Assembly (NCBI RefSeq): GCF_013376455.1
Contig: NZ_CP045504.1
Span: 2,315,001-2,379,000 of the forward strand
DNA length: 64,000 nt
Source of the DNA: Desulfolutivibrio sulfodismutans DSM 3696
Lineage (GTDB): Bacteria; Desulfobacterota; Desulfovibrionia; Desulfovibrionales; Desulfovibrionaceae
Direction: 5' to 3'
Shown: positions 1 through 64,000 of the stretch, piece after piece
Position numbering within the stretch: position 1 is the first letter of the stretch
Layout of the letters: each line of letters starts with the position of its first letter
Notes under the pieces: generated by a model
Database searches by the model: none
What the model saw: the letters and a program-made list of their open reading frames with translations, nothing else
Told to the model about the DNA's origin: nothing
Program-made: the position numbers and the translations under genes

Positions 1-563
1 ATGCGGCCCTGGCCCTGGCCCTGCCCCTGGTCTTCGCCGGGGAGGACCGGGTGCGCTCCGTGGCCAACCTGGCGGCGCTTGCGACCCTGCCGTGCATCCC
101 GCTGCTGTTTCTCCTGGGCGTGCGAAGCCCGCTGGCGGTCCAGGCCCTGGGCCTTCCCCGGGCCTTTCGGATCCACAAGGCCCTGGGGCTGGCCTTTCCG
201 GCCCTGCTGACGCTCCACGCCGGGCTCCATGTGTACCGCTTCGCCAAAGCCATGGGACTTTCATATCCCCTGGCCGCCCTGGCCGTCCCCAACACCTGGG
301 AGATGGTTTTGGGTAAGGCGGCCCTGGCGCTGTTTTTTGTGGCCTGGGGCGCGGCGTGGCTTGGAACCTCGGGACGCCTTCCCCGCCGCATCTGGCGGCC
401 CGCGCATCTGGCGGCGTACCTTGCCGCGCCTGCGGCCTTTGTCCACGCCCTGTTCCGGGGGGAGGACATGACCCGGGGCTGGCTCTTTGCGGTCTGGGTC
501 GTGGCCGCCGCCACATGGCTCATGGCCGTGGGCTGGCGGGCCATGCGCTCCCGGTCTGCCTGA
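1..563 (+). CDS. Ferric reductase-like transmembrane protein, 3' part
   Basis: The reading frame is open from the left edge, so the true start lies outside the window. The visible protein is almost entirely hydrophobic, with about five membrane segments. It carries His residues in the spacing seen in ferric-reductase-like or MsrQ-type b-heme membrane domains: IHKALG, LHAGLHVYR, RPAHLAAYL and FVHALF. In that family, pairs of His on neighbouring helices hold heme and pass electrons across the membrane. No FAD or NAD domain follows before the stop, so it is a short, heme-only form. MsrQ-like or a general cytochrome b membrane subunit are both possible. Confidence 0.7.
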   Translation, partial: AALALALPLVFAGEDRVRSVANLAALATLPCIPLLFLLGVRSPLAVQALGLPRAFRIHKALGLAFPALLTLHAGLHVYRFAKAMGLSYPLAALAVPNTWEMVLGKAALALFFVAWGAAWLGTSGRLPRRIWRPAHLAAYLAAPAAFVHALFRGEDMTRGWLFAVWVVAAATWLMAVGWRAMRSRSA

Positions 564-630
564 TGCCGCGTTCTCGAAAGACGGACAGGCGTATTTCCCG
601 CACCCGGCGCCAGCCCGCCAAAGGCCTTTT

Positions 631-798
631 TTAGGGCAAAAACTTCACTTTGATCTCAAGGCCCTCGATGATCAGCCCCACTTCCTCCAGGCGGTTGACC
701 ATGTCCTGGCGCAGGCTGCGCTCCAGAAGATTGACGTCAAGGTCCGCCAGATCCGGGCCTTCCACGGTCGCATCGCCAATAATCTTAACCTCATACAT
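631..798 (-). CDS. Small conserved-looking protein of unknown function (55 aa)
   Basis: A 55-residue protein starting MYEVKIIGDATVEG. The start is supported by an AGGGGA ribosome site 7 bases upstream. A longer frame runs upstream, but that part overlaps the divergent gene at 946 and has shadow-like composition. The protein is soluble, acidic in the middle, and alternates beta-like and helical stretches (DLNLLERSL-like helix, then GLEIKVKF strand). I do not recognise a family. It lies alone between a membrane-protein gene and a divergently transcribed DUF2628 gene. Confidence 0.5.
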   Translation of the reverse strand: MYEVKIIGDATVEGPDLADLDVNLLERSLRQDMVNRLEEVGLIIEGLEIKVKFLP

Positions 799-945
799 GC
801 GATTTCCCCTCTTTTTTGCCTGGTTGCAGCGCATCCGGGAGGCGCGGGAAGGCTCGACCACGACGTGATCATCCCGTCCGCCCCGGGTTGTCCGGTTGCC
901 TGTTTTATGACAGAGAGCAACAAAAAGCACAAAGGAAGGCATGCC

Positions 946-1392
946 ATGGATATCGTCACGGACAGCGAATATACGGCCTTTATCGGCCCGGAGGCGCACA
1001 AGTATCTCCCCAGATTCCGGATGTTCGACGACCTGGCCGGAAACTTCAAGGCCACCTGGAACTGGTCGGCGTTTTTTTTCACCTTCTGGTGGCTGTTGTA
1101 CCGCAAGCTGTATGCCTATGCCGCCCTGGTCTTTGTGCTGTCGTTCGTGCCGTACCTCAACTTCGCCGTCATGATCGCCTCTGGCGCGGTCGGGTATTTC
1201 CTGTGCTACCGCAAGGCCCGCACGGATATCGTCCGGCTCAAACAGGCCTTCCCCGGAATGGATGTCGCCATGCGCTGCGCCGAACTGGGCGGCGTGCATC
1301 GCTTCGTCATCTGGGTGGGCGTCCTGGTCTCCGTCCTGTGCATCCTGGCGGCCCTGACGCTGGGGGTTGTCGGGGCCATGCTGGGGGATTAG
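946..1392 (+). CDS. DUF2628 family small membrane protein
   Basis: 148 residues. The N-terminal 45 residues are soluble (FIGPEAHKYLPRFRMFDDL) and lead into a Trp/Phe-rich membrane segment (NWSAFFFTFWWLLYR). Two further hydrophobic segments follow, the last running to the C-terminus. This order (short cytosolic head, W-rich first helix, YRK loop) is the DUF2628 pattern; the function of that family is unknown. The start is the second of two ATGs 5 bases apart; AAGGAAGG lies just upstream. A strong hairpin terminator follows the stop. Confidence 0.75.
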   Translation: MDIVTDSEYTAFIGPEAHKYLPRFRMFDDLAGNFKATWNWSAFFFTFWWLLYRKLYAYAALVFVLSFVPYLNFAVMIASGAVGYFLCYRKARTDIVRLKQAFPGMDVAMRCAELGGVHRFVIWVGVLVSVLCILAALTLGVVGAMLGD

Positions 1393-1424
1393 CCTTTCAC
1401 CGCCTGTTCCCGCATCTTTGCATC

Positions 1425-1459
1425 AAAGGCCGCCCCACGCCTCCCCGGGGCGGCCTTTT
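1425..1459 (+). terminator. Rho-independent terminator after the DUF2628 gene
   Basis: The stem AAAGGCCGCCCC pairs with GGGGCGGCCTTTT across a loop of about 10 bases, and the second arm ends in TTTT. It lies 32 bases after the stop. Confidence 0.75.
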
Positions 1460-1663
1460 CTCTTCGGATCGATTCTTGCTTCATTCACCTGTACCGGCGT
1501 GACGCCGCAGCCCCAATGCCGCCATATCCGGCCAGGGGAAACGGTTTGTGACCTGCTTTCGGGAAACGGACAGGGCTCACGGCGTGCTGGAATGACGTCG
1601 CATTGATGCTATTTCATAATTTCTGCACCCGCCCCGCCGAATGCGACGCCGGGCGGCCTGACG

Positions 1664-2137
1664 ATGAATGAGACCGACACCCAAGGATGCCCGAAAATGG
1701 ACAACGACATGGACAGGGCGGACATACGCGATGCGAGGACTTGCCGCTATCGGGTGCTTCTGGCCGAGGACTGTGAAAGCTCTCGGCTGGCCATGGAAAT
1801 GTGCCTACGCCATGCCGGATGCGAACCCCACGGGGCCCGCAACGGCCGCCAGGCCCTGGAATTTTTTGTTTCAAGCCCGTTCGACATGGTGCTCATGGAT
1901 CTGGAGATGCCGGACATGGACGGCCACGAGGTCACGGCCTGCATCCGGGCCATGGAACGCGAACGCCGTCTGCCGCCGACCCCGATCATCGCCCTGACCG
2001 CCCACGACGATCCCGCCCACCGGGAGACGTGCCGCCAAAACGGGTTTGACGGCTACATGGTCAAGCCCGCCACCACGGACGCCATCCGCCGCATGGTGGC
2101 GGCCCTGTGCCGACCGTCCGGCACGACCGCCTCGTAA
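1664..2137 (+). CDS. Stand-alone response-regulator receiver protein
   Basis: 157 residues forming one receiver domain after a 28-residue leader. Acidic pocket residues are E35 and D36 (LLAED), the phospho-acceptor is D79 (VLMDLEMPDMDG), the switch Thr is T112 (ALTAH) and the conserved Lys is K134 (MVKPA). There is no output domain, so it probably acts by protein-protein contact, as CheY-like or phosphorelay receivers do. No cognate kinase adjoins it. The start could also be the in-frame ATG at 1697, because no clear ribosome site precedes 1664. Confidence 0.85.
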   Translation: MNETDTQGCPKMDNDMDRADIRDARTCRYRVLLAEDCESSRLAMEMCLRHAGCEPHGARNGRQALEFFVSSPFDMVLMDLEMPDMDGHEVTACIRAMERERRLPPTPIIALTAHDDPAHRETCRQNGFDGYMVKPATTDAIRRMVAALCRPSGTTAS

Positions 2138-2370
2138 CGCATCCCTGAAACAGACACCGGGGGTCAAGAAAACATCACTTGCGCGAATTGTGGGAATTCC
2201 TGCCCGCAGACGCCAGCCTTCACAAACCGCCATGCGCGGCCATCCTCCTGCAACGTTTCCGGCTTTGGGCCACGGGCCGCCCGGCGCGTCCCCCTCTTGC
2301 GCGCTGATCGCATTGCTCCTTCCCGCCCGGGTTGCTAGAGTGGTTTTCATCTCTCTTTCCTGGAGGCCCC

Positions 2371-3873
2371 ATGACCGACAAACCCATCCTGGTGACCGGC
2401 GCCACCGGCTATGTAGGCGGACGCCTGGTTCCCAAGCTCCTGGACGCCGGACGCCGGGTGCGGGCCGTGGGCCGCTCCCTGGACAAGCTGGGGGCCAGGC
2501 CGTGGGCCTTCCATCCCGGGGTGGAGCTCGTGGCCGCCGACCTGTTCGACCTGGCGTCCACCCGGGCGGCGCTTCGCGGCTGCGACACGGCCTATTACCT
2601 GGTGCACTCCATGCGCCCCGGCAAGCACGACTTCGCCGCCGCCGACCGCCATGCCGCCCTGATCATGGCCCGGGCCGCCCGGGAAGAGGGGCTCTCGCGC
2701 ATCATCTACCTGGGGGGACTGGGCGAAGAACGCGAAGACTTGAGCCACCACCTCAAATCCCGCCACGAGGTGGCGCTGATCCTGTCCCACGGCGGCGTCC
2801 CCCTGACCCACCTGCGGGCGGCCATGATCCTGGGCTCGGGCAGCGCCTCCTTCGAACTTCTGCGCTACCTGGGCGACCGCCTGCCGGTCATGCTCACCCC
2901 GGCCTGGGTACGCACCCGCTGCCAGCCCATCGCCATCACCAACGTCCTGGGCTACCTCATGGGCTGCCTGGACGAGCCCCGCACCCAGGGCCGCACCTTC
3001 GACATCGGCGGCCCGGACGTGCTCTCCTACCAGGATCTCTTCCGCATCTACGCCGAGGAGGCGGGGTTGCCGCGCCGCCTGATCATCCCCGTGCCGGTCA
3101 TGACCCCCCGGCTCTCGGGCTACTGGGCGCAACTGGTCACCCCCATCCCGGCCTCCCTGGTCATCCCCCTGGTGGAGGGCCTGCGCAACGAGGTCATCTG
3201 CCAGGACCACGCCATCCGGGACATCATCCCCCAGAATCTGCGCACCTGCCGGGAGACCATCGCCCGGGCCTTGGAAAAAATCCGCCAGAACACGGTGGAG
3301 ACCTGCTGCACCGACGCCGGGTGCGTCGCGCCGCCCGAATGGCTGGCCGTGGGCGACGCCCCCTATGCCGGGGGCACGGTGCTTGAGTGCGGCTACCGGG
3401 CGCGCATCGCCTCGGAACCGGCCGACCTGTGGCGCGCCCTGGCCAAGATCGGCGGGGAAACCGGCTGGTATTACGGCGACATGCTGTGGCGGCTGCGGGG
3501 ATTTCTGGACAAGCTGTTCGGCGGGGTGGGCCTGCGCCGGATGCGCATTTCTCCGGACAACCTGCGGGTGGGCGACCCCTTGGACTTCTGGCGCATCCTG
3601 ACCGTGGAGAAGAACCATCGTCTGATCCTTCTGGCCGAAATGAAGCTTCCCGGCGAGGCGCTTTTGGAATTCCAACTGCTGCGCGTGGGCGACAACCAGA
3701 CCGAACTCACGGCCCATTCCCGGTTCCTGCCCCGGGGCCTGGGCGGGCTTCTCTACTGGTACGCCACCTATCCCCTGCACCAGCTCGTCTTCTCGGGGAT
3801 GCTCTCGGGGTTGGCCCATGCCGCCGGAAAGCCCCTGCTGGGACGTCCCGAACGCTTCACCCCGCTGCGCTGA
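2371..3873 (+). CDS. NAD(P)-binding SDR/YbjT-like protein with C-terminal DUF2867
   Basis: 500 residues. The N-terminal Rossmann fold starts at once with the dinucleotide-binding signature VTGATGYVGGRLV, followed by LVAADLFD and an active-site-like region YYLVHSM; this is an extended, atypical SDR (NmrA/YbjT type). After about residue 330 a DUF2867-like domain follows (ETGWYYGDMLWRLRGFLDKL, later LPGEALLEF), a lipocalin-like fold that often trails such SDRs. The substrate is not known. The start has GGAGG 6 bases upstream. It is a single gene with no obvious operon partner. Confidence 0.8.
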   Translation: MTDKPILVTGATGYVGGRLVPKLLDAGRRVRAVGRSLDKLGARPWAFHPGVELVAADLFDLASTRAALRGCDTAYYLVHSMRPGKHDFAAADRHAALIMARAAREEGLSRIIYLGGLGEEREDLSHHLKSRHEVALILSHGGVPLTHLRAAMILGSGSASFELLRYLGDRLPVMLTPAWVRTRCQPIAITNVLGYLMGCLDEPRTQGRTFDIGGPDVLSYQDLFRIYAEEAGLPRRLIIPVPVMTPRLSGYWAQLVTPIPASLVIPLVEGLRNEVICQDHAIRDIIPQNLRTCRETIARALEKIRQNTVETCCTDAGCVAPPEWLAVGDAPYAGGTVLECGYRARIASEPADLWRALAKIGGETGWYYGDMLWRLRGFLDKLFGGVGLRRMRISPDNLRVGDPLDFWRILTVEKNHRLILLAEMKLPGEALLEFQLLRVGDNQTELTAHSRFLPRGLGGLLYWYATYPLHQLVFSGMLSGLAHAAGKPLLGRPERFTPLR

Positions 3874-4337
3874 GCCGACCCGGGGCTGGCCCGTTGCGGT
3901 CGGCCCCATGCCCCTTTCAAGGATCCGTGGAACAGCCGCCCCGCCCACCTCGGCAAAATCACCGCAGACAGGGCGCAAGACGTCCCGGGCCTGGCCCGGG
4001 ACAGACCGGACGGATTCCTTTGGCAAGCTAACACCACGTGATACTTGGCAAATACAAAATATTTCGGCAAAAACGAACTTCTCTCCGCACAGTCCACAAT
4101 TCGTGGAATCTGAAGCCCTCCCGCCGCCATCCCGCCAAAAGCGGCAAAAGCCATGGCCCTGGCCCTTTTCCGGACGCCTGCTTTTTTGCTGTTCCATGAT
4201 CCGTGGAACGCATGACGGGGATTCCTGTTCCCGGGCGAAGGTCCAGCCAAGAGAGCCCTTCTCCAATACGCTGTTTTTCATGACGTTATCAGACAAACCA
4301 AAACACCGGCGGAGCTTTTTCCGTTCGTTTACGCGAC
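3874..4337. other. Non-coding stretch upstream of the pilin promoter
   Basis: About 460 bases between the SDR gene and the sigma-54-type promoter of the pilin. I see no reading frame with coding character. Around 4030-4110 the sequence turns AT-rich, as is common in upstream activator regions of sigma-54 promoters, but I could not define a repeated binding site. Confidence 0.4.
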
Positions 4338-4354
4338 CCGGCACGGCGGTTGCT
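4338..4354 (+). promoter_or_regulatory. Sigma-54 type (-24/-12) promoter for the Flp pilin
   Basis: CCGGCACGGCGGTTGCT matches the RpoN consensus TGGCACG-N4-TTGCW. The invariant GG (4340-4341) and GC (4352-4353) are separated by exactly 10 bases. It ends about 57 bases before the pilin start, which leaves a normal leader. Known biology: many pilin genes use RpoN. Confidence 0.65.
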
Positions 4355-4410
4355 TTAGGAGAGTCATCCGCAAGGGAAAAATTTCAAAATTCGATAAAAG
4401 GAGAACCGCC

Positions 4411-4578
4411 ATGTTGAACAAGATCATGAACTTCGTGCGTGATGAGGAAGGGGCTTCGGCAGTGGAATACGGACTTCTGGCTTCGCTGATCGCCGCCGTC
4501 ATCGTGCTCGCCGTGACCACTCTGGGCACCACGCTTCGCAGCACCTTCGAGGAAATCAACACCGGCATCGGTGGCTAA
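4411..4578 (+). CDS. flp: Flp/Fap-type pilin
   Basis: 55 residues: MLNKIMNFVRDEEG, then ASAVEYGLL and a 20-residue hydrophobic helix. This is the class IVb Flp prepilin plan: a short positively charged leader, cleavage after G14, and Glu at +5 followed by Tyr (the E-Y pair) in the mature protein. The mature pilin would be about 41 residues, the usual Flp size. AAAAGGAG lies 8 bases before the start. No tad assembly genes lie in the window, so the secretion machine must be encoded elsewhere. Confidence 0.88.
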   Translation: MLNKIMNFVRDEEGASAVEYGLLASLIAAVIVLAVTTLGTTLRSTFEEINTGIGG

Positions 4579-4670
4579 GACAAGAACGGCTCGGACGACC
4601 CGACCGGGGAGGCCCGGGAAACCGGGTGGGAGGATCGTCCGGGCACAGCAAACCCTCCGCGCAGAATACG

Positions 4671-4710
4671 ACGCCGAAAGACCGCCAGGGAGCGGTCTTT
4701 CGGCGTTTTT
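4671..4710 (+). terminator. Rho-independent terminator after the pilin gene
   Basis: A perfect 15-base stem ACGCCGAAAGACCGC / GCGGTCTTTCGGCGT with a 6-base loop and a T5 tail. Its last bases abut the stop of the opposing lipoprotein gene. Confidence 0.85.
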
Positions 4711-4853
4711 CAATGGTTCCGGTGCGAGGTCTGCATCCGTTTGAGGATCTCGGCCTGTTTCGAACCAGGGGAATGGGCCCCGGCGCACCCGAGCATCCCC
4801 GCCACAAAGACCACCGCCAGACTCAACGCCACGATGCGCTTCCAGGGCTTCAT
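4710..4853 (-). CDS. Very small lipoprotein (47 aa)
   Basis: MKPWKRIVALSLAVVFVAG is a typical lipoprotein signal, followed by the lipobox MLGC with Cys at residue 21. The mature peptide is only about 27 residues and is polar and basic. AGGAGG is 7 bases upstream of the ATG. The size and layout are like entericidin-type lipoproteins, but I cannot claim that family. It converges with the pilin gene. Confidence 0.6.
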   Translation of the reverse strand: MKPWKRIVALSLAVVFVAGMLGCAGAHSPGSKQAEILKRMQTSHRNH

Positions 4854-4991
4854 TCCGAATCCTCCTGGGAAACGCCCCGCCGCCTTAAGGATATGAATGC
4901 GGCGCAGGGTGCATTTCCGCCCGTTTTGCCAGCCATACGACATCGCGGCTTTCTTTTCCAGCCTTCTGCCCGCACACCCCGCGCCGCCAGC

Positions 4992-6005
4992 CTAGCGTTT
5001 CCGGCCGGCCACGATGAGGCCGCCGCCCAGGGGAGCGACGGGCTCCTCCACCACGAAGTCCCCGAGCCCCTGGCGGGACATGGCCCCCTCAATCGTCTCC
5101 AGGGGTAAAAAATGCGTGGGATACCCGGCCAGCCGCGTCAAAAGCTCCTGCCCGGCCTCGCTTACCGCATCGCGGCCTCCGGGCGCGAAATGGTGCGACA
5201 CCATCCAGCCCCCGGGCCGAAGCGCCGTCGCCACCGTGCCCACGCTGCGCTCCAGATCCTCGGCCACCCCGTAGAGCACATGCGAGGCCAGGGCCAGGTC
5301 GAAGATGTCCTTGCCCATGGCGTCCGTGCGCAGGTCGAAGGAGACGGCCGTCGCCCGATCCCCGTAGCCGCGCGCCCGGCAACGGGCCTCGGACAAGGGG
5401 GCCACATGGGGCAGATCGAAGATCGTCCCGGTCAGGTTCGGGTTGGCGTCCAGAAGGGCCATGGTGAAATCGCCGTGGTTGCCGCCCACGTCAGCCATGG
5501 TGCGCATGGCCGCAAAGCCCGGCAGCCCCGAAACCAGCCGGATCACCCGCACGAGCGCCCCGCTGCGGGTGTGCGCCGCCGTGCCCTCCATGACATCCTC
5601 CATGGCCCAGGCGGCATCGGCCTCGTGCCGCGACCCGTCCTTTTGACGCAGGGCCGTCAGCAGATCCGCTTCCAGGGGGGCGAAAAAGTGCATGTTCAGG
5701 GCCATGGCCCGGCCCTGAAACAAGGGACGCCCGGGCGCCAGATATTCCGCCGCCGCTGGCGAATTGGCGTATCCCGCGGCTGTTTTTTCCAGAACGCCCC
5801 GGGCGGCCAGCAGGTCGAGCAGGGCCCCCAGGCGATCCGGCAGCGTGCCGGTGGCCGCCGCCAGCTCCCCGGCGGACTTTTCGCCCTGGGCCAACTGGCC
5901 GAAGATGTCCAGGTCTAAAGCGGCCATAAGCCCCTTGGCGAGGGTGGAGGCGTACAAGATCGATTCGATGGGTTCAAACGAGGTGGTGGGTTGCGTAATA
6001 TCCAT
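4992..6005 (-). CDS. SAM-dependent O-methyltransferase (Methyltransf_2 type)
   Basis: 337 residues. An N-terminal winged-helix dimerisation region (IFGQLAQGEKSAGELAAATG, then LLDLLAARGVLEK) is followed by a class I SAM-binding fold with motif I ADVGGNHGDFTMAL near residue 165 and FDLPHVAP for the second acidic contact. This is the plan of acetylserotonin/hydroxyindole-type O-methyltransferases, which methylate small aromatic hydroxyls; the substrate here is unknown. The start has AGGAGA upstream. It lies 57 bases downstream of a MarR gene with the same palindrome in front of both genes, so it is the likely target of that regulator. Confidence 0.8.
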   Translation of the reverse strand: MDITQPTTSFEPIESILYASTLAKGLMAALDLDIFGQLAQGEKSAGELAAATGTLPDRLGALLDLLAARGVLEKTAAGYANSPAAAEYLAPGRPLFQGRAMALNMHFFAPLEADLLTALRQKDGSRHEADAAWAMEDVMEGTAAHTRSGALVRVIRLVSGLPGFAAMRTMADVGGNHGDFTMALLDANPNLTGTIFDLPHVAPLSEARCRARGYGDRATAVSFDLRTDAMGKDIFDLALASHVLYGVAEDLERSVGTVATALRPGGWMVSHHFAPGGRDAVSEAGQELLTRLAGYPTHFLPLETIEGAMSRQGLGDFVVEEPVAPLGGGLIVAGRKR

Positions 6006-6028
6006 GCGCGTCTCCTGTTGGTCACACT

Positions 6029-6043
6029 GTTTAGCCGCTAAAC
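6029..6043. promoter_or_regulatory. MarR-type operator, copy 1 (before the methyltransferase)
   Basis: A perfect inverted repeat GTTTAG-CCG-CTAAAC, 24 bases upstream of the methyltransferase start. The same arms with a different centre occur before the MarR gene and in the scar at 11.5 kb, which makes binding by the neighbouring MarR likely. Confidence 0.7.
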
Positions 6044-6062
6044 CCAACGGGCAAAAAAGGGG

Positions 6063-6512
6063 CTATTCGGGGTAGGCCTCCATCCAGGCCTTCATGCGGC
6101 GACACATCTCCTGGCACACGGCGAAATCCCGATCCGGAAGGCCGCGCAGATAGTCGAGAAAATCCTTGTCGTGGGCCTTGTGAAATTCGAAATGGGCCTG
6201 GCTGACCGCTTTCCCCAATGGGGTCAGGACCACCCGGCCCCGGGGTTCGTCCGGCTCCCGGGCGACCAGGCCCTTGGCGGCCAGGCGCTTGACCATCTGG
6301 GACACCGCCCCCTTGGTGACCCCGCAGGAGGAGGCAAGCCCGGTCACGCCCGCCCCGCCGGAAAGTTCCAAAGCAGAGAGCATGTGCACCTCGGCGGGAT
6401 ACAGGGTCACGTCCAGGCCGAAGTCCACGGGCCGACGCTCAATGCGGGCGAACTTGGTCAGCACCGCGCCAAGGGTCAGAAACAGGGGGGTGACGTCGTC
6501 GAAGTCGCGCAT
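6063..6512 (-). CDS. MarR family transcriptional regulator
   Basis: 149 residues with a MarR winged helix: recognition helix region SSCGVTKGAVSQMVKRLAAKGLV at about residues 62-84 and the wing EPDEPRGRVVLTPLG. Flanking helices would form the dimer interface. The gene runs in the same direction as the methyltransferase downstream. Identical palindromic arms before both genes indicate autoregulation plus control of the methyltransferase. Members of this family usually lose DNA binding when a small aromatic ligand is bound; the ligand here is unknown. Confidence 0.85.
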   Translation of the reverse strand: MRDFDDVTPLFLTLGAVLTKFARIERRPVDFGLDVTLYPAEVHMLSALELSGGAGVTGLASSCGVTKGAVSQMVKRLAAKGLVAREPDEPRGRVVLTPLGKAVSQAHFEFHKAHDKDFLDYLRGLPDRDFAVCQEMCRRMKAWMEAYPE

Positions 6513-6519
6513 GGAAAAT

Positions 6520-6534
6520 GTTTAGCTACTAAAC
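6520..6534. promoter_or_regulatory. MarR-type operator, copy 2 (before the MarR gene)
   Basis: A perfect inverted repeat GTTTAG-CTA-CTAAAC ending 8 bases before the MarR start codon, placed to block transcription or translation initiation of its own gene. Confidence 0.75.
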
Positions 6535-6654
6535 AATGGGGCGTCAAGCGGCGGCTCCCTCACGGCCGGAAAATCCAGGCCGCTCAGAAGGCAACCCGGG
6601 CTGCAGGCCGCCTGGGGCGCAGACTTGGGCTTGTGTTTTTTTGAATGCTGCGTA

Positions 6655-6670
6655 GTATGTTGTAATACAT
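6655..6670. promoter_or_regulatory. Likely autoregulatory operator of the toxin-antitoxin pair
   Basis: GTATGTTGTAATACAT contains the inverted arms GTAT/ATAC and ATGT/ACAT, 15-30 bases before the antitoxin start. Ribbon-helix-helix antitoxins normally bind such palindromes with their toxin. A TTGAAT at 6641 could be the -35 box. Confidence 0.45.
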
Positions 6671-6684
6671 CGTAAGGAGAGGCC

Positions 6685-6927
6685 ATGCAGACGACCATGT
6701 CCCTGCGGCTGTCGGAGGAGTTGGCCGCCAAGCTCGGAGAGCTGGCCCAGGCCATGGGAAGAACCAAGAGTTTTGTGGCCGTGCGGGCGCTTGAGGATTT
6801 TGTAGCCCGGGAGGCGTGGCAGGTGGCGGAAATCCAGCAAGGCATCCGCGAGGCCGAGGCCGGAGATTTCGCCACGGACGAGGACATGCGGGCCTTGGAG
6901 GCGAAGTGGAGCCCCGGTGCGCGTTAG
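6685..6927 (+). CDS. CopG/RHH-type antitoxin
   Basis: 80 residues. The N-terminal ribbon-helix-helix (MQTTMSLRLSEELAAKLGEL, then a turn and SFVAVRALEDFVARE) would bind DNA as a dimer. The acidic C-terminal tail (QGIREAEAGDFATDEDMRAL) is the usual toxin-wrapping segment of ParD/RelB-like antitoxins. AAGGAGAGG precedes the ATG. Its stop overlaps the toxin start by 11 bases, giving coupled translation. Confidence 0.85.
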   Translation: MQTTMSLRLSEELAAKLGELAQAMGRTKSFVAVRALEDFVAREAWQVAEIQQGIREAEAGDFATDEDMRALEAKWSPGAR

Positions 6928-7201
6928 GTGGCTGCGGGCCGCCCGGCGCAATCTCGATGCGGAGTTGGACTATATCGCCCGGGAAGACCGGGATGCGGCG
7001 AGAACGCTGTATGCCCATATCATGGACCGCGTCGCGCTCCTTGGGAAGCATCCCCAGGCGGGACGGCCCGGCCGGGTATTCGGAACCCGGGAACTGGTCA
7101 TCGATCACTATCCCTATATCCTGCCCTACCGTGTGAGCGGGGACTGCGTCGAGATCCTGCGCGTCTTTCACACCAGGCGCAGGCCGCCCGAAGGCTGGTG
7201 A
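6917..7201 (+). CDS. RelE/ParE family toxin
   Basis: 94 residues starting at a GTG inside the antitoxin gene. The pattern is typical of ParE/RelE: RWLRAARRNLDAELDYIARED, then RVALLGKHPQAGRPGRVFGTRELVI and YPYILPYRV followed by EILRVFHTRRRPPEGW. ParE-like members poison gyrase and RelE-like ones cut mRNA on ribosomes. The C-terminal FHTRR..P sits where catalytic or binding residues occur in both, so the target cannot be settled from sequence. Confidence 0.85.
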   Translation: MRVRWLRAARRNLDAELDYIAREDRDAARTLYAHIMDRVALLGKHPQAGRPGRVFGTRELVIDHYPYILPYRVSGDCVEILRVFHTRRRPPEGW

Positions 7202-7470
7202 GGCGTAACGCGGCAATGCCGCGTAGGCGCCGCAACACGAAAAGGCGTCGGGCGGATATGATGGACTCCCGTTGCAGGCCTGACGCGCCGGAGCGGCTGC
7301 GCTGCAGGACGTCCGCCCCGGCGCGGGCCGAATGGATCACGTTGGCTCCCCCCTCTGGCCTGCCGTGGCAAATTCCTCTATGTTTCCCTCCACGTCCTTT
7401 TCAGGACTCCCTTTTCACCGTACCCCGATTGTTTTGCCCGAACCACCCGGATGCATGCCGGAGGAAGGCC

Positions 7471-8499
7471 GTGAGCCCCACGCACGTTGCGCCACCAAGC
7501 GAAATCCTTTTCTTCGAAACCCCGGACGGCAAAACCCAGGTGGACGTCCGCCTGAAGGATCGCATGGCCTGGTTGTCGCAGGCCCAGATGGCCGACCTGT
7601 ACCAGACCAGTCCGCAAAACATTTCCATGCACTTAAAGGCCATTTTTCAGGAAGGGGAGTTGGCTGAAGAGGCAACGTGTAAGGATTTCTTACAAGTTCG
7701 AACCGAGGGAAATCGTTCAATAAATCGTTCGATCCGGCATTATGGCCTGGATGCCGTCCTTGCCGTGGGCTATCGAGTCAATTCCCCCCGGGCCACCCAA
7801 TTCCGCCAATGGGCCACCACCACCCTGCGGGAGTATCTGGTCAAGGGCTTCGTCATGAATGACGCCAAGCTCAAGAACCCAGCATGGGACTATTTCGATG
7901 AACTTCTTGAACGCATCCGTGACATCCGGGCCTCGGAGAAGCGATTTTACCAGAAAATCCGGGATCTTTTCGCCCTCTCGCAGGATTACAAGGACGACCT
8001 GCAAGTATCCCAGTCGTTTTTTGCCGAAGTGCAGAACAAGATGCTGTATGCCGTGACGGGGCATACTGCCGCCGAATTGGTGATAGAACGGGCTGATTCC
8101 GAGCAGCCGAACATGAATCTGAAAAGCTGGGCTGGCCTGAAGGTGCGCAAGGCGGATGTGATCGTCGCCAAAAACTACCTTTTGGAAGCAGAGATCATCG
8201 AATTGAACCGCATCGTTTCCATGTATCTGGACTATGCGGAAGATCGGGTTTCCAGACGACAGCAGCTAACATTGAACGACTGGCGGCAATACATGAACAA
8301 CTTCATCGTGTTCAATGAACGCCCGTTGCTTCAAGGACAGGGGCGGATGGGCCATGAGCAGATGGCCCGGATTGTTCATGCGAGATATGCCGATTTCGAC
8401 CATAAGCGGAAAGGTCAAGAGGCACTTGAGGCGGAGAAAGAGGATATCCGGGCGCTTGAGGCGTTGGAGAAGCAGTTTGTCAGGAGAGAGGATGATTGA
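7471..8499 (+). CDS. RhuM family protein
   Basis: 342 residues matching the RhuM (virulence RhuM) family: an N-terminal part with the HTH-like LSQAQMADLYQTSPQNISMHL, then FLQVRTEGNRSINRSIRHYGLDAVLAVGYRVNS, then a long helical C-terminal half rich in E, K and R. These proteins are scattered on islands; their molecular role is unknown. The start is the GTG at 7471, which has GGAGGAAGG just upstream; the frame is open further upstream but without a better site. Base composition starts to drop here compared with the neighbours. Confidence 0.8.
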   Translation: MSPTHVAPPSEILFFETPDGKTQVDVRLKDRMAWLSQAQMADLYQTSPQNISMHLKAIFQEGELAEEATCKDFLQVRTEGNRSINRSIRHYGLDAVLAVGYRVNSPRATQFRQWATTTLREYLVKGFVMNDAKLKNPAWDYFDELLERIRDIRASEKRFYQKIRDLFALSQDYKDDLQVSQSFFAEVQNKMLYAVTGHTAAELVIERADSEQPNMNLKSWAGLKVRKADVIVAKNYLLEAEIIELNRIVSMYLDYAEDRVSRRQQLTLNDWRQYMNNFIVFNERPLLQGQGRMGHEQMARIVHARYADFDHKRKGQEALEAEKEDIRALEALEKQFVRREDD

Positions 8500-8619
8500 A
8501 TCAGTTCAGTCGAGCGTTGTTCTTGAGACTTGTCTATGGGTGAGATATCCTGCACAAGTTGATAGATGAATTTCCAAGAGAGTACTCGAGGTTTTCGCAT
8601 CACACTCCGAAGGATGGAT

Positions 8620-9855
8620 ATGGACAACCCAAATATTAAAGTTTTTGTTAGCTCAACCGGCAGAGATTTGTGGGACTATCGTAATGCAGCAGGTGAAGCT
8701 ATTAACCGATTAGAGGGTTTTCAAGCTGTTATGATGGAAGATTTTTCTGCACATTCTGCCCCTCCTGTTGATGTATGTCTAAAAAAGTTAGAATCTTCCG
8801 ATATTGTGGTGTTCATCTTGGGTTTTAATTATGGATCGTCTCCCTCGGGGAGCAGTTGCTCATACACAGAACTTGAATATAACTCTTCTGCCAAAAAAAG
8901 ACGATTGGCATACTTCGCAGGGGATGATTTTTTGTTATCTCCAAAATTACGTGAATCTGATGAGTTATATAAAAGGCAGTTACTATTTAGAGAGAATGTA
9001 AAAAAGGATCTTTGTATTGATTTTTTTTCTAGTCCACATGACCTCGCTGCAAAAATAGTGGCTGGGCTGTTGAATGTTTTCAAGATGGATTATGATGACA
9101 AATCTAATTCAATAGTCAACATATACAGTAAAAATGTTAGTGGTGTAAAAATTAACGGGCAAAATGTTGAATTTAAGTCCTTTGATAATTTTAGAGGCGA
9201 GCAAGAGTGGAGATACCCTTTAAAGAACCACGATGCGAGCAATAAATTATTGCTCGTTGAAACGATCGAAGTAATCGATCACGAGGCATGCATTGGGGTG
9301 TGCTTTGACTTTACTCATAACAGGCTACCGCGTGGTGTGCGGTTTAACAGGGCTAGCGCCGCCTATCATGTGCCTCGGCATGGTTCAAAGGGATCAAACG
9401 TTGGTATAAACGTGCCTCGATTTGAAGAAATATCACCAGGAAAAACCGCATTGCGCTTAGAACCCGCAAGAGTTAATGTGTTACGCCATAGCAATGAGCC
9501 GAAAAATCAGGCATTAACCCTGACAAAGGGAGAGTACACTCTATGGGTGCTGGGAGGAGGTTCTGCTGCACTTACCATCCCAGATAACAACAAACACGCA
9601 GTTGAGTTGATATCTAGCGTGAAAAAGGCGACCGAATCTCGTTTTGTTTCGTTCAACATAAGAGAAGACAGAATACCAATAACTATTAGCGTCGATGGCA
9701 TATTAAATCACTTTCAACTTGAAAAAGGATGCTACCCGACAAGTAAACTGCAAACTGATGAATCGATGGTGGCTAGAGCTTCCGATGTTTTAAGTTTAGA
9801 ATGTGGTATTTTTTCTGTCAAACGACACTCTGTTATTCCATGGCATTCTCTTTGA
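8620..9855 (+). CDS. DUF4062 domain protein on AT-rich DNA
   Basis: 411 residues. The first ~140 form a DUF4062 domain: IKVFVSSTGRDLWDYRNAAG, then MMEDFSAH and the LESSDIVVFILGFNYGS strand-loop, then CSYTELEY. This flavodoxin/TIR-like fold sits at the N-terminus of many bacterial NTPase-type signalling and conflict proteins. Here no NTPase follows; residues ~170-411 are a beta-rich region I do not recognise. ATG 8620 has GAAGG 6 bases upstream; ATGs at 8614 and 8566 are alternatives. The gene is markedly AT-rich against GC-rich surroundings, so it was probably acquired. An IS element is inserted about 107 bases after it. Confidence 0.7.
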   Translation: MDNPNIKVFVSSTGRDLWDYRNAAGEAINRLEGFQAVMMEDFSAHSAPPVDVCLKKLESSDIVVFILGFNYGSSPSGSSCSYTELEYNSSAKKRRLAYFAGDDFLLSPKLRESDELYKRQLLFRENVKKDLCIDFFSSPHDLAAKIVAGLLNVFKMDYDDKSNSIVNIYSKNVSGVKINGQNVEFKSFDNFRGEQEWRYPLKNHDASNKLLLVETIEVIDHEACIGVCFDFTHNRLPRGVRFNRASAAYHVPRHGSKGSNVGINVPRFEEISPGKTALRLEPARVNVLRHSNEPKNQALTLTKGEYTLWVLGGGSAALTIPDNNKHAVELISSVKKATESRFVSFNIREDRIPITISVDGILNHFQLEKGCYPTSKLQTDESMVARASDVLSLECGIFSVKRHSVIPWHSL

Positions 9856-9962
9856 GTATGTCAATTTTTAGTAGTGCAATTTTGCGCGAGACAACACGCT
9901 CTTCTAAAATTTATTATTTCTCCGCCATATTAGCCCATAAATGTAGGTTTTTCTCCAAATAT

Positions 9963-11225
9963 GAGACCGCTGCACAATCCTCTGATGTCGTTACGGAATT
10001 CTCTCGAAAGGTCTCGGTCGTCTGTTTCCGCCGTCGTTTAGCCGACAGCGCTGATCTTGTTTCACCTTGAGGCGGCGTTCGTCACTCCTTAGCGTAAGTG
10101 TTCCTCAACATCCCGCTTTGAGCACCGCTTTTTTCAAGTTGAAAGCCATAGCGTTGAGTAAAAATTCAAGTTCAACCTTGGCTACCCCCAGGTAACGCGT
10201 CCGGAAGAAGCCATAACTTCTTTTGAGCGTTCCGAAAGCCCGTTCCACCTTCGACCGGACGCTGCTAACTTGACGATTTGCCGCTTTTTCGGCGGGGTTC
10301 AGCGCACGGTTGCGAGCGGCCTTATGCATGATGCCGTCGGCAAGTCTCCGAGCTTGGAGCACATGCCTGTTCAACTGGCTGCTGTATCCCTTGTCCGCAT
10401 AGATGCGGCCCCCTGGCATGGGGCCAATCTCATCAAGAATATCCACGAATTCCTGCGTATCCGAACGGTTGGCGGGCGTGACATGGCCGCCGAGGAGAAA
10501 GCCGTCCCGGCTGTCCGTGGCCGCATGGACTTTGTAGCCGTAATAAGCCCGGTTCCCTTTGCGCAACCAGGCCGCATCGGCGTCATCGGAGTAGCTGATG
10601 GTTACGTCCGACGCCTCGTCGTCATCTTCCTCGCGATCTTCGGGAAGAATATCGATTACTTTGAGGGGGCGGCGCGAGGAGGTGATGACGCTCGCGTCCA
10701 CGATGGCTCCTTCACGTACCAGTAAGCCGCGCCGCTGGAGTTGATGGTTGAGTTTGTCCAGAAGCCGCTTCAAGACGTTTTTTTCAAGCAGGCTCTGCCG
10801 AAACCGGCAAATGGTCGAGGAATCGGGCACCTCGTCATGATCAAGGGAAAGGCCCACGAATCGGACAAAGGACAACCGATCGTACAAGCATTCCTCCACC
10901 GCCGCGTCGCTCAGGTTGTACCACCTCTGGAGCAGAAGGATTTTAAACATCGGCAACGGTGCATATGCAGGATTACCAACGGCATTGACGACTCGGCTGA
11001 GCTTTTTTCGAAGAAGCTTCTCAAACGGCTTCCAATCAATGAGGCGATCAATCTCATCCAGAAAGCATTCCTTGTGCCTGCGATGGGACACGACGTAGTC
11101 GGCAATACCGGGCTTATTGGAATTGCGCTCGCTCATGATCGCCTCCATTATTTTTGATGGAGAAAATATAGCATAATTGCCTAAAATTACAATAGAATTG
11201 TGCCATTTTTCCGTGCAACGGTCTC
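9963..11225. mobile_element. Complete IS5-family insertion sequence
   Basis: A 1263-bp element. Left end GAGACCGCTGCAC and right end (read inward) GAGACCGTTGCAC match at 12 of 13 bases. The element is flanked on both sides by the pentamer AATAT, a likely target duplication. It carries one intact transposase on the minus strand and no passenger genes. The intact ends and frame suggest a recent insertion. Confidence 0.85.
10105..11148 (-). CDS. IS5 family DDE transposase
   Basis: 347 residues. The N-terminal domain (IDWKPFEKLLRKKL, then YAPLPMFKILLLQRWYNLSD) is the IS5 DNA-binding region. The catalytic triad is visible as D in GAIVDASVI, D in GRIYADKGYSS and E in SKVERAFGTLKRSYGF; spacing and the Y(2)R(3)E(6)K-like context fit the IS5 group. 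GNRAYYGYKVH precedes the second Asp as usual. The frame is uninterrupted. The alternative start M5 (MSERNSN) is equally plausible. Confidence 0.92.
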   Translation of the reverse strand: MEAIMSERNSNKPGIADYVVSHRRHKECFLDEIDRLIDWKPFEKLLRKKLSRVVNAVGNPAYAPLPMFKILLLQRWYNLSDAAVEECLYDRLSFVRFVGLSLDHDEVPDSSTICRFRQSLLEKNVLKRLLDKLNHQLQRRGLLVREGAIVDASVITSSRRPLKVIDILPEDREEDDDEASDVTISYSDDADAAWLRKGNRAYYGYKVHAATDSRDGFLLGGHVTPANRSDTQEFVDILDEIGPMPGGRIYADKGYSSQLNRHVLQARRLADGIMHKAARNRALNPAEKAANRQVSSVRSKVERAFGTLKRSYGFFRTRYLGVAKVELEFLLNAMAFNLKKAVLKAGC

Positions 11226-11374
11226 AATATTAGTGTTCATCAATCCCATTCTACGGCATCTCCTACTCCCATTACTGTGCTCCAACGGCATTCCTTCTGT
11301 TTTACACAGCCCCCGCCCCGCCAGCTCGCCAGAGGGCATGCCCTAAACAGATACCCTGTCGCGCCCCCGGCGGC

Positions 11375-11524
11375 TCAACGCTCCCTCCCCATCCCCTCGG
11401 CCGTGAACTGGCAGGCCCTGGAAAACACGCACTCGCCCATAGCAGCCACGCTGTCCTCGCCGACCATCAGCATGTCCGTGCCAAGGAGCATGAAAAGGAG
11501 CATCGCCTCGTCGAAGTCGCGCAT
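11375..11524 (-). pseudogene. Chimeric 49-codon ORF: MarR start fused to a dikinase tail
   Basis: The frame begins MRDFDEAMLLFMLLGT, which mirrors the MarR at 6512 (MRDFDDVTPLFLTLGA). It then continues in frame as TDMLMVGEDSVAAMGECV and CQFTAEGMGRER, which mirrors the last ~30 residues of the dikinase-like protein that ends at 15981. The DNA at 11385-11480 is about 85-90% identical to 15985-16080. An intact MarR-type palindrome lies just upstream. I read it as a rearrangement scar from paralogous copies; a functional micropeptide is possible but unsupported. Confidence 0.7.
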
Positions 11525-11531
11525 GGGACGT

Positions 11532-11546
11532 GTTTAGCTGCTAAAC
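11532..11546. promoter_or_regulatory. MarR-type operator, copy 3 (before the chimeric ORF)
   Basis: A perfect inverted repeat GTTTAG-CTG-CTAAAC ending 8 bases before the ATG of the chimeric ORF, the same distance as at the real MarR gene. Confidence 0.65.
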
Positions 11547-11655
11547 TTTTTGGCGTCGAAGAAAAATATACTTCCCGCGTAGCGAAACCGTGGCGACAGG
11601 CCCAGGCAGCCAAAAAGCCCTTGACGCATGACACGTGATACGTTACACGTAACAT

Positions 11656-11934
11656 ATGATCCGTCGATTTCGCCACAAAGGTCTGGAGAGACTCTTTCTG
11701 TCCGGCGACCAAAGCGGGGTGGCGGGCCAACACGTCAGGAAGCTTTCACACATACTGGCGATGCTGCACGCCAGCGCATCGCCGGAGGGGATGAACCTAC
11801 CAGGATTTCGGCTGCATCAACTCAAAGGGGATCGCAAGGGTTCCTGGGCGGTTTCGGTTTCGGGGAACTGGCGGATCGTGTTCACGTTTCACGGCGGCGA
11901 CGCGACGGATGTCGATCTCGTGGATTATCATTGA
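11656..11934 (+). CDS. higB: HigB/RelE-type toxin
   Basis: 92 residues: IRRFRHKGLERLFLSGDQSG, HVRKLSHILAMLHAS, then PGFRLHQLKGDRKGSWAVSV and the C-terminal GNWRIVFTFHGGDATDVDLVDYH. The last motif (W-R-I-x-F-x-F...D-x-D-Y-H) is the hallmark of the HigB-1 toxins that cut mRNA on ribosomes. It comes before its antitoxin, the inverted order typical of hig modules. The region GTTACACGTAAC (11642-11653) just before the ATG is a short inverted repeat that could be the operator; a TTGACG at 11621 may be the -35. Confidence 0.88.
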   Translation: MIRRFRHKGLERLFLSGDQSGVAGQHVRKLSHILAMLHASASPEGMNLPGFRLHQLKGDRKGSWAVSVSGNWRIVFTFHGGDATDVDLVDYH

Positions 11935-11956
11935 CAGCCAGCCAAGGAGGCCGACG

Positions 11957-12253
11957 ATGCACATGCACAGCCCCCCGCATCCCGGGGAGATCATTCGGGA
12001 TCAATGCCTTGAGCCCTTGCGCCTCACGGTGTCGGAGGCGGCCCGGGGCCTGGGCGTGACCCGCAAAACCTTTTCGGAATTGGTGAACGGGCGCTCCGGG
12101 GTGTCGCCGGAGATGGCCCTTCGCCTGGCCAAGGCCTTCGGCAGCACGCCCGAGACATGGCTGACCCTGCAATTGCAGTACGACCTGGCCAAGGCCCGGA
12201 CCAAGGCACAGGACATGGTGGTACGGCGGTTCATCGAACCCTCGGCGGCCTGA
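11957..12253 (+). CDS. higA: HigA-type antitoxin (XRE family)
   Basis: 98 residues, starting MHMHSPPHPGEIIRDQCLEP, the characteristic HigA opening (H-P-G-E). An XRE helix-turn-helix follows (LTVSEAARGLGVTRKTFSELVNGRSGVSPEMALRLAKAFG), ending with WLTLQLQYDLAKAR. AAGGAGG is 6 bases upstream of this ATG, which decides it over an earlier in-frame ATG at 11909. It lies 22 bases after the toxin stop and forms an operon with it. Confidence 0.9.
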   Translation: MHMHSPPHPGEIIRDQCLEPLRLTVSEAARGLGVTRKTFSELVNGRSGVSPEMALRLAKAFGSTPETWLTLQLQYDLAKARTKAQDMVVRRFIEPSAA

Positions 12254-12292
12254 CGCGCCGGATTTCCCGACTTCCCGCCCCGCACCCGCCGA

Positions 12293-12712
12293 TCAGTCGC
12301 CAGCCGCATCCACCCCATGGGCCCGGAGGAACGCCCCAAGCTTTTGATCGGAGCCGCTTATGTGCGTGACCAGCCATCCGCAGAGAAAATTGAGAATATC
12401 CATGGACAAGGCGCATCTGCCGCCTGAACAGTCGGCGGCGATGGTCCGGACCTTTTCCGTAAAATCCCGGTGCTCGCTTTTGTGCGCGGCGCTGTCCGGA
12501 TAGCCGTGGGCGTCCATGTAGCCTTCTTCCGTACCGAAGTGTTCCACGGCATAGCGCCCCATCTCGTCCAGGATGCCCTGCAAAAAGCCCGTCGATTCCT
12601 CGCGCAGCATGCCGTCGTGGAGCCTGTTGGTCATCTCCACCAACCGCCGGTGCTGGGCGTCTATGTCATGAACATGGGTGCTTAAATCGTCGTTCCATTC
12701 CAGAAGGGGCAT
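12293..12712 (-). CDS. Bacteriohemerythrin
   Basis: 139 residues with the full set of di-iron ligands: H in STHVHDIDAQH, the HxxxE in HFGTEEGYM, HxxxH in HKSEHRDF, and H(x)4D in THISGSD. These single-domain proteins bind O2 reversibly in the cytoplasm and are common in anaerobes as O2 scavengers or sensors. The MPLLEWND start has GGAG 6 bases upstream; an ATG 12 bases earlier directly abuts the stop of the preceding HD-GYP gene. The two genes are probably one transcript, which suggests an O2/redox link with the HD-GYP sensor. Confidence 0.9.
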   Translation of the reverse strand: MPLLEWNDDLSTHVHDIDAQHRRLVEMTNRLHDGMLREESTGFLQGILDEMGRYAVEHFGTEEGYMDAHGYPDSAAHKSEHRDFTEKVRTIAADCSGGRCALSMDILNFLCGWLVTHISGSDQKLGAFLRAHGVDAAGD

Positions 12713-12724
12713 GGCGGACTCCAT

Positions 12725-15700
12725 TCAGTTTTTTTCGCAGGCGTCCGGTTGCGACAGATACGGGCCGATGTCCGTCACGTCGCGCTGGGATGCAGCAAGA
12801 TGCGCCTCGGCATAGGCCGAAAACACGCCGCTTTTCAAAAAAATGTCGAAAATATCCGGATCGATATGCTTGTTGTTGCGCATACGCGACATGATGCCCA
12901 GGGCCTCGGACAGGGTCTTGGCCTTCTTATAGGGCCGGTCAGCGGCCGTCAGGGCCTCGAAGATGTCCGCTATGGCCATGATGCGGGCCTCCACCGGAAG
13001 CTGCTCCTTGGTCTTTTTCAAGGGATAGCCCGTGCCGATAAGCGTCTCATGATGCCCCGTGGCGATTTCGGTCACGCGGCCAAGCTGCTCCGGGAAGGGA
13101 ATTTTCTGTAACATCTCCAATCCGTTGAGCATGTGCTCGTTGATTTTGAAACGCTCTTCCGGGGTGAGCGTCCCGCGCGCAATGCGCAGGTTGTAGAGCT
13201 CTCCCCGGTTATATTCGTTTTCCGGAACCTGTACGGGATTTCCATGGGCGTCCACGAGGTTGGGGTAGGCCCGCATCCGGGGAACGACATGTTCCGGCTT
13301 GTCGGCCAGAAGCGTTTCCGGCGTGGGCAGTTCGGGTTCGGCCTCGCGCGCCTTCCGTCCCAATTCCTCCTCGGAAAGGCCTACCCGGTCATTGAAATAC
13401 CGCATCCATTGGCGACCGGCGATCTGCTCCAGACGCGTTTTGTCCCCATCGGAGAGAAACTCTCCGCCGACATTGCAGGCGGCTACGAACTCAAAATCCG
13501 CATGCAGCCTGCGAATCTCTTCCGCGAATTCCTGCTCAAGCTCCTTCGGGGCCACCTGGCCATGGCCTGAATTTCGCAAATACGAAATCTCGGCATCCCT
13601 GCGAAGCACTTCGAACCGCATCCGGATTTCATTGATTCTATTGTATATCGTTTCAAGTTTCGTGGCCTTGTCCACCACATATTCCGGAGTCGTCACCTTG
13701 CCGCAGTCGTGCAGCCAGGAGGCTATCCACAACTGACGCCATTCATCGTCGGTCGCGATGTAAAATTCCCCCAGGGGGCCGTCCGTGGTTTCATGGACGG
13801 CCCGGGCCAGCATTTCGGTCAGGACCGGCACCCGGGTGCAGTGTCCCGCCGTATACGGGGACTTGGCGTCAATGGAGGAGGCGATGACCTGAATCAGGGC
13901 GTCGAAGAGGTCGCGCAGGGAAAGAACCAGATGGTGGTTGTCCAGGGCCACGGCCGCCTGGGCCGCCAGGGAGCCGATAAAACCCAGGCCCTGGCCGGGG
14001 GCGCCGTCGTCCGCGTCCTCGGCATGGGAAATCTGCGGGTTGAAAAGCTGGATGACGCCGAGAACCTCGTCCCGGCGGGTCACAAGCGGGGCGGTGATGA
14101 GGGATGCAATGCGATAGTTCTTCGGCTCTTCGGGCAGGCCCGTCGGGAAAAGGGACAGGCCCTCGTCCCGGGTTGTCGAGGCCTTCCGGGTGCGCAACGC
14201 CTCACAGGCGTGGCGCAGGACGCTGTGGGGCTGCAAAAAGGGCATGATCTCGGGCCGAACCTTCACCCGGGGGGCCGGGTTCTCGGACAGCCCCCCCAGA
14301 ACCAGGCTCTCGGCATGCAGCGACAACAACTCCACTTCAAGCTCCTCCCCTTCCATGAGATACAACACGCCGCCGTCAGCCCCGGCAAGCTCCTTGGCCG
14401 TCTGAAAAATGAGCGTCACAAGGCGGGCCATGTCCTTTTCCGCAGAAAGGGCCATGCCGCCCGCCACAAGCTTTTCGAGGGTGGCCTGGGTGTCGAGCAG
14501 GCTCTCGGTCCTGGCCCGGATCGTGGTTTTCATGACCTCACAGGCCGTGGCCAGGGCCTGCATCTCGGAGACATGGGACTGGATCGCGGGCGAAGCGGAA
14601 AAGTCAAACCGCTGGATTTTCCCGGCCTCCTCGCACAGCAGGCGGACGGGGCGCGCGACCCGGCGGGCCAGGTGCATGGCCAGGGGGACGGCCAGGCCGA
14701 GAATGACGGCCGCAAGAAGGACGATGCGCAGGGCCATGTCCGTGATATGGCCCGTGACATCCTCCAGGGGAGCGGCCACGATGACCCGAAAATGCAATCC
14801 ATGGTCATCCGCCATGGGCGTCAGGGTGGCGAGATAGGGCGCGCCGTCGATGTCCGCCACCCGGGGGGCGCGGGGTCCATCCCCGTCGGAGACGGCCGCC
14901 AGGGTCGCCAGGCGCACCACGGGGTCCGTGGCGTCACTGGCCAAGGGGAGTTGCAGGCGATCGTCAATGAGCCTCTCCCAGGCCTGGCCTGGAACGGCCA
15001 CCAGCCGACTGGCCTCGTCCACTATCCACAACGTCCCGTGCGGCGTGACGCGCTGCCGGGCAAGCAATTCGCCGAGCTGGGACAGGGACACGTCCACGCC
15101 GAAAACGCCGCCGCCATCCGCAAGAACCCGGGCGCAGGTTATCCCGGGCAGCCTGGAACTGCTGAAGACATAGGGCGCGGTGTAGACGCTACGTTTGCTT
15201 TTTTCCGCATCCAGATACCACGGCCTCTGCCTGGGATCATAGGCGGCGTCGGCCTCCGTGCGGGTGGACAGGACGCCAAGATCGGAGGCGAGAAAGCGCC
15301 ATGTCTGACGGCGGACGCCGTCTTCGCCAGGGGTGATGATTCTATCAATATATGCGGCGTTATCCGGCGCATCATAGGTCTTTAAAACATGGCTGTTGCC
15401 CCGACAGGCAATGACCTGATGAAATTTGCCATCCGTATAACCAATATAGGATGACAACAACGTGGGATTCTCATCCAAAATAAATTTCATCTTCAGCAGG
15501 TCATCCTGAAGATGTTCCTCGGACATGCGGCCAGACAGGCCCGCAAATGTCAGTGAAGCAACGTCTGTAAGAGAAGAGATCGACTCGACAATGACGTTTA
15601 TTTCCGAGATCGTTTTTTCAGAAGTTTCACGGAAGATCACCTCCGCGGATTTCAACGATGCAATGCGACTCTCATGAATGACGCCAAGAAGCACCGCTCC

Positions 15701-15799
15701 GGTCAGCAGTGTCGCCGTGGAGACAATACTTATGAGAATGAGGGAAGAAAATGATATTTTTATGTTTTTCCAGCCGCGCATCAGGGATATCCTCGCCAT
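12725..15799 (-). CDS. Membrane sensor with Cache, HAMP, GAF and HD-GYP domains
   Basis: 1024 residues. TM1 lies at about 15-38; a periplasmic dCache-like domain follows (YIGYTDGKFHQV, DPRQRPWYLDAEK, GVFGVDVSL); TM2 is at about 350-375, then HAMP, then GAF at about 440-640, then HD-GYP. The HD motif reads HDCGK and the second His motif HHETLIGTGYP, so the GYP signature is intact although the usual HHERxDG is altered. A long insert (about 730-860) splits the HD-GYP fold. HD-GYP proteins cleave cyclic di-GMP or related dinucleotides. Followed directly by bacteriohemerythrin. Confidence 0.85.
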   Translation of the reverse strand: MARISLMRGWKNIKISFSSLILISIVSTATLLTGAVLLGVIHESRIASLKSAEVIFRETSEKTISEINVIVESISSLTDVASLTFAGLSGRMSEEHLQDDLLKMKFILDENPTLLSSYIGYTDGKFHQVIACRGNSHVLKTYDAPDNAAYIDRIITPGEDGVRRQTWRFLASDLGVLSTRTEADAAYDPRQRPWYLDAEKSKRSVYTAPYVFSSSRLPGITCARVLADGGGVFGVDVSLSQLGELLARQRVTPHGTLWIVDEASRLVAVPGQAWERLIDDRLQLPLASDATDPVVRLATLAAVSDGDGPRAPRVADIDGAPYLATLTPMADDHGLHFRVIVAAPLEDVTGHITDMALRIVLLAAVILGLAVPLAMHLARRVARPVRLLCEEAGKIQRFDFSASPAIQSHVSEMQALATACEVMKTTIRARTESLLDTQATLEKLVAGGMALSAEKDMARLVTLIFQTAKELAGADGGVLYLMEGEELEVELLSLHAESLVLGGLSENPAPRVKVRPEIMPFLQPHSVLRHACEALRTRKASTTRDEGLSLFPTGLPEEPKNYRIASLITAPLVTRRDEVLGVIQLFNPQISHAEDADDGAPGQGLGFIGSLAAQAAVALDNHHLVLSLRDLFDALIQVIASSIDAKSPYTAGHCTRVPVLTEMLARAVHETTDGPLGEFYIATDDEWRQLWIASWLHDCGKVTTPEYVVDKATKLETIYNRINEIRMRFEVLRRDAEISYLRNSGHGQVAPKELEQEFAEEIRRLHADFEFVAACNVGGEFLSDGDKTRLEQIAGRQWMRYFNDRVGLSEEELGRKAREAEPELPTPETLLADKPEHVVPRMRAYPNLVDAHGNPVQVPENEYNRGELYNLRIARGTLTPEERFKINEHMLNGLEMLQKIPFPEQLGRVTEIATGHHETLIGTGYPLKKTKEQLPVEARIMAIADIFEALTAADRPYKKAKTLSEALGIMSRMRNNKHIDPDIFDIFLKSGVFSAYAEAHLAASQRDVTDIGPYLSQPDACEKN

Positions 15800-15980
15800 G
15801 GGGGGAAGGGGTTTCCAGCCTGGACCGCCGCAACGACTTCCACCTAAATATGCCGAACCACCCCCCGCACCCGGTGATGGTTATCCGCCATCCCATGCAG
15901 GATAGACTATCCATACGCATTTTGCCAAACAAAATACTGGAAAAGACGGCTCCGGGAGGGATGTGGTCGGTATTTTCCCG

Positions 15981-18619
15981 TTACTTCCCCATGCCCTCGG
16001 CCGTGAACTGGCAGGCCCCGGTGAAAAAGCACTCGGCCATGGCCGTCACGCTGTCCTCGCCGACCATCAGCATGTCCGTCTGGCGCGTGAACTGCAAAAG
16101 CCGCCCCATGGACGTCAGCCGGTCTTCGATCACCTGTGCGCCGAACTTCTGGAACCGCCCCGCCACCCGGTCCCCGGTCACCTCCACCACGAATCCGAGG
16201 CGTTCCAGGATAAGCGCAATGCCCCGGGCGCGGCGGGCCCGCTTCACATCGTCGGCCGCGCCGCCCTTGAACGAAAACGTGATGTAGTTCTTGTTCACGG
16301 TCTTGCCGCAGTAGCAGTCCAGCACCCCGTAGTGGTAGCCCACCCGGGAGCTGAAATTGAGGTACTTGTCCGAGATGATGGCGTAGCTTTTTTCCCCGAA
16401 CCGCTGCCCGTCGGCCCTGGGCTGGGACATCATCTGCTCCCCCAGAACCGACATGAATCCCTTGAGATGCACCGGACGCGGCGTGCGCAACTGTTCGTCG
16501 CCAAGCACCAGGCCGTCCAGAAGGGCCAGAAACGGCCGCGACACGATCTCCTGCGGGGTCACCCGGCCCCGGGCGCCACAGCCTTCCGCCACGCCGCCCC
16601 CCAGATCAATGACGTACAGGTCGAGTCCGGTGACCGCGTCCAGCCGCATGGCCATGCCCGACTGGCCCGAGGCCATGTCGCTGATGCGAAACATCTCGGC
16701 ATAGGACCATTCGTGCAAAAGGCGCATAATGTCGTGGATGGTCGAACAGGATTTTTCGCTGAACTGCGGCGACTTGGGGTCGAGCAGATGCAGCGGGGCC
16801 ACATGGGAAAGCACCCGCATGAGCACCCCATGCACCGGGGTGTCCCGCATGGCGATCTCCCGGGGAACGTCCAGCCCCGCCAGGGCCTCCACCCGCCCCC
16901 GGTAGATGCGCGCCGACCAGGCGTCCACGGTCACCACCTCGCCCGGGGGCAGGACCGTCAGCGCATCCGGCACGCCCAAAAGCGTGGGCGCCCCGAACTC
17001 CCGGCAAAGCGAGGCCATGTGTCCGGTGACGCTGCCGTGCTCGGTGACGATGGCCGCGCACCGGGGCATGACCACCATGTATTTGGGCGACGAATGCCCG
17101 GCCACCAACACCCCGCCCTGGGGGAAGGCCTCCAGATCCTCGTCGCGCCGGACATGGACCACAGGCCCCACCCCCACCCCGGGATAGGCCGTCTCGCCGC
17201 CTGCGGCCAGCACCTCATGCCCCGTGACCTCCGGGATGTCCGGCCGGGCGCAATGCCCGGAAAACTCCCCGCCGTCCGGGCCGGAGGCCATGGCCAGGGG
17301 GCGCGATTGCAGGATCACCAGCCGTCCCCTGGGATCAAGGGCCCACTCCACGTCCTGGGGGCAGCCGTAGTGCCGCTCCAGGGCCATGCCATACGCGGCC
17401 AATTCCAGAATGCGCGCGTCATCCAGGCAGGGCAGGGCCCGCAGTTCGTCCGGCACGGGCCTTTCCGCCAAAGTTCCGCCAGGGACGCCCACCAGCATGA
17501 CCGGCTTGTCCGCCACCCGCTTGTCCGCCACCCCCGAGCCGTCCCGGGCCGCCTCGTAGGTATCCGGGTTCACCACCCCGTCCACGGCATAAGGCCCAAG
17601 GCCCCACACGGCGTTGACGATCACCCGGTCCAGCTCCGGATGCAGGGGATGGCGGGTGTACATGACCCCGGCGGCCCGGGATTCCACCATCTCCAGGCAG
17701 GCCACGCTCATGGCCACGTCGTCGTCGGCGATGCCCTTGAGCACCCGGTAGGAGATGGCCCGGGGGTGAACAGGCTCGCGGCCACGTATTTGTAGGAGAC
17801 AAGCAGCCTCTCGGCCGGGACGTTGAGGATGGAAAGATACTGCCCGGCGAAGGACAGCTCCCCGTCCTCGCCGATGGCGCTGGAGCGCATGGCCACCATG
17901 AGGTCGGCGGGAGACACCCCGATATCGTCTGCCATGCCCCGGTGGGCCTCCACGATGGCGGCGGACACGGCCGGGGGCAGCTCGGCGCGCAGGATGAGGT
18001 GCTGAATCTCCTCGCTGACGGCGGCCAGGGAGGCCGGGTCGTCAAGAGACAGGGTGAGCTTGATGCGGGCGATCTCCTCGCCAAGCCCGGAAGCCGCGAA
18101 AAAGGCCCGGAAGGCCGCCGTGGTCACGGCGAATCCCCGGGGTACGGGCAGGCCCACGCGGTTTCCCACCTCGCCCAGGTTGGCGCACTTGCCGCCCACC
18201 TCGTCCACCATGGCCGCCGTCACCCGGGTCAGGGGCAGGACGTACGCGGCGTCCGCCGCATCCTGGCGCGCCCCCATGGCCTGTTTGATGTCCTCGCGGA
18301 TGCGCTCCACCAGGGCGCCAAGCGCTGGGCATTTCCGTCCGGACAGGCCCTCGAAGGCCCGGATCATGCGCATGGCATGGAACACGGCCCGGCTGGTCTG
18401 GGAACGCAGATAGGCCATGCCGAACAGCTCCCGGCCGTCCTGCTTGGTCTCCATGTCCGCGATGATTTTTAAAAGCTCGGAGTTGGACTCCAAAAGTTCC
18501 TGAAAGAAATTGTATTTGACGCGGAAGGCCCGGCTGGCGTCCTCTTGGGCCGCATGGCGTCCAATGCCGTACTGGGTGGCGAAAAACCGCTTCAGCCTTC
18601 CCACAATGCCGCTGCTCAT
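15981..18619 (-). pseudogene. PEP/pyruvate-dikinase-like gene broken by a one-base frameshift
   Basis: The 5' part (18619 to about 17766) encodes an ATP-grasp PPDK N-terminal domain (DEVGGKCANLGEV, VPRGFAVTT, MVAMRSSAIGEDGELSFAGQY). The 3' part continues with MSVACLEMVESRAAGVMYT, QDVEWALD, and the swivelling domain with catalytic His in VTEHGSVTGH. Frames switch at the G5 run 17762-17766: adding one base restores TPRAISYRVLKGIAD. With it the gene would be 879 codons. The C-terminal 250 residues are not the usual PEP barrel. It is either a real pseudogene or a homopolymer sequencing error. The start MSSGIVGRL is preferred; upstream in-frame ATGs exist. Confidence 0.8.
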
Positions 18620-18811
18620 GCCTGTGTCCGCCTTTTTCCAACGCACGTTTTGCAGCTTGCGCCCCATGCGCCACACCCTGCGGCCGTGTCCGGGGACAGA
18701 TACGGACGCGGTGAATTTCACCTTTTTCCACGACAAAGGGAAGGCCCTGCGCGTTGTCCACTCCGGCCCACCGGCATGGCCGAGGGATCGCTCATCGCTT
18801 ATGATGTACTG

Positions 18812-19050
18812 CTAGACAACTTTCTGAACACGTCTACGGTACTGGTCGATGGTGTCGACGGCCTGGGCCCCTCTTCCGACACCCTTGGCGGGAGTGTGAA
18901 GAAATCCAAATTCATAGCGCGAATGCGTATCGACAACCGTGTGCATATAAACGCGGCCAACGCCCTTGCGACGACCGACCTGGCAGGTATCCCGGCACAC
19001 AAGCTCGCACGGAGATTCCATTCCGTTTCAACGTGTTGGGGAGATGAACG
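18812..19050 (-). pseudogene. IS481-type transposase remnant
   Basis: The minus-strand frame reads LVCRDTCQVGRRKGVGRVYM, then HTVVDTHSRYEFGFLHTP, which is the start of the integrase core of IS481-family transposases (Q/R-D-T-F-x-V-G...V-D-x-x-S-x-Y-x-F). A TGA interrupts the frame just upstream (about 19031) and a TAG ends it after about 70 residues, so only a fragment of a ~330-residue enzyme remains. It sits between the dikinase and holB and would explain the local break in gene order. Confidence 0.6.
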
Positions 19051-19085
19051 CACCCCAAAATCCGTCCGACGAGAAGCCTCGTCAT

Positions 19086-19961
19086 TCACCTCGCCAACGC
19101 CCCCCCGCATCTCCCAAACATCCGCACCCCCAGCCACTCCATGACCAGGGACGGATTGACCTGCATGACCAGCGCCTCCTGGCATTCGCTTAAAAGCACA
19201 TCGAAAAACCGCACCGCGCCGGGATCGGACAACCCGGCCAGGAACCGGCCAAGCGGCGACGCGGCCCGTCCGGACAGGGCCTCGGCCAGGCACCGGGCGC
19301 AGGCTAAAAGGATGTGGTCGGCCAGAAGCCGCGTCATGCGGCCCTTGGCGCTGGTACGCGCGAACCAGCCCCGGCCCGTGCGGTAAAAATCCGCCAGCGC
19401 CCCGGCCCATTCCATGGGGTCTTCATCGCCAAGCTCGGCGGGAAGCGAGGGGGTTTCGGGATTGGGCCAGGCCAGGGTGACCACGAAGGAGCGCGACACG
19501 AGCGTCGGGAAAAGCCGCTCCCGCTGCGGGGTGAGCAGCATGAAGCAGTGCTTCGGGCGGGGGTCTTCCAGGGTCTTTAAGAGGGAATTGGCGGCCTCGA
19601 TGGAAAGCGCCTGGGCCTCGGCCAGGATCACCGCGCGGTAGCCGTCGCCGCGCGGCGGTTCGCCCGCCTTCTGGCGCACCTCGCGCACGTCGTCCACCTT
19701 GATGGACCCGGCCATGCCGTCCAGGAGCATCAGGTCCAAAAAGACCCGCTCCCGGATCTGCACGCAGGCCGGGCACACGCCGCAGGGGGCGGCCGGTTGG
19801 AGACAATTGAGCCGGGCTGCGAAAAAAAGCGCCGCGCCAAGGCGTTCCGAGGCCGCGCCGCCCTCGATGACCAGGGATTGCGGCGGGGCCTCGGCCAGCT
19901 TGCAGAGCCGGGCCAGGACATGGCCCTGGCGCGCGGGAATGCCGAAGGCCTCGCCGTTCAC
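19086..19961 (-). CDS. holB: DNA polymerase III subunit delta'
   Basis: 291 residues. It has the clamp-loader AAA+ plan: a degenerate P-loop (EGGAASERLGAALF, as in delta', which does not hydrolyse ATP), the zinc module C-x6-C-x2-C-x2-C (NCLQPAAPCGVCPAC), DDVREVRQ, the Walker-B-like VILAEAQALSIEAANSLLKTLEDP and the sensor-1 region MLLTPQRERLFPTLVSR. It lies 7 bases downstream of purA in the same direction. The C-terminal collar region is short. Acts in the replisome clamp loader. Confidence 0.85.
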   Translation of the reverse strand: MNGEAFGIPARQGHVLARLCKLAEAPPQSLVIEGGAASERLGAALFFAARLNCLQPAAPCGVCPACVQIRERVFLDLMLLDGMAGSIKVDDVREVRQKAGEPPRGDGYRAVILAEAQALSIEAANSLLKTLEDPRPKHCFMLLTPQRERLFPTLVSRSFVVTLAWPNPETPSLPAELGDEDPMEWAGALADFYRTGRGWFARTSAKGRMTRLLADHILLACARCLAEALSGRAASPLGRFLAGLSDPGAVRFFDVLLSECQEALVMQVNPSLVMEWLGVRMFGRCGGALAR

Positions 19962-19968
19962 GACCGAC

Positions 19969-21638
<1,670 letters not shown>

Positions 21639-21796
21639 ACTCCTTGCCGGGACACCCGCGCCAGATCCATAAGGACGCGCCCGGGCCGATCAGGTCTAGC
21701 AGAAATGCCGCCACGGGCCAAATGCAATTTGCCCGGGGGCCTGGGCTGTGGTAGGCACAGCCAGTCACAACGCCCCGCTACGGAGACAACCATTCC

Positions 21797-23071
21797 ATGA
21801 GCGACCTCAAAAAAATGTATTCCACCCTGTCCGAGGATCCCTTTCCCGGAGACTTGACCCTGCGCCTGGGCGGCGCCGAACTGCGCTTCGCCAAAAAGAC
21901 CTGGACCATCGACGGCGCGGAAAAAGGCCTGCGCTACGGGGAAAACCCGGACCAGCCCGCCGCCCTCTACGAGCTGGCCGCAGGCGAACTGTCGCTTGGC
22001 GGGGTGGCCTTTCGCGGTCCCGGCCACGCCCTGGTGGCGGCCATGACCGAAGAACATCTGGTCCAGTCCGGCAAGCACCCGGGCAAGATCAACCTGACCG
22101 ACGTGGACGGCGGCGTCACCGTGCTGCAATACCTGCACGCCAAGCCCGCCGTGGTCATCCTCAAGCACAACAACCCCTGCGGCGCGGCCTGGTCCGACGC
22201 CGGGCTTCCCGACGCCTTCGACAAGGCCTTCACCTCCGACCGCATTGCGGCCTTCGGCGGCACGGTGGTGGTCAACCGGACCATGGACGTGGACACCGCC
22301 ACGCGCCTGACCCAGGTCTATTTCGAGGTGGTGGCCGCCCCGGACTTCGACGACGCGGCCCTGGCCGTGCTGCGCACCAAAAAAAACCTGCGCATCCTGC
22401 GCCTGCCCGGGCTGGCGAAGCTTGAGGCCCTGGCCGGGGAGCCCTTCCTGGACATCAAATGCCTCAACGACGGCGGCATGGTGCTCCAGTTCTCCTTCCG
22501 CAACCGCATCCGGTCCACGGCGGACTTTCTTCCGGCCACGGCCGAACGGGACGGGGTCACGGCCGTGGCCCGGACCCCGAGCCCCACGGAGGCCGAGGAT
22601 CTGCTTTTCGCCTGGGCCGTGGAGGCGGGCGTGACCTCGAACTCGGTCATCTTCGCCAAAAACGGGGCCACGGTGGCCATCGGCACCGGCGAGCAGGACC
22701 GGGTGGGCTGCGTGGAACTGACCATCTACAAGGCCCAGACCAAATACGCCGACCGGCTGGCCTTCGCCGAGGCCGGGCTGTCTTTGTACGAGCTGGAAAA
22801 AAAGGCCGAGACGGACGAGACGGCCAAGACGCTGCTGGCCGACATCCGCCGCCGCACAGCCGAAGCCAAGGGCGGCCTGCCGGGATCGGTTTTGGTCTCG
22901 GACGGCTTTTTCCCCTTCCGCGACGGCGTGGATCTGGCCCTGTCCGTGGGGGTGACGGCCATCGCCCAGCCCGGCGGCTCCATCCGCGACACCGAGGTCA
23001 TCGCGGCGGTCAACGAGGCCGTGCCCCAGGCGGCCATGGTGTTTACCGGGCAGCGGTCGTTCAAACACTAG
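21797..23071 (+). CDS. purH: AICAR transformylase (PurH C-domain type, no IMP cyclohydrolase)
   Basis: 424 residues aligning to the AICAR formyltransferase part of PurH only: LRYGENPDQPAALY, GKHPGKINLTDVDG (a variant of the usual KELSYNN region), VVILKHNNPCGAA with the catalytic Lys-His, AFTSDRIAAFGG, and the C-terminal SDGFFPFRDGVDLA, IAQPGGSIRD and FTGQRSFKH. The N-terminal MGS/IMP cyclohydrolase domain of bifunctional PurH is absent, so ring closure to IMP needs a separate enzyme not in this window. Read divergently from purA. Confidence 0.85.
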   Translation: MSDLKKMYSTLSEDPFPGDLTLRLGGAELRFAKKTWTIDGAEKGLRYGENPDQPAALYELAAGELSLGGVAFRGPGHALVAAMTEEHLVQSGKHPGKINLTDVDGGVTVLQYLHAKPAVVILKHNNPCGAAWSDAGLPDAFDKAFTSDRIAAFGGTVVVNRTMDVDTATRLTQVYFEVVAAPDFDDAALAVLRTKKNLRILRLPGLAKLEALAGEPFLDIKCLNDGGMVLQFSFRNRIRSTADFLPATAERDGVTAVARTPSPTEAEDLLFAWAVEAGVTSNSVIFAKNGATVAIGTGEQDRVGCVELTIYKAQTKYADRLAFAEAGLSLYELEKKAETDETAKTLLADIRRRTAEAKGGLPGSVLVSDGFFPFRDGVDLALSVGVTAIAQPGGSIRDTEVIAAVNEAVPQAAMVFTGQRSFKH

Positions 23072-23089
23072 CCTCGCCGGGAGCGTTCC

Positions 23090-23677
23090 ATGCTTTTGAT
23101 CGTCTGGCTGGCCCTGACCTATCTGGTGGCCGCCTTTCCCTTCGGTCTGTGGATCGGCCTGGCCTGCGCCGGGGTGGACCCGCGCCAGGCCGGCAGCCGC
23201 AACACCGGGGCCACCAACGTGGCCCGGCTGTGCGGCACGAAATGCGGCGTGGCCGTGCTGGTCCTGGATCTGCTCAAGGGCTTTTTGCCGGTGGTCCTGG
23301 GGGCGGCGTTTTCGAACTCGTGGATCTTTTTGAGTCTGGTGGGGCTGACCGCCCTTTTGGGGCACATGCGCTCGGTCTTTCTCTACGGCCGGGGGGGCAA
23401 GGGCGTGGCCACCACCATCGGGGTCTTTCTGGCCTATGCGCCCCTGGCGGCGCTTTTGGCCGTGGCCGTGTGCGTCTTGGTCATCAAGCGCACGGGATAC
23501 GTCTCGGCGGGCTCCCTGGCCCTGGCGGCGTCCCTTCCCGTGGCCCTTTTGGCGACCGGCAACCCGGCCTACATCCCCGTGTCCCTGGTGGTGGCGGCCT
23601 GGATCGCCTGGCGGCACAGGGAAAACATCTCCCGCCTTCTGGCAGGCGAGGAGAAAAGCTGGCGCAAGGCGTCCTGA
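23090..23677 (+). CDS. plsY: Glycerol-3-phosphate acyltransferase PlsY
   Basis: 195 residues, five membrane segments. The three PlsY motifs are visible: SRNTGATNVAR after TM1, GHMRSVFLYGRGGKGVATTIG in the middle, and the C-terminal RHRENISRLLAGEE. It transfers acyl from acyl-phosphate to glycerol-3-phosphate, the first step of phospholipid synthesis at the inner membrane. It starts 18 bases after purH in the same direction; the grouping is probably transcriptional rather than metabolic. Confidence 0.95.
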   Translation: MLLIVWLALTYLVAAFPFGLWIGLACAGVDPRQAGSRNTGATNVARLCGTKCGVAVLVLDLLKGFLPVVLGAAFSNSWIFLSLVGLTALLGHMRSVFLYGRGGKGVATTIGVFLAYAPLAALLAVAVCVLVIKRTGYVSAGSLALAASLPVALLATGNPAYIPVSLVVAAWIAWRHRENISRLLAGEEKSWRKAS

Positions 23678-23720
23678 GCGGGGCTTCCCGCCGTCGGCGG
23701 GGGGACGTCCGGACGGGGCC

Positions 23721-26231
23721 TCATCCGTCCGGATCAGGCCCGGTCGCCGGACAACCGGCCGGTGCAGGCACGGCATGGACCATGACCATGTCCGGGGGCA
23801 CGAACACGAAACTCACCTCGTGGCTGGCCGGGGCCGCGCGGTCAAGCTGCAGGTCCATGCGTCGCCGCACGAGCTGCCGCCCCTCGTACGCCGTCCATAG
23901 CGCCAGATAGATCTCGGGCTGCCCGGCCAGGAGTTCTCCGGCCCGGCGTCCCAGAAATTCCTCCAGTCGGCCGCGCCCGGCCGCCACGGCGGCCCGGTTG
24001 GCCTCAAGCAGGATGAACTCCCCCTCCACGAGACGAAAGACGCAGGTGGGCTGCGGGAAATGCCGGTACAGAAACCGGAACCGCTCCCGGCCCTCCACAA
24101 GCTCCGCCTCCAGGCGGCGGCGTTCGCTGATGTCCGTCAGGGTCGCCACCACGCGCGAGAGGTTGCCCCGGGCGTCGACCTCGGGAAAAACGCCGACGGC
24201 CAGCCAACGGATCGCCTCCCAACCGTCCTGGCGGATGCCCACCGTGACGTCGCGCATGGGTTCATGATCCAACAAGACCCCGGCCAGGGGCGATTCCTCG
24301 GGCCGCAGGGGGGAAGCGTCCTCCCGGCACAGGGCAAAGGGCGGTCGGGCCAGGGATTGGCCTAAAATCTCGTCCTGCGGCACGCCCAGAATCTCCAGGG
24401 CCCGACGATTGGCCATATCCACGCGGCCGTCTCCCGTAGCGGCCAGGATGCCGATCTCCAGATTGGAGACCAGATCCCGATATTTCTTTTCGCTTTCGGC
24501 CAGGGCCAGTTCGGCATCGCGGCGGTCGGTGACGTCGCGGCCCACGGACTGGATTTCCGTTATCCGCCCCTTGGCGTTGAAAAACCCCCGGTTGATGAAC
24601 TGCATGAACCGCACCCGCCCCGCGCCGTCCACCACCCGGTTCTCCACCACCACCACGGGATGATCCGGGGCCAGCGCGCGCAACTCGCGGTCAATGCGCA
24701 GGAGATCCTCAGGATGGGGAAAGGGCCGCCAGGTTCCGGACGTGAGCTCCTCCAGGGTCTTGCCGAACAGGCGGCAATACGGCTCATTGGCAAAGAGCAC
24801 CGTTCCCTCCGGGCTAAAACGGCAGATGATCTCGGTCTGGCTCTCCACCACGGCCCGGTAGCGCTCCTCGCTGGCCCGCAGGGCCTTTTCCATTTCCTGC
24901 ATCTGGGCCAGGCGGGCGATAAGCATCCGATTGGCCGCGTCCAATTCCCGGGTGCGGGCCGCGACCCGCCGCTCCAACCCGTCGTGGGCCTGACGCAGAT
25001 CCTTTTCGACCTCCACTCGGCGGGTGATGTCCATGCCATAGACATTGGCGCACAGGCGCTCGGGACAGGGGACGGCCATGCCATGGAAAGACCGGGGGGC
25101 GTACGCCAGTTCGCCTTCCAAAGGCCCTTCCTGGTCCAGGGCCGAACGAACCATGCAAAACAGATCGGCATGGGCCCCGGCCACGGCCAGGGACTCGCCC
25201 GTGTCCAGCCCCCACAGGCTCTGCGCGGCCGGATTGGCGTATTCCACCTGCCCCTCCCGGTTCACCCGCAGGACCGGATTGGGATTTTCCTGGGGAAACC
25301 GGGCCAGCTCCCGGGCCTCGCGGATGGCGGCATGGTGTTCGGTGACGTCGCACAGGGTTCCGGAGATGCGCACGGGGGTTTGGTCCGGGGCGAAGGAGGC
25401 TACGGCCCGGGCCTGGGCCACGCGCATCTGGCCATCCGTGCGCATGAACCGGAAGCGGTATTCCACCTCGCCCGGCCCGGCCATGGCGGCATTGCGGACG
25501 GCCAAAAGGATGTGCCGGTCCTGCGGATGCACATGCCCGAGAAAAAATTCCCAGGTGGGGGCGGCCTCGCCTGGTTCCCGTCCGAACAGGCGGAACATCT
25601 CGTCGGACCAATAGTTGGCCCCGCGCACCAGATCCCTGTCCCAACTGCCGATCCTGGCCAGCCGCTGGGACTCGTTGAAGCGCCACTTCAGAAGCCCCAG
25701 ATCGTCATCCTTGCCGGGCAGGGGGCCGGGCAGGGGGCCAGGGGCTGGGTGGCGGACTAGGCCGGTGGCCGGACCAGAGGCGGGGCAAGAGGCTGAATCG
25801 GATACGGGGCCGGAAACGGGCTCGGTGGCCGACGTGAGGGATGGGTCGGCGGCTGGTCCGGGGGCAAAACCGGATGCCGACTCTGGCTGTCCGGGCCGTC
25901 CGGGCTGTCCGTCACCGCCGTCGGCCTGGCGGACCATGGCCGCGAAAAATCCCGGACGGCGACGAATCGCGGCCAGAACATCGCCCGCCACCTTGCCCGA
26001 GAGGGCCAGGATTTCGTCCGGGCACTCGCCCAATTCCCGGGCCAGGGCCACCAGCTTTTCTTCGGAGAGGGAGACGGAATCGCCGCGTTCGATGCGGCTT
26101 AAGTGCGAGGGCTGCATGCCCACGGCATACGCCACCCGCCGCAGGGAATAGCGTTTGTCGGCGGCCAGAAGCCCCAGACGCTTCCGGCGAAGTCGCGACC
26201 CGAGCCCGGTTTTCTCCATGGTGTTGACCAT
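23721..26231 (-). CDS. XRE-HTH protein with multiple PAS domains
   Basis: About 836 residues. An XRE helix-turn-helix opens the protein (SLRRVAYAVGMQPSHLSRIERGD). A ~60-residue Pro/Gly/Ser/Ala linker of imperfect repeats follows at about 115-180. Then come five or so PAS domains (RIGSWDRDLVRGANYWSDEM; PNPVLRVNREGQVEYANPAA; IICRFSPEGTVLFANEPYCR; ILAATGDGRVDMANRRALEI; PQPTCVFRLVEGEFILLEAN). There is no kinase, GGDEF or sigma-54 domain, so it looks like a sensory transcription factor. The start is uncertain: ATGs at 26231 and 26219, neither with a strong ribosome site. Confidence 0.75.
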   Translation of the reverse strand: MVNTMEKTGLGSRLRRKRLGLLAADKRYSLRRVAYAVGMQPSHLSRIERGDSVSLSEEKLVALARELGECPDEILALSGKVAGDVLAAIRRRPGFFAAMVRQADGGDGQPGRPGQPESASGFAPGPAADPSLTSATEPVSGPVSDSASCPASGPATGLVRHPAPGPLPGPLPGKDDDLGLLKWRFNESQRLARIGSWDRDLVRGANYWSDEMFRLFGREPGEAAPTWEFFLGHVHPQDRHILLAVRNAAMAGPGEVEYRFRFMRTDGQMRVAQARAVASFAPDQTPVRISGTLCDVTEHHAAIREARELARFPQENPNPVLRVNREGQVEYANPAAQSLWGLDTGESLAVAGAHADLFCMVRSALDQEGPLEGELAYAPRSFHGMAVPCPERLCANVYGMDITRRVEVEKDLRQAHDGLERRVAARTRELDAANRMLIARLAQMQEMEKALRASEERYRAVVESQTEIICRFSPEGTVLFANEPYCRLFGKTLEELTSGTWRPFPHPEDLLRIDRELRALAPDHPVVVVENRVVDGAGRVRFMQFINRGFFNAKGRITEIQSVGRDVTDRRDAELALAESEKKYRDLVSNLEIGILAATGDGRVDMANRRALEILGVPQDEILGQSLARPPFALCREDASPLRPEESPLAGVLLDHEPMRDVTVGIRQDGWEAIRWLAVGVFPEVDARGNLSRVVATLTDISERRRLEAELVEGRERFRFLYRHFPQPTCVFRLVEGEFILLEANRAAVAAGRGRLEEFLGRRAGELLAGQPEIYLALWTAYEGRQLVRRRMDLQLDRAAPASHEVSFVFVPPDMVMVHAVPAPAGCPATGPDPDG

Positions 26232-26414
26232 AACGTAAACGGGGAACGGGGACAAGCTTTTGCCGGGAATTTACGGGTCTTCACGGCCGCTGCGACAACC
26301 ATAGTCGGAGGTTTCCGGCTGCTTCGGCGGCAGCACGGCCCCGCCCGCAGGAGGCCTCTGCGGCATGCGCCGCCATGGCGCCGTGAGAAGGGCTTTCGAA
26401 TGAGGCCCTTCGAC

Positions 26415-27668
26415 TCAGCCCAGGATGTCCTTGGCCCACAGCGTGGCCTCGGCATAGATCTTCGCCGCCTCGGCGGCATCGACCCCGGCCGCATCCAGCA
26501 CGCCCAAGGCCTGCTCAAAGCGTCCGTCCTCCAGGTCGGCCGCCAGTCCCAGCAATTTTCCGGCCTGCCCGGGCTCCCCACGCAGGGCGGCCAGGATGTC
26601 CTCAGGCAGGGGGAGCTGGGCCGCCACTTCGGACATGGACTGTCCCAGAAGCGCATCCATGCGGGAAAAAAGGCCCAGCATGAACAGGGAATCCGGGCTA
26701 TGCGGCAGTTTGGCCCGCCCCAGGGCCAGAAGCTCCAAAAAACGCGCCCGGGTCAGGGATTGAAAGGAAACCTCGCGGCCGATGGGGGTGTGGGCCATGT
26801 CGGAAAGCAGCACGGCCATCAGCCATTTGCGCAAGGGGTTTTGGCCCATGACCATCATGGCCTGGGACAGGGACACGATCTTGTCCATCCTGAAAAACGC
26901 CGCCGAATTCAAATACTTGAGCAGCCGAAACGACAATCCCGCATCCGAGGACAAGATGGCCTCAAGGCGCTCCGGTTCGGTTTCGGGAACGGCCAGTTCG
27001 CGCAGCAGGCGAACCTTGGACACCACCCCCACCGGCGGCTTGCGGCCGCTGACCACCTCAGGGCGGCTGAAATAAAATCCCTGAAAATACTGAAACCCGG
27101 CGGACAGGCACAGGTGGTGGATCTCCCGATCCTCAACCTTCTCGGCCAGAAGCGCCACGCCCCGGGCCAGAAGGGGCTTGGCGAGTTCGAGGATGCGCAA
27201 AGGCGACGCCCCCAGCACCTCCACCTTGACGATGTCGGCCATCTCCACGAACGGAAGCAGTTCCGGCTGCCCCACGAAATCGTCCACGGCCAGCATATAT
27301 CCCGCATGCTTGATGGCCCGGCAGGCGGCCAGAACCTCCGGGGTCGGCCGCACGTCCTCGAGAATCTCCACCACGCACATCTCCCGGGGCAGCGCCAGGG
27401 GGGCCTGCTTGAGCAAAAGTCCTTCGGGGAAATTGACGAAACACTTCCTGGACTCAAGCATGGTCTCCGCGACCAGGGGAAAGCCGTCGATGATGACCTT
27501 GGCCGTGGCCGTATCCGCGTCAGCCACCCGGGCCTCGGTCGCGTTGTCCGCCTGACGGAACAGCAACTCGAAGCCGTACACCCGCGACTCGCGGTCGAGG
27601 ATGGGCTGCCTGGCCACGAACACGGGTTCGAAAAACCGCCGCTCCGGCGTCTGGGGGGCCGCCTTCAT
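26415..27668 (-). CDS. EAL-HDOD (YuxH-type) signalling protein
   Basis: 417 residues. The N-terminal half is a degenerate EAL domain: FVARQPILDRESRVYGFELLFR has ELL in place of EAL, and LAVDDFVGQPE replaces the catalytic DDFG-tG loop. The C-terminal HDOD domain is ILSSDAGLSFRLLKYLNSAAFF, VSLSQAMMVMG and LLALGRAKLP. Such proteins bind but seldom cleave cyclic di-GMP. Its ATG overlaps the stop of the TPR gene upstream (ATGA), so the two are translated together. Confidence 0.88.
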   Translation of the reverse strand: MKAAPQTPERRFFEPVFVARQPILDRESRVYGFELLFRQADNATEARVADADTATAKVIIDGFPLVAETMLESRKCFVNFPEGLLLKQAPLALPREMCVVEILEDVRPTPEVLAACRAIKHAGYMLAVDDFVGQPELLPFVEMADIVKVEVLGASPLRILELAKPLLARGVALLAEKVEDREIHHLCLSAGFQYFQGFYFSRPEVVSGRKPPVGVVSKVRLLRELAVPETEPERLEAILSSDAGLSFRLLKYLNSAAFFRMDKIVSLSQAMMVMGQNPLRKWLMAVLLSDMAHTPIGREVSFQSLTRARFLELLALGRAKLPHSPDSLFMLGLFSRMDALLGQSMSEVAAQLPLPEDILAALRGEPGQAGKLLGLAADLEDGRFEQALGVLDAAGVDAAEAAKIYAEATLWAKDILG

Positions 27669-28243
27669 GCCTGGGCCTCCCGGTTTGGCGGGTCTGCCGC
27701 CAGCCCCTGCCGCGATTCCAACGCCTGCTCCAGGAGGCTGGCGACACGCGCCCCCTGGCCGGGGTCGGCCGCCACAGCCTCGATATGCGCGGCCAGATGG
27801 TCCCGCAGCGCGGCCATGGCCGGGCCGTCGGGGGCCTGCGGCGCAGCATCGGCCCAGGCTGCATACGCCTCCACGGCTTTGGCCGTACGCCCCACACGCA
27901 ACCGGCACAGGCACAAAAACAGTCCGGCCGGATGCCCCGCATTACGCCTGGCCACGCGCTCGAACTCCACCAGCGCCTGGACATGCCGCCCCATGGCGTA
28001 CAGGGCCTGCCCCAGAAGCATCCGGGCCTCATCGTCGCCCGGGGTCGGCCGCAACCACAGGCGCAGTTGCCGCGCCGCCTCTTCCATGTCCCCGGCCAAA
28101 AAGGCTTCGCGTCCCTTGTCCAGCCAGGCAGCGGCCTGCGACGGCGCCGCTTCGGCATCCGCATCCGGAGGGCGGCCGGTCATCAACTGAAACATTCCCC
28201 GCCGCGACAGGCGGGTGGGGTGTTCGTGGGCCATGCTGTCCAT
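27665..28243 (-). CDS. TPR-repeat protein
   Basis: 192 residues, with tandem TPR-like helices from about residue 37: AAAWLDKGREAFLAGDMEEA, ARMLLGQALYAMGRHVQALV, GLFLCLCRLRVGRTAKAVEA. No signal peptide, so cytosolic. TPRs mediate protein contacts; here the partner may be the EAL-HDOD protein with which it overlaps by 4 bases. A second start is available at MAHEH (28234). Confidence 0.7.
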   Translation of the reverse strand: MDSMAHEHPTRLSRRGMFQLMTGRPPDADAEAAPSQAAAWLDKGREAFLAGDMEEAARQLRLWLRPTPGDDEARMLLGQALYAMGRHVQALVEFERVARRNAGHPAGLFLCLCRLRVGRTAKAVEAYAAWADAAPQAPDGPAMAALRDHLAAHIEAVAADPGQGARVASLLEQALESRQGLAADPPNREAQA

Positions 28244-28691
28244 CCCCGGTTCGGGACCGCACCGTCATCCCGAGCCGTTTGCATTTTTTAGAAAATCAAT
28301 CCGAGGTACGCTTAAAGACGATAGTCCTTTCTTGAACTTTTCGAAAGGCACACCGAAGAAAATACAACATACCGAATTTGCACGCGATTTTTTTCTTTGA
28401 AAAATCCACTGTCTGGCCCGTTTCCTGCTTTAGAGGAAATCAAGCGTGTCGGCACCCCCAACCGGCGCGCAACATGGAAGGTCTCCACCGGCTGCCGCGG
28501 CCAACCCCCAGCCTCCTCCCCCACGGTCGCGCAGCCAAATGACGCAAGCCGTTTCCGTCTCTCCCTGGACGGACTCGGCTTGTGTCATGTCCATGGCCGA
28601 AACCGGCGCGCCCGGGCAGAGGCGTCAGGCCCCTCGGGGCGGAGGCGACTGCGGCGGGTGACCATCCGGAAAATTTGCGGTAGAGGCGGAC
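28244..28691. other. Long intergenic region without a convincing gene
   Basis: About 450 bases between divergent genes. It contains an AT-rich patch (28285-28400) that could hold promoters in both directions. Around 28415 there is a weak GG-N10-GC pair. No frame has coding character. Confidence 0.4.
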
Positions 28692-29072
28692 ATGGCACAC
28701 TTCACGCGCGTATTCCTGGCCCTGTCCTGGCTCGCCCTGGCCATCCCGGCCTTTGCCCCGGCCGCTCCGGCCGCGCCCGGCCCCGCCCGCGACATCGCCG
28801 GGACATGGGAGGCCCAGGTCATGGGCCAATCGGCCACGGTCACCTTCACCCAAAACGGCAATCTGATTTCAGGCCTGTTGCTTGTGCCGGACATCACCGG
28901 GAAACAAAATTCCTATCATCTTTCCGGCACCATCGTGGACAATTTTTTTGCGGCCTTCCACGGCAGCGGGCACATGCTGCGCGGCTGGCTGCGCGGCCCG
29001 GACGAGGCCGACGGGGAGTTGACCCTGGCCAACACCCCGCCCATCGCCCTCAAGCTGCACCGGGTGCGTTGA
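28692..29072 (+). CDS. Small secreted protein of unknown function
   Basis: 126 residues. The first 28 are a signal peptide (FTRVFLALSWLALAIPAFAPAAPAA). The mature part is beta-rich: DIAGTWEAQVMGQSATVTFTQNG, then LISGLLLVPDITG and GELTLANTPPIALKLHRVR. Alternating strands with G-T-W at the beginning recall small extracytoplasmic beta-barrel or lipocalin-like proteins, but I cannot name the family. Probably periplasmic. Confidence 0.6.
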   Translation: MAHFTRVFLALSWLALAIPAFAPAAPAAPGPARDIAGTWEAQVMGQSATVTFTQNGNLISGLLLVPDITGKQNSYHLSGTIVDNFFAAFHGSGHMLRGWLRGPDEADGELTLANTPPIALKLHRVR

Positions 29073-29289
29073 GCAGCTTCCCCCGCATGCGCCACGGCGC
29101 TCCTGCCGTTTTGGGGACGGTCCCGCCGAAGCCGCCCCCCGCCTCTCCCCCGGCAATCCAGGCGCCCGCGCCCTGCTGAACGGGGCATCCCCGCCTGTCA
29201 ATCCCCGCCTTGACACACGTCACCCGGCGTGTTCATTTCCCGCCGTAAGCAGGCGGATTTTCCCGTTTGGCCGTGCTGCGCGAGAATCC

Positions 29290-32088
29290 ATGAACATACG
29301 TACTCCCCTGATATTTTGCGAAAATCTGCGGCGCGTTCGCCAGCAGGCCTCCCTCGACCTGCCTGGAACGGCCCGTCGGGCCGCCATGGACAGCGACCGG
29401 CTCCGCGCTCTCGAGGCCGGAACCTCGGACCCTTCGCTTTCTGAAATCTGCGCCCTGGCCCAGGCCCTGGGGACGACGGCTGCGGCCCTGGTCGCCCATG
29501 ACGACGCGCAGGCAAAAGCCGCCTGGGACAAGGAAGAAATCCGTCGCCTGGAAAGGGCCTGGTCCAGCACCCCCGACCTCATCTGCGTCATCGACCGGGA
29601 TCTGCGCTACGTCCTGGTCAACGACGCCTATCCCGCCCTGCTGGGCATCCCCCGGGAACGTATCCTCGGAACCCCGGCAGGCCTCCTGCTGCCCGCCGCA
29701 ACCTTCGAGAGGGAGGCCAAACCCCGTTTGTTACGCTGCCTTGGCGGCGAGACCGTGGAGTGGCAGGGCTGGTTCGACCATCCGCGCACCAGGGAACAAA
29801 TCTTTTGCGTGTGCCGCTTCATGCCGTGGACCGATCCCGTCACTAAAGCCCCCCACGTCATCATCATCATCCGGGAGCAGACCGCCCAGCAACGCATGCT
29901 CGAAAACTTGCGGGAAAGCGAGAAAACCACCTCCTTGCTCTTTCGCGTCTCCAACATCATCGCCGGGTCCGGCGAGACCGAGGAAGTCTATCCCATCATA
30001 CGCCGCATCCTGGGCGAGGTCATCCCCACGGAACATTTCTATGTGGCCCTGGTGGACCACCGGCATGACCGCCTGGATTTCGCCTATGTGGCCAGCGACA
30101 GGGACCGGGATCTGCCCCCTGTGGAGAGGTTGAGTCGGCTGGCGCCCCCTCTGTCCAAGGACAACTTCGGCGACTTCAAATGCGGCAACCTGCTGACCGA
30201 GGTCATCCGCACCGCCCACCCCCTGTGCGTCACCCGGAAGGTCATGCGTATGACCGGCATGGCCTGCCCCGGGGCCCTGCCCGAGGTCTGGATGGGCGTC
30301 CCCATACGGGTGCGCCAGGAAGTCTTGGGGGTCATGGCCGTCAAGCAATTCGACAGGCATGCCCGCTACGCCAAAAAAGACATGGACATCATGCTCTCGG
30401 TGGCCGAGCAACTGGCCTACGGCGTGGACCGCCGCCGCACCATGGCCGACCTGCGCGCCGCCAAGGTGGAGGCCGACCGGGCCAACCGGGCCAAAAGCGA
30501 CTTCCTGGCGGGCATGAGCCACGAGATCAGAACACCCCTCAATGCCGTGCTGGGGCTGGCCGACCTTTTGCTCGCCTCCCGCCTGGAACCCGAACAGATC
30601 GACTACCTGGAGACCATCCGCGACTCGGCCCGGCATCTGCTCACCGTGGTCGGCGACATCCTGGATCTGTCCAAGATCGAGGCCCGGCGGTTGGACCTGG
30701 AAGATATCGACTTCGATTTAAGCGGGGTTTTGCGTTCCACGGTCAAAACCTTCGGGACCATGGCCGCCAAAAAGGGGCTCTGGCTGAACCTGGATCTGTC
30801 CCCCAGCGTCCCCCGCCATCTGCGCGGCGACCCGAACCGGCTGCGCCAGATCATCATCAACCTGGTGGGCAACGCCCTCAAATTCACCGAGTCGGGGGGC
30901 GTGACCATCCGCGTGGCCCATGCCGAACCGGCCACGAAGACCAAGGTGGTGCTTCGCTTCGAGGTCACGGACACGGGCATCGGCCTCCCCCGCCAGCAGT
31001 CAGCGACGCTTTTCAACATGTTTCGCCAGGCAGACGCGTCCACAGCCCGCAAATACGGCGGCACGGGCCTTGGCCTGGCCATCAGCCGCCAACTTGTGGA
31101 GCTCATGGGCGGCAGCATCGAGGTTTCCTCCGCGCCGAACAAGGGCAGCACCTTCCGTTTCACGGCCGTCTTCGCCCCGGGGAGGCCCACGCTCAAGACG
31201 GCCAACATCCCGGCCCCGGCCGCCAACGCTCCGGCCGACCGCGCACCGGCCTACATCCTTTTGGCTGAAGACAACCCGGTCAACGTCAAGCTGGCCGGAG
31301 CCCATCTGCAAAAGCTCGGCTACCGGCTCAGCGTGGCCCAAAGCGGCGTCCAGGCCCTTGAGGCCCTGGCCCGGGAGCGCTTCGACCTGGTGCTTATGGA
31401 TGTGGAGATGCCGGGCATGGACGGCGTGACCGCCTCGGGCATCATCCGCACCGGAGGCCCGGCCGACCACCCGGTGCTCGATCCCGACGTGCCCATCGTG
31501 GCCGTGACGGCCCATGCCTCGCCCGAGGTGCGCCGCCGCTGCCTGGAGGCGGGCATGGACGAATACCTGACCAAGCCCATCAATTTCGCCGAACTGGCGG
31601 CCATCATCCAGCGTCTCCTGCCAAGCCAGGGGAAGACCCCGCCCGCACCGCCCCCCGCACCGTCCCCTGTTGCGCCACAACCGCCTGCCGGGCCGACGGA
31701 CACGTCGCCGCACAACATTTTGGACACCCGCGCCGCCATGGAACGCCTGGGCATCGACCCGGCGGGCTATGCGCCCATCCTGGCCGTTTCCGCCCGGGAG
31801 ATCGACAAACGCCTGGAACTGTGCCGTACGGCCCTTGCGCAGGGAAACCTGGCCGACCTGGCCCTGCACGCCCACACCCTCAAGTCCACCACCTCCACCA
31901 TCGGCGCGGGGCAAGGCGCGCAATACGCCCGCAGCCTGGAGCATGCCGCCGATGCCGGGAAACTCGACGAAGCGGCTGCGCATCTGCGCGACTTGGAAAA
32001 GGAGTTGCATGAGGTGGCCGTCTGCATCCAGGCCGCCTTGCGTCAAATCACCACTGTCAAACCGGCGGGGCCACCCCTGCGGAGCTGA
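29290..32088 (+). CDS. Hybrid histidine kinase (XRE-PAS-GAF-HisKA-HATPase-REC-HPt)
   Basis: 932 residues. Domains in order: XRE-like HTH (about 10-75), PAS (86-200), GAF (215-375), HisKA with phospho-His H411 ([12 protein letters not shown]), HATPase with N, G1 and G2 boxes ([30 protein letters not shown]), receiver with D704 ([13 protein letters not shown]), and HPt with H862 ([10 protein letters not shown]). All phosphorelay residues are present, so it can relay phosphate internally and on to the receiver protein encoded 5 bases downstream. An HTH at the front of a kinase is unusual. No membrane segment, so it is cytosolic. Confidence 0.9.
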
Positions 32089-32092
32089 TCCG

Positions 32093-32461
32093 ATGCCCAC
32101 CATTTTGATCGCCGACGACTCCATGTTTCAACGTTTCCAGACCTCCAAGACGGCTGTCGAGGCAGGATACGACGTGCTTGAGGCCAAAGACGGCCAGGAA
32201 TGCCTGCAGTTGATGCTGGAAAAACGGCCCGACGTGCTCCTTTTGGATCTCAACATGCCTGCCCTGGACGGTCTGGCCGTCATGGAACGCCTGGCCGCCG
32301 CAGGGGCCATGCCCGCCAGAATCTACGTGCTCACCGCCGACATCCAGGACACCACGCGCAAACGGTGCATGGACCTGGGCGCCTACGACTGCATCAACAA
32401 ACCCGTGGATCAAGGCGTCCTTGGCAAACTACTGGCCGAGGCCCGCGCGCTTCTGGGGTAA
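32093..32461 (+). CDS. Stand-alone receiver protein (CheY-like)
   Basis: 122 residues, one receiver domain: acidic pair D8/D9 (LIADDS), phospho-acceptor D52 (LLLDLNMPALDG), switch Thr in VLTADI, and Lys in CINKPV. It lies 5 bases after the hybrid kinase and 67 bases before a CheC-like phosphatase gene, which gives a plausible module: HPt to this receiver, dephosphorylated by the CheC-like protein. Confidence 0.88.
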   Translation: MPTILIADDSMFQRFQTSKTAVEAGYDVLEAKDGQECLQLMLEKRPDVLLLDLNMPALDGLAVMERLAAAGAMPARIYVLTADIQDTTRKRCMDLGAYDCINKPVDQGVLGKLLAEARALLG

Positions 32462-32528
32462 GCGAGGCCGATACCGGCATGTCCCGGTTTGTCCGGCCGC
32501 CAGGATGCGGCCGTCGAAGGAGCGTTCC

Positions 32529-33137
32529 ATGGAACTGACCCCCATGCAACTGGACATCCTCCAGGAGCTTATCAATATCGGCGTCGGCCGGGCGGCGGGC
32601 ATGCTCAACCGCATGGTCAGCACCCACATCCAGTTGCAGGTGCCGGAACTGGTGGTGCTGTCATCGAAGGAATTTTGTTCCCGCTACGGGACTCGGGGCA
32701 AAGAGATCTTTTCCGCCGTTCAACTGACGTTCTCCGGACATTTCTCGGGCCTAAGCGCCCTGATCTTTCCGCCGGAGAGCGCCTCGCGGCTGGTGAACAT
32801 CATCCTGGGCAATTCCGTCGTCTCCGAGGCCGAGGCCGAGGCCATGCGCGTGGAGACCCTTCAGGAGGTAGGCAACATCGTCTTAAACGGGGTCATGGGC
32901 TCCATCGGCAACATCCTCAAGGAAAACATCGTGTTCTCCACCCCGGACTATGTGGAGGAGCGTTTCGAGCAACTGGTGTTTTTCGGGGAGCATGGCGAGT
33001 CCGGGGCCATGGTGCTCATGGCCCGCACCCAGTTCACCATCAAGGATCATCTTATCGAGGGCGAGGTGCTGATCCTGTTCAGCCTGGCGTCCTTCGACAC
33101 CCTGCTGGCGGCCATCGACACATTGGGCGCATCCTGA
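32529..33137 (+). CDS. CheC-like phosphatase
   Basis: 202 residues with both CheC/CheX-type active-site helices: LDILQELINIGVGRAAGML (E13, N16) and VETLQEVGNIVLNGVMGS. In the CheC family each E-x-x-N pair positions water to hydrolyse phospho-Asp on CheY-like receivers. It starts with AAGGAG 7 bases upstream. Its position behind a receiver gene supports that receiver as the substrate. It could also be a CheC-type adaptor of a non-chemotaxis relay, since no other che genes are near. Confidence 0.85.
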   Translation: MELTPMQLDILQELINIGVGRAAGMLNRMVSTHIQLQVPELVVLSSKEFCSRYGTRGKEIFSAVQLTFSGHFSGLSALIFPPESASRLVNIILGNSVVSEAEAEAMRVETLQEVGNIVLNGVMGSIGNILKENIVFSTPDYVEERFEQLVFFGEHGESGAMVLMARTQFTIKDHLIEGEVLILFSLASFDTLLAAIDTLGAS

Positions 33138-33160
33138 TCCATCCACCCGGCCGACAACGC

Positions 33161-33197
33161 GCCAAGGCCCCGTCCAGGAACAAAACGGGGCCTTGGC
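33161..33197. terminator. Hairpin between convergent genes
   Basis: The arms GCCAAGGCCCCGT and ACGGGGCCTTGGC enclose an 11-base loop. There is no long T tail, but it lies between convergent stops and may serve both sides. Confidence 0.45.
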
Positions 33198-33218
33198 CGT
33201 ATCCGATGCCCGGCCCGG

Positions 33219-33695
33219 CTAGGTAAGGGAGGAGGCCATGCCTTCGGCCGAGGTGCCTCCGCTGCTGGTGGATTCTGTAAGTTCGGTCTGCAACTGGGTG
33301 AGTTGGGCCTGGTACTGGGACAACTGGGCCTGCAGGTTCTGGACCTTCTGCTGCTTCTGATCGTCCGGGAGGTCTTCCTGCTGGGCTTCCTCGATCTTCT
33401 CCTGCAAGTCTTCGATCTTTTCTTCTACCTCGTCGATTTGATCCTCGATGTCCGAGGTTTCCGTTTCTTCGGATTCTTCGGATTCGCCTGAGCCCGACGC
33501 GCCGCCGGACTTGGAAGAGGACGAGGCCGCCAGCTTGAGGCCCTCGGCGGAGATGGTCACGGTGTCGCCGGAGTCGGTGGTCGCGCCCGACGAGGAACCG
33601 CTTTTGCCGGTGGACTCGGCAGAGTTGGTCTGGGAGGTTTCCGTCAGGGACGTGGACGTGGAATACAGGCTGGAAGCGGAAATTTCGAAGGACAT
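33219..33695 (-). CDS. FlxA-like coiled-coil protein, paralog A
   Basis: 158 residues. A Ser/Thr-rich N-terminus leads to the motif GDTVTISAEGLKLA, then a strongly acidic stretch, then a heptad coiled coil (IEDQIDEVEEKIEDLQEKIE and VQNLQAQLSQYQAQLTQLQT), ending [16 protein letters not shown] precedes the ATG. It is a clear paralog of the protein at 34225-34680. Both have near-perfect sigma-28 promoters. FlxA of E. coli is likewise a sigma-28-dependent coiled-coil protein of unknown role, so I infer a flagellar-late function. Confidence 0.75.
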   Translation of the reverse strand: MSFEISASSLYSTSTSLTETSQTNSAESTGKSGSSSGATTDSGDTVTISAEGLKLAASSSSKSGGASGSGESEESEETETSDIEDQIDEVEEKIEDLQEKIEEAQQEDLPDDQKQQKVQNLQAQLSQYQAQLTQLQTELTESTSSGGTSAEGMASSLT

Positions 33696-33732
33696 GTGGT
33701 ACCCCCTGGTCTTTCGTACAAATGTACTGCTC

Positions 33733-33759
33733 TTATCGGCCAGAGGCGAACATGCTTTA
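33733..33759 (-). promoter_or_regulatory. Sigma-28 (FliA) promoter for FlxA-like paralog A
   Basis: On the minus strand TAAA, 15 bases, then GCCGATAA: an exact match to the FliA consensus boxes and spacing. It lies 38 bases before the start codon. Confidence 0.85.
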
Positions 33760-33805
33760 GGCAGGATGCAGGTATTTTCAAAAATACTTCGTGGTTTCAT
33801 TTATC

Positions 33806-33957
33806 GTGCAATACATTGCACGAACTCACGTCTGCAGAACTGCGTCGAACACCTTGTCTGTTGCGTATTTGAAAGGCATGCAACCCGAACCCTCCCCTGC
33901 CTCCATCCATGCACACACCTGTCTGCACAATTGCACATTGCACAAAGAGCCTTGCAC
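33806..33957. repeat. Cluster of TTGCAC motifs in a long intergenic region
   Basis: GTGCAA-TACA-TTGCAC (33806-33821) is a perfect inverted repeat. TTGCAC recurs at 33931, 33938 and 33952, and CTGCACAA at 33923. The whole stretch 33760-34165 has no coding frame I believe. The cluster could be binding sites for a regulator upstream of paralog A. Confidence 0.4.
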
Positions 33958-34169
33958 AACGCCGCTGAAATCATCACTTACTAAGCATCCCTCCCCATCC
34001 GTCCCCGCGCCGGGCAAATCCTGCGCCCGAGCCTTGAGCGCCAGCCGGGACGGACGAACCGCATCGCACGCCGGGCGAACCCTGTCGGAGGCTCGGGCCC
34101 CGGCCATCCGGCGGGAGATGGCGGAACCCCGGACGCGACGTATCCCCAGGCCACGGCCGCCACAAATGA

Positions 34170-34204
34170 AAATGGCCCCGGATCGCCGCGATCCGGGGCC
34201 ATTT
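34170..34204 (-). terminator. Rho-independent terminator after FlxA-like paralog B
   Basis: A perfect 17-base stem AAATGGCCCCGGATCGC / GCGATCCGGGGCCATTT, followed on the minus strand by TTCATTTG. It begins 20 bases past the stop of the minus-strand gene. Confidence 0.75.
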
Positions 34205-34224
34205 GAAACGAATGCGCGCCCCCC

Positions 34225-34680
34225 TCAGGTCAGGGACATGGACGCCCCCTCGGCCCGGGTGCCGCCGGGGTTGCCGCTGGAGCCGGTCAGCGCCTTTTGC
34301 AAATCGGCCAGTTGGGACTGGTACTGGGAAATCTGGGACTGCAGCATCTGAACCTTTTGCCGCTTTTGCTCGTCAGACAGGTTTTCCTCCTCGATCTGAC
34401 GGATCTGTTCCTGAAGCTCCCTGATCAGCTTCTGGATGTCCTTCATCTTGTCTTTGATTTTGGTCGCGGAAGCGCTTTCGTCCGAGTCCTCGTCCTGCTT
34501 TTGCGCCGCCGTGGCAGCCAGCCGCAACCCTTCGGGCGAAATCGTCACCGTGTCGCCGGTCGTTGCGGAGGAATTCGCGGCCGTGGCGTTTTCGGCCGAC
34601 GCGGCCGCCTCGGTCGTCTCCGTCCCCAATACCGATGCCGACAACGTGAAGGAACCAATACCGGAAAGAATGGTCGCCAT
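34225..34680 (-). CDS. FlxA-like coiled-coil protein, paralog B
   Basis: 151 residues, same plan as paralog A: an Ala/Ser/Thr-rich head, GDTVTISPEGLRLAA, then KIKDKMKDIQKLIRELQEQI and VQMLQSQISQYQSQLADLQK as coiled coil, and the tail RAEGASMSLT. AAAGGAG lies 6 bases upstream of the ATG. The shared motifs, shared C-terminal EG..SLT and sigma-28 control point to a tandem duplication with a conserved motility-related role. Confidence 0.75.
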   Translation of the reverse strand: MATILSGIGSFTLSASVLGTETTEAAASAENATAANSSATTGDTVTISPEGLRLAATAAQKQDEDSDESASATKIKDKMKDIQKLIRELQEQIRQIEEENLSDEQKRQKVQMLQSQISQYQSQLADLQKALTGSSGNPGGTRAEGASMSLT

Positions 34681-34717
34681 GGTTTGCTCCTTTGTCATGT
34701 GCAAAGCGTCAGGCCTC

Positions 34718-34744
34718 TTATCGGACAACTTGTGCAAAACTTGA
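34718..34744 (-). promoter_or_regulatory. Sigma-28 (FliA) promoter for FlxA-like paralog B
   Basis: On the minus strand TCAAGTTT, 11 bases, then TCCGATAA (consensus TAAAGTTT-N11-GCCGATAA). Two mismatches, exact spacing, 38 bases before the start, the same distance as at paralog A. Confidence 0.8.
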
Positions 34745-34811
34745 GCAAAAAAACACATTTTGTGCGGATTTTCGAAACGGCCTGCGGCAAACCTGGGCTG
34801 CGGCGGGAAAA

Positions 34812-37340
34812 TCAGGCAGGCGGGGTACCGAGGGAACAGGCCTCGGCCAAGCGACGCTGGTAATCCAGGATGTAGCGTTCGGCAGCAATGCTGTCCACGG
34901 GCCGGGAGAACATGTACCCCTGAGCCTTGTCGCAGCGCACGTCCTGCAGGCGGGCGAACTGGTCCTCGTGCTCCACGCCCTCGGCGATGACCGTCAGCCC
35001 CAGGTTGCGGGCCAGGGAGATGATGGACTTGACGATCTGGATGTTGTCTTCGGCGTTGTCCGATCCGCTGATGAACGACCGGTCGATCTTCAAATGGTCG
35101 ATGGGCAGTTGGCGCAGATAGCTCAACGAGGAATAGCCCGTGCCGAAGTCGTCCACGGCGATGCGCACCCCGAGCGCCTTGAGCCGGTTGAGCTCGTGTA
35201 TGGAATGGCTGGTGTCCTGCATGAGCACGGATTCGGTGATTTCGAGCTTGAGCCGCGCCGGGTCGATGCCCGTCTCCTCCAAGACCTGGGCCACATATTC
35301 CACCAGCCCGTCGCGCACGAACTGGCGGCAGGAGACGTTGACGCTGACGCTTAGGCGTTCAGCCCCGGGGATGGTCTTCTGCCATTTCCCGAGCTGGCGG
35401 CAGGCCTCGACAATGACCCAGCGGCCAAGGGGCAGGATGATGCCCGTCTCCTCGGCCAGGGGGATGAACTTGTCCGGCGGCACGATCCCCTTCAGGGGGT
35501 GGTTCCAGCGCACCAGGGCCTCGAAGCCTTCCAGGGCCCGGGTGTCCACGTTGACGATGGGCTGATAATGCAGAACCAACTCGTCGTTGGACAGGGCGTC
35601 GCGCAGTTCCGCTTCAAGGCTGATGACCTCCAGGATCTCCTTATGCATCCTGCGGTCGAAGATCATGTACGGTTTGCCGGTTTCCTTGGCCCGGTACATG
35701 GCGATGTCCGCATCGCGCAACACGTCCTCGGCGCTGTCGTATTCCTTGGTGCGCAGCACGATGCCGATGCTGGCCCCGGGGTACACCTCGTTGCCGCAGA
35801 TGGTGCAGGGCCGCCGCAGGGTCTCCTGGATGCGCTCGGCCACGGTGAGCACCTCGCGCTTGATTTTAAATTCCTCCAGAATCACCGCAAACTCGTCCCC
35901 GCCCAGGCGGGCCACGGTGTCCACGGAGCGCATACAGGATTTGAGCCGCGCGGCGATCTCCACCAAAAGCATGTCCCCGGCGGCATGCCCCATGCTGTCG
36001 TTGACCGCCTTGAACTTGTCCAGGTCGATCATGAGCACGGCATACTGGTAGTCGCCCCGGCGTCTGCTCCGGGCCAGGGCCCGCTGCAGGCGCTCGGCGA
36101 AAAGGCTGCGGTTGGGCAGATGGGTGAGGGAATCGTGGAAGGCCTGGTGGGTGATCTGCTCCTCGAAGGCCTTTCGCTCGGAAATATCCTGATAGATGTA
36201 GACGACGCCCCCGGCGGCCTCGCCGCTTTTGACCTGAAAGCCGATCATGGACACGGGGATGAGCCTGCCGTCGCGATGCCGCCGGTATGTTTCACGCTGC
36301 ACGGTGTTGCCGGACAGGATCGCGGCCCGAAAATTCTCGCATTCGGCCAAAAGATCCTCGGGCACGATGAAGGTGCGCATCCCGAAGCCCTTCATGTCGG
36401 CGGCCCGGTAGCCGAAGAGTTCCTCGAAGCCCTTGTTGGCGTCCAGGACGTTGCGGTTGCTGTCGATGAGGATGATGGCCTGGGGCGAATTCTCAAAAAG
36501 CTGCCGGAAATAGGCCCGCTGGGCCTCCAGGGCCTCCTCGGCCCGCTTGCGCTCGGTGACGTCCACCACGGTGCCCTCGTAGTGGTCGATGTCCCCTTCC
36601 TCGTCAAAGATGGCCCGGGCGTTCTCGCTGATCCAGATGATCTCGCCGCCTTTTTTGCGGATGCGCGACTCGAAGTTCCACACCTCGTTGTATTCGTCCA
36701 TGATGCGCACGAAGTCGTCGCGGCGGCCCGGGTCCACGTACAGCTGGTTTTTAATGTCCTTGAAATGTTCAATGAGCTCGCCGGGCGTATCAAAACCGTA
36801 GATGCGGGCCAAAGAGGGGTTGACGTCCAGATAGCGCCCGGCCGGGGTGGTCTGGAAGATGCCTTCCACGGCGTTTTCAAAAATCGAACGGAACTTGCGC
36901 TCGGCCCCGCGCAAAAGCTCCTCGGTCTGTTTGCGGAGGGTGATGTCGCGGTAGATGATGAAGACGTCGCCCGGCAGGCTGTCCCGCCTGCCGTCGGCCG
37001 GGATGCAGACCATGGTCACATGCACCAGGGAGCCGTCGCGCCGCCTGCGCAGGGTCTCCCGGTGTTCGTCGGCCTTGCATTCGATCCATTCCGCCGGATC
37101 GTCGGCCGCCCGTTCCCCGGGCATGATGAGTTCGGCCAGGTCCGCCCCGATGCTCTCGGCCGCCGCATAGCCGAAGATGCGCCCGAAGGCCTGGTTGACC
37201 AGCAGCACCCGGCCCGTCTGGTCGCGCAGGGCCACGGCGTTGGGAGAACCTTCAAAGAGCGTGCGAAACACTGCGCCGGATTCGCCCCCGCCGGGGGCCA
37301 GGAAAGCCGGGTCGGTCGGATCTGAGAGAGGATTCGTCAT
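34812..37340 (-). CDS. PAS-PAS-PAS-GGDEF-EAL cyclic-di-GMP enzyme
   Basis: 842 residues, soluble. Three PAS domains (starting about residues 25, 150 and 275, each ending in a DITLRK/DVTERK/DISERK-type linker), GGDEF with an intact active site (RLGGDEFAV) and EAL with the catalytic signature (EGFEALVRW, LKLEITES, VDDFGTGYSSLSYL, KIDRSFI, EGVEHEDQ). Both halves keep their catalytic residues, so it could make and degrade c-di-GMP, with PAS signals shifting the balance. It stands alone, downstream of no obvious partner. Confidence 0.93.
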   Translation of the reverse strand: MTNPLSDPTDPAFLAPGGGESGAVFRTLFEGSPNAVALRDQTGRVLLVNQAFGRIFGYAAAESIGADLAELIMPGERAADDPAEWIECKADEHRETLRRRRDGSLVHVTMVCIPADGRRDSLPGDVFIIYRDITLRKQTEELLRGAERKFRSIFENAVEGIFQTTPAGRYLDVNPSLARIYGFDTPGELIEHFKDIKNQLYVDPGRRDDFVRIMDEYNEVWNFESRIRKKGGEIIWISENARAIFDEEGDIDHYEGTVVDVTERKRAEEALEAQRAYFRQLFENSPQAIILIDSNRNVLDANKGFEELFGYRAADMKGFGMRTFIVPEDLLAECENFRAAILSGNTVQRETYRRHRDGRLIPVSMIGFQVKSGEAAGGVVYIYQDISERKAFEEQITHQAFHDSLTHLPNRSLFAERLQRALARSRRRGDYQYAVLMIDLDKFKAVNDSMGHAAGDMLLVEIAARLKSCMRSVDTVARLGGDEFAVILEEFKIKREVLTVAERIQETLRRPCTICGNEVYPGASIGIVLRTKEYDSAEDVLRDADIAMYRAKETGKPYMIFDRRMHKEILEVISLEAELRDALSNDELVLHYQPIVNVDTRALEGFEALVRWNHPLKGIVPPDKFIPLAEETGIILPLGRWVIVEACRQLGKWQKTIPGAERLSVSVNVSCRQFVRDGLVEYVAQVLEETGIDPARLKLEITESVLMQDTSHSIHELNRLKALGVRIAVDDFGTGYSSLSYLRQLPIDHLKIDRSFISGSDNAEDNIQIVKSIISLARNLGLTVIAEGVEHEDQFARLQDVRCDKAQGYMFSRPVDSIAAERYILDYQRRLAEACSLGTPPA

Positions 37341-37689
37341 GCGTAAGTCACTTGAGCGTCGCGTTGCGGGAAGGTTAGCAAGAATTTTACCAATTTGTCA
37401 ATGTCCTGGAATTGCTGCCATTGCGCAGGCCCTTCCCCCTTTCGCCGACAAAATCGTCTGCCTTTCTGGACAATTTTGTCGGCCGCCAGGCCGCCGCCGG
37501 GAGACGCCCCGTCGGCGGAAACCATGGAACGCATCGGGCCCGGTTCAGCCAAAACCAAGACCTACGAAAGCATGGAGATTCGCCGCGTCGCGTGCAAGGC
37601 ATCGCGGGAGGCCATGGTCGAAACGGCCCGACTCACCCTCAAGGCCGCTCGAAAGGGCGGACTTTTATATATTTTTTATGTATTTTTTA
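37341..37689. other. Intergenic region before hicAB
   Basis: About 350 bases. The GC-rich first part holds no credible frame; the last 30 bases become very AT-rich and lead into the hicA promoter. Confidence 0.4.
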
Positions 37690-37718
37690 TTGACAACTAC
37701 GTAAAAATTACACATTTT
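37690..37718 (+). promoter_or_regulatory. hicAB promoter with embedded palindrome
   Basis: A perfect TTGACA (37690-37695) is followed by GTAA-AAA-TTAC (37701-37711), an inverted repeat in the spacer where HicB or the complex could bind. The -10 box (about 37713-37719) is weak. Confidence 0.5.
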
Positions 37719-37746
37719 AATGTCAACGCCGAACGGGAAGAAGGAC

Positions 37747-37938
37747 ATGCCGAGCAGTACGGAAATCATCAAGAGGCTCAAGGCGGCCGGGTGGGTTCTG
37801 AAAAACGCGAAAGGTGACCACCACCACTTTGAACACCCAGACAAGCCCGGCAAGGTGACCGTCAAACATCCCGCGAAAGACCTCAGCGTAGACCTCGTAA
37901 AGAAAATGGAGAGGCAAGCGGGGATAACACTGAGGTGA
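37747..37938 (+). CDS. hicA: HicA toxin
   Basis: 63 residues: STEIIKRLKAAGWVLKNAKGDHHHFEHPDKPGKVTVKHPAKDL with the catalytic His in the GDHHHF strand and VTVKHP, the dsRBD-like HicA fold that cuts mRNA. The start MPSSTEI has AAGAAGGA directly upstream; an ATG 27 bases earlier is also in frame. Followed after 62 bases by its antitoxin. Confidence 0.9.
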   Translation: MPSSTEIIKRLKAAGWVLKNAKGDHHHFEHPDKPGKVTVKHPAKDLSVDLVKKMERQAGITLR

Positions 37939-38000
37939 GGCGGGGGCGAAAGCGTCCGCCGCCTTTGGCCGGATGAAAAAGAGAAAAAGGAGCATCGAAC

Positions 38001-38399
38001 ATGAACGCTTACCCCGCGCTTTTTGAGCGAAACGAAAAAGGGGGCTTCGTGGTCTCGTTCCCCGACCTTCCGGGATGCTTCACCGAGGGCGACACCGAGG
38101 TCGAGGCCATGACCATGGCCGTGGACGCCATGGATGGATACCTGGGGCTTTTGCGCTCCAACGGGGAGGACGTCCCCGTGCCGTCGCCGTTGTCCGGCGT
38201 TGCCGTCCCTCCAGGGGGATTCCTGGCCCTGGTCCCGGTCCCGGGAAACGATCCGGAACCGATCCCGGTCCGCATCAGTGTCTCGATCAACCAAAAACTG
38301 CTCACGGACATTGACCGGAGAGCCAAGCGCGAAGGGATGACCCGCTCCGGATTCCTGGCGGCCGGGGCAAGGCAACTGCTTCGTCAGCTTCAGGAATAA
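38001..38399 (+). CDS. hicB: HicB antitoxin
   Basis: 132 residues. The N-terminal half is the partial RNase H fold that caps HicA (PALFERNEKGGFVVSFPDLP, GCFTEGDTEVEAM). The C-terminal half has a ribbon-helix-helix (VRISVSINQKLLTDIDRRAK, then MTRSGFLAAGARQLL) for DNA binding and autoregulation. AAAAAGGAGC precedes the ATG. Confidence 0.92.
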   Translation: MNAYPALFERNEKGGFVVSFPDLPGCFTEGDTEVEAMTMAVDAMDGYLGLLRSNGEDVPVPSPLSGVAVPPGGFLALVPVPGNDPEPIPVRISVSINQKLLTDIDRRAKREGMTRSGFLAAGARQLLRQLQE

Positions 38400-38409
38400 A
38401 AGCGTAGCC

Positions 38410-38440
38410 AAAGGGGCCGGAATCGTCTCCGGCCCCTTTT
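38410..38440 (+). terminator. Rho-independent terminator after hicAB
   Basis: The stem AAGGGGCCGGA / TCCGGCCCCTT with a TTTT tail, 10 bases past the hicB stop. Confidence 0.8.
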
Positions 38441-38615
38441 GCATCCACACATCCTCCGTTTTCAAAGACCCCCGGCCGGATTCAGCCAGTACCCCGCCGT
38501 CTGCCCGTTTGACCGCAGCCCCAAGTTCTTCTATCCTTTTTGCCCCATTGCGGCCCATTGCCGCGACAGGCGGGGACATCCCCCCGCCCCCCAAAGACAA
38601 CACCGAGGATTCCCC

Positions 38616-40313
38616 ATGACCGCCACCGGCACCGACACAAAAGGCGCGCCCGCACCTTCCCGGGACTTCATCCGCACCATCATCGACGAGGACAACCGCA
38701 CCGGCAAATGGGCCGGGCGCGTCCAGACCCGCTTCCCCCCCGAGCCCAACGGCTACCTGCATATCGGACACGCCAAGTCCATCTGCCTCAACTTCGGCAT
38801 CGCCAAGGAATTCGGCGGCCAGTGCAACCTGCGCTTCGACGACACCAACCCCAGCAAGGAAGAGGTGGAATACGTCGAATCCATCCAGGAAGACGTGCGC
38901 TGGCTGGGTTTCTCCTGGGACGACCGGCTCTTTTACGCCTCGGACTACTTCGAAAAGCTCTACGCCTTCGCCGAGCACCTCATCGAAAACGGCAAGGCCT
39001 ATGTGGACGACCTGACGGCCGAGGAGATCCGCGCCTACCGGGGAACCCTCACCGAACCCGGCAAAAACAGCCCCTACCGCGACCGCTCCCCCGCCGAAAA
39101 CCTCGACCTCTTCCGGCGCATGCGGGCGGGCGAATTCCCCGACGGGGCCCGCGTCCTGCGGGCCAAGATCGATATGGCAAGCCCCAACGTGGTCCTGCGC
39201 GATCCCACCTTGTACCGCATCAAGCACGTGCATCACCACCGCACCGGCGACGCCTGGTGCCTCTACCCCATGTACGACTACACCCACTGCATCTCCGACG
39301 CTTTGGAAGGCGTCACCCATTCCCTGTGCTCCCTCGAATTCGAAAACAACCGCCCCCTCTACGACTGGGTGCTGGACAACATCCCCGCCCCCTGCCACCC
39401 GCAGCAGATCGAATTCGCCCGCCTGAACCTGGGCTATACCGTCTTAAGCAAACGCAAGCTCATCCAACTCGTCACGCAAGGGCACGTCTCCGGCTGGGAC
39501 GACCCCCGCATGCCCACCCTGTGCGGCGTGCGCCGCCGGGGCTACACGCCTTCGGCCATGCGCGACTTCTGTGACCGCATCGGCATCTCCAAGGCCGACA
39601 ACCTGGTGGACATGGCCCTCCTGGAACACTGCCTGCGCGAAGACTTAAACCGCAGCGCCCGCCGCGTCATGGGCGTGCTAAACCCCGTCAAGCTCATCAT
39701 CGAAAACTACCCCGAAGGCGCGGTCGAACACATCGACTTCCCCTACCACCCCGAAGACCCGGCCATGGGCAGCCGACCCGTGCCCTTTACCCGCGAACTC
39801 TACGTCGAACGCGACGACTTCCAGGTCGAGGCCCCGAAAAAATGGTACCGGCTGGCCCCCGGGGCCGAGGTGCGCCTGCGCCACGCCTACTACGTGACCT
39901 GCACCGGCTTCGACGTGGACCCCATAACCGGCGAGGTCGCAACCATCCGCTGCATCCACGACCCGGCCACCAAGGGCGGCTGGTCCACGGACGGACGCAA
40001 GGTGCGCGGCACCCTGCACTGGGTCAGCGCCGCCCACGCCATCCCCGCCGAGGTCCGCCTTTACGACCGCCTCTTCACCACCGAAACCCCGGCCGACGGC
40101 AAGGCCGACTTCCTGACCTTCTTAAACCCCGACTCCCTGAAAACCGTCACCGGCGCCAGGCTCGAACCCAGCCTGGCCCAGGCCGCCCCCGGCGACATCT
40201 TCCAGTTCGAACGCCTGGGCTACTTCTGCAAAGACCGCGACTCCACCCCCGAGACCCCCGTCTTCAACCGCTCCGTGGCCCTCAAAGACTCCTGGGCCAA
40301 AGCAAACAGGTAA
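38616..40313 (+). CDS. glnS: Glutaminyl-tRNA synthetase
   Basis: 565 residues, normal for bacterial GlnRS. Class I signatures: [17 protein letters not shown] (HIGH), [10 protein letters not shown], and VLSKRKL in the KMSKS position. [20 protein letters not shown] is typical of the GlnRS/GluRS catalytic core, and the C-terminal half is the two-barrel anticodon-binding region of GlnRS, not the helical one of GluRS. It charges tRNA-Gln directly. GAGGA lies upstream of the ATG. Single gene. Confidence 0.97.
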
Positions 40314-40373
40314 TCGGGGCTGCCGCCCCGCACCCCGCCCGGGGGGACGATTGTCCCCCCGGACCCCCCGTCG

Positions 40374-40418
40374 CCGGGTGAGGCCCGTTGCCGCGAAGCG
40401 GCAACGGGCCTCACCCGG
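40374..40418. repeat. Perfect 21-bp inverted repeat after glnS
   Basis: Arms CCGGGTGAGGCCCGTTGCCGC and its exact complement with a GAA loop. There is no T tail. The first of three large palindromes in a 190-base stretch; it may end glnS transcription or be a dispersed intergenic element. Confidence 0.75.
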
Positions 40419-40486
40419 AAACGCGGGTATTCCGGCAGGGGCACAGGCCTCCGGCCAGGAGTCGAAGCCCATGGAACCGGAACTTT

Positions 40487-40527
40487 GCGGCTCCCTGGAC
40501 GACGCGGTGCGTCGTCCAGGGAGCCGC
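40487..40527. repeat. Perfect 19-bp inverted repeat
   Basis: Arms GCGGCTCCCTGGACGACGC and its exact complement with a GGT loop. Same design as the one at 40374 (long arms, 3-base loop). Confidence 0.75.
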
Positions 40528-40539
40528 ACGTTACGGGGT

Positions 40540-40560
40540 CCAGGGGGTTTAACCCCCTGG
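40540..40560. repeat. Palindrome CCAGGGGGTT-T-AACCCCCTGG
   Basis: Ten-base arms around one base. It is followed by a GGGGGGCGGCGCCCCCC-type palindrome. I recall this kind of CCAGGGGGTTTAACCCCC string as a common intergenic element in Desulfovibrio genomes; its role is unknown. Confidence 0.6.
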
Positions 40561-40664
40561 CGGGGGGCGCGGGGGGCGGCGCCCCCCGCACGGTTTTCAT
40601 TGCGCTGCGTGGTGCGTTACGGTATTGTGTCATCATCAAAGGTTTCTATATGGAGGATAGCCCT

Positions 40665-41081
40665 ATGCTTGGCATGGAAAAACGCATTCACGCATTATAT
40701 GGCGACGAGGTAGGCAAGGAAGCGGACAACCCCAAGACCGTGGAGCGCGAGACCGCCGGGGCGGCCCGAGCCGGTGTGGCCCTGGCCCTTCTGGCCATTT
40801 TGATGGCCGGGGCGGCCTATTTCGGCATGGACGCCAAGGTGGCCGGACTGGACAACAAGATCACAGCCCTGGCCGGGGTGGAGACGCGCATGGCGGCCCT
40901 TGAGGAACGGGCCGCGCGGCTTCCCGACGAGGTGCGTCAGGTCCTGGTGGCCGACAAGGTGTTGCAGATGGCCCGCATGGCCGAGCAGATCACCCCGGCC
41001 CTGACCACCCCCGAACAGAAGGCGGCCATGGCTGCGGTCATGGAGAATCTGGCCCGCGTCGGCCAACCGCCCCTGAAGTAG
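40665..41081 (+). CDS. Small single-pass membrane protein with coiled coil
   Basis: 138 residues. Cytosolic N-terminus of about 38 residues (EKRIHALYGDEVGKEADNPK), one membrane helix (AGVALALLAILMAGAAYFGM), then an Ala/Leu-rich helix with heptads (KVAGLDNKITALAGVETRMA) and a helical C-terminus. No family recognised. GGAGGA 7 bases upstream supports this ATG over the one at 40650. Followed by a terminator. Confidence 0.6.
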   Translation: MLGMEKRIHALYGDEVGKEADNPKTVERETAGAARAGVALALLAILMAGAAYFGMDAKVAGLDNKITALAGVETRMAALEERAARLPDEVRQVLVADKVLQMARMAEQITPALTTPEQKAAMAAVMENLARVGQPPLK

Positions 41082-41144
41082 ACGTCCCGGGCGCTTGCCC
41101 GGCGCATGCAGACGCACGGCAGGGAGCTGTTTTGAGGAAACGCG

Positions 41145-41184
41145 ACAGGGGACGGCCGCCTGGACGGTCGTCCCCTGTATTTTT
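41145..41184 (+). terminator. Rho-independent terminator
   Basis: The stem ACAGGGGACG with an inner CCG/CGG pairs with CGTCCCCTGT and is followed by ATTTTT. It lies 63 bases after the small membrane-protein gene. Confidence 0.8.
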
Positions 41185-41378
41185 GCGAAGTCGCCCCGCG
41201 TGGATTTTTGTCCGGATTCCCGAACAGCCCCGCAGCCGTCGCCCGGCCGGTCACCCGGCACGCGCCGGGCAAGGGGCCCTTCGCCATCCGCCCCTGGCCC
41301 GCACCACGGGGCAGACCGCACACAAGCGGGCCGCGCCGCCGCAGACCGGCCGTCCCATCCAGGCCCGGCCCCGTGAAC

Positions 41379-41576
41379 CTAACCGGTTCTCACCAGCAGG
41401 CTTCCCTTGAGCGAATTTTCCAGAAGGGATTCCTTGGTGGTGGCCATGGCCAGGGCTGCGTCCTGTTCGGCGTTGCGCGCATCATTGCTCGTCTGCATGA
41501 AGTCCATGAGCAGCTGGTTCTGTCGGATGGATGTCTGGGTCTGGGGCATATCGGATATCTTGACTATCGAGGACAT
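41379..41576 (-). CDS. Small soluble protein, possibly motility-related (65 aa)
   Basis: MSSIVKISDMPQTQTSIRQN opens a 65-residue, Gln/Met/Ala-rich helical protein ending SLKGSLLVRTG. The size and composition resemble small putative motility proteins (YjfB-like), but the match is weak. GGGAGA precedes the ATG. The upstream sequence holds a sigma-28-like promoter, which fits a late flagellar gene. The frame extends 13 codons upstream without a better start. Confidence 0.5.
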   Translation of the reverse strand: MSSIVKISDMPQTQTSIRQNQLLMDFMQTSNDARNAEQDAALAMATTKESLLENSLKGSLLVRTG

Positions 41577-41628
41577 GAGCTCGTCTCCCGTTTTTCCGGT
41601 TCTCCGGCGCAGCACGCCTTTGCGTATC

Positions 41629-41656
41629 GTATCGGCCGCGCGCCACGGGTTCTTTA
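41629..41656 (-). promoter_or_regulatory. Possible sigma-28 promoter for the small motility-like gene
   Basis: On the minus strand TAAA, 16 bases, then GCCGATAC; one base longer in spacing and one mismatch from the FliA consensus. It is 53 bases before the start. Confidence 0.4.
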
Positions 41657-41775
41657 GGTTCAGGCTCCCCGTGTACGCCCCTTTTCTTGCCGCACCCCGG
41701 GCTTTACGCTAGACCTTGCCTCACACGTCCGCCCCGGCCATCCCGGCCGGGCGGGGACGCGACAAGGACGACGCC

Positions 41776-42519
41776 ATGGCCACCTGGAAAATCCACCCCA
41801 TCGTCATGGGCACCAAGCGTTTCGACAAGGGCATGATGACCTACCAGCAGGGATACGGCACGCCGTATGTCATCCCCATTTATTGCTGGTACCTGGAGGG
41901 CGGGGACAAAAAAGTCCTGGTGGACACGGGCGAGATGATGCCCGTGATCACCGACGACCGGGAGAAGGCCATCGGGGGAAAGATCTACACCTTCGCGGAG
42001 GGATTGGCCCGCTTCGGCCTGACCCCGGAAGACATCGACGTGGTCATCCACACCCACCTGCACAACGACCATTGCGAAAACGACGCCGCGTGCGTGAACG
42101 CCCGGTTTTACGTGCACGAGAAGGAACTTGAGCACGTCCACAATCCCCATCCCCTGGATTTCCGGTATCTGGAGGACTACATCCTGGATGTGGAGGAGAA
42201 CGGGCAGATCGAGGTGGTCACCGGCGACCGGGAAATCCTGCCCGGCATCCGGGTCATGCACACCCCGGCCCATACCGAGGGGGGACTGACGGTCTTTGTG
42301 GACACGAAAAGGGGCACGGCGGCCATCACCGGCTTTTGCACCATACTTGAGAATTTTTATCCTCCCAAGGAGGTGCGGGCCATGGAGATGGAGGTCATCC
42401 CCCCGGGAACCCACGTCAACGCCTATGCAGCCTATGACATCGTAAAAAAGGTCCGCGACGGCGCGGACATCATCCTGCCCCTGCACGAGCCGTCGTTTGC
42501 GGCCGTGGAAACCATCTGA
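41776..42519 (+). CDS. Metallo-beta-lactamase fold hydrolase, AHL-lactonase-like
   Basis: 247 residues. The metal-binding motif HTHLHNDH is intact, with further ligands HTPAHTEGG and the terminal LPLHEP, and the early acidic VDTGE. Order and size match the N-acyl homoserine lactonase (AiiA-like) branch, which opens lactone rings, but many members have other ester substrates. No signal peptide, so cytosolic. AAGGA lies 8 bases upstream. It is followed 10 bases later by an exported SH3 protein. Confidence 0.8.
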   Translation: MATWKIHPIVMGTKRFDKGMMTYQQGYGTPYVIPIYCWYLEGGDKKVLVDTGEMMPVITDDREKAIGGKIYTFAEGLARFGLTPEDIDVVIHTHLHNDHCENDAACVNARFYVHEKELEHVHNPHPLDFRYLEDYILDVEENGQIEVVTGDREILPGIRVMHTPAHTEGGLTVFVDTKRGTAAITGFCTILENFYPPKEVRAMEMEVIPPGTHVNAYAAYDIVKKVRDGADIILPLHEPSFAAVETI

Positions 42520-42529
42520 GGAGCCCTCC

Positions 42530-43453
42530 ATGCCCCTGACCCGCAGCATGTTGCTTTTCGCCGTGGCCCTGGCCCTTGCCGCACTTTTGGGCGGACCCGC
42601 AGCCAGTCCGGCCGCCGAACAGGGCCGTTTCGTCATCGACGACGACGGGCACGACCTGCGGGCCTCCGCCAGCGCCAAGGCCGCCTCCCTGGGCGGGGTG
42701 TCCCGGGGGGAGATCGTCACGGTGCTGTCGCGCCAGGGCGGCTTTAGCAACGTGCGCACCGAGGACGGCCGCACGGGCTGGGTTCCGGACAAGGTGGTGC
42801 GGGGCGAGGCCGCCTATCTGGCCGACCCGCGCAATCGGGAACTGGTCCTGTGCCCGAAGGAGATGGTCCGGACCTTCCCCCTGAAGCCGACCGGGCATGA
42901 GGGCGCCGCCACCCTGGTCTTGCGCGACGTGCCGTCGCTTTTGGGCGGCGACGCCCAGGCCGCCCTGACCGACGCCTCGGGCAAGGCCCTCTGGCAGGGG
43001 CCGACCCAGGGGGCGGGCGGCGACCCCACGGTCTTTTTCTGCCGGGACTTCGGCTTCTACTGGCCCCAGGCCGCAGGCGACCTGGACGGCGACGGCCGCA
43101 TCGAGATCCTGGCCCAAGACCCCCAGTCCGATGTCTCGGTCAGCTCCTACACCCTGATCCGCTTCTCCCGCGAGTTGGTCCCTTCGGTGGCCTTTTCCGG
43201 ACGCGGCCTGGTGGAGACGCCCCTGGGATCGGGACGATTTTTGTGGACTGATCCGGACTTTCCCTCCCAAAACGTGCGGTGGATCATGAACGTGGCCACC
43301 GTGGCCGCCGACGGCACCATGACCGTCCCGGTCTATGAATATGCCGGGCTGGCGGGCTCCGAGCTGCGCACCGGCACGGCCAAGGTGCGCCTGGAGGCCG
43401 ACGGGGCCGTCCTGGTCTCCTGGGTCAAACCCCTGGCCAAGCCCGCCGACTGA
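42530..43453 (+). CDS. Exported protein with an SH3-like domain
   Basis: 307 residues. Signal peptide of about 28 (MLLFAVALALAALLGGPAAS). A bacterial SH3 domain follows (DGHDLRASASAKAASLGGVS, GEIVTVLSRQGGFSNVRTED, GRTGWVPDKVV). The rest is a beta-rich region with a calcium-loop-like DLDGDGRIEIL and no named family. Probably periplasmic, possibly envelope-associated. Ten bases after the lactonase-like gene, hence co-transcribed. Confidence 0.75.
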   Translation: MPLTRSMLLFAVALALAALLGGPAASPAAEQGRFVIDDDGHDLRASASAKAASLGGVSRGEIVTVLSRQGGFSNVRTEDGRTGWVPDKVVRGEAAYLADPRNRELVLCPKEMVRTFPLKPTGHEGAATLVLRDVPSLLGGDAQAALTDASGKALWQGPTQGAGGDPTVFFCRDFGFYWPQAAGDLDGDGRIEILAQDPQSDVSVSSYTLIRFSRELVPSVAFSGRGLVETPLGSGRFLWTDPDFPSQNVRWIMNVATVAADGTMTVPVYEYAGLAGSELRTGTAKVRLEADGAVLVSWVKPLAKPAD

Positions 43454-43545
43454 TTCCCGCTTTACCGGGCCTGGCCGCGCCGGGGCGCGTCCGGTCAGAC
43501 CCGGTGGCTGTCGCCTGCGGCCCGATGCGGCCACAGCCTCGGCTC

Positions 43546-43574
43546 TTGACAGGACCGCCATCCATGCATAGATA
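43546..43574 (+). promoter_or_regulatory. Candidate promoter of the RND efflux operon
   Basis: A perfect TTGACA at 43546-43551 with TAGATA at a 17-base distance. It lies about 90-115 bases before the adaptor start. Confidence 0.45.
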
Positions 43575-43660
43575 CCGCCTTTCTCGCTGTAAACAGGTAG
43601 CAAGCTCATTATTGAGGCTGCATGTATCCGCTCACCCCTGGTGATCCCCGAGGTTTCCCC

Positions 43661-44911
43661 ATGACTGCTCCCACGTTCCGCGCCATCGGCGCCGCCTGTG
43701 TCCTGTTTTCCGTGTCTCTGTTCCTTCTGGCCGGCTGCGGCAACGACAGCACCGCCCAGGAGCATGCCGGAGGGGGCATGCCGCCCCCAGAGGTGGCGAC
43801 CGTGACCATGACCCGGGGGGATCTGCCCTTGGGAATGGAATACATGGGGCAGACGGCCGGTTCCCGGGAGGTCGAAGTCCGGGCCCGGGTGGGCGGCATC
43901 CTCCTGCGCCGGGCCTATGTGGAAGGCGGCCCGGTCAAGCAGGGCGATCTGCTGTTTGAGATCGACCCGGCCCCCTTCCAGGCCACCCTGGAACAGGCCC
44001 AGGGCCGTCTGGCCCAGGCCGAGGCCAAGCTGTCCCAGGCCAAGCGCGACCTGGCCCGCATGGAACAGCTTTTCAAGGGCGACGTGGTCAGCCAGAAAGA
44101 CCGCGACGACGCCATGACCGCCTTTGAGACGGGCACGGCCGATGTGGACTCGGCCAAGGCGGCCGTCAAGGAGGCCAGGATCAACCTGGGCTACACCAAG
44201 GTGGAGGCCCCCATCTCCGGCCTGACCAGCAAGGAGGCCCGTTCCGAGGGCAGCCTGGTGGTGGCCTCGGCCGAATCCAGCCTTCTGACCACCATCTCCC
44301 GGGTCGATCCCATCTATGTCAATTTCTCCATCCCCGGCCCGGAGACCATGGAGTTCCGCAGCCTGCGCGAAAAGGGGCGGATCGCCTTCGCCGACGGATG
44401 GGATTTCCAGGCCAGGCTGGTCATGTCCGACGGCCGCGTGCTGCCGAGCCCCGGCCGCATCAACTTCACCGACACCCAGGTGGACACCACCACCGGCGTG
44501 GTCAAGTTCCGGGCCGAATTTCCCAATCCCGAGGGCACGGTCATGCCCGGGCAGTTCGTGCGGGTGCGCCTGGACGGGGCGGCCCTCAAGGACGCGCTGC
44601 TCGTGCCCCAGGGCGCGGTCCTGACCACCCAGCAGGGAACCATGGTCTGGGTGGTGGATGACAAGGGCGTGGTGTCCCCCCGCCCCGTGGTCCTTGGCCG
44701 CACCGAGGGCAACGGCTATCTCGTGGAAAAGGGTCTGGAGGCGGGCGACCGGGTGATTTCAGAAGGCATCATCAAGGTCCGCCCGGGCATGACAGTGACC
44801 CTGCGCGGGGACGCCCCGGCCGCAGCGCCCCAGGCGGCAGCGCCCCAGGCCCCGGCCAAGGCGGGCGAGGCCCAGGCCGCCCCGGCGCCCAAGGCGGAGG
44901 CCGCACAATGA
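43661..44911 (+). CDS. RND efflux periplasmic adaptor (AcrA/MexA type)
   Basis: 416 residues. A lipoprotein signal with lipobox LLAGC. Then the split barrel-sandwich ([20 protein letters not shown] and [17 protein letters not shown]), an alpha-hairpin ([20 protein letters not shown]), a beta-barrel and membrane-proximal domain ([31 protein letters not shown]), and an Ala/Pro-rich tail. It links the inner-membrane pump to an outer-membrane channel. GAGG supports this start over the ATG at 43622. Its stop overlaps the pump start (ATGA). Confidence 0.92.
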
Positions 44912-47900
44912 TTTCGCGTTTTTTCTTAAATCGCCCCATCTTCTCCACAGTCATCTCCCTGGTCATCACCCTGGCCGGGCTGGTGGCCTTGAAGGTGTTG
45001 CCCATCGCCCAGTACCCGGACATCATCCCGCCCGAAGTGGCCGTGGCCACCAACTATCCCGGGGCCAGCCCCGAGGTCATCGCGGCCACCGTGGCCGCCC
45101 CCCTGGAGCAGCAGATCAACGGCGTGGACGACATGCTGTACATGAAGTCCACCAGCGCCGGCGACGGCTCCATGACCATCTCCGTGACCTTCGCCGTGGG
45201 CACCAACCCCGACCAGGCCACCATCAACGTCAACAACCGGGTCCAGTCCGCCCTGACCAGCCTGCCCGAGGAGGTGCGCCGCCAGGGCGTCACCGTCACC
45301 AAGCAGTCCTCCAGCATGCTCATGGTCATGTCCATGGACTCCCCCTCCGGCCGCTACGACGCCATCTACCTCAGCAACTACGCCCTGGTGAACGTGCTCG
45401 ACGAGCTCAAGCGCCTCCCGGGCGTGGGCGACGCCCAGATATTCGGGGCCAAGGACTATTCCATGCGGGTCTGGCTGCGGCCCGACAAGCTGGCCCAGTT
45501 GCGCCTGACCCCGGGCGACGTGGCTGCGGCCATCTCCGAGCAGAACGCCCAGTTCGCGGCCGGGCGCATCGGCCAGGAACCGGTGCTGGAGCATGTGGAC
45601 ATCAACTACATGGTCACCACCCAGGGACGCCTGACCACAGCCGAGGAATTCGAGAACATCATCGTGCGCGCCGAACCCGACGGCTCCGTGCTGCGCGTCA
45701 AGGACATCGCCCGGGTGGAGCTTGGGGCCAAGGACTACGGCTTCACGGGCAAGCGTTTCGGCAAACCGGCCGTGCCTCTGGGCGTGTTCCTGGCCCCCGG
45801 GGCCAACGCCCTGGACACCGCCGACCGGGTCAAGGCCAAGATGGACGAGTTGTCCACGCGCTTTCCCGAGGGCGTCGCCTACGCCATCCCCTATGACACC
45901 ACCACCTTCGTGCGGGTGTCCATCACCGAGGTGGTGCATACCCTGGTTGAGGCCATGATCCTGGTCTTTTTGGTGGTCTACCTCTTCTTGCAGAATTTCA
46001 GGGCCACGCTCATCCCCTGCCTGGCCGTGCCGGTATCCATCATCGGCACCTTTGCCGGCATGTACGCCCTGGGGTTCACCATCAACACCCTGACGCTCTT
46101 CGGCATGGTGCTGGCCATCGGCATCGTGGTGGACGACGCCATCGTGGTTTTGGAAAACGTGGAGCGCATCATGCGCACCCGGGGGCTTGGGCCCAAAGAG
46201 GCCACGGCCCGGGCCATGGAGCAGGTCACGGGGCCGGTCATCGCCATCGTGCTGGTCTTGTGCGCCGTGTTCGTGCCCGTGGCCTTCCTGGGGGGCCTGA
46301 CCGGCGAAATGTACAAGCAGTTCGCCATCACCATCGCCGTGTCCGTGACCATCTCGGGGCTGGTGGCCCTGACGCTCACCCCGTCCTTGTGCGCCCTTTT
46401 GCTCAAACCCGGCCACCAGGAGCCCAACCGGGTCTTTCGGGCCTTCAACACCCTGTTTGACCGCATCACCGACGGCTACACCACCGGGGTGCGCTTCCTC
46501 ATCCGCCGGACCTCCGTGGCCCTGATCCTTTTCGCGGTCCTGTGCGGCGGGACGTACTGGCTTTTTTCCCACGTCCCCAGCGGCCTTCTGCCCGACGAGG
46601 ACCAGGGCTACATCCTGGCCCTGACCGTGCTGCCCGACGGCGCGTCCCTGGGCAACACCTTGGCCGTCACCGACGCCCTGGACGCCATGCACATGGCCGA
46701 TCCCGACATCAAGGAGGTCATGACCTTCGCCGGATACGACCTGATAAGCGGCGCCAGCCGGTCCAATTACGGCACCACGTTTCTGCCCATGAAGGACTGG
46801 AGCGAGCGCACGAAGCCGGGCCAAAGCTCGTTTGACCTGGTCAAGCGGGTCTTCGGCCGGGGCATGACCCAGCCCAAGGGCCTGGCCCTGGCGTTCAACC
46901 CGCCGCCCATCTCGGGCATGAGCAGCACCGGCGGGTTCGAGGCCTTTGTGCAGAGCCGGGGCGAAGGCACGTCCAAGGATCTGGCGGCCATGACCGAAAA
47001 GGTCATCGCCGCAGCGGGCAAGCGCCCGGAGCTTGGCCGGGTGTCCACCACCTTCGGGGCCAACGTGCCCCAGATCAAGGTGACCCTGGACCGCCAGAAG
47101 GCCAAGGCCATGGGCGTTTCCGTGGACGATGTCTTTTCGGTCATGCAGTCCACGTTCGGATCTTACTACGTCAACGATTTCAACAAATACGGCCGCACCT
47201 TCCGGGTCATGCTGCAATCCGAGGCCAACTTCCGGGACCGCCCCGAGGATCTGCGCGACATCTTCGTGCGCACCCAGAAGGGCGAGATGATTCCGCTTAC
47301 GGCCCTGGTCACGGTGGAGCAGTCCAGCGGCCCGGAGGTCATGGAGCGCTACAACGTGTTCCCGGCGGCCAAGCTCATGGGCGACCCGGCCCCGGGCTAC
47401 AGCTCGGGCCAGGCCCTGGACGCCATGGAGGCCGCCGCCAAGGAGGCCCTGCCCTCGGACTACGCCCTGGCCTGGACCGGCTCGTCCTACCAGGAGCGGG
47501 CCATGGCCGGAACGTCCACCCTGGTGTTCGCCCTGGCCATCGTCATGGTCTTTCTCATCCTGGCCGCCCAGTACGAACGCTGGTCCCTGCCCCTGGCCGT
47601 CATCCTGGCCGTGCCCTTCGCCCTGTTCGGGGCCATCCTGGCCACCTGGGGACGCGGGCTGTCCAACGACATCTATTTCCAGGTCGCCCTGGTGACGCTC
47701 ATCGGCCTGGCGGCCAAAAACGCCATCCTCATCGTGGAGTTCGCGGTCCTGCGCATGAAGCAGGGCATGTCCCTGGCCGATGCAGCCGTTGAGGCGGCGA
47801 AACTGCGCTTTAGGCCCATCATCATGACCTCCCTGGCCTTCGTCCTGGGCTGCCTGCCCCTGGCCATCAGCTCCGGCGCAGGTGCGGCCAGCCGCCACGC

Positions 47901-48048
47901 CATCGGCACCGGGGTCATCGGCGGCATGCTCGGGGCCACGTTCATCGCGCCCTTTTTCATCCCGGTCTTTTTCAAGCTCATCATGCAGCTCGGCGGCCTT
48001 TTCCGCCGAAGCCGCCCGCAGACCTCCGACAATGCGGGGGCATCGTGA
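44908..48048 (+). CDS. RND multidrug efflux pump permease (AcrB/MexB type)
   Basis: 1046 residues, 12 membrane helices and two large periplasmic loops. The HAE1 opening [17 protein letters not shown], the proton-relay Asp pair in [19 protein letters not shown], and the second-half [11 protein letters not shown] are present. It exports hydrophobic drugs or metabolites using the proton gradient. No outer-membrane TolC-like gene lies next to it, so the channel is shared or elsewhere. Four-base overlaps with both neighbours show tight translational coupling. Confidence 0.96.
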
Positions 48049-48575
48049 GCGCGGCGGGCGGCGGCCCGGGCACGCCCCTGCCCGGCCCCCCGTGCGGCCA
48101 GACGACCGCCGGGAAAGGCGACATCATCGACCTTCCGGTCTGCACCGCCCACACCCCGGATGAGCACTTCGCCCTCACCCTGCACGAGGTGGCCCGCGGC
48201 TGGCGGGCGAAGATCGACGAACAGTTCCGGCCCATGGGCCTGTCCAGCGCCTCCTGGAGCGTGATCTTCACCCTGGCCACGGCGGAGCGTCCCTTGTCGC
48301 AGCGGGAGATCGCCGACCGCATCTTTGTGGAGAGCCCCACGGTGGTGCGCCTTTTGGACCGGCTGGAAAAGCTGGGCTGGGTGCGCCGCGAGCCTTCGCC
48401 CCAGGACCGGCGTCGCAACCTCGTACGCCTGACCGCAAAGATCCTGGAGCACCACGACACCATGCACGCCATGGCCGAACGCGTGCATCGGGAGGCCCTG
48501 GCGGGCATCCCCGCAGACAAGCTGGCCGTGACCTTGGAGGTGCTGGAGACGCTCCGCTCCCGGCTGTGCACCTGA
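48045..48575 (+). CDS. MarR family regulator of the RND operon
   Basis: 176 residues with a GTG start overlapping the pump stop (GTGA). After a ~35-residue Gly/Pro-rich leader comes a MarR winged helix: [40 protein letters not shown], then LVRREP-like wing [20 protein letters not shown]. Being last in the efflux operon, it probably represses that operon until a pump substrate binds. It is distinct in sequence from the MarR at 6.5 kb, and the 15-bp palindrome of that regulator is absent here. Confidence 0.88.
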
Positions 48576-48800
48576 TCGCCCCCCCGCCCAGTCCCCGCCG
48601 TCCCTGTTTTCCCGTCGTCCCCCACCCCGTGGCCGACCTCGACCTCCCCAGAGGGGCCTGGGACGCCCTTTTGGCCCTTTTCCGCGATCAGCCCTTTGAC
48701 TTTCTCCCCTGGCGCCCTATTCTCCTAGCAATCCAGTCTGTTTTTTGGACATGCCGTCCCGGCCACGTCTTCTCAACGTACCATTTTTGGGGACAGACCC

Positions 48801-49964
48801 ATGCGAAAAACACGCCTTTTGATTGGCCTTCTTATGGCCGCCCTGGCCCTTCTCGCAACCCAAACCTCACAAGCCCAAACGGATACCCCTATGCAACCCA
48901 CTGAAAAGACCGAAAGCGCCGTCTTCGCCGGAGGCTGTTTCTGGTGCCTTGAGGCGGCCATGGAGAAAAAGCCCGGCGTCATTGAGGCCGTCTCCGGCTA
49001 TACCGGCGGCCACGACCCCGCCCCGACCTACGCCGCCGTGTCCACGGGGAAAACCGGCCACACGGAGGCGGTTCGCGTGGTCTACGACCCGGCGAAGATC
49101 TCCTACGAGGATCTGGTTCGCATCTTCTTCAAAAACATCGACCCCACGGACCCGGGCGGACAGTTCGCCGACCGGGGGTCGCAATACCGCACGGCGATCT
49201 ATTACGCCGACGAAAACCAGAAGCGGATCGCCGAAAACGTCCGCGACGCCATGGCCGCCTCGGGCCGCTTCAAAAAGCCCCTGGACGTGCCCATTTTGCC
49301 CGTGGCCCCGTTTTATCCGGCCGAAGAGGAGCACCAGGACTATTACGCCAAGCATGCCGTGAGCTACGGCAATTACCACCGCTATTCCGGGCGCGGACCC
49401 TACCTGGACTCGCTCTGGGGCCCAGACGCGACGGACGCGACGGGCGCGACGGCCACTCCGGTCGCGCCGACTGCGCCGGACACACCCGCCCCGAAAACGG
49501 CCGCGCCGTCCGTCGGCTACGTCCGGCCAGACGACGCCGAACTGGAAAAGCGCCTGTCGCCCCTGGCCTTTGAGGTCACCCGCAAGGCAGGCACCGAACC
49601 GGCCTTCGGCAATCCCTACTGGAACGAGAAGCGGCCGGGAATCTACGTGGACGTGGTGTCCGGGGAGCCGCTTTTCAGCTCCGCCGACAAGTTCGATTCC
49701 GGCACCGGCTGGCCGAGCTTCACCCGGCCCATCGCCACGGGGGCCGTGGCCGCCCGGTCGGACGCCAGCCACGGCATGGCCCGCACCGAGGTCCGAAGCT
49801 CCCTGGCCGACTCCCACCTGGGGCATGTGTTCGACGACGGCCCCCGCCCCTCGGGCCAGCGGTATTGCATCAATTCGGCGGCGCTGCGCTTCATCCCCCT
49901 TAAGGAGATGGAGAAGGAGGGTTACGGCGCGCTTATCCCGCAGGTACAGGGGGGAGGGAAGTGA
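48801..49964 (+). CDS. msrAB: Periplasmic MsrA-MsrB methionine sulfoxide reductase fusion
   Basis: 387 residues. The signal peptide is [19 protein letters not shown]. The MsrA domain has the catalytic motif [11 protein letters not shown] and [32 protein letters not shown] ~45-residue Ala/Thr/Pro linker separates it from MsrB with [26 protein letters not shown] and the catalytic Cys in [11 protein letters not shown]; the zinc-binding CxxC pairs are absent. The fusion repairs both S- and R-sulfoxides of methionine outside the cytoplasm. Its stop directly abuts the convergent corA stop. Confidence 0.93.
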
Positions 49965-51032
49965 TCAGATCCACTTCTTCCACTTGAACAAGCCAAAAAG
50001 CCCGCCGGACATGCACAGCATGATCCCGATGGCCATGGGATAGCCCAGGGGCCACTTGAGCTCGGGCATGAACTCGAAATTCATGCCGTAGACCCCGGCC
50101 ACAAAGGTCATGGGCATAAAAAGCGTGGAGATGAGCGTCAAGACCTTCATGATGGCGTTTAAACGGAAGCTGATGGTGGACAGATAGATGTCCACCATGC
50201 CGCCCACGATGTCCAAAAGGCCCTCTACCGTGTCCATGACCTGGATCACGTGCTCGTAGAGGTCGCGGTAGTACAGCCGCGTCTGGGGGGAGAGCAGCTC
50301 GCTCTCCCTCTCGGCCAGCCGGGAAATCACCTCGCGCAGGGGCCAGATGCTTTTGCGCAGGTAGATGGTTTCGCGCTTGAGCTTGTGGATGACCTCCAGA
50401 TCCGCCGGTTCGGGATTAGCCAGAAGCTTGTCCCCCAGATCCTCGATGTCCTCGCCCACCTTCTCCAGGCACACGAAATGCTCGTCCACCACGGCGTCGA
50501 GCAGGGCATAGAGCAGATAATCCGCGCCCATGCCCCGCACCCGCCCCCGGCCTGCGGCAATGCGGGCCCGCACCGCGTCGAAGGCGGGCACGTCCCCCTC
50601 GCGGAAGGTGGCCAGGGCCTGCCGCCCCAGAACGAAGCTGATCTGGCTTTCGCCCAGGGTCTTGGCCTGGGGATCGTACTGCCAGGCCTTGGTTACGAGG
50701 AACAGGTAATCCTCCATGTCCTCGAGCTTGGGGCGCTGCCCCACCTGCACGACGTCTTCCAGGATGAGCGGATGCACGCCGAAAAGCCCGCCCACCCGGC
50801 GTATGGCCTCGGGCTGGTGCAGCCCGGCCACGTCGATCCACATCTTTTCGCCGTCTTTGACCGGCAGGGACGGGAGCGTTTCCCCGCTGTCCGTGCCGGT
50901 CATCGCCACCCCCTGCGGCCCGTACACCATGGTGGCGATCGTGGTCGCCACGGCCGGGGCGTCGCCGGTATACTCCAGGGCATCCAGTGGTTTTCCGGCC
51001 TGGCGGGTCATGGTTTTCAAACGATGGCGCAT
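49965..51032 (-). CDS. corA: CorA-type magnesium/cobalt transporter
   Basis: 355 residues. A large cytosolic funnel domain (DVAGLHQPEAIRRVGGLFGV, HPLILEDVVQVGQRPKLEDM), the long stalk helix (LLDIVGGMVDIYLSTISFRL), then TM1 ending in the pore signature YGMNFEFMPEL and TM2 with basic C-terminus FKWKKWI. A pentameric channel for Mg2+ (or Co2+/Ni2+). The ATG has GGGGAGA upstream; the longer upstream frame is not needed. Confidence 0.95.
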   Translation of the reverse strand: MRHRLKTMTRQAGKPLDALEYTGDAPAVATTIATMVYGPQGVAMTGTDSGETLPSLPVKDGEKMWIDVAGLHQPEAIRRVGGLFGVHPLILEDVVQVGQRPKLEDMEDYLFLVTKAWQYDPQAKTLGESQISFVLGRQALATFREGDVPAFDAVRARIAAGRGRVRGMGADYLLYALLDAVVDEHFVCLEKVGEDIEDLGDKLLANPEPADLEVIHKLKRETIYLRKSIWPLREVISRLAERESELLSPQTRLYYRDLYEHVIQVMDTVEGLLDIVGGMVDIYLSTISFRLNAIMKVLTLISTLFMPMTFVAGVYGMNFEFMPELKWPLGYPMAIGIMLCMSGGLFGLFKWKKWI

Positions 51033-51282
51033 GAGGTCTCCCCTTTCGCCGCAAGCGGGCGCTTCTGTGTCCGGCCTGGGTATGGCGCATAAAACATGGA
51101 CTGTCGTCAAGAGGGTGCTCTGTGACATTCTTGGGAAAGCAGGGGAACCGAGCATGAAAATGCCCGGGCGGCCGCACTTCAACGGAAAAGGCCCCGGGCG
51201 GTACGGAGGCAGTCCGATCAGCCCCAAGGCGGGATAAACCCCTTGCGCGACCCGGGATTATGGGATAGTGGGCTTTCATCAT

Positions 51283-51301
51283 GAGAATGGAAATCATTAT
51301 T
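51283..51301. promoter_or_regulatory. Fur box upstream of the ferrosome-like cluster
   Basis: GAGAATGGAAATCATTATT matches the 19-base Fur consensus GATAATGATAATCATTATC at 15 positions. It lies about 110 bases before the first ATPase start, in the otherwise gene-free 51033-51410 interval, so the cluster is probably repressed by iron-loaded Fur. Confidence 0.7.
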
Positions 51302-51410
51302 GTATTCGACTTTGCGGCGCCGACCGTCCCGGAAGACCCAGCCCGACGCCCCTCGCCTGTTCCCTCCAAACGCCCCTAAACCCTGCATCCTCAGGATTTT
51401 TTCAAGCGCC

Positions 51411-53645
51411 ATGCACGCCACCGCCACCCTTCGCATCACCCACGCCCTGCCCGGACGTCTGCGCCTGAGACTGCGCCCGGCATCGCTTCTGTCCACAGCC
51501 GCCTCCGCCTGCGCCGACATCCCGGGCGTTCTCGACACCCGCAGCAACCCGGCCTGCGCCTGCCTGGTGGTGCGTTACGACCCGGCCCAAACGGCCCAGG
51601 AGGCCGTCCTGGCCGCCGTGCGGGCCGTCCTGCCCGCGCCGAAACGTCCGTTGCGGGCCGTAGACGCGGCCCCAACCCTCCCGGCCTGCGCCTGCGCCTG
51701 CCCGGAGAAAAAAACCTCCGGCGTGGGCCGCCAATTGGTGCGTTTTTTGTCCCTGACCGGGGTCATGAGCTACGTCTTCGTCAAGGAGGTGCTGCTCAAG
51801 GCCGCCGTGGCCCAGACCCTGATCTCCCCCCTGGGGCTTACGGCCCTGATCGCGGCCGCGCCGCTTCTGCGCGAGTCGGTGCGCCACGCCCGGCAAAAAC
51901 GCTTCACCATGGAGGGCTTTCTGGCCGCCGGGTGCGTGGCTGCGGCCGCCGCCGGACAGGCGGTCACGGCCCTGGAGATTTTGTGGATCCACAGCGGCGC
52001 GGAGACCCTCAAGGCCTACATCGCCGAGCGTTCCCGGCGCTCCATCTCGGCCATTTTGGATCTCACGGCCAAAAACACCTTCATCCTGGCCGGAGAGGTG
52101 GAGGTGGAGGTGCCGGTGTCGGCGGTCAAGCCGCGCGACATCGTGGTCCTGCACACGGGCGAAAAGATCTCCGTGGACGGGCTGGTGGTCTCGGGCGAGG
52201 CCCTGGTGGACGAATCCCCCATCACCGGCCGGGCCGAACCCGAACACCGCGTGGCGGGCGACAAGGTGTTCGCCGGGGCCTACGTGCGCCAGGGCATCCT
52301 CCATGTCCGGGCCGAGTGCGTGGGCGACGCCACCTATCTGGCCCGAATCATGCGCCTGGTGGAAGACTCCCTGGAAAACAAGGCCGACATCGAGTCCACG
52401 GCCGACGACCTGGCCCGCCGACTCTTGAAAATCGGCATGTGGTCCACCCTGGGCACCCTGGTCGTGACCGGCAGCCTGTGGCGGGCCTTCACCGTGCTTC
52501 TGGTCATGGCCTGCCCCTGCGCCACGGTGCTGTCGGCCTCGACCGCCGTCAGCAGCGCCCTGGCCGCAGCGGCCAAACGCGGCATCCTCATCAAGGGCGG
52601 CCGCTACCTGGAGGAGGTCGGCAAGGCCGAGGTGGTCTGCTTCGACAAGACCGGCACCCTGACCACCAACCAGCCGCGCATCGAGGAGATCCTGAACTTC
52701 TCCGACCTCTCCGAGGACGAGCTTTTGCTGTGGGCCTATTCGGCGGAAATGCACAACCACCACCCCCTGGCCCTGGCCATCAGACACGAGGCGGTCTCCC
52801 GGGGCATCGACCCCCTGTCGCACATCGAATGCGACTTCACCCTGGGCAAAGGGGTCAAGGCCTTAATCGGCCACGACGTGATCCGCCTGGGCAACGCCCG
52901 CTACATCGACGAGGCGGGCATCATGACGGACCAGGTGCAGGCCCGGGTCCGGCCCCTTTCCGACCGGGGCCTGACGGTCATCTACCTGGCCAAAAACGAC
53001 GCGGTGCTGGCCGCCTTGGGGTTCGCCAACGAACTTCGGCCCGACGCGGAAACGACCGTGGCCGAGCTTACCCGCACCGGCGTCTCCCAGGTGGCCCTGG
53101 TCACCGGGGACACGGAGAACACCGCCCTCACCCTGTGCCGGACGCTTCACATCGACCTGTGCCGCCACAGCGTCCTGCCCGAGCAGAAGGCGGACATCGT
53201 GCGCGAACTGCAGGACGGCGGCCGCCGGGTGATCATGGTCGGCGACGGCATCAACGACGCCCTGGCCCTGGCCGAGGCCGACATCGGCATCGCCATGAGC
53301 GCCGGGGGCTCGGACGTGGCCATCGAGGCCGCGGACATCGCGTTGGTGAAAGACGATCTGGCCGACATCCTCTACGTGCGGGACTTAAGCCGCCAGACCC
53401 TGCGCGTGGCCCGCCAGAACTTCTGGATCGCCACCTCCACCAACCTGGGCGGGGCCCTGGCCGGGGCCCTGGGGCTTTTGTCGCCGGTGGCCGCCGGGCT
53501 CATCCATATCGTGCACACCCTGGGGGTTTTGGCCAATTCCTCCCGGCTTCTGGCCCATCGCCCGCCCACCCTGGCGGTGGCGGCCGATCCGGCCGCGGCG
53601 ACACCGGCCACGACGGATGACCTCCTCGTGCGTTCGAAGCAATAA
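51411..53645 (+). CDS. P1B-type ATPase with CPC motif and N-terminal HMA-like domain
   Basis: 744 residues. An N-terminal ferredoxin-like HMA domain carries THALPGRLRLRL (the P-G-R-x-R signature) but lacks the CxxC metal site; the linker has a CACACP cluster (about 91-97). Membrane helices follow, with the transport motif MACPCATVLS (CPC), phosphorylation site D412 (FDKTGTLTTN), HP motif HNHHPLAL and hinge MVGDGINDALAL. These mark a P1B transition-metal ATPase. First gene of the fez-like cluster, behind the Fur box. Substrate probably iron or another divalent metal by context; CPC alone would also fit Cu or Zn/Cd. Confidence 0.88.
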   Translation: MHATATLRITHALPGRLRLRLRPASLLSTAASACADIPGVLDTRSNPACACLVVRYDPAQTAQEAVLAAVRAVLPAPKRPLRAVDAAPTLPACACACPEKKTSGVGRQLVRFLSLTGVMSYVFVKEVLLKAAVAQTLISPLGLTALIAAAPLLRESVRHARQKRFTMEGFLAAGCVAAAAAGQAVTALEILWIHSGAETLKAYIAERSRRSISAILDLTAKNTFILAGEVEVEVPVSAVKPRDIVVLHTGEKISVDGLVVSGEALVDESPITGRAEPEHRVAGDKVFAGAYVRQGILHVRAECVGDATYLARIMRLVEDSLENKADIESTADDLARRLLKIGMWSTLGTLVVTGSLWRAFTVLLVMACPCATVLSASTAVSSALAAAAKRGILIKGGRYLEEVGKAEVVCFDKTGTLTTNQPRIEEILNFSDLSEDELLLWAYSAEMHNHHPLALAIRHEAVSRGIDPLSHIECDFTLGKGVKALIGHDVIRLGNARYIDEAGIMTDQVQARVRPLSDRGLTVIYLAKNDAVLAALGFANELRPDAETTVAELTRTGVSQVALVTGDTENTALTLCRTLHIDLCRHSVLPEQKADIVRELQDGGRRVIMVGDGINDALALAEADIGIAMSAGGSDVAIEAADIALVKDDLADILYVRDLSRQTLRVARQNFWIATSTNLGGALAGALGLLSPVAAGLIHIVHTLGVLANSSRLLAHRPPTLAVAADPAAATPATTDDLLVRSKQ

Positions 53646-53647
53646 AT

Positions 53648-53666
53648 GAGAATGGAACCTACTTTC
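53648..53666. promoter_or_regulatory. Degenerate second Fur-like site
   Basis: ATGAGAATGGAA (53646-53657) is identical to the first 12 bases around the upstream Fur box (51281-51292), but the second half diverges (CCTACTTTC). It may mark an internal promoter before the small HMA gene. Confidence 0.35.
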
Positions 53667-53761
53667 ACTTGCATGGAATGCGCCGTCCTTCCCGGACCTG
53701 TCCAGCCCAGTCCAGGCCAGGCCAGGGCGGTAGACCAAGCGGCGGCGGAGCGCACACAGCC

Positions 53762-54079
53762 ATGAATATCCAAGAGATGTTGGAACTGCGCCGGTTCATC
53801 ACCGTGGCGCATCATGTGCCCGGACGCATCCGGCTCAAACTCGACCCGGCCGTCCGGTCCCACCCCAAGGCCATGGCCCTGGCGGCCCTGGCCGACAAGG
53901 GCAACGGCGCGTTTCGCGCCCGGCTCAACGTTCTGGCCCGGTCCCTGGTCCTGGAATACGACCCGGACCGCATTGACCCCAGGCTCGTGGAGGGCGTTTT
54001 CACCGAGGACGATCCGCAGGAAGCGGCGGCCTTGGCGGACGAGCTGTCTGCGGCCTTCGGCCTGACACCCAACGCGTAG
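53762..54079 (+). CDS. Small HMA-like protein of the fez-like cluster
   Basis: 105 residues, a single ferredoxin-like domain. It has TVAHHVPGRIRLKLDPAV (the same P-G-R-x-R signature as the preceding ATPase's N-terminus), then strands AFRARLNVLARSLVLEYDPD and a C-terminal helix. No CxxC site. Soluble, no signal. Proteins of this HMA_2-like type often accompany P1B ATPases; it may dock to them or to the compartment membrane. No strong ribosome site. Confidence 0.75.
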   Translation: MNIQEMLELRRFITVAHHVPGRIRLKLDPAVRSHPKAMALAALADKGNGAFRARLNVLARSLVLEYDPDRIDPRLVEGVFTEDDPQEAAALADELSAAFGLTPNA

Positions 54080-54091
54080 AGGAGATCGAGA

Positions 54092-55336
54092 ATGGAAAAC
54101 ACACCGTATCAGGAAGGGTTCGTCCCGGCCTACGCCGCCTCCGGCATGCCCATGCCCGCAGGCGTCCAGGCCGGATACGCCCCCGGGGCGGAGCAAGGCG
54201 GCGGCGAGGCCGGTTATGCCGGTTACGGCAGTCCAGCCGCCCCCATGGGTCCGCTTGGAGCACCGATGGAAGGCCAGACCATGACTGCGGCCGTCGCCGA
54301 GCCCTGCGCCGAATCCGGCGCCACGACTGACGAGGGCCAAAACAAGTACCAGTACATGGGCCAAAAACCGGCCCAGAGCCCTGTCCAGAAGGCGGCCACA
54401 CCTGCCCCCGAGGCCCCTCAGGGTTACGCCGCCCAGGGCCCCGGCGGCTATGCGGCCCAAGGCCCCAGCGGCTACGCCAAGGGATATTTCCAGCCTGCCC
54501 CGGGCCAGCCCGAGGCTCCAAAACCCCAGGCTGCGACGATCGCGCCGGTCGGGCATGTCTGCTCCTGCGGCGACCATGAGGCCCCGCAGGCCCCGGGCAA
54601 ACCCGAGGCCGTCCCCGGGGCGCAGTACGCTGCGCCGCAAGGACCGCAGTACGCCACCCAGCAGGGCGCACAGTATGCCGCCCCCCAAGGACCGCAGTAC
54701 GCCGCTCCGCAGGGACCGCAGTATGCGCCCCAGTACGGTCAGCAGTACGCCGCTCCCCAAGGCCCCCAGTATGCGCCGCAGTTCGGCGCACAGTACGCCG
54801 CTCCCCAGGGACCGCAGTACGCCGCCCAGCCGGGCGCGCAATACGGCCAGCAGTACGCCACCCCTCAGGGACCGCAATATGCCGCCCCACAGGGACCGCA
54901 GTATGCCCCCCAGCCGGGCGCGCAATACGCCCCCGGGCCGGAGGCCGCCGCGTCCCACGAGCATGAAGAGGGCGAGGACAAAAAGAGCCATTGCCACGGC
55001 CATGGCGGACACGAGCAACAGGAGCAGCAGGCCCAGCCCGGCTTTTTCGGCTTTCCCGGCTTCGGCGGGTTCTCCGGCGCGGCCGGTTCTCCCAGCGAAG
55101 ACCCCAAGCACCTGGAATACCGCTACGGGCAGATGATCGAGTTGTGCAACGACATCATGCAGGGCAAGGCCGATCCTTCCAAGATCGCCGCCTTTTTGAC
55201 CTCCACCGGGGCCCATTTCTGGAAAGGGGCCGTGGTGGGCGCGGCCGTGACGTTTCTTCTCACCAACAGCGCCGTGAAGTCCGCCCTGGGCGACACCTTC
55301 TCGGCCGTCTTCGGCGCGGCCAAGGGCGGCGAATAG
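54092..55336 (+). CDS. Tyr/Pro/Gln-rich repeat protein with membrane-anchor tail
   Basis: 414 residues. The N-terminal ~200 are Gly/Pro/Ala/Tyr-rich. From about 180 to 285 tandem copies of the octad YAAPQGPQ and variants (YAPQFGAQ, YAPQPGAQ) occur. A His-rich stretch follows (SHEHEEGEDKKSHCHGHGGH) and an earlier CSCGDH, both likely metal-binding. A Phe/Gly segment (FFGFPGFGGFSG) and helix lead to one membrane segment (KGAVVGAAVTFLLTNSAVKS) near the C-terminus, a motif shared with the protein at 55946. It is probably disordered, membrane-tethered and scaffold-like. GAGGAG lies upstream. Confidence 0.75.
   Translation: MENTPYQEGFVPAYAASGMPMPAGVQAGYAPGAEQGGGEAGYAGYGSPAAPMGPLGAPMEGQTMTAAVAEPCAESGATTDEGQNKYQYMGQKPAQSPVQKAATPAPEAPQGYAAQGPGGYAAQGPSGYAKGYFQPAPGQPEAPKPQAATIAPVGHVCSCGDHEAPQAPGKPEAVPGAQYAAPQGPQYATQQGAQYAAPQGPQYAAPQGPQYAPQYGQQYAAPQGPQYAPQFGAQYAAPQGPQYAAQPGAQYGQQYATPQGPQYAAPQGPQYAPQPGAQYAPGPEAAASHEHEEGEDKKSHCHGHGGHEQQEQQAQPGFFGFPGFGGFSGAAGSPSEDPKHLEYRYGQMIELCNDIMQGKADPSKIAAFLTSTGAHFWKGAVVGAAVTFLLTNSAVKSALGDTFSAVFGAAKGGE
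54622..54945 (+). repeat. In-frame tandem repeats of about 24 bp
   Basis: Imperfect units, each encoding eight residues of the YAAPQGPQ type, about 11-13 copies. Synonymous variation between copies shows selection on protein rather than DNA. Confidence 0.8.
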
Positions 55337-55407
55337 CCGGATTCCCGCAACCATCGGCGGGCCTTCGGGCCGCGCCGCAACCAACCCGCAAAAAAAGGAA
55401 CCTCGCC

Positions 55408-55824
55408 ATGCATATCCAGCAGAAAGAACAAACCTATCCCCTGCGTCAGACCGCCCTGCCCGTGGGCGCCATCACCGCCATGGGCGCGGCCGGGGCCATC
55501 ATCGGCGGCACGGCGGCCGCCGCCAAGGATCTGCGCCAGGTCAAATCCGGCGACATGACCCGCGAGGCCGCCGCCGGACACATCCTCAAAGAGGCCCTGG
55601 GCAGCGGTCTGGCCACCGCCGCCGGGGCCGTGGCCGGAACGTTTTTCCGCTCGAACATCCTGGGCCTGGCGGCCATGGCCGTGGTGGGCGTGGGCGCCAA
55701 GTACCTCTACGACGGCGTGGCCGGATTGGCCGCCGAAAAGGCCAAGTCGGCCGTCAAGAGCGCGGCCAAGACCGTAACCAAGGCCGCCGCCAAAACGGAG
55801 ACCGCAAAACCGGCCAAGGCGTAG
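55408..55824 (+). CDS. MamC/Mms13-like membrane protein
   Basis: 138 residues. Two hydrophobic segments (about 17-39 and 63-100) flank a polar loop (about 40-62, KDLRQVKSGDMTREAAAGH). The order GG-x-AAA-AK, then T-EAA, then K-E-x-x-G-x-GLATA-x-x-AVA, then V-G-AKY-x-x-D closely follows the magnetosome protein MamC (Mms13) as I remember it, where the loop contacts magnetite. The tail (about 108-138) is Lys/Ala-rich, histone H1-like. In this cluster it likely sits in the ferrosome membrane. AAAGGAA lies upstream. Alignment is from memory. Confidence 0.7.
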   Translation: MHIQQKEQTYPLRQTALPVGAITAMGAAGAIIGGTAAAAKDLRQVKSGDMTREAAAGHILKEALGSGLATAAGAVAGTFFRSNILGLAAMAVVGVGAKYLYDGVAGLAAEKAKSAVKSAAKTVTKAAAKTETAKPAKA

Positions 55825-55945
55825 CGCCGCGACCGGAAACGCCAATCCGGCGTTTTCGGACGCACAAGGCATGGTCTGACGCGGCCAGCCGCCTGCCGTC
55901 CGTCGTCTCCGGCCGGTTGCAGCCGCATAAAAGGAGCGTACACGC

Positions 55946-56242
55946 ATGTCCCATACCCCGAAATATCCCCCTGACGGCGGATATCCCACAGCGACAGGAT
56001 ATCCGGCTGCCGGCTCCCTCACCCAGGGCTGGTTCGCCGTCTCCGATCCCGGCTACATCAAGGGCGCCCTGCTCGGCGCGGGCCTGACCTACATCCTGAC
56101 CAACCAGAAGGTGCAGCGGGCCCTGGTCAAGGGCGTGGTGACCGTCTGGACGGCGGTCCAGGGCGGCATCGAAGAGGTCAAGGAACAAATCCACGATGTG
56201 AAAGCCGAAATGAGCATGAAAGGCGATGCGGACAAAACCTGA
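55946..56242 (+). CDS. Small single-pass membrane protein (YtxH-like)
   Basis: 98 residues. A Tyr/Pro/Gly-rich head (YPPDGGYPTATGYP), then SDPGYIKGALLGAGLTYILT as a membrane segment with the K-G-A-x-x-G-A motif shared with the repeat protein at 54092, then an amphipathic helix (VWTAVQGGIEEVKEQIHDVK). The layout is YtxH-like. AAAGGAG precedes the ATG. Overlaps the next gene by 17 bases. Probably a structural membrane component of the compartment. Confidence 0.7.
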   Translation: MSHTPKYPPDGGYPTATGYPAAGSLTQGWFAVSDPGYIKGALLGAGLTYILTNQKVQRALVKGVVTVWTAVQGGIEEVKEQIHDVKAEMSMKGDADKT

Positions 56243-56456
56243 AAACATACGCGCCAAGCGTGAACTGGCCAAGGTCGGCATGGCCGTCTCCCTGGGCACG
56301 CTTCTGGCCACGGGCTTCATGGAACGCATGGGCGGCCAGTCCGGACAGGCGGTGCGCAATGTGCATCTGGCCTCCGGACTGGCGCTTGTGGGCTTTTCCT
56401 ACTGGCATTGGAGCCTGTACCAACGCAGCACCGATTGCCGGGGACATCGCGCATGA
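56226..56456 (+). CDS. Small two-helix membrane protein with a heme-like His pair
   Basis: 76 residues. Basic N-terminus (RTKPENIRAKRELAK), TM1 (VGMAVSLGTLLATGFM), loop MGGQSGQAVRN, TM2 starting VHLASGLALVGFSYWHW. His47 and His61 are 14 residues apart on one helix, the type of spacing found in b-heme membrane proteins such as DUF4405. It could help electron transfer or iron handling at the compartment membrane. Its stop overlaps the FezB-like start (ATGA). Confidence 0.65.
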   Translation: MRTKPENIRAKRELAKVGMAVSLGTLLATGFMERMGGQSGQAVRNVHLASGLALVGFSYWHWSLYQRSTDCRGHRA

Positions 56457-58612
56457 CAAAAACTCCCGAACGCATTGCCGTCGGGACGGACGTGGGCCGC
56501 TTCCGGGCGGCCCACGTCCTGCCCCGCCGGGTCCGGTTCACCTCCCCGATTTTTGACGATCCCGGATTTGACGGCGCCTATTTCCAGGCCCTGGTGGAGG
56601 CCGTGCCCGGGGTGGACGAGGCCCGGGTCAATGTCCGGGGCAGGGCCCTGGTGGTGGCCCATGACGGCCGGGCCGACACCTGGGACCGCCTGGCCGCACG
56701 CCTGCGGGACATCCCGGCCGAGGCCTGGCGCGGCGGACGTCCGGCCGAGTCGCGCATGACCCTGGGCGACGTGGGGTCCAAGGCCCTCATGACCCTGGCC
56801 GCCGGAACCCTGACTTATCCGGCCAGGGCCGCCGTGGGCTGGGCCCTGGGACTGCCGACCATCGCCGAGGGGGTCCACGCCCTGCTCACCCGGGGGCTCA
56901 AGGTCGAGGTGCTGGACGGGGCGGCCATCGCCCTGTCGCTATTGCGCGGCCATTATTTCACGGCCGGGGCCATCACCACGCTTCTGGCCCTGGGCCGCTA
57001 CCTCGAAGACAGCACGGAAAAACGCTCCACGGCCCTGCTCAAAGGGCTTTTGCGCCCCCAGGCCGAGACCCTGTGGGTGGTGCGGGGCGGCGTGGAGAGC
57101 GAGATTCCGGCCGCAAAGGTCCAGGTGGGCGACGTGGTGGTCTGCGGGGCCGGGGAGCTCGTCCCCATCGACGGGGTGGTGTCCGAAGGCGAGGCCTCGG
57201 TCAACCAGAGCTCCATCTCCGGCGAGTCCGTGCCCGTGCATAAAAAACCCGGCGACGAGGTCATCTCCGGTTCCGTGGTCGAGGAGGGGCGGCTGCTCAT
57301 CGCCGTGGACCGGGTGGGCTCCGAGACCTCCCTGGCCCGCATCAGCCGGTTCATCGAGCAGTCGCTACGCAGCAAGTCCAAAACCCAGACCAAGAGTTCC
57401 GAACTGGCCGACAAGCTGGTTCCCCTGACCCTGTCCCTGGCCGGGATCAAGCTTTTGACCTCCCGGGACATGAACCAGGCGGCCTCGGTGCTTACCGTGG
57501 ATTTCTCCTGCGCCGTCAAGCTGGCCAGCCCCGTGGCTGTGCGCTCGGGCATGTACGCCGCAGGCAAGGCCGGGGTGCTCTTAAAGGGCGCTTCCGCCCT
57601 GGACGCCCTCTACGACGTGGACACCATCGTTTTTGACAAGACCGGCACCCTGACCACGGGCGACATCGCGGTCACGGACCTGTTCCCCGCAAACGGCCTG
57701 ACCCCGGAGGAGCTTTTATGCCTGGCGGCCGGGGCCGAGGAGCATTACGACCATCCCGTGGCCCGGGCCGTGGTGCGCGAGGCCAAGGCCAGGAATCTTC
57801 CCCTGCCGCCGATCAGCCGGGTGGACTTCATCGTGGCCCACGGCGTGTCGGCGGCCATCGACGGCCAAAACGTGCTTGTCGGCAGCCATCATTTCATCGC
57901 CGAGGACGAGGGCGTGCCTTGCCAGGACATGGACGACACGGCCCATGCCCTGCGCAGCCAGGGTAAGTCGCTTTTGTACGTGGCCCGGGAGGGAAGCCTC
58001 GTGGGCTTGATCGCGCTTCGCGACGACCCCCGGCCCGAGGCCGGGGCGGTGCTTGACGCGCTCAAGGCCGCAGGCATCAGCCGGGTGGTGGTCTTGACCG
58101 GCGATCACCGGGAGACGGCCAACGCCCTGGCCCGGCAACTGCCCCAGATCGACGAGGTCCATTTCGAACTCAAGCCCGAGGACAAGGCGGCCATGGTGGC
58201 CAAGCTCAAGGAATCGGGCCGCACCCTGGCCTACGTGGGCGACGGGGTCAACGACGCGCCCGCGCTTATGACCGCGCATGTGGGCATCTGCATGCCGAAA
58301 GGGGCGGATCTGGCCCGGGAGGCGGCCCAGGTGCTGCTTTTGAGCGAGAGCCTCTTCGCCCTGCCCGTGGCCAAGGAAGCGGCCATGCGCACCAACACCA
58401 TCGTCAAGCGCTGCTTTTATTCCACCATCGGGCTCAATTCGCTGATTCTGCTTCTGGCCGGATCGGGCCTTTCCCCCCTGGCTTCGGCGCTCTTGCATAA
58501 CGTCAGCACCGTGGGCATCCTGGGCTATGCGGCCGCAGCCGCCGGGCGTCCGCTTTCCGGCGCGAAACGGGCGGAGCTTTCGAGTCATTCCACCGAGGAG
58601 GCGGCATGTTGA
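56453..58612 (+). CDS. fezB: P1B-6-like ATPase, candidate FezB
   Basis: 719 residues. The N-terminal HMA-like domain has an Arg-rich HVLPRRVRF in place of a metal site. Core: TSS-type actuator SGESVPVHKKPGD, transmembrane motif SCAVKLASP instead of CPC, phosphorylation site D395 (FDKTGTLTTG), HP in YDHPVARAV, hinge YVGDGVNDAPAL. SCA in this helix is, as I recall, the P1B-6 class mark, and FezB of Desulfovibrio magneticus is a P1B-6 ATPase needed for ferrosomes. Predicted to pump iron into the compartment. ATG 56453 is preferred over an upstream TTG at 56408. Confidence 0.85.
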   Translation: MTKTPERIAVGTDVGRFRAAHVLPRRVRFTSPIFDDPGFDGAYFQALVEAVPGVDEARVNVRGRALVVAHDGRADTWDRLAARLRDIPAEAWRGGRPAESRMTLGDVGSKALMTLAAGTLTYPARAAVGWALGLPTIAEGVHALLTRGLKVEVLDGAAIALSLLRGHYFTAGAITTLLALGRYLEDSTEKRSTALLKGLLRPQAETLWVVRGGVESEIPAAKVQVGDVVVCGAGELVPIDGVVSEGEASVNQSSISGESVPVHKKPGDEVISGSVVEEGRLLIAVDRVGSETSLARISRFIEQSLRSKSKTQTKSSELADKLVPLTLSLAGIKLLTSRDMNQAASVLTVDFSCAVKLASPVAVRSGMYAAGKAGVLLKGASALDALYDVDTIVFDKTGTLTTGDIAVTDLFPANGLTPEELLCLAAGAEEHYDHPVARAVVREAKARNLPLPPISRVDFIVAHGVSAAIDGQNVLVGSHHFIAEDEGVPCQDMDDTAHALRSQGKSLLYVAREGSLVGLIALRDDPRPEAGAVLDALKAAGISRVVVLTGDHRETANALARQLPQIDEVHFELKPEDKAAMVAKLKESGRTLAYVGDGVNDAPALMTAHVGICMPKGADLAREAAQVLLLSESLFALPVAKEAAMRTNTIVKRCFYSTIGLNSLILLLAGSGLSPLASALLHNVSTVGILGYAAAAAGRPLSGAKRAELSSHSTEEAAC

Positions 58613-59325
58613 CCCCCCTGACCAAGGCCCCATTGGGGATTTCCATGGCCGTTTATAAAGTCGTGGGCCGGGGTTTCGGCGAACGCATGGCCCGTTTGGG
58701 AGTGTTCGTGGGCACCACGCTCACCCGCCTGGGCGACGCCGTGAGCGTTTCGCCGGTCAAGGTGCGCGGCCCCGCGGGCGAGGCGGTGTTGAGCGGTTCC
58801 TGGGCGGCCAAGATGGTGGTGCACCTGGACGATGACCGCCGCCTGCCGCTTCTGGAATGTTCCCCGGGCGAGACCGGCCATGTGGAGGGCATCATCGGCC
58901 AGGACCGGGTCGCCGAGTCCATGGCGGCGTTGGGGCTGCGGGAAAACGACCGCATCACCTTCGTGCGCCGCCTGCCGCCCATGGCCTACAACGCCCTGGC
59001 GGACGGCAAGTCCCGGGTGCGCCTGGGCGAGGGCATGGCCTCCAAGCTTTTGGGGCAAACCCCAAGCGGGCTGGTCCAGTTTTGCGGGGTGGGCGTGGGC
59101 GAGGAGTTCACGGTCACGGAGATCCTGGCCGGGGAAAACGCCCGGCAGACCTTCGAGTCCCTGGGCATCCGCCCCGGCACGCGGCTTGTCCTGCAAAACG
59201 TCACCGCCGGACAGGTCATGCGCCTGGCGAGGCACAATCCCGTGGTCTGCGCCACCAGCGACGGGCTGCGCCTGTATTTTCAGGAAAAAGACGCCGACCG
59301 GATCATGGTCGCGCCCCGGGAGTAG
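58606..59325 (+). CDS. Tandem FeoA-domain protein
   Basis: 239 residues. After a basic, amphipathic N-terminus (about 1-80), two SH3-like FeoA domains follow: PLLECSPGETGHVEGIIGQD with LGLRENDRITFVRR, and FTVTEILAGENARQTFESLG with IRPGTRLVLQN. FeoA modules modulate ferrous-iron transporters or act as metal-sensing folds. It overlaps the FezB-like stop by 7 bases, so it is part of the same transcript. No FeoB is in the window; partner likely the ATPase. Confidence 0.8.
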   Translation: MLTPLTKAPLGISMAVYKVVGRGFGERMARLGVFVGTTLTRLGDAVSVSPVKVRGPAGEAVLSGSWAAKMVVHLDDDRRLPLLECSPGETGHVEGIIGQDRVAESMAALGLRENDRITFVRRLPPMAYNALADGKSRVRLGEGMASKLLGQTPSGLVQFCGVGVGEEFTVTEILAGENARQTFESLGIRPGTRLVLQNVTAGQVMRLARHNPVVCATSDGLRLYFQEKDADRIMVAPRE

Positions 59326-59854
59326 GCCCCGGGGCCAGGCGGGACGAACGCCTCTGGAGCGCGCCAAGCACGGCCCCCAAGAGCGCCCCGGCGGGGACCG
59401 TCGCCCATCCGGCGTAAAAAAGGCTGAACGCGCCCATGCCCGCCGCGATGGCCAGGCTTTTGAACAACAGCCCCGGCCCGGCAGGCATCCCGGCCAGGAT
59501 GCCCTGCACCCCCTCCACCGCCGAGATGAAGACCGAACACACGGCCGGGGCCGCAACGCCCACCGCCGCCCCGGCCACGGCCCCGCGAAAAAGGCCGGGC
59601 CGGGCGGCGACCATGCTGCGCCACACCACATATCCCGTGGCAAAGGCTGCGGCCGCGCCGTAAATCCACATGGTCTGCGCCGGGCCCGGAGACGCCAGGC
59701 TGTCGGCAAAGGCCCCGACGACCAGCCCGGCCGGGGCGCAGGCCGCCGCCATGGCCAGGCTGCGCCGGGAAAGCGACGGGGCGGTACGCCCGCTCGTCCC
59801 GCCCGCAAGCTGCCCGGAGGGCGTCATCCTTTCCCTGTTGCTGCCCTGCTCCAT
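59303..59854 (-). CDS. Multi-pass membrane protein convergent to the fez-like cluster
   Basis: 183 residues. A basic N-terminus of about 30, then four to five Ala/Gly-rich membrane segments (AMAAACAPAGLVVGAFADSL, WIYGAAAAFATGYVVW, GAVAGAAVGVAAPAVCSVFI, FKSLAIAAGMGAFSLF, VPAGALLGAVLGAL). No family recognised. GGTGG 6-7 bases upstream supports the MEQGSN start. Its end overlaps the FeoA gene by 23 bases on the other strand. Whether it belongs to the iron system is open. Confidence 0.6.
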   Translation of the reverse strand: MEQGSNRERMTPSGQLAGGTSGRTAPSLSRRSLAMAAACAPAGLVVGAFADSLASPGPAQTMWIYGAAAAFATGYVVWRSMVAARPGLFRGAVAGAAVGVAAPAVCSVFISAVEGVQGILAGMPAGPGLLFKSLAIAAGMGAFSLFYAGWATVPAGALLGAVLGALQRRSSRLAPGPTPGARP

Positions 59855-60003
59855 GTTCTTCCACCTTTGAGAGACGCCCTTGGACCGGAACCGCCGATCC
59901 GCAAGGAACCGAAAAAGGTTCACACCACCAGGCACTCCTGATATCATGGCTTCCAATCCCAAGCCAGCACTGCAATCCTCTCCCCCACATGCAAGGAGCC
60001 TCC

Positions 60004-60459
60004 ATGCTGGACACGATCCTGGCCTTTCTGGCCTCGCGCGACCTGGGCGTCCTGGCCACGGCAGACGCCGCCGCGCCCCATTGCTCGCTGATGGCCTACG
60101 TCATGACTCCGGACGGCCACATCTGCATGGCCACCCTGCCGGACACCCGCAAATGGAGAAACGTCCTAGGCAATCCCGAGGTGAGCCTGCTTGTGGACAA
60201 CCGGGAGTTGCTCCCGGCCCTGGGCCGCGAGTCCCTGACCGCCGTGACCGTGACCGGTCGACACACCCCCTTCCCCGATCCGGCGGAGGATGACGCCGCC
60301 AAACGCCTGCTGGCCGAACGCCACGGGCATCTCGGCGGCATCCTCACCCGGCCCGAGGCCCGGATCATCCGCATCCGGCCGACGGCCTACCAGCTCGTGG
60401 AGGGCCCGGTACGATCCCGGGTGATGGCTGCCGCGCCGTCAGGGGATCGCCCGGCATGA
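60004..60459 (+). CDS. Pyridoxamine 5'-phosphate oxidase family protein
   Basis: 151 residues with the split-barrel FMN-binding fold: FLASRDLGVLATADAAAPHC, HICMATLPDTRKWRNVLGNP, EVSLLVDNR and a C-terminal RIIRIRPTAYQLVEG. Members bind flavin or heme and reduce small substrates; the true PdxH motifs are not evident. AAGGAG is 7 bases upstream of this ATG. Its link to the iron cluster is only by position. Confidence 0.8.
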   Translation: MLDTILAFLASRDLGVLATADAAAPHCSLMAYVMTPDGHICMATLPDTRKWRNVLGNPEVSLLVDNRELLPALGRESLTAVTVTGRHTPFPDPAEDDAAKRLLAERHGHLGGILTRPEARIIRIRPTAYQLVEGPVRSRVMAAAPSGDRPA

Positions 60460-60576
60460 CCCCGGGCGCAGGCGACACAGGCATCACGTTGCAAGGCGTC
60501 CTGCCGAAAGCGCCGCCGCGTTTTACGCAAAGCGCGCGTCCCCTCGACGACGCGCCGGACAGACGGTGAGGTACGC

Positions 60577-63276
60577 ATGGACTCCCTGCTCGACAAGCAC
60601 TGGCATCACCTGTCCCCCGAAGAGGTCATGGACCTGCTCGGCACGGACCCGGACACCGGCCTGGACATCCTGGAGGCCAAACGCCGTCTGGCCGAATTCG
60701 GGGCCAACGTCCTGACCGGCAGGCCCGGCAAGACCGCCCTGGAACGCCTCCTGCTCCAGTTCCACCAACCCCTGGTCTACATCCTCATCGTGGCCGCCGT
60801 CGTCACCGCCGTACTCGGCGAATGGGTGGACGCCTGGGTCATCTGCGGCGTGGTGCTGGTCAACGCCGTGGTGGGCTACGTGCAGGAGGCCAAGGCCGTC
60901 AAGGCGCTGGCCGCCCTGTCCGCCACCATGAAGGCCGAGGCCACCCTGGTGCGCGGCGGCAAGACCTCCCGGGTGGACGCGGCGCAGCTTGTGCCCGGGG
61001 ACGTGATCATCCTGCGCTCGGGCGACAAGGCGCCCGCCGACGTGCGCATCGTCTGGTCCCGGGAACTGCGGGTGGACGAGTCATCCCTGACCGGCGAGTC
61101 CCTGCCCGTGGAGAAAAGCCCGGCCGCCGTGGCCCGCAGCGCGGTTCTGGCCGAGCGCACGGGCATGGCCTATGCCGGAACCCTGGTGGCCTACGGCCAG
61201 GGCCTGGGCGTGGTCACGGCCACCGGCGGCAGCACGGAGCTGGGGCGCATCGCCGGTCTCGTGGAGGCCGCCGACGAACTGGAAACCCCCCTGACCCGCA
61301 AAATCGCAAAATTCAGCCACCTGCTGTTGGTGGTCATCCTGGCCCTGGCCGCCGTGACCTTTTTCATCGGCATCCTGCGCGGCGAACCCGCCTCGCACAT
61401 GTTCATGGCCGCCGTGGCCCTGGCCGTGGGGGCCATCCCCGAGGGGCTCCCGGCCGCCATGACCATCATCCTGGCCGTGGGCGTGTCGCGCATGGCCGCT
61501 CGCAAGGCGGTCATCCGCAGGCTCCCGGCCGTGGAGACCCTGGGCGGGGTCACGGTGGTGTGCTCGGACAAGACCGGCACCCTGACCGAAAACCAGATGA
61601 CCGTGCGCGAAATCTTCGCCGGAGAACACTACGCCGAGGTCACCGGCGCAGGCTATTCCCTGGCCGGGGACATCGTTCCCCAAAACGCCGGGCCGGACAA
61701 CCGCGCCCTGTCCCGGTGCCTGTTGGCCGGACTGTTGTGCAACGACGCGACCGTGGAATCCGGCGGCGACCGTCCCGCCATCCAGGGCGATCCCACCGAG
61801 GCGGCGCTTGTCGTGGCCGCCGCCAAGGGGGGGTTTTGGGCCGACGCGGCCCGGGCCGGATATTTGCGCCTGGACACCCTGCCGTTTGAGTCCGAGCACC
61901 AGTACATGGCCACCCTGCACCAGGTCGACGAGGCCCGCGCGGCCTTCCTCAAAGGATCGGCCGAACAAATTCTGGCCCGCTGCGACACGGTCCTGGGTCC
62001 GGACGGCGCCCCCGGCCCCCTGGACCGGGAGGCCATGCTGCGGGTGGTGGACGCCATGGCCGCCAAGGGGCTGCGCGTCCTGGCCCTGGCCGAAAAGGCC
62101 ATGCCCGGGGACGGCCGCCAGGTCGGACATGGGGATGTGGCCTCGGGGGGGGTATTTTTGGGATTCCAGGGCATGCTCGATCCGCCCCGGCCCGAGGCCG
62201 TCGCCGCCGTGGCCGCCTTCCGGAAGGCCGGGGTGCGGGTGAAGATGATCACCGGCGACCATGCCGTGACCGCCGTGGCCGTGGGCAACATGCTGGGGCT
62301 GGGCGTTGACGTGTGCCGGGACGATCCGGCCTGCAAGGCCCTCACCGGGGCGCAACTGGCGGCCATCGGCGACGAGGAGCTGATTGGGCGTGTGCAGGAG
62401 ACCTCGGTCTTCGCCCGGGTGTCGCCGGAACAAAAACTGCGTCTGGTCATGGCCCTCCAGGCCCGGGGCGAGGTGGCGGCCATGACCGGCGACGGCGTCA
62501 ACGACGCCCCGGCCCTCAAACAGGCCGACATCGGCGTGGCCATGGGCCGCTCCGGCACGGACGCGGCCAAAGAGGCGGCGGACATGGTGCTCACCGACGA
62601 CAACTTCGCCACCATCGCCGCCGCCGTGGAGGAAGGCCGGGGGGTCTTCGACAACCTGATCAAGTTCATCGTCTGGACCCTGCCCACCAACCTGGGCGAG
62701 GGGCTGGTGATCCTGGCCGCCTTCGTCTTCGGCACGGCCCTGCCCATCCTGCCGGTGCAGATCCTGTGGATCAACATGACCACGGCCGGAAGCCTGGGGC
62801 TCATGCTGGCCTTCGAGCCCAGGGAGCCCGGAATCATGGATCGCCCGCCGCGCGCCCCGGACAGGCCTATCCTGGGGGCCTATCTGGCCGGGCGCATCCT
62901 GTTGGTGGGGGTGGCGCTCCTGGTGGCCTCCTTCGGGCTGTTCGAATGGGAGCTGGCCCTGGGATCGAGCCCCGAGTCGGCGCGCACCGTGGCCGTCAAC
63001 GTGTTCGTCATGGCCGAGGCGGTCTACCTCTTTAACGCCAGATCGTTTTTCCGTTCACCCTTCGCCATCGGCTTTTTCAGCAATCCCTACGTGATCGGCG
63101 GGGTGGGGCTCATGGCGGCCCTGCAACTGCTCTACACCTACGCGCCGGTCATGAACGCGCTGTTCGGCAGCGCCCCCATCGGCCTTGGGGCATGGGGTAA
63201 AATCGCGGCGGCGTCTGTGGTGATTTTCTGCATCGTGGAGTTGGAAAAAAGACTGCGCCGGGACATAAGCATTTAA
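60577..63276 (+). CDS. Cation-transporting P-type ATPase (P2A, SERCA/PMR1-like)
   Basis: 899 residues. N-terminal cation-ATPase domain (HWHHLSPEEVMDLLGTDPDT), actuator with ESSLTGESLPVEK, transmembrane VGAIPEGLPAAMTIIL (the M4 calcium-site PEGL), phosphorylation site D331 (CSDKTGTLTENQ), KGSAEQIL nucleotide pocket, TGDGVNDAPALKQADIGVAM and a ten-helix C-terminal set. PEGLP indicates Ca2+ or Mn2+ rather than heavy metals. Third P-type ATPase within 12 kb. No sign of co-transcription with the fez-like genes (118 bases after the flavin protein). Confidence 0.92.
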   Translation: MDSLLDKHWHHLSPEEVMDLLGTDPDTGLDILEAKRRLAEFGANVLTGRPGKTALERLLLQFHQPLVYILIVAAVVTAVLGEWVDAWVICGVVLVNAVVGYVQEAKAVKALAALSATMKAEATLVRGGKTSRVDAAQLVPGDVIILRSGDKAPADVRIVWSRELRVDESSLTGESLPVEKSPAAVARSAVLAERTGMAYAGTLVAYGQGLGVVTATGGSTELGRIAGLVEAADELETPLTRKIAKFSHLLLVVILALAAVTFFIGILRGEPASHMFMAAVALAVGAIPEGLPAAMTIILAVGVSRMAARKAVIRRLPAVETLGGVTVVCSDKTGTLTENQMTVREIFAGEHYAEVTGAGYSLAGDIVPQNAGPDNRALSRCLLAGLLCNDATVESGGDRPAIQGDPTEAALVVAAAKGGFWADAARAGYLRLDTLPFESEHQYMATLHQVDEARAAFLKGSAEQILARCDTVLGPDGAPGPLDREAMLRVVDAMAAKGLRVLALAEKAMPGDGRQVGHGDVASGGVFLGFQGMLDPPRPEAVAAVAAFRKAGVRVKMITGDHAVTAVAVGNMLGLGVDVCRDDPACKALTGAQLAAIGDEELIGRVQETSVFARVSPEQKLRLVMALQARGEVAAMTGDGVNDAPALKQADIGVAMGRSGTDAAKEAADMVLTDDNFATIAAAVEEGRGVFDNLIKFIVWTLPTNLGEGLVILAAFVFGTALPILPVQILWINMTTAGSLGLMLAFEPREPGIMDRPPRAPDRPILGAYLAGRILLVGVALLVASFGLFEWELALGSSPESARTVAVNVFVMAEAVYLFNARSFFRSPFAIGFFSNPYVIGGVGLMAALQLLYTYAPVMNALFGSAPIGLGAWGKIAAASVVIFCIVELEKRLRRDISI

Positions 63277-63297
63277 TTTCCCCCGCATGGTGGACGC

Positions 63298-63334
63298 AAA
63301 TGCCCCGGGGAACAGCCGCCCCCGGGGCATTTTA
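63298..63334 (+). terminator. Rho-independent terminator after the P2A ATPase
   Basis: AAATGCCCCGGGG pairs with CCCCGGGGCATTTT across a 9-base loop. It starts 22 bases after the stop. The symmetric A/T ends may also serve the convergent gene. Confidence 0.8.
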
Positions 63335-63355
63335 CGTCGTATGACCAGAAGTCGT

Positions 63356-64000
63356 CTATTGGCGGCCCGTGGAACTTCCGCCCTGATAGATCGTCGGAGA
63401 TGCTGTCGACACATCCCCCTTTACGGCATCCAAGGGGGACAACGTGGCGTAATCCGCCATGAACGTACCAGCAGCACCCGCATAAAAACCAAAACCAACC
63501 TTTCCAGTACTGTACGTCGAATCCGTCACCGAATAAAGCAATGTTTCGTTCATGTAAAATTTCAAACTAGAACCTGATGCGGTGACGCGAAGCACATTCC
63601 AGTCGTTTCCTTTTATGGCAGCTGATGTCAGCCAACCAGTATAAGAATTCCATGATCCATTGTCCATTCTGGAAACATTGAAATACCCATCAGTCGTAAA
63701 TCCAAAATAATATCCAGAATTAAACAACCCATCCTCATCAAGTGGCGTCGGCGTGGCCCTTAATAATATAACATTGGCCCATTCATCCACGACACTTCTT
63801 TTCATTCTCACAGAATAGTCAAAATTCTGGAAGTTGACACTTGTATATTGAAGAAGGTTGAACTTGTTCATGACAGGAGAAGAAACCGTAGCCGCTCCCG
63901 AGGAAATGCTCCACGGGCCGTTATACTGCGTCCAGTTGCCCAGAGTGCCGGTGAACTGCTCGTTGAATCCGCCGCTCGAACCGCCGCCAACGACCGTAGG
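63356..64000 (-). CDS. Secreted-type lectin/LamG-like domain protein, 3' part
   Basis: The frame is open to the right edge, so about 214 C-terminal residues are seen. FNEQFTGTLGNWTQYNGPW begins a concanavalin-like domain, continued by FDYSVRMKRSV, GYYFGFTTDGYFNVSRMDNG, WNVLRVTASGSSLKFYMNET, VGFGFYAGAAGTFMADYATL. This order fits LamG/DUF1080-like sugar-binding sandwiches. It ends in Ser/Thr/Gly without an anchor. The AT content is higher than in the neighbours. Probably a piece of a large extracellular protein. Confidence 0.7.
   Translation of the reverse strand, partial: PTVVGGGSSGGFNEQFTGTLGNWTQYNGPWSISSGAATVSSPVMNKFNLLQYTSVNFQNFDYSVRMKRSVVDEWANVILLRATPTPLDEDGLFNSGYYFGFTTDGYFNVSRMDNGSWNSYTGWLTSAAIKGNDWNVLRVTASGSSLKFYMNETLLYSVTDSTYSTGKVGFGFYAGAAGTFMADYATLSPLDAVKGDVSTASPTIYQGGSSTGRQ

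Follow-up and report, generated by a model that had tools for sequence, protein, structure and literature searches.

The 64,000-nucleotide stretch of DNA analysed here (the window), from Desulfolutivibrio sulfodismutans DSM 3696, carries on its forward strand eight genes that, judged from the genes themselves, look like a fez-type (ferrosome) operon around a gene for a MamC-like protein. The first gene of this putative operon (51411-53645) encodes a heavy-metal P-type ATPase with a CPC motif and a weak N-terminal HMA-like segment (TIGR01525, E 5.8e-143; Pfam E1-E2_ATPase, E 2.1e-36; Pfam HMA_2, E 0.0024, below cut-off); its reading frame is open from a TTG at 51300, and an ATG lies at 51411. 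It is followed by a small HMA_2-like protein (53762-54079; Pfam HMA_2, E 2.9e-6, 27.8 bits against a cut-off of 30) and by a protein whose sequence is a Gln/Tyr/Pro-rich repeat with a His-rich stretch (54092-55336) and whose gene contains 24-base tandem repeats inside 54621-54934. The MamC-like gene (55408-55824) comes next, and then the genes for a FezA-like small membrane protein (55946-56242; YIKGALLGAGLTYILTNxxVQ), named from gene order and not from a match, for a FezC-like (DUF4405-like) small protein, possibly a haem protein (56226-56456), for a FezB-like heavy-metal P-type ATPase in which SCAVK replaces CPC (56453-58612; TIGR01525, E 8.5e-145, matched from a TTG at 56408, with an ATG at 56453), and for a FeoA-domain protein (58606-59325; Pfam FeoA, E 1.7e-17, three stretches).

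The last four genes overlap by 17 (56226-56242), 4 (56453-56456) and 7 bases (58606-58612), so a single operon is likely. The operon thus contains two distinct heavy-metal P-type ATPases, with CPC and SCAVK, respectively, in the metal-binding helix; both are kept in the neighbourhoods of relatives, and some relatives' operons carry a third such ATPase. The C-terminus of the repeat protein, kept in most of these neighbourhoods, has a hydrophobic segment (FWKGAxxGAxxxxLLTNxxVK) that resembles the one in the FezA-like protein, and this Gln/Tyr/Pro/Ala-rich protein is a possible ferrosome scaffold or coat. A preliminary description of the window had placed the MamC-like gene inside an iron-storage organelle cluster, and the neighbouring fez-type genes bear this out. 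It had also set the FezB-like ATPase beside that gene; the two do belong to one operon, but two small genes separate them. At the locus itself the neighbours are fez-type, and no magnetosome gene cluster is present around 55408-55824.

The ferrosome fez operons that Grant 2022 is said to have described in Desulfovibrio magneticus, Rhodopseudomonas palustris and Shewanella putrefaciens likewise bring together a FezB-like P-type ATPase, a FezC-like DUF4405 protein and a small membrane protein; the present operon differs from them in its eight genes, its second, CPC-type ATPase and its FeoA-domain protein. In the published passages covered, FezC is a DUF4405-like haem protein or cytochrome of ferrosomes and FezB the putative ferrous iron transporter of the ferrosome (PMC10979944), descriptions that the products of 56226-56456 and 56453-58612 fit. 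The FezC assignment is weak, with a Pfam DUF4405 match at E 0.047, below cut-off; among the counterparts in other operons, the Arcobacter protein reaches E 0.0079 (also below cut-off) and another E 0.14.

The gene at 55408-55824 encodes a membrane protein of 138 amino acids; its ATG is preceded by AAGGA, ending 8 nt before the start, and it is single copy in its own genome (4.44 Mb, two contigs). The reading frame and the motifs named in the preliminary description (GGTAAAAK, TREAA, GLATAAGAVA and AKY) are real and stand in the order claimed. The NCBIfam model for MamC (NF038051) matches the protein with E 3.1e-13 and 49.8 bits, residues 22-103 aligning with model positions 9-91 of 97. The curated cut-off of this equivalog model is 100 bits, of which the protein reaches half, and it is therefore not a MamC equivalog; true MamC (Magnetospirillum Mms13, in a reference sequence identical to database records) scores 146.7 bits. 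Direct BLASTP comparison with MamC alone gave a weak match (25 bits, E 2e-4, 41% over 64 residues).

Homology to MamC/Mms13, the central claim of the preliminary description, is nevertheless firm. A scan of genome contigs returned 33 loci, of which 30 were MamC-type (L091-L120; by record title from Magnetospirillum and kin, Magnetococcales, and Gamma- and Zetaproteobacteria) and three Desulfovibrio-type (L121-L123), L122 and L123 with fez genes and L121 on a 7.9-kb contig without them. HHalign comparison of 28 fez-side sequences, taken from 55 fez-side ORFs and including one without a fez cluster (L083), with 19 MamC-type sequences selected from the 30 loci gave a probability of 99.5% and E 7.2e-23 over 102 columns with 31% identity, so that the homology spans the whole membrane core. 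Through these loci 17 genomes were reached, 15 of them by MamC-type and 2 by Desulfovibrio-type loci, and the fez-side profile (A3) matched in every one.

Among 8608 ORFs screened from the window and 48 further regions (L032-L071 and L083-L090; 49 regions in all), a two-sequence profile of the 55408-55824 protein and MamC picked out 55 at E<1e-5; three more profile rounds each returned 55 ORFs, the next ORF in the last round standing at E 0.29. A fez-type profile without any MamC, whose relatives had originally been gathered with a profile that included it, scored Magnetospirillum MamC at 76 bits (E 8e-20 at Z=1e6), against 11 bits for the best of 2000 shuffled MamC copies. The shuffles, the stable set of 55 ORFs and the gap to E 0.29 rule out a match limited to generic Ala/Gly helices. 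Taken together with the fez-type neighbourhood, the homology supports a shared origin of MamC and the fez-cluster protein, as had been proposed.

Structure prediction agrees with this relationship. AlphaFold2 models show three long helices in identical order in both proteins, at residues 19-46, 52-77 and 84-130 of the 55408-55824 protein (mean pLDDT 73.9, pTM 0.46) and at 13-37, 43-69 and 75-123, with a short additional N-terminal helix, in MamC (pLDDT 65.9, pTM 0.43); the confidence of both models is moderate. The predicted layout of hydrophobic helices on either side of a short, charged, helical loop is present in the alignment and, at that moderate confidence, in the model, with three rather than two long helices in either protein. 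Searches of solved structures gave no match by sequence and, by fold, eight Foldseek matches, none at E<=0.001; among the proteins of the family that were tried, no Pfam model scored above its cut-off.

In the source organism's family, the MamC-like and FezA-like genes co-occur near-perfectly, and the FezC-like and FezB-like genes share their location. In one draw of 199 genomes, used for both lists, the MamC-like protein was found in 40 and the FezA-like protein in 39: both occur in 38 genomes, the MamC-like alone in two (G014, G181), the FezA-like alone in one (G055) and neither in 158. The cluster reaches the contig end in G014 and G181, and in G055 the contig stops 140 bases past the FezA-like gene, at the expected start of a MamC-like gene. 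A survey of the 48 further regions around MamC-like genes likewise showed that the gene recurs in fez clusters, with another fez-operon gene detected by tblastn in 46. The exceptions are L044, an extra copy in G014 whose 7.9-kb contig carries no other fez gene, and L083, where only a 22-residue match was found and where the MamC-like gene (2743-3150) lies, without a fez cluster, downstream of a DUF2325 gene. Paired MamC-like genes, 6.4-6.7 kb apart, occur in five genomes (G048, G054, G192, G197, G198).

Across the phylum, NF038051 matched at E<=1e-4 in 12 of 345 genomes, from eight families, and in none of 14 control genomes; no genome among the 345 exceeded the 100-bit cut-off. Beyond it, profile A3 matched three of 385 alphaproteobacterial genomes, namely the sample centre's own MamC, a doubtful match (E 5.8e-5) in a 938-codon frame, and G547 (L131). 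The last has a six-gene fez-like cluster of HMA, MamC-like, FezA-like, FezB-like, HMA and weakly DUF4405-like genes, the DUF4405-like one on the opposite strand; R. palustris, in the source passage covered, has six fez genes (RPA2333-2338; PMC12016538). Matches were found in three of 321 gammaproteobacterial genomes, two of which carry two MamC-type genes each. The third (G1147, L137) encodes a protein of 99 amino acids without a fez gene nearby; on its contig this MamC-type gene (10021-10320) has no visible magnetosome or fez genes around it.

A tblastn search of 72,556 plasmid records with the FezA-like protein gave three matches, on Cereibacter azotoformans pORIO2 and on two Arcobacter plasmids (p133). 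In all three, as in the alphaproteobacterium, the gene directly upstream of the FezA-like gene is MamC-like; the plasmid copies, annotated as 'hypothetical protein', match the fez-type profile with E 1.2e-13 (Arcobacter) and E 7.8e-7 (Cereibacter) in a small ORF set. A FezC-like Arcobacter protein reaches E 4e-4 in this same set, which puts the Cereibacter value near noise and makes it the weakest link. NF038051 gives E 9.4e-7 for the Arcobacter member, E 0.33 for the alphaproteobacterial one and no match for Cereibacter. The plasmid operons resemble that of the window in that their MamC-like gene immediately precedes the FezA-like gene and the ATPase gene, and differ in having one ATPase and divergent MamC-like proteins. 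The Arcobacter fez-like operon (L140) also holds a weak DUF2202/rubrerythrin-like gene (5232-7180, E 0.002) and is adjoined by a DUF2325 gene (4701-5033), as is the L083 copy.

Conserved positions were compared in 63 unique fez-side and 28 unique MamC-type sequences, numbered after the 124-residue MamC. Positions most common to both sets include Gly20 (97% fez-side, 100% MamC-type), Gly24 (90 and 100%), Glu53 (89 and 100%), Gly58 (83 and 100%), Lys90 (86 and 100%) and Asp94 (73 and 100%). The 55408-55824 protein shares with MamC/Mms13 the aligned membrane core, a GxxxGG first helix, a charged loop of about 22 residues, Lys52-Glu53 followed by a GLATA segment, a KYxxD motif and the three predicted helices in order. 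It differs in its model score (49.8 against a cut-off of 100), in its fez-type instead of mam neighbours, in its loop and in its C-terminal tail, which is basic where that of MamC is acidic.

The difference in the loop concerns Glu45 and Asp49, which by our own count we take to be Glu66 and Asp70 of the literature numbering. Both are missing from the 55408-55824 protein, which has Ala and His at these positions and a Glu one residue earlier; only 27 of 66 fez-type relatives (24 of the 63 unique sequences) have an acid at each of the two. Of the 30 MamC-type loci, 29 have Asp and one has Glu at position 49. In MamC this pair is credited, in the passages covered, with iron contact and magnetite templating (PMC6584501, PMC7604359), and the suggestion that the present protein has a magnetite-binding loop is thus not supported. 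As for the tail, the stretch past the last helix carries a net positive charge in 43 of the 63 fez-side sequences, a net negative one in 11 and no net charge in the others; in the MamC-type set it is net negative in all 28 (rank test p 6e-13, a value that overstates the significance because the sequences are related). At least eight Lys occur in this stretch in 21 of the 63 fez-side and none of the 28 MamC-type sequences; many fez-side copies carry long Lys/Ala/Pro tails resembling histone H1 (for example L045, 5748-6371).

Magnetosomes and ferrosomes are two membrane-bound bacterial iron organelles. The sequence relationship suggests that they share a building block; a review describes the two, in the passages covered, as independent, separate entities (PMC9160268). 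No statement on MamC-like proteins in fez operons was found in the ferrosome and MamC literature covered, which does not extend to the original papers (Grant 2022, Pi 2023); in papers naming both ferrosome and MamC the matching passages covered drew no link between the two.

The reading that we favour, and hold to be reasonably probable, is that the 55408-55824 protein, as a MamC homologue and a regular fez-operon component, organises the ferrosome membrane and shares a common iron-organelle ancestor with MamC. Embedded in the ferrosome membrane, the protein would form a helical hairpin of the glycine-zipper kind, packed through its glycine face; its short charged helix would face the lumen of the organelle, and its basic tail, rich in Lys and Ala, would lie in the cytosol. 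Its packing partners would be further copies of itself as well as the FezA-like and FezB-like proteins, and it may help to organise the membrane around the iron core as well as core growth. The common ancestor would have been a membrane protein of an iron-accumulating organelle, and MamC the branch that became established in magnetosomes, marked by an Asp49 that hardly varies and by an acidic tail. Since the branches share the helix glycines and helix-end charges best, and not the loop acids, the ancestral task was probably the organisation of a vesicle membrane around iron; mineral templating would be a later refinement of MamC. Counting against this reading are the weak FezC assignment, the score at half the NF038051 cut-off, the moderate confidence of the structural models, the MamC-like gene outside any fez cluster at L083, the missing acidic pair, and the weak or absent NCBIfam matches of the alphaproteobacterial and Cereibacter members.

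A purely architectural protein, which shapes or clusters the ferrosome membrane and never touches mineral, is a less likely possibility that still carries appreciable weight. Such a protein might form a glycine-zipper oligomer whose basic tail binds acidic lipid, polyphosphate or the nucleoid. The best-shared positions, being helix glycines and Glu53, Lys90 and Asp94 near helix ends rather than loop acids, fit this well, as does the mostly positive charge of the stretch after the helices in fez-type proteins. However, loop length and charged residues are kept in the 55408-55824 protein, MamC and six other rows, and both MamC and its loop are reported, in the passages covered, to affect magnetite in vitro, one MamC loop construct on a designed scaffold having had no such effect (PMC6584501, PMC7604359).

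It is improbable that the protein is instead an accessory subunit of the FezB-like P-type ATPase, tuning iron transport and forming no part of the organelle core. One of the operon's ATPases is indeed present in 45 of the 48 MamC-like regions, and the genes downstream overlap tightly, but the fetched stretch around 29 of the 30 MamC-type loci gave no match to fez-operon queries besides MamC, the sole exception being L095, where a gene for a general heavy-metal ATPase (32% identity) lies at a distance of 4 kb. Moreover, in several genomes of genus g8 (for example L051 and L053) the MamC-like gene lies upstream of the CPC-type ATPase gene, on the same strand and away from the FezB-like gene. Very improbable is a function just like that of MamC, with the acidic loop pair as template for crystalline magnetite: the homology and layout would agree with it, as would the 27 of 66 fez-type proteins in which the two residues are acidic, but the 55408-55824 protein has Ala/His there, and the passages covered (PMC9160268) describe ferrosomes as distinct from magnetosomes and as granules rich in Fe that sometimes contain phosphorus. 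An accidental resemblance between membrane helices rich in Ala and Gly, which the composition, the BLASTP score of the pair alone and the matches that NF038051 has at E<=10 in eight of the 14 control genomes might suggest, has a negligible probability and was rejected, being contradicted by the profile-profile result, the shuffles, the background of 8608 ORFs and the clean control genomes at E<=1e-4.

As to the direction of evolution, we read MamC as having evolved from, or beside, a ferrosome-type organiser protein. In a tree of 99 rows and 109 columns, unrooted, with long branches and with a bootstrap that had not settled, a branch supported at 100/99 sets apart all 30 MamC-type loci, together with three additional gammaproteobacterial rows (L132, L137, L138). 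When drawn from the midpoint, the MamC side falls among Desulfobacterota-type fez proteins, and six rows lie outside (91/85), namely L131 and L139, which are alphaproteobacterial, and four that belong to other families of the source organism's phylum; a grouping of MamC with alphaproteobacterial fez copies was not rejected (p-AU 0.343). The direction from fez to MamC is thus favoured only by the wider spread of fez-type proteins. We tentatively propose, with somewhat more doubt than belief, that MamC is a former ferrosome protein captured by a magnetosome gene cluster of Pseudomonadota and re-tuned from amorphous iron stores to the shaping of magnetite, the nearly constant loop Asp and the acidic tail being possible marks of this re-tuning. 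If this is true, the magnetosome derives in part from ferrosome components. The shared protein makes such borrowing from an iron-storage organelle directly testable, with defined common and branch-specific residues available for comparing MamC and fez-type proteins, and fez-operon genes now annotated as 'hypothetical' gain a family and a hypothesis.

The magnetosome side is itself varied. Seven MamC-type loci (L104, L111, L113, L114, L115, L119, L120), some of them on short contigs, have no other gene common to at least three of the remaining MamC-type loci, an antisense frame in L115 having been set aside; thus not every MamC-type gene lies in a visible magnetosome cluster. At L114 the gammaproteobacterial gene (10001-10360) stands beside genes that by eye look CRISPR-type, with no visible magnetosome or fez genes. 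Paramagnetospirillum kuznetsovii has a second MamC locus (L103, 10001-11719) with a DUF2202 gene close by (E 3.9e-55).
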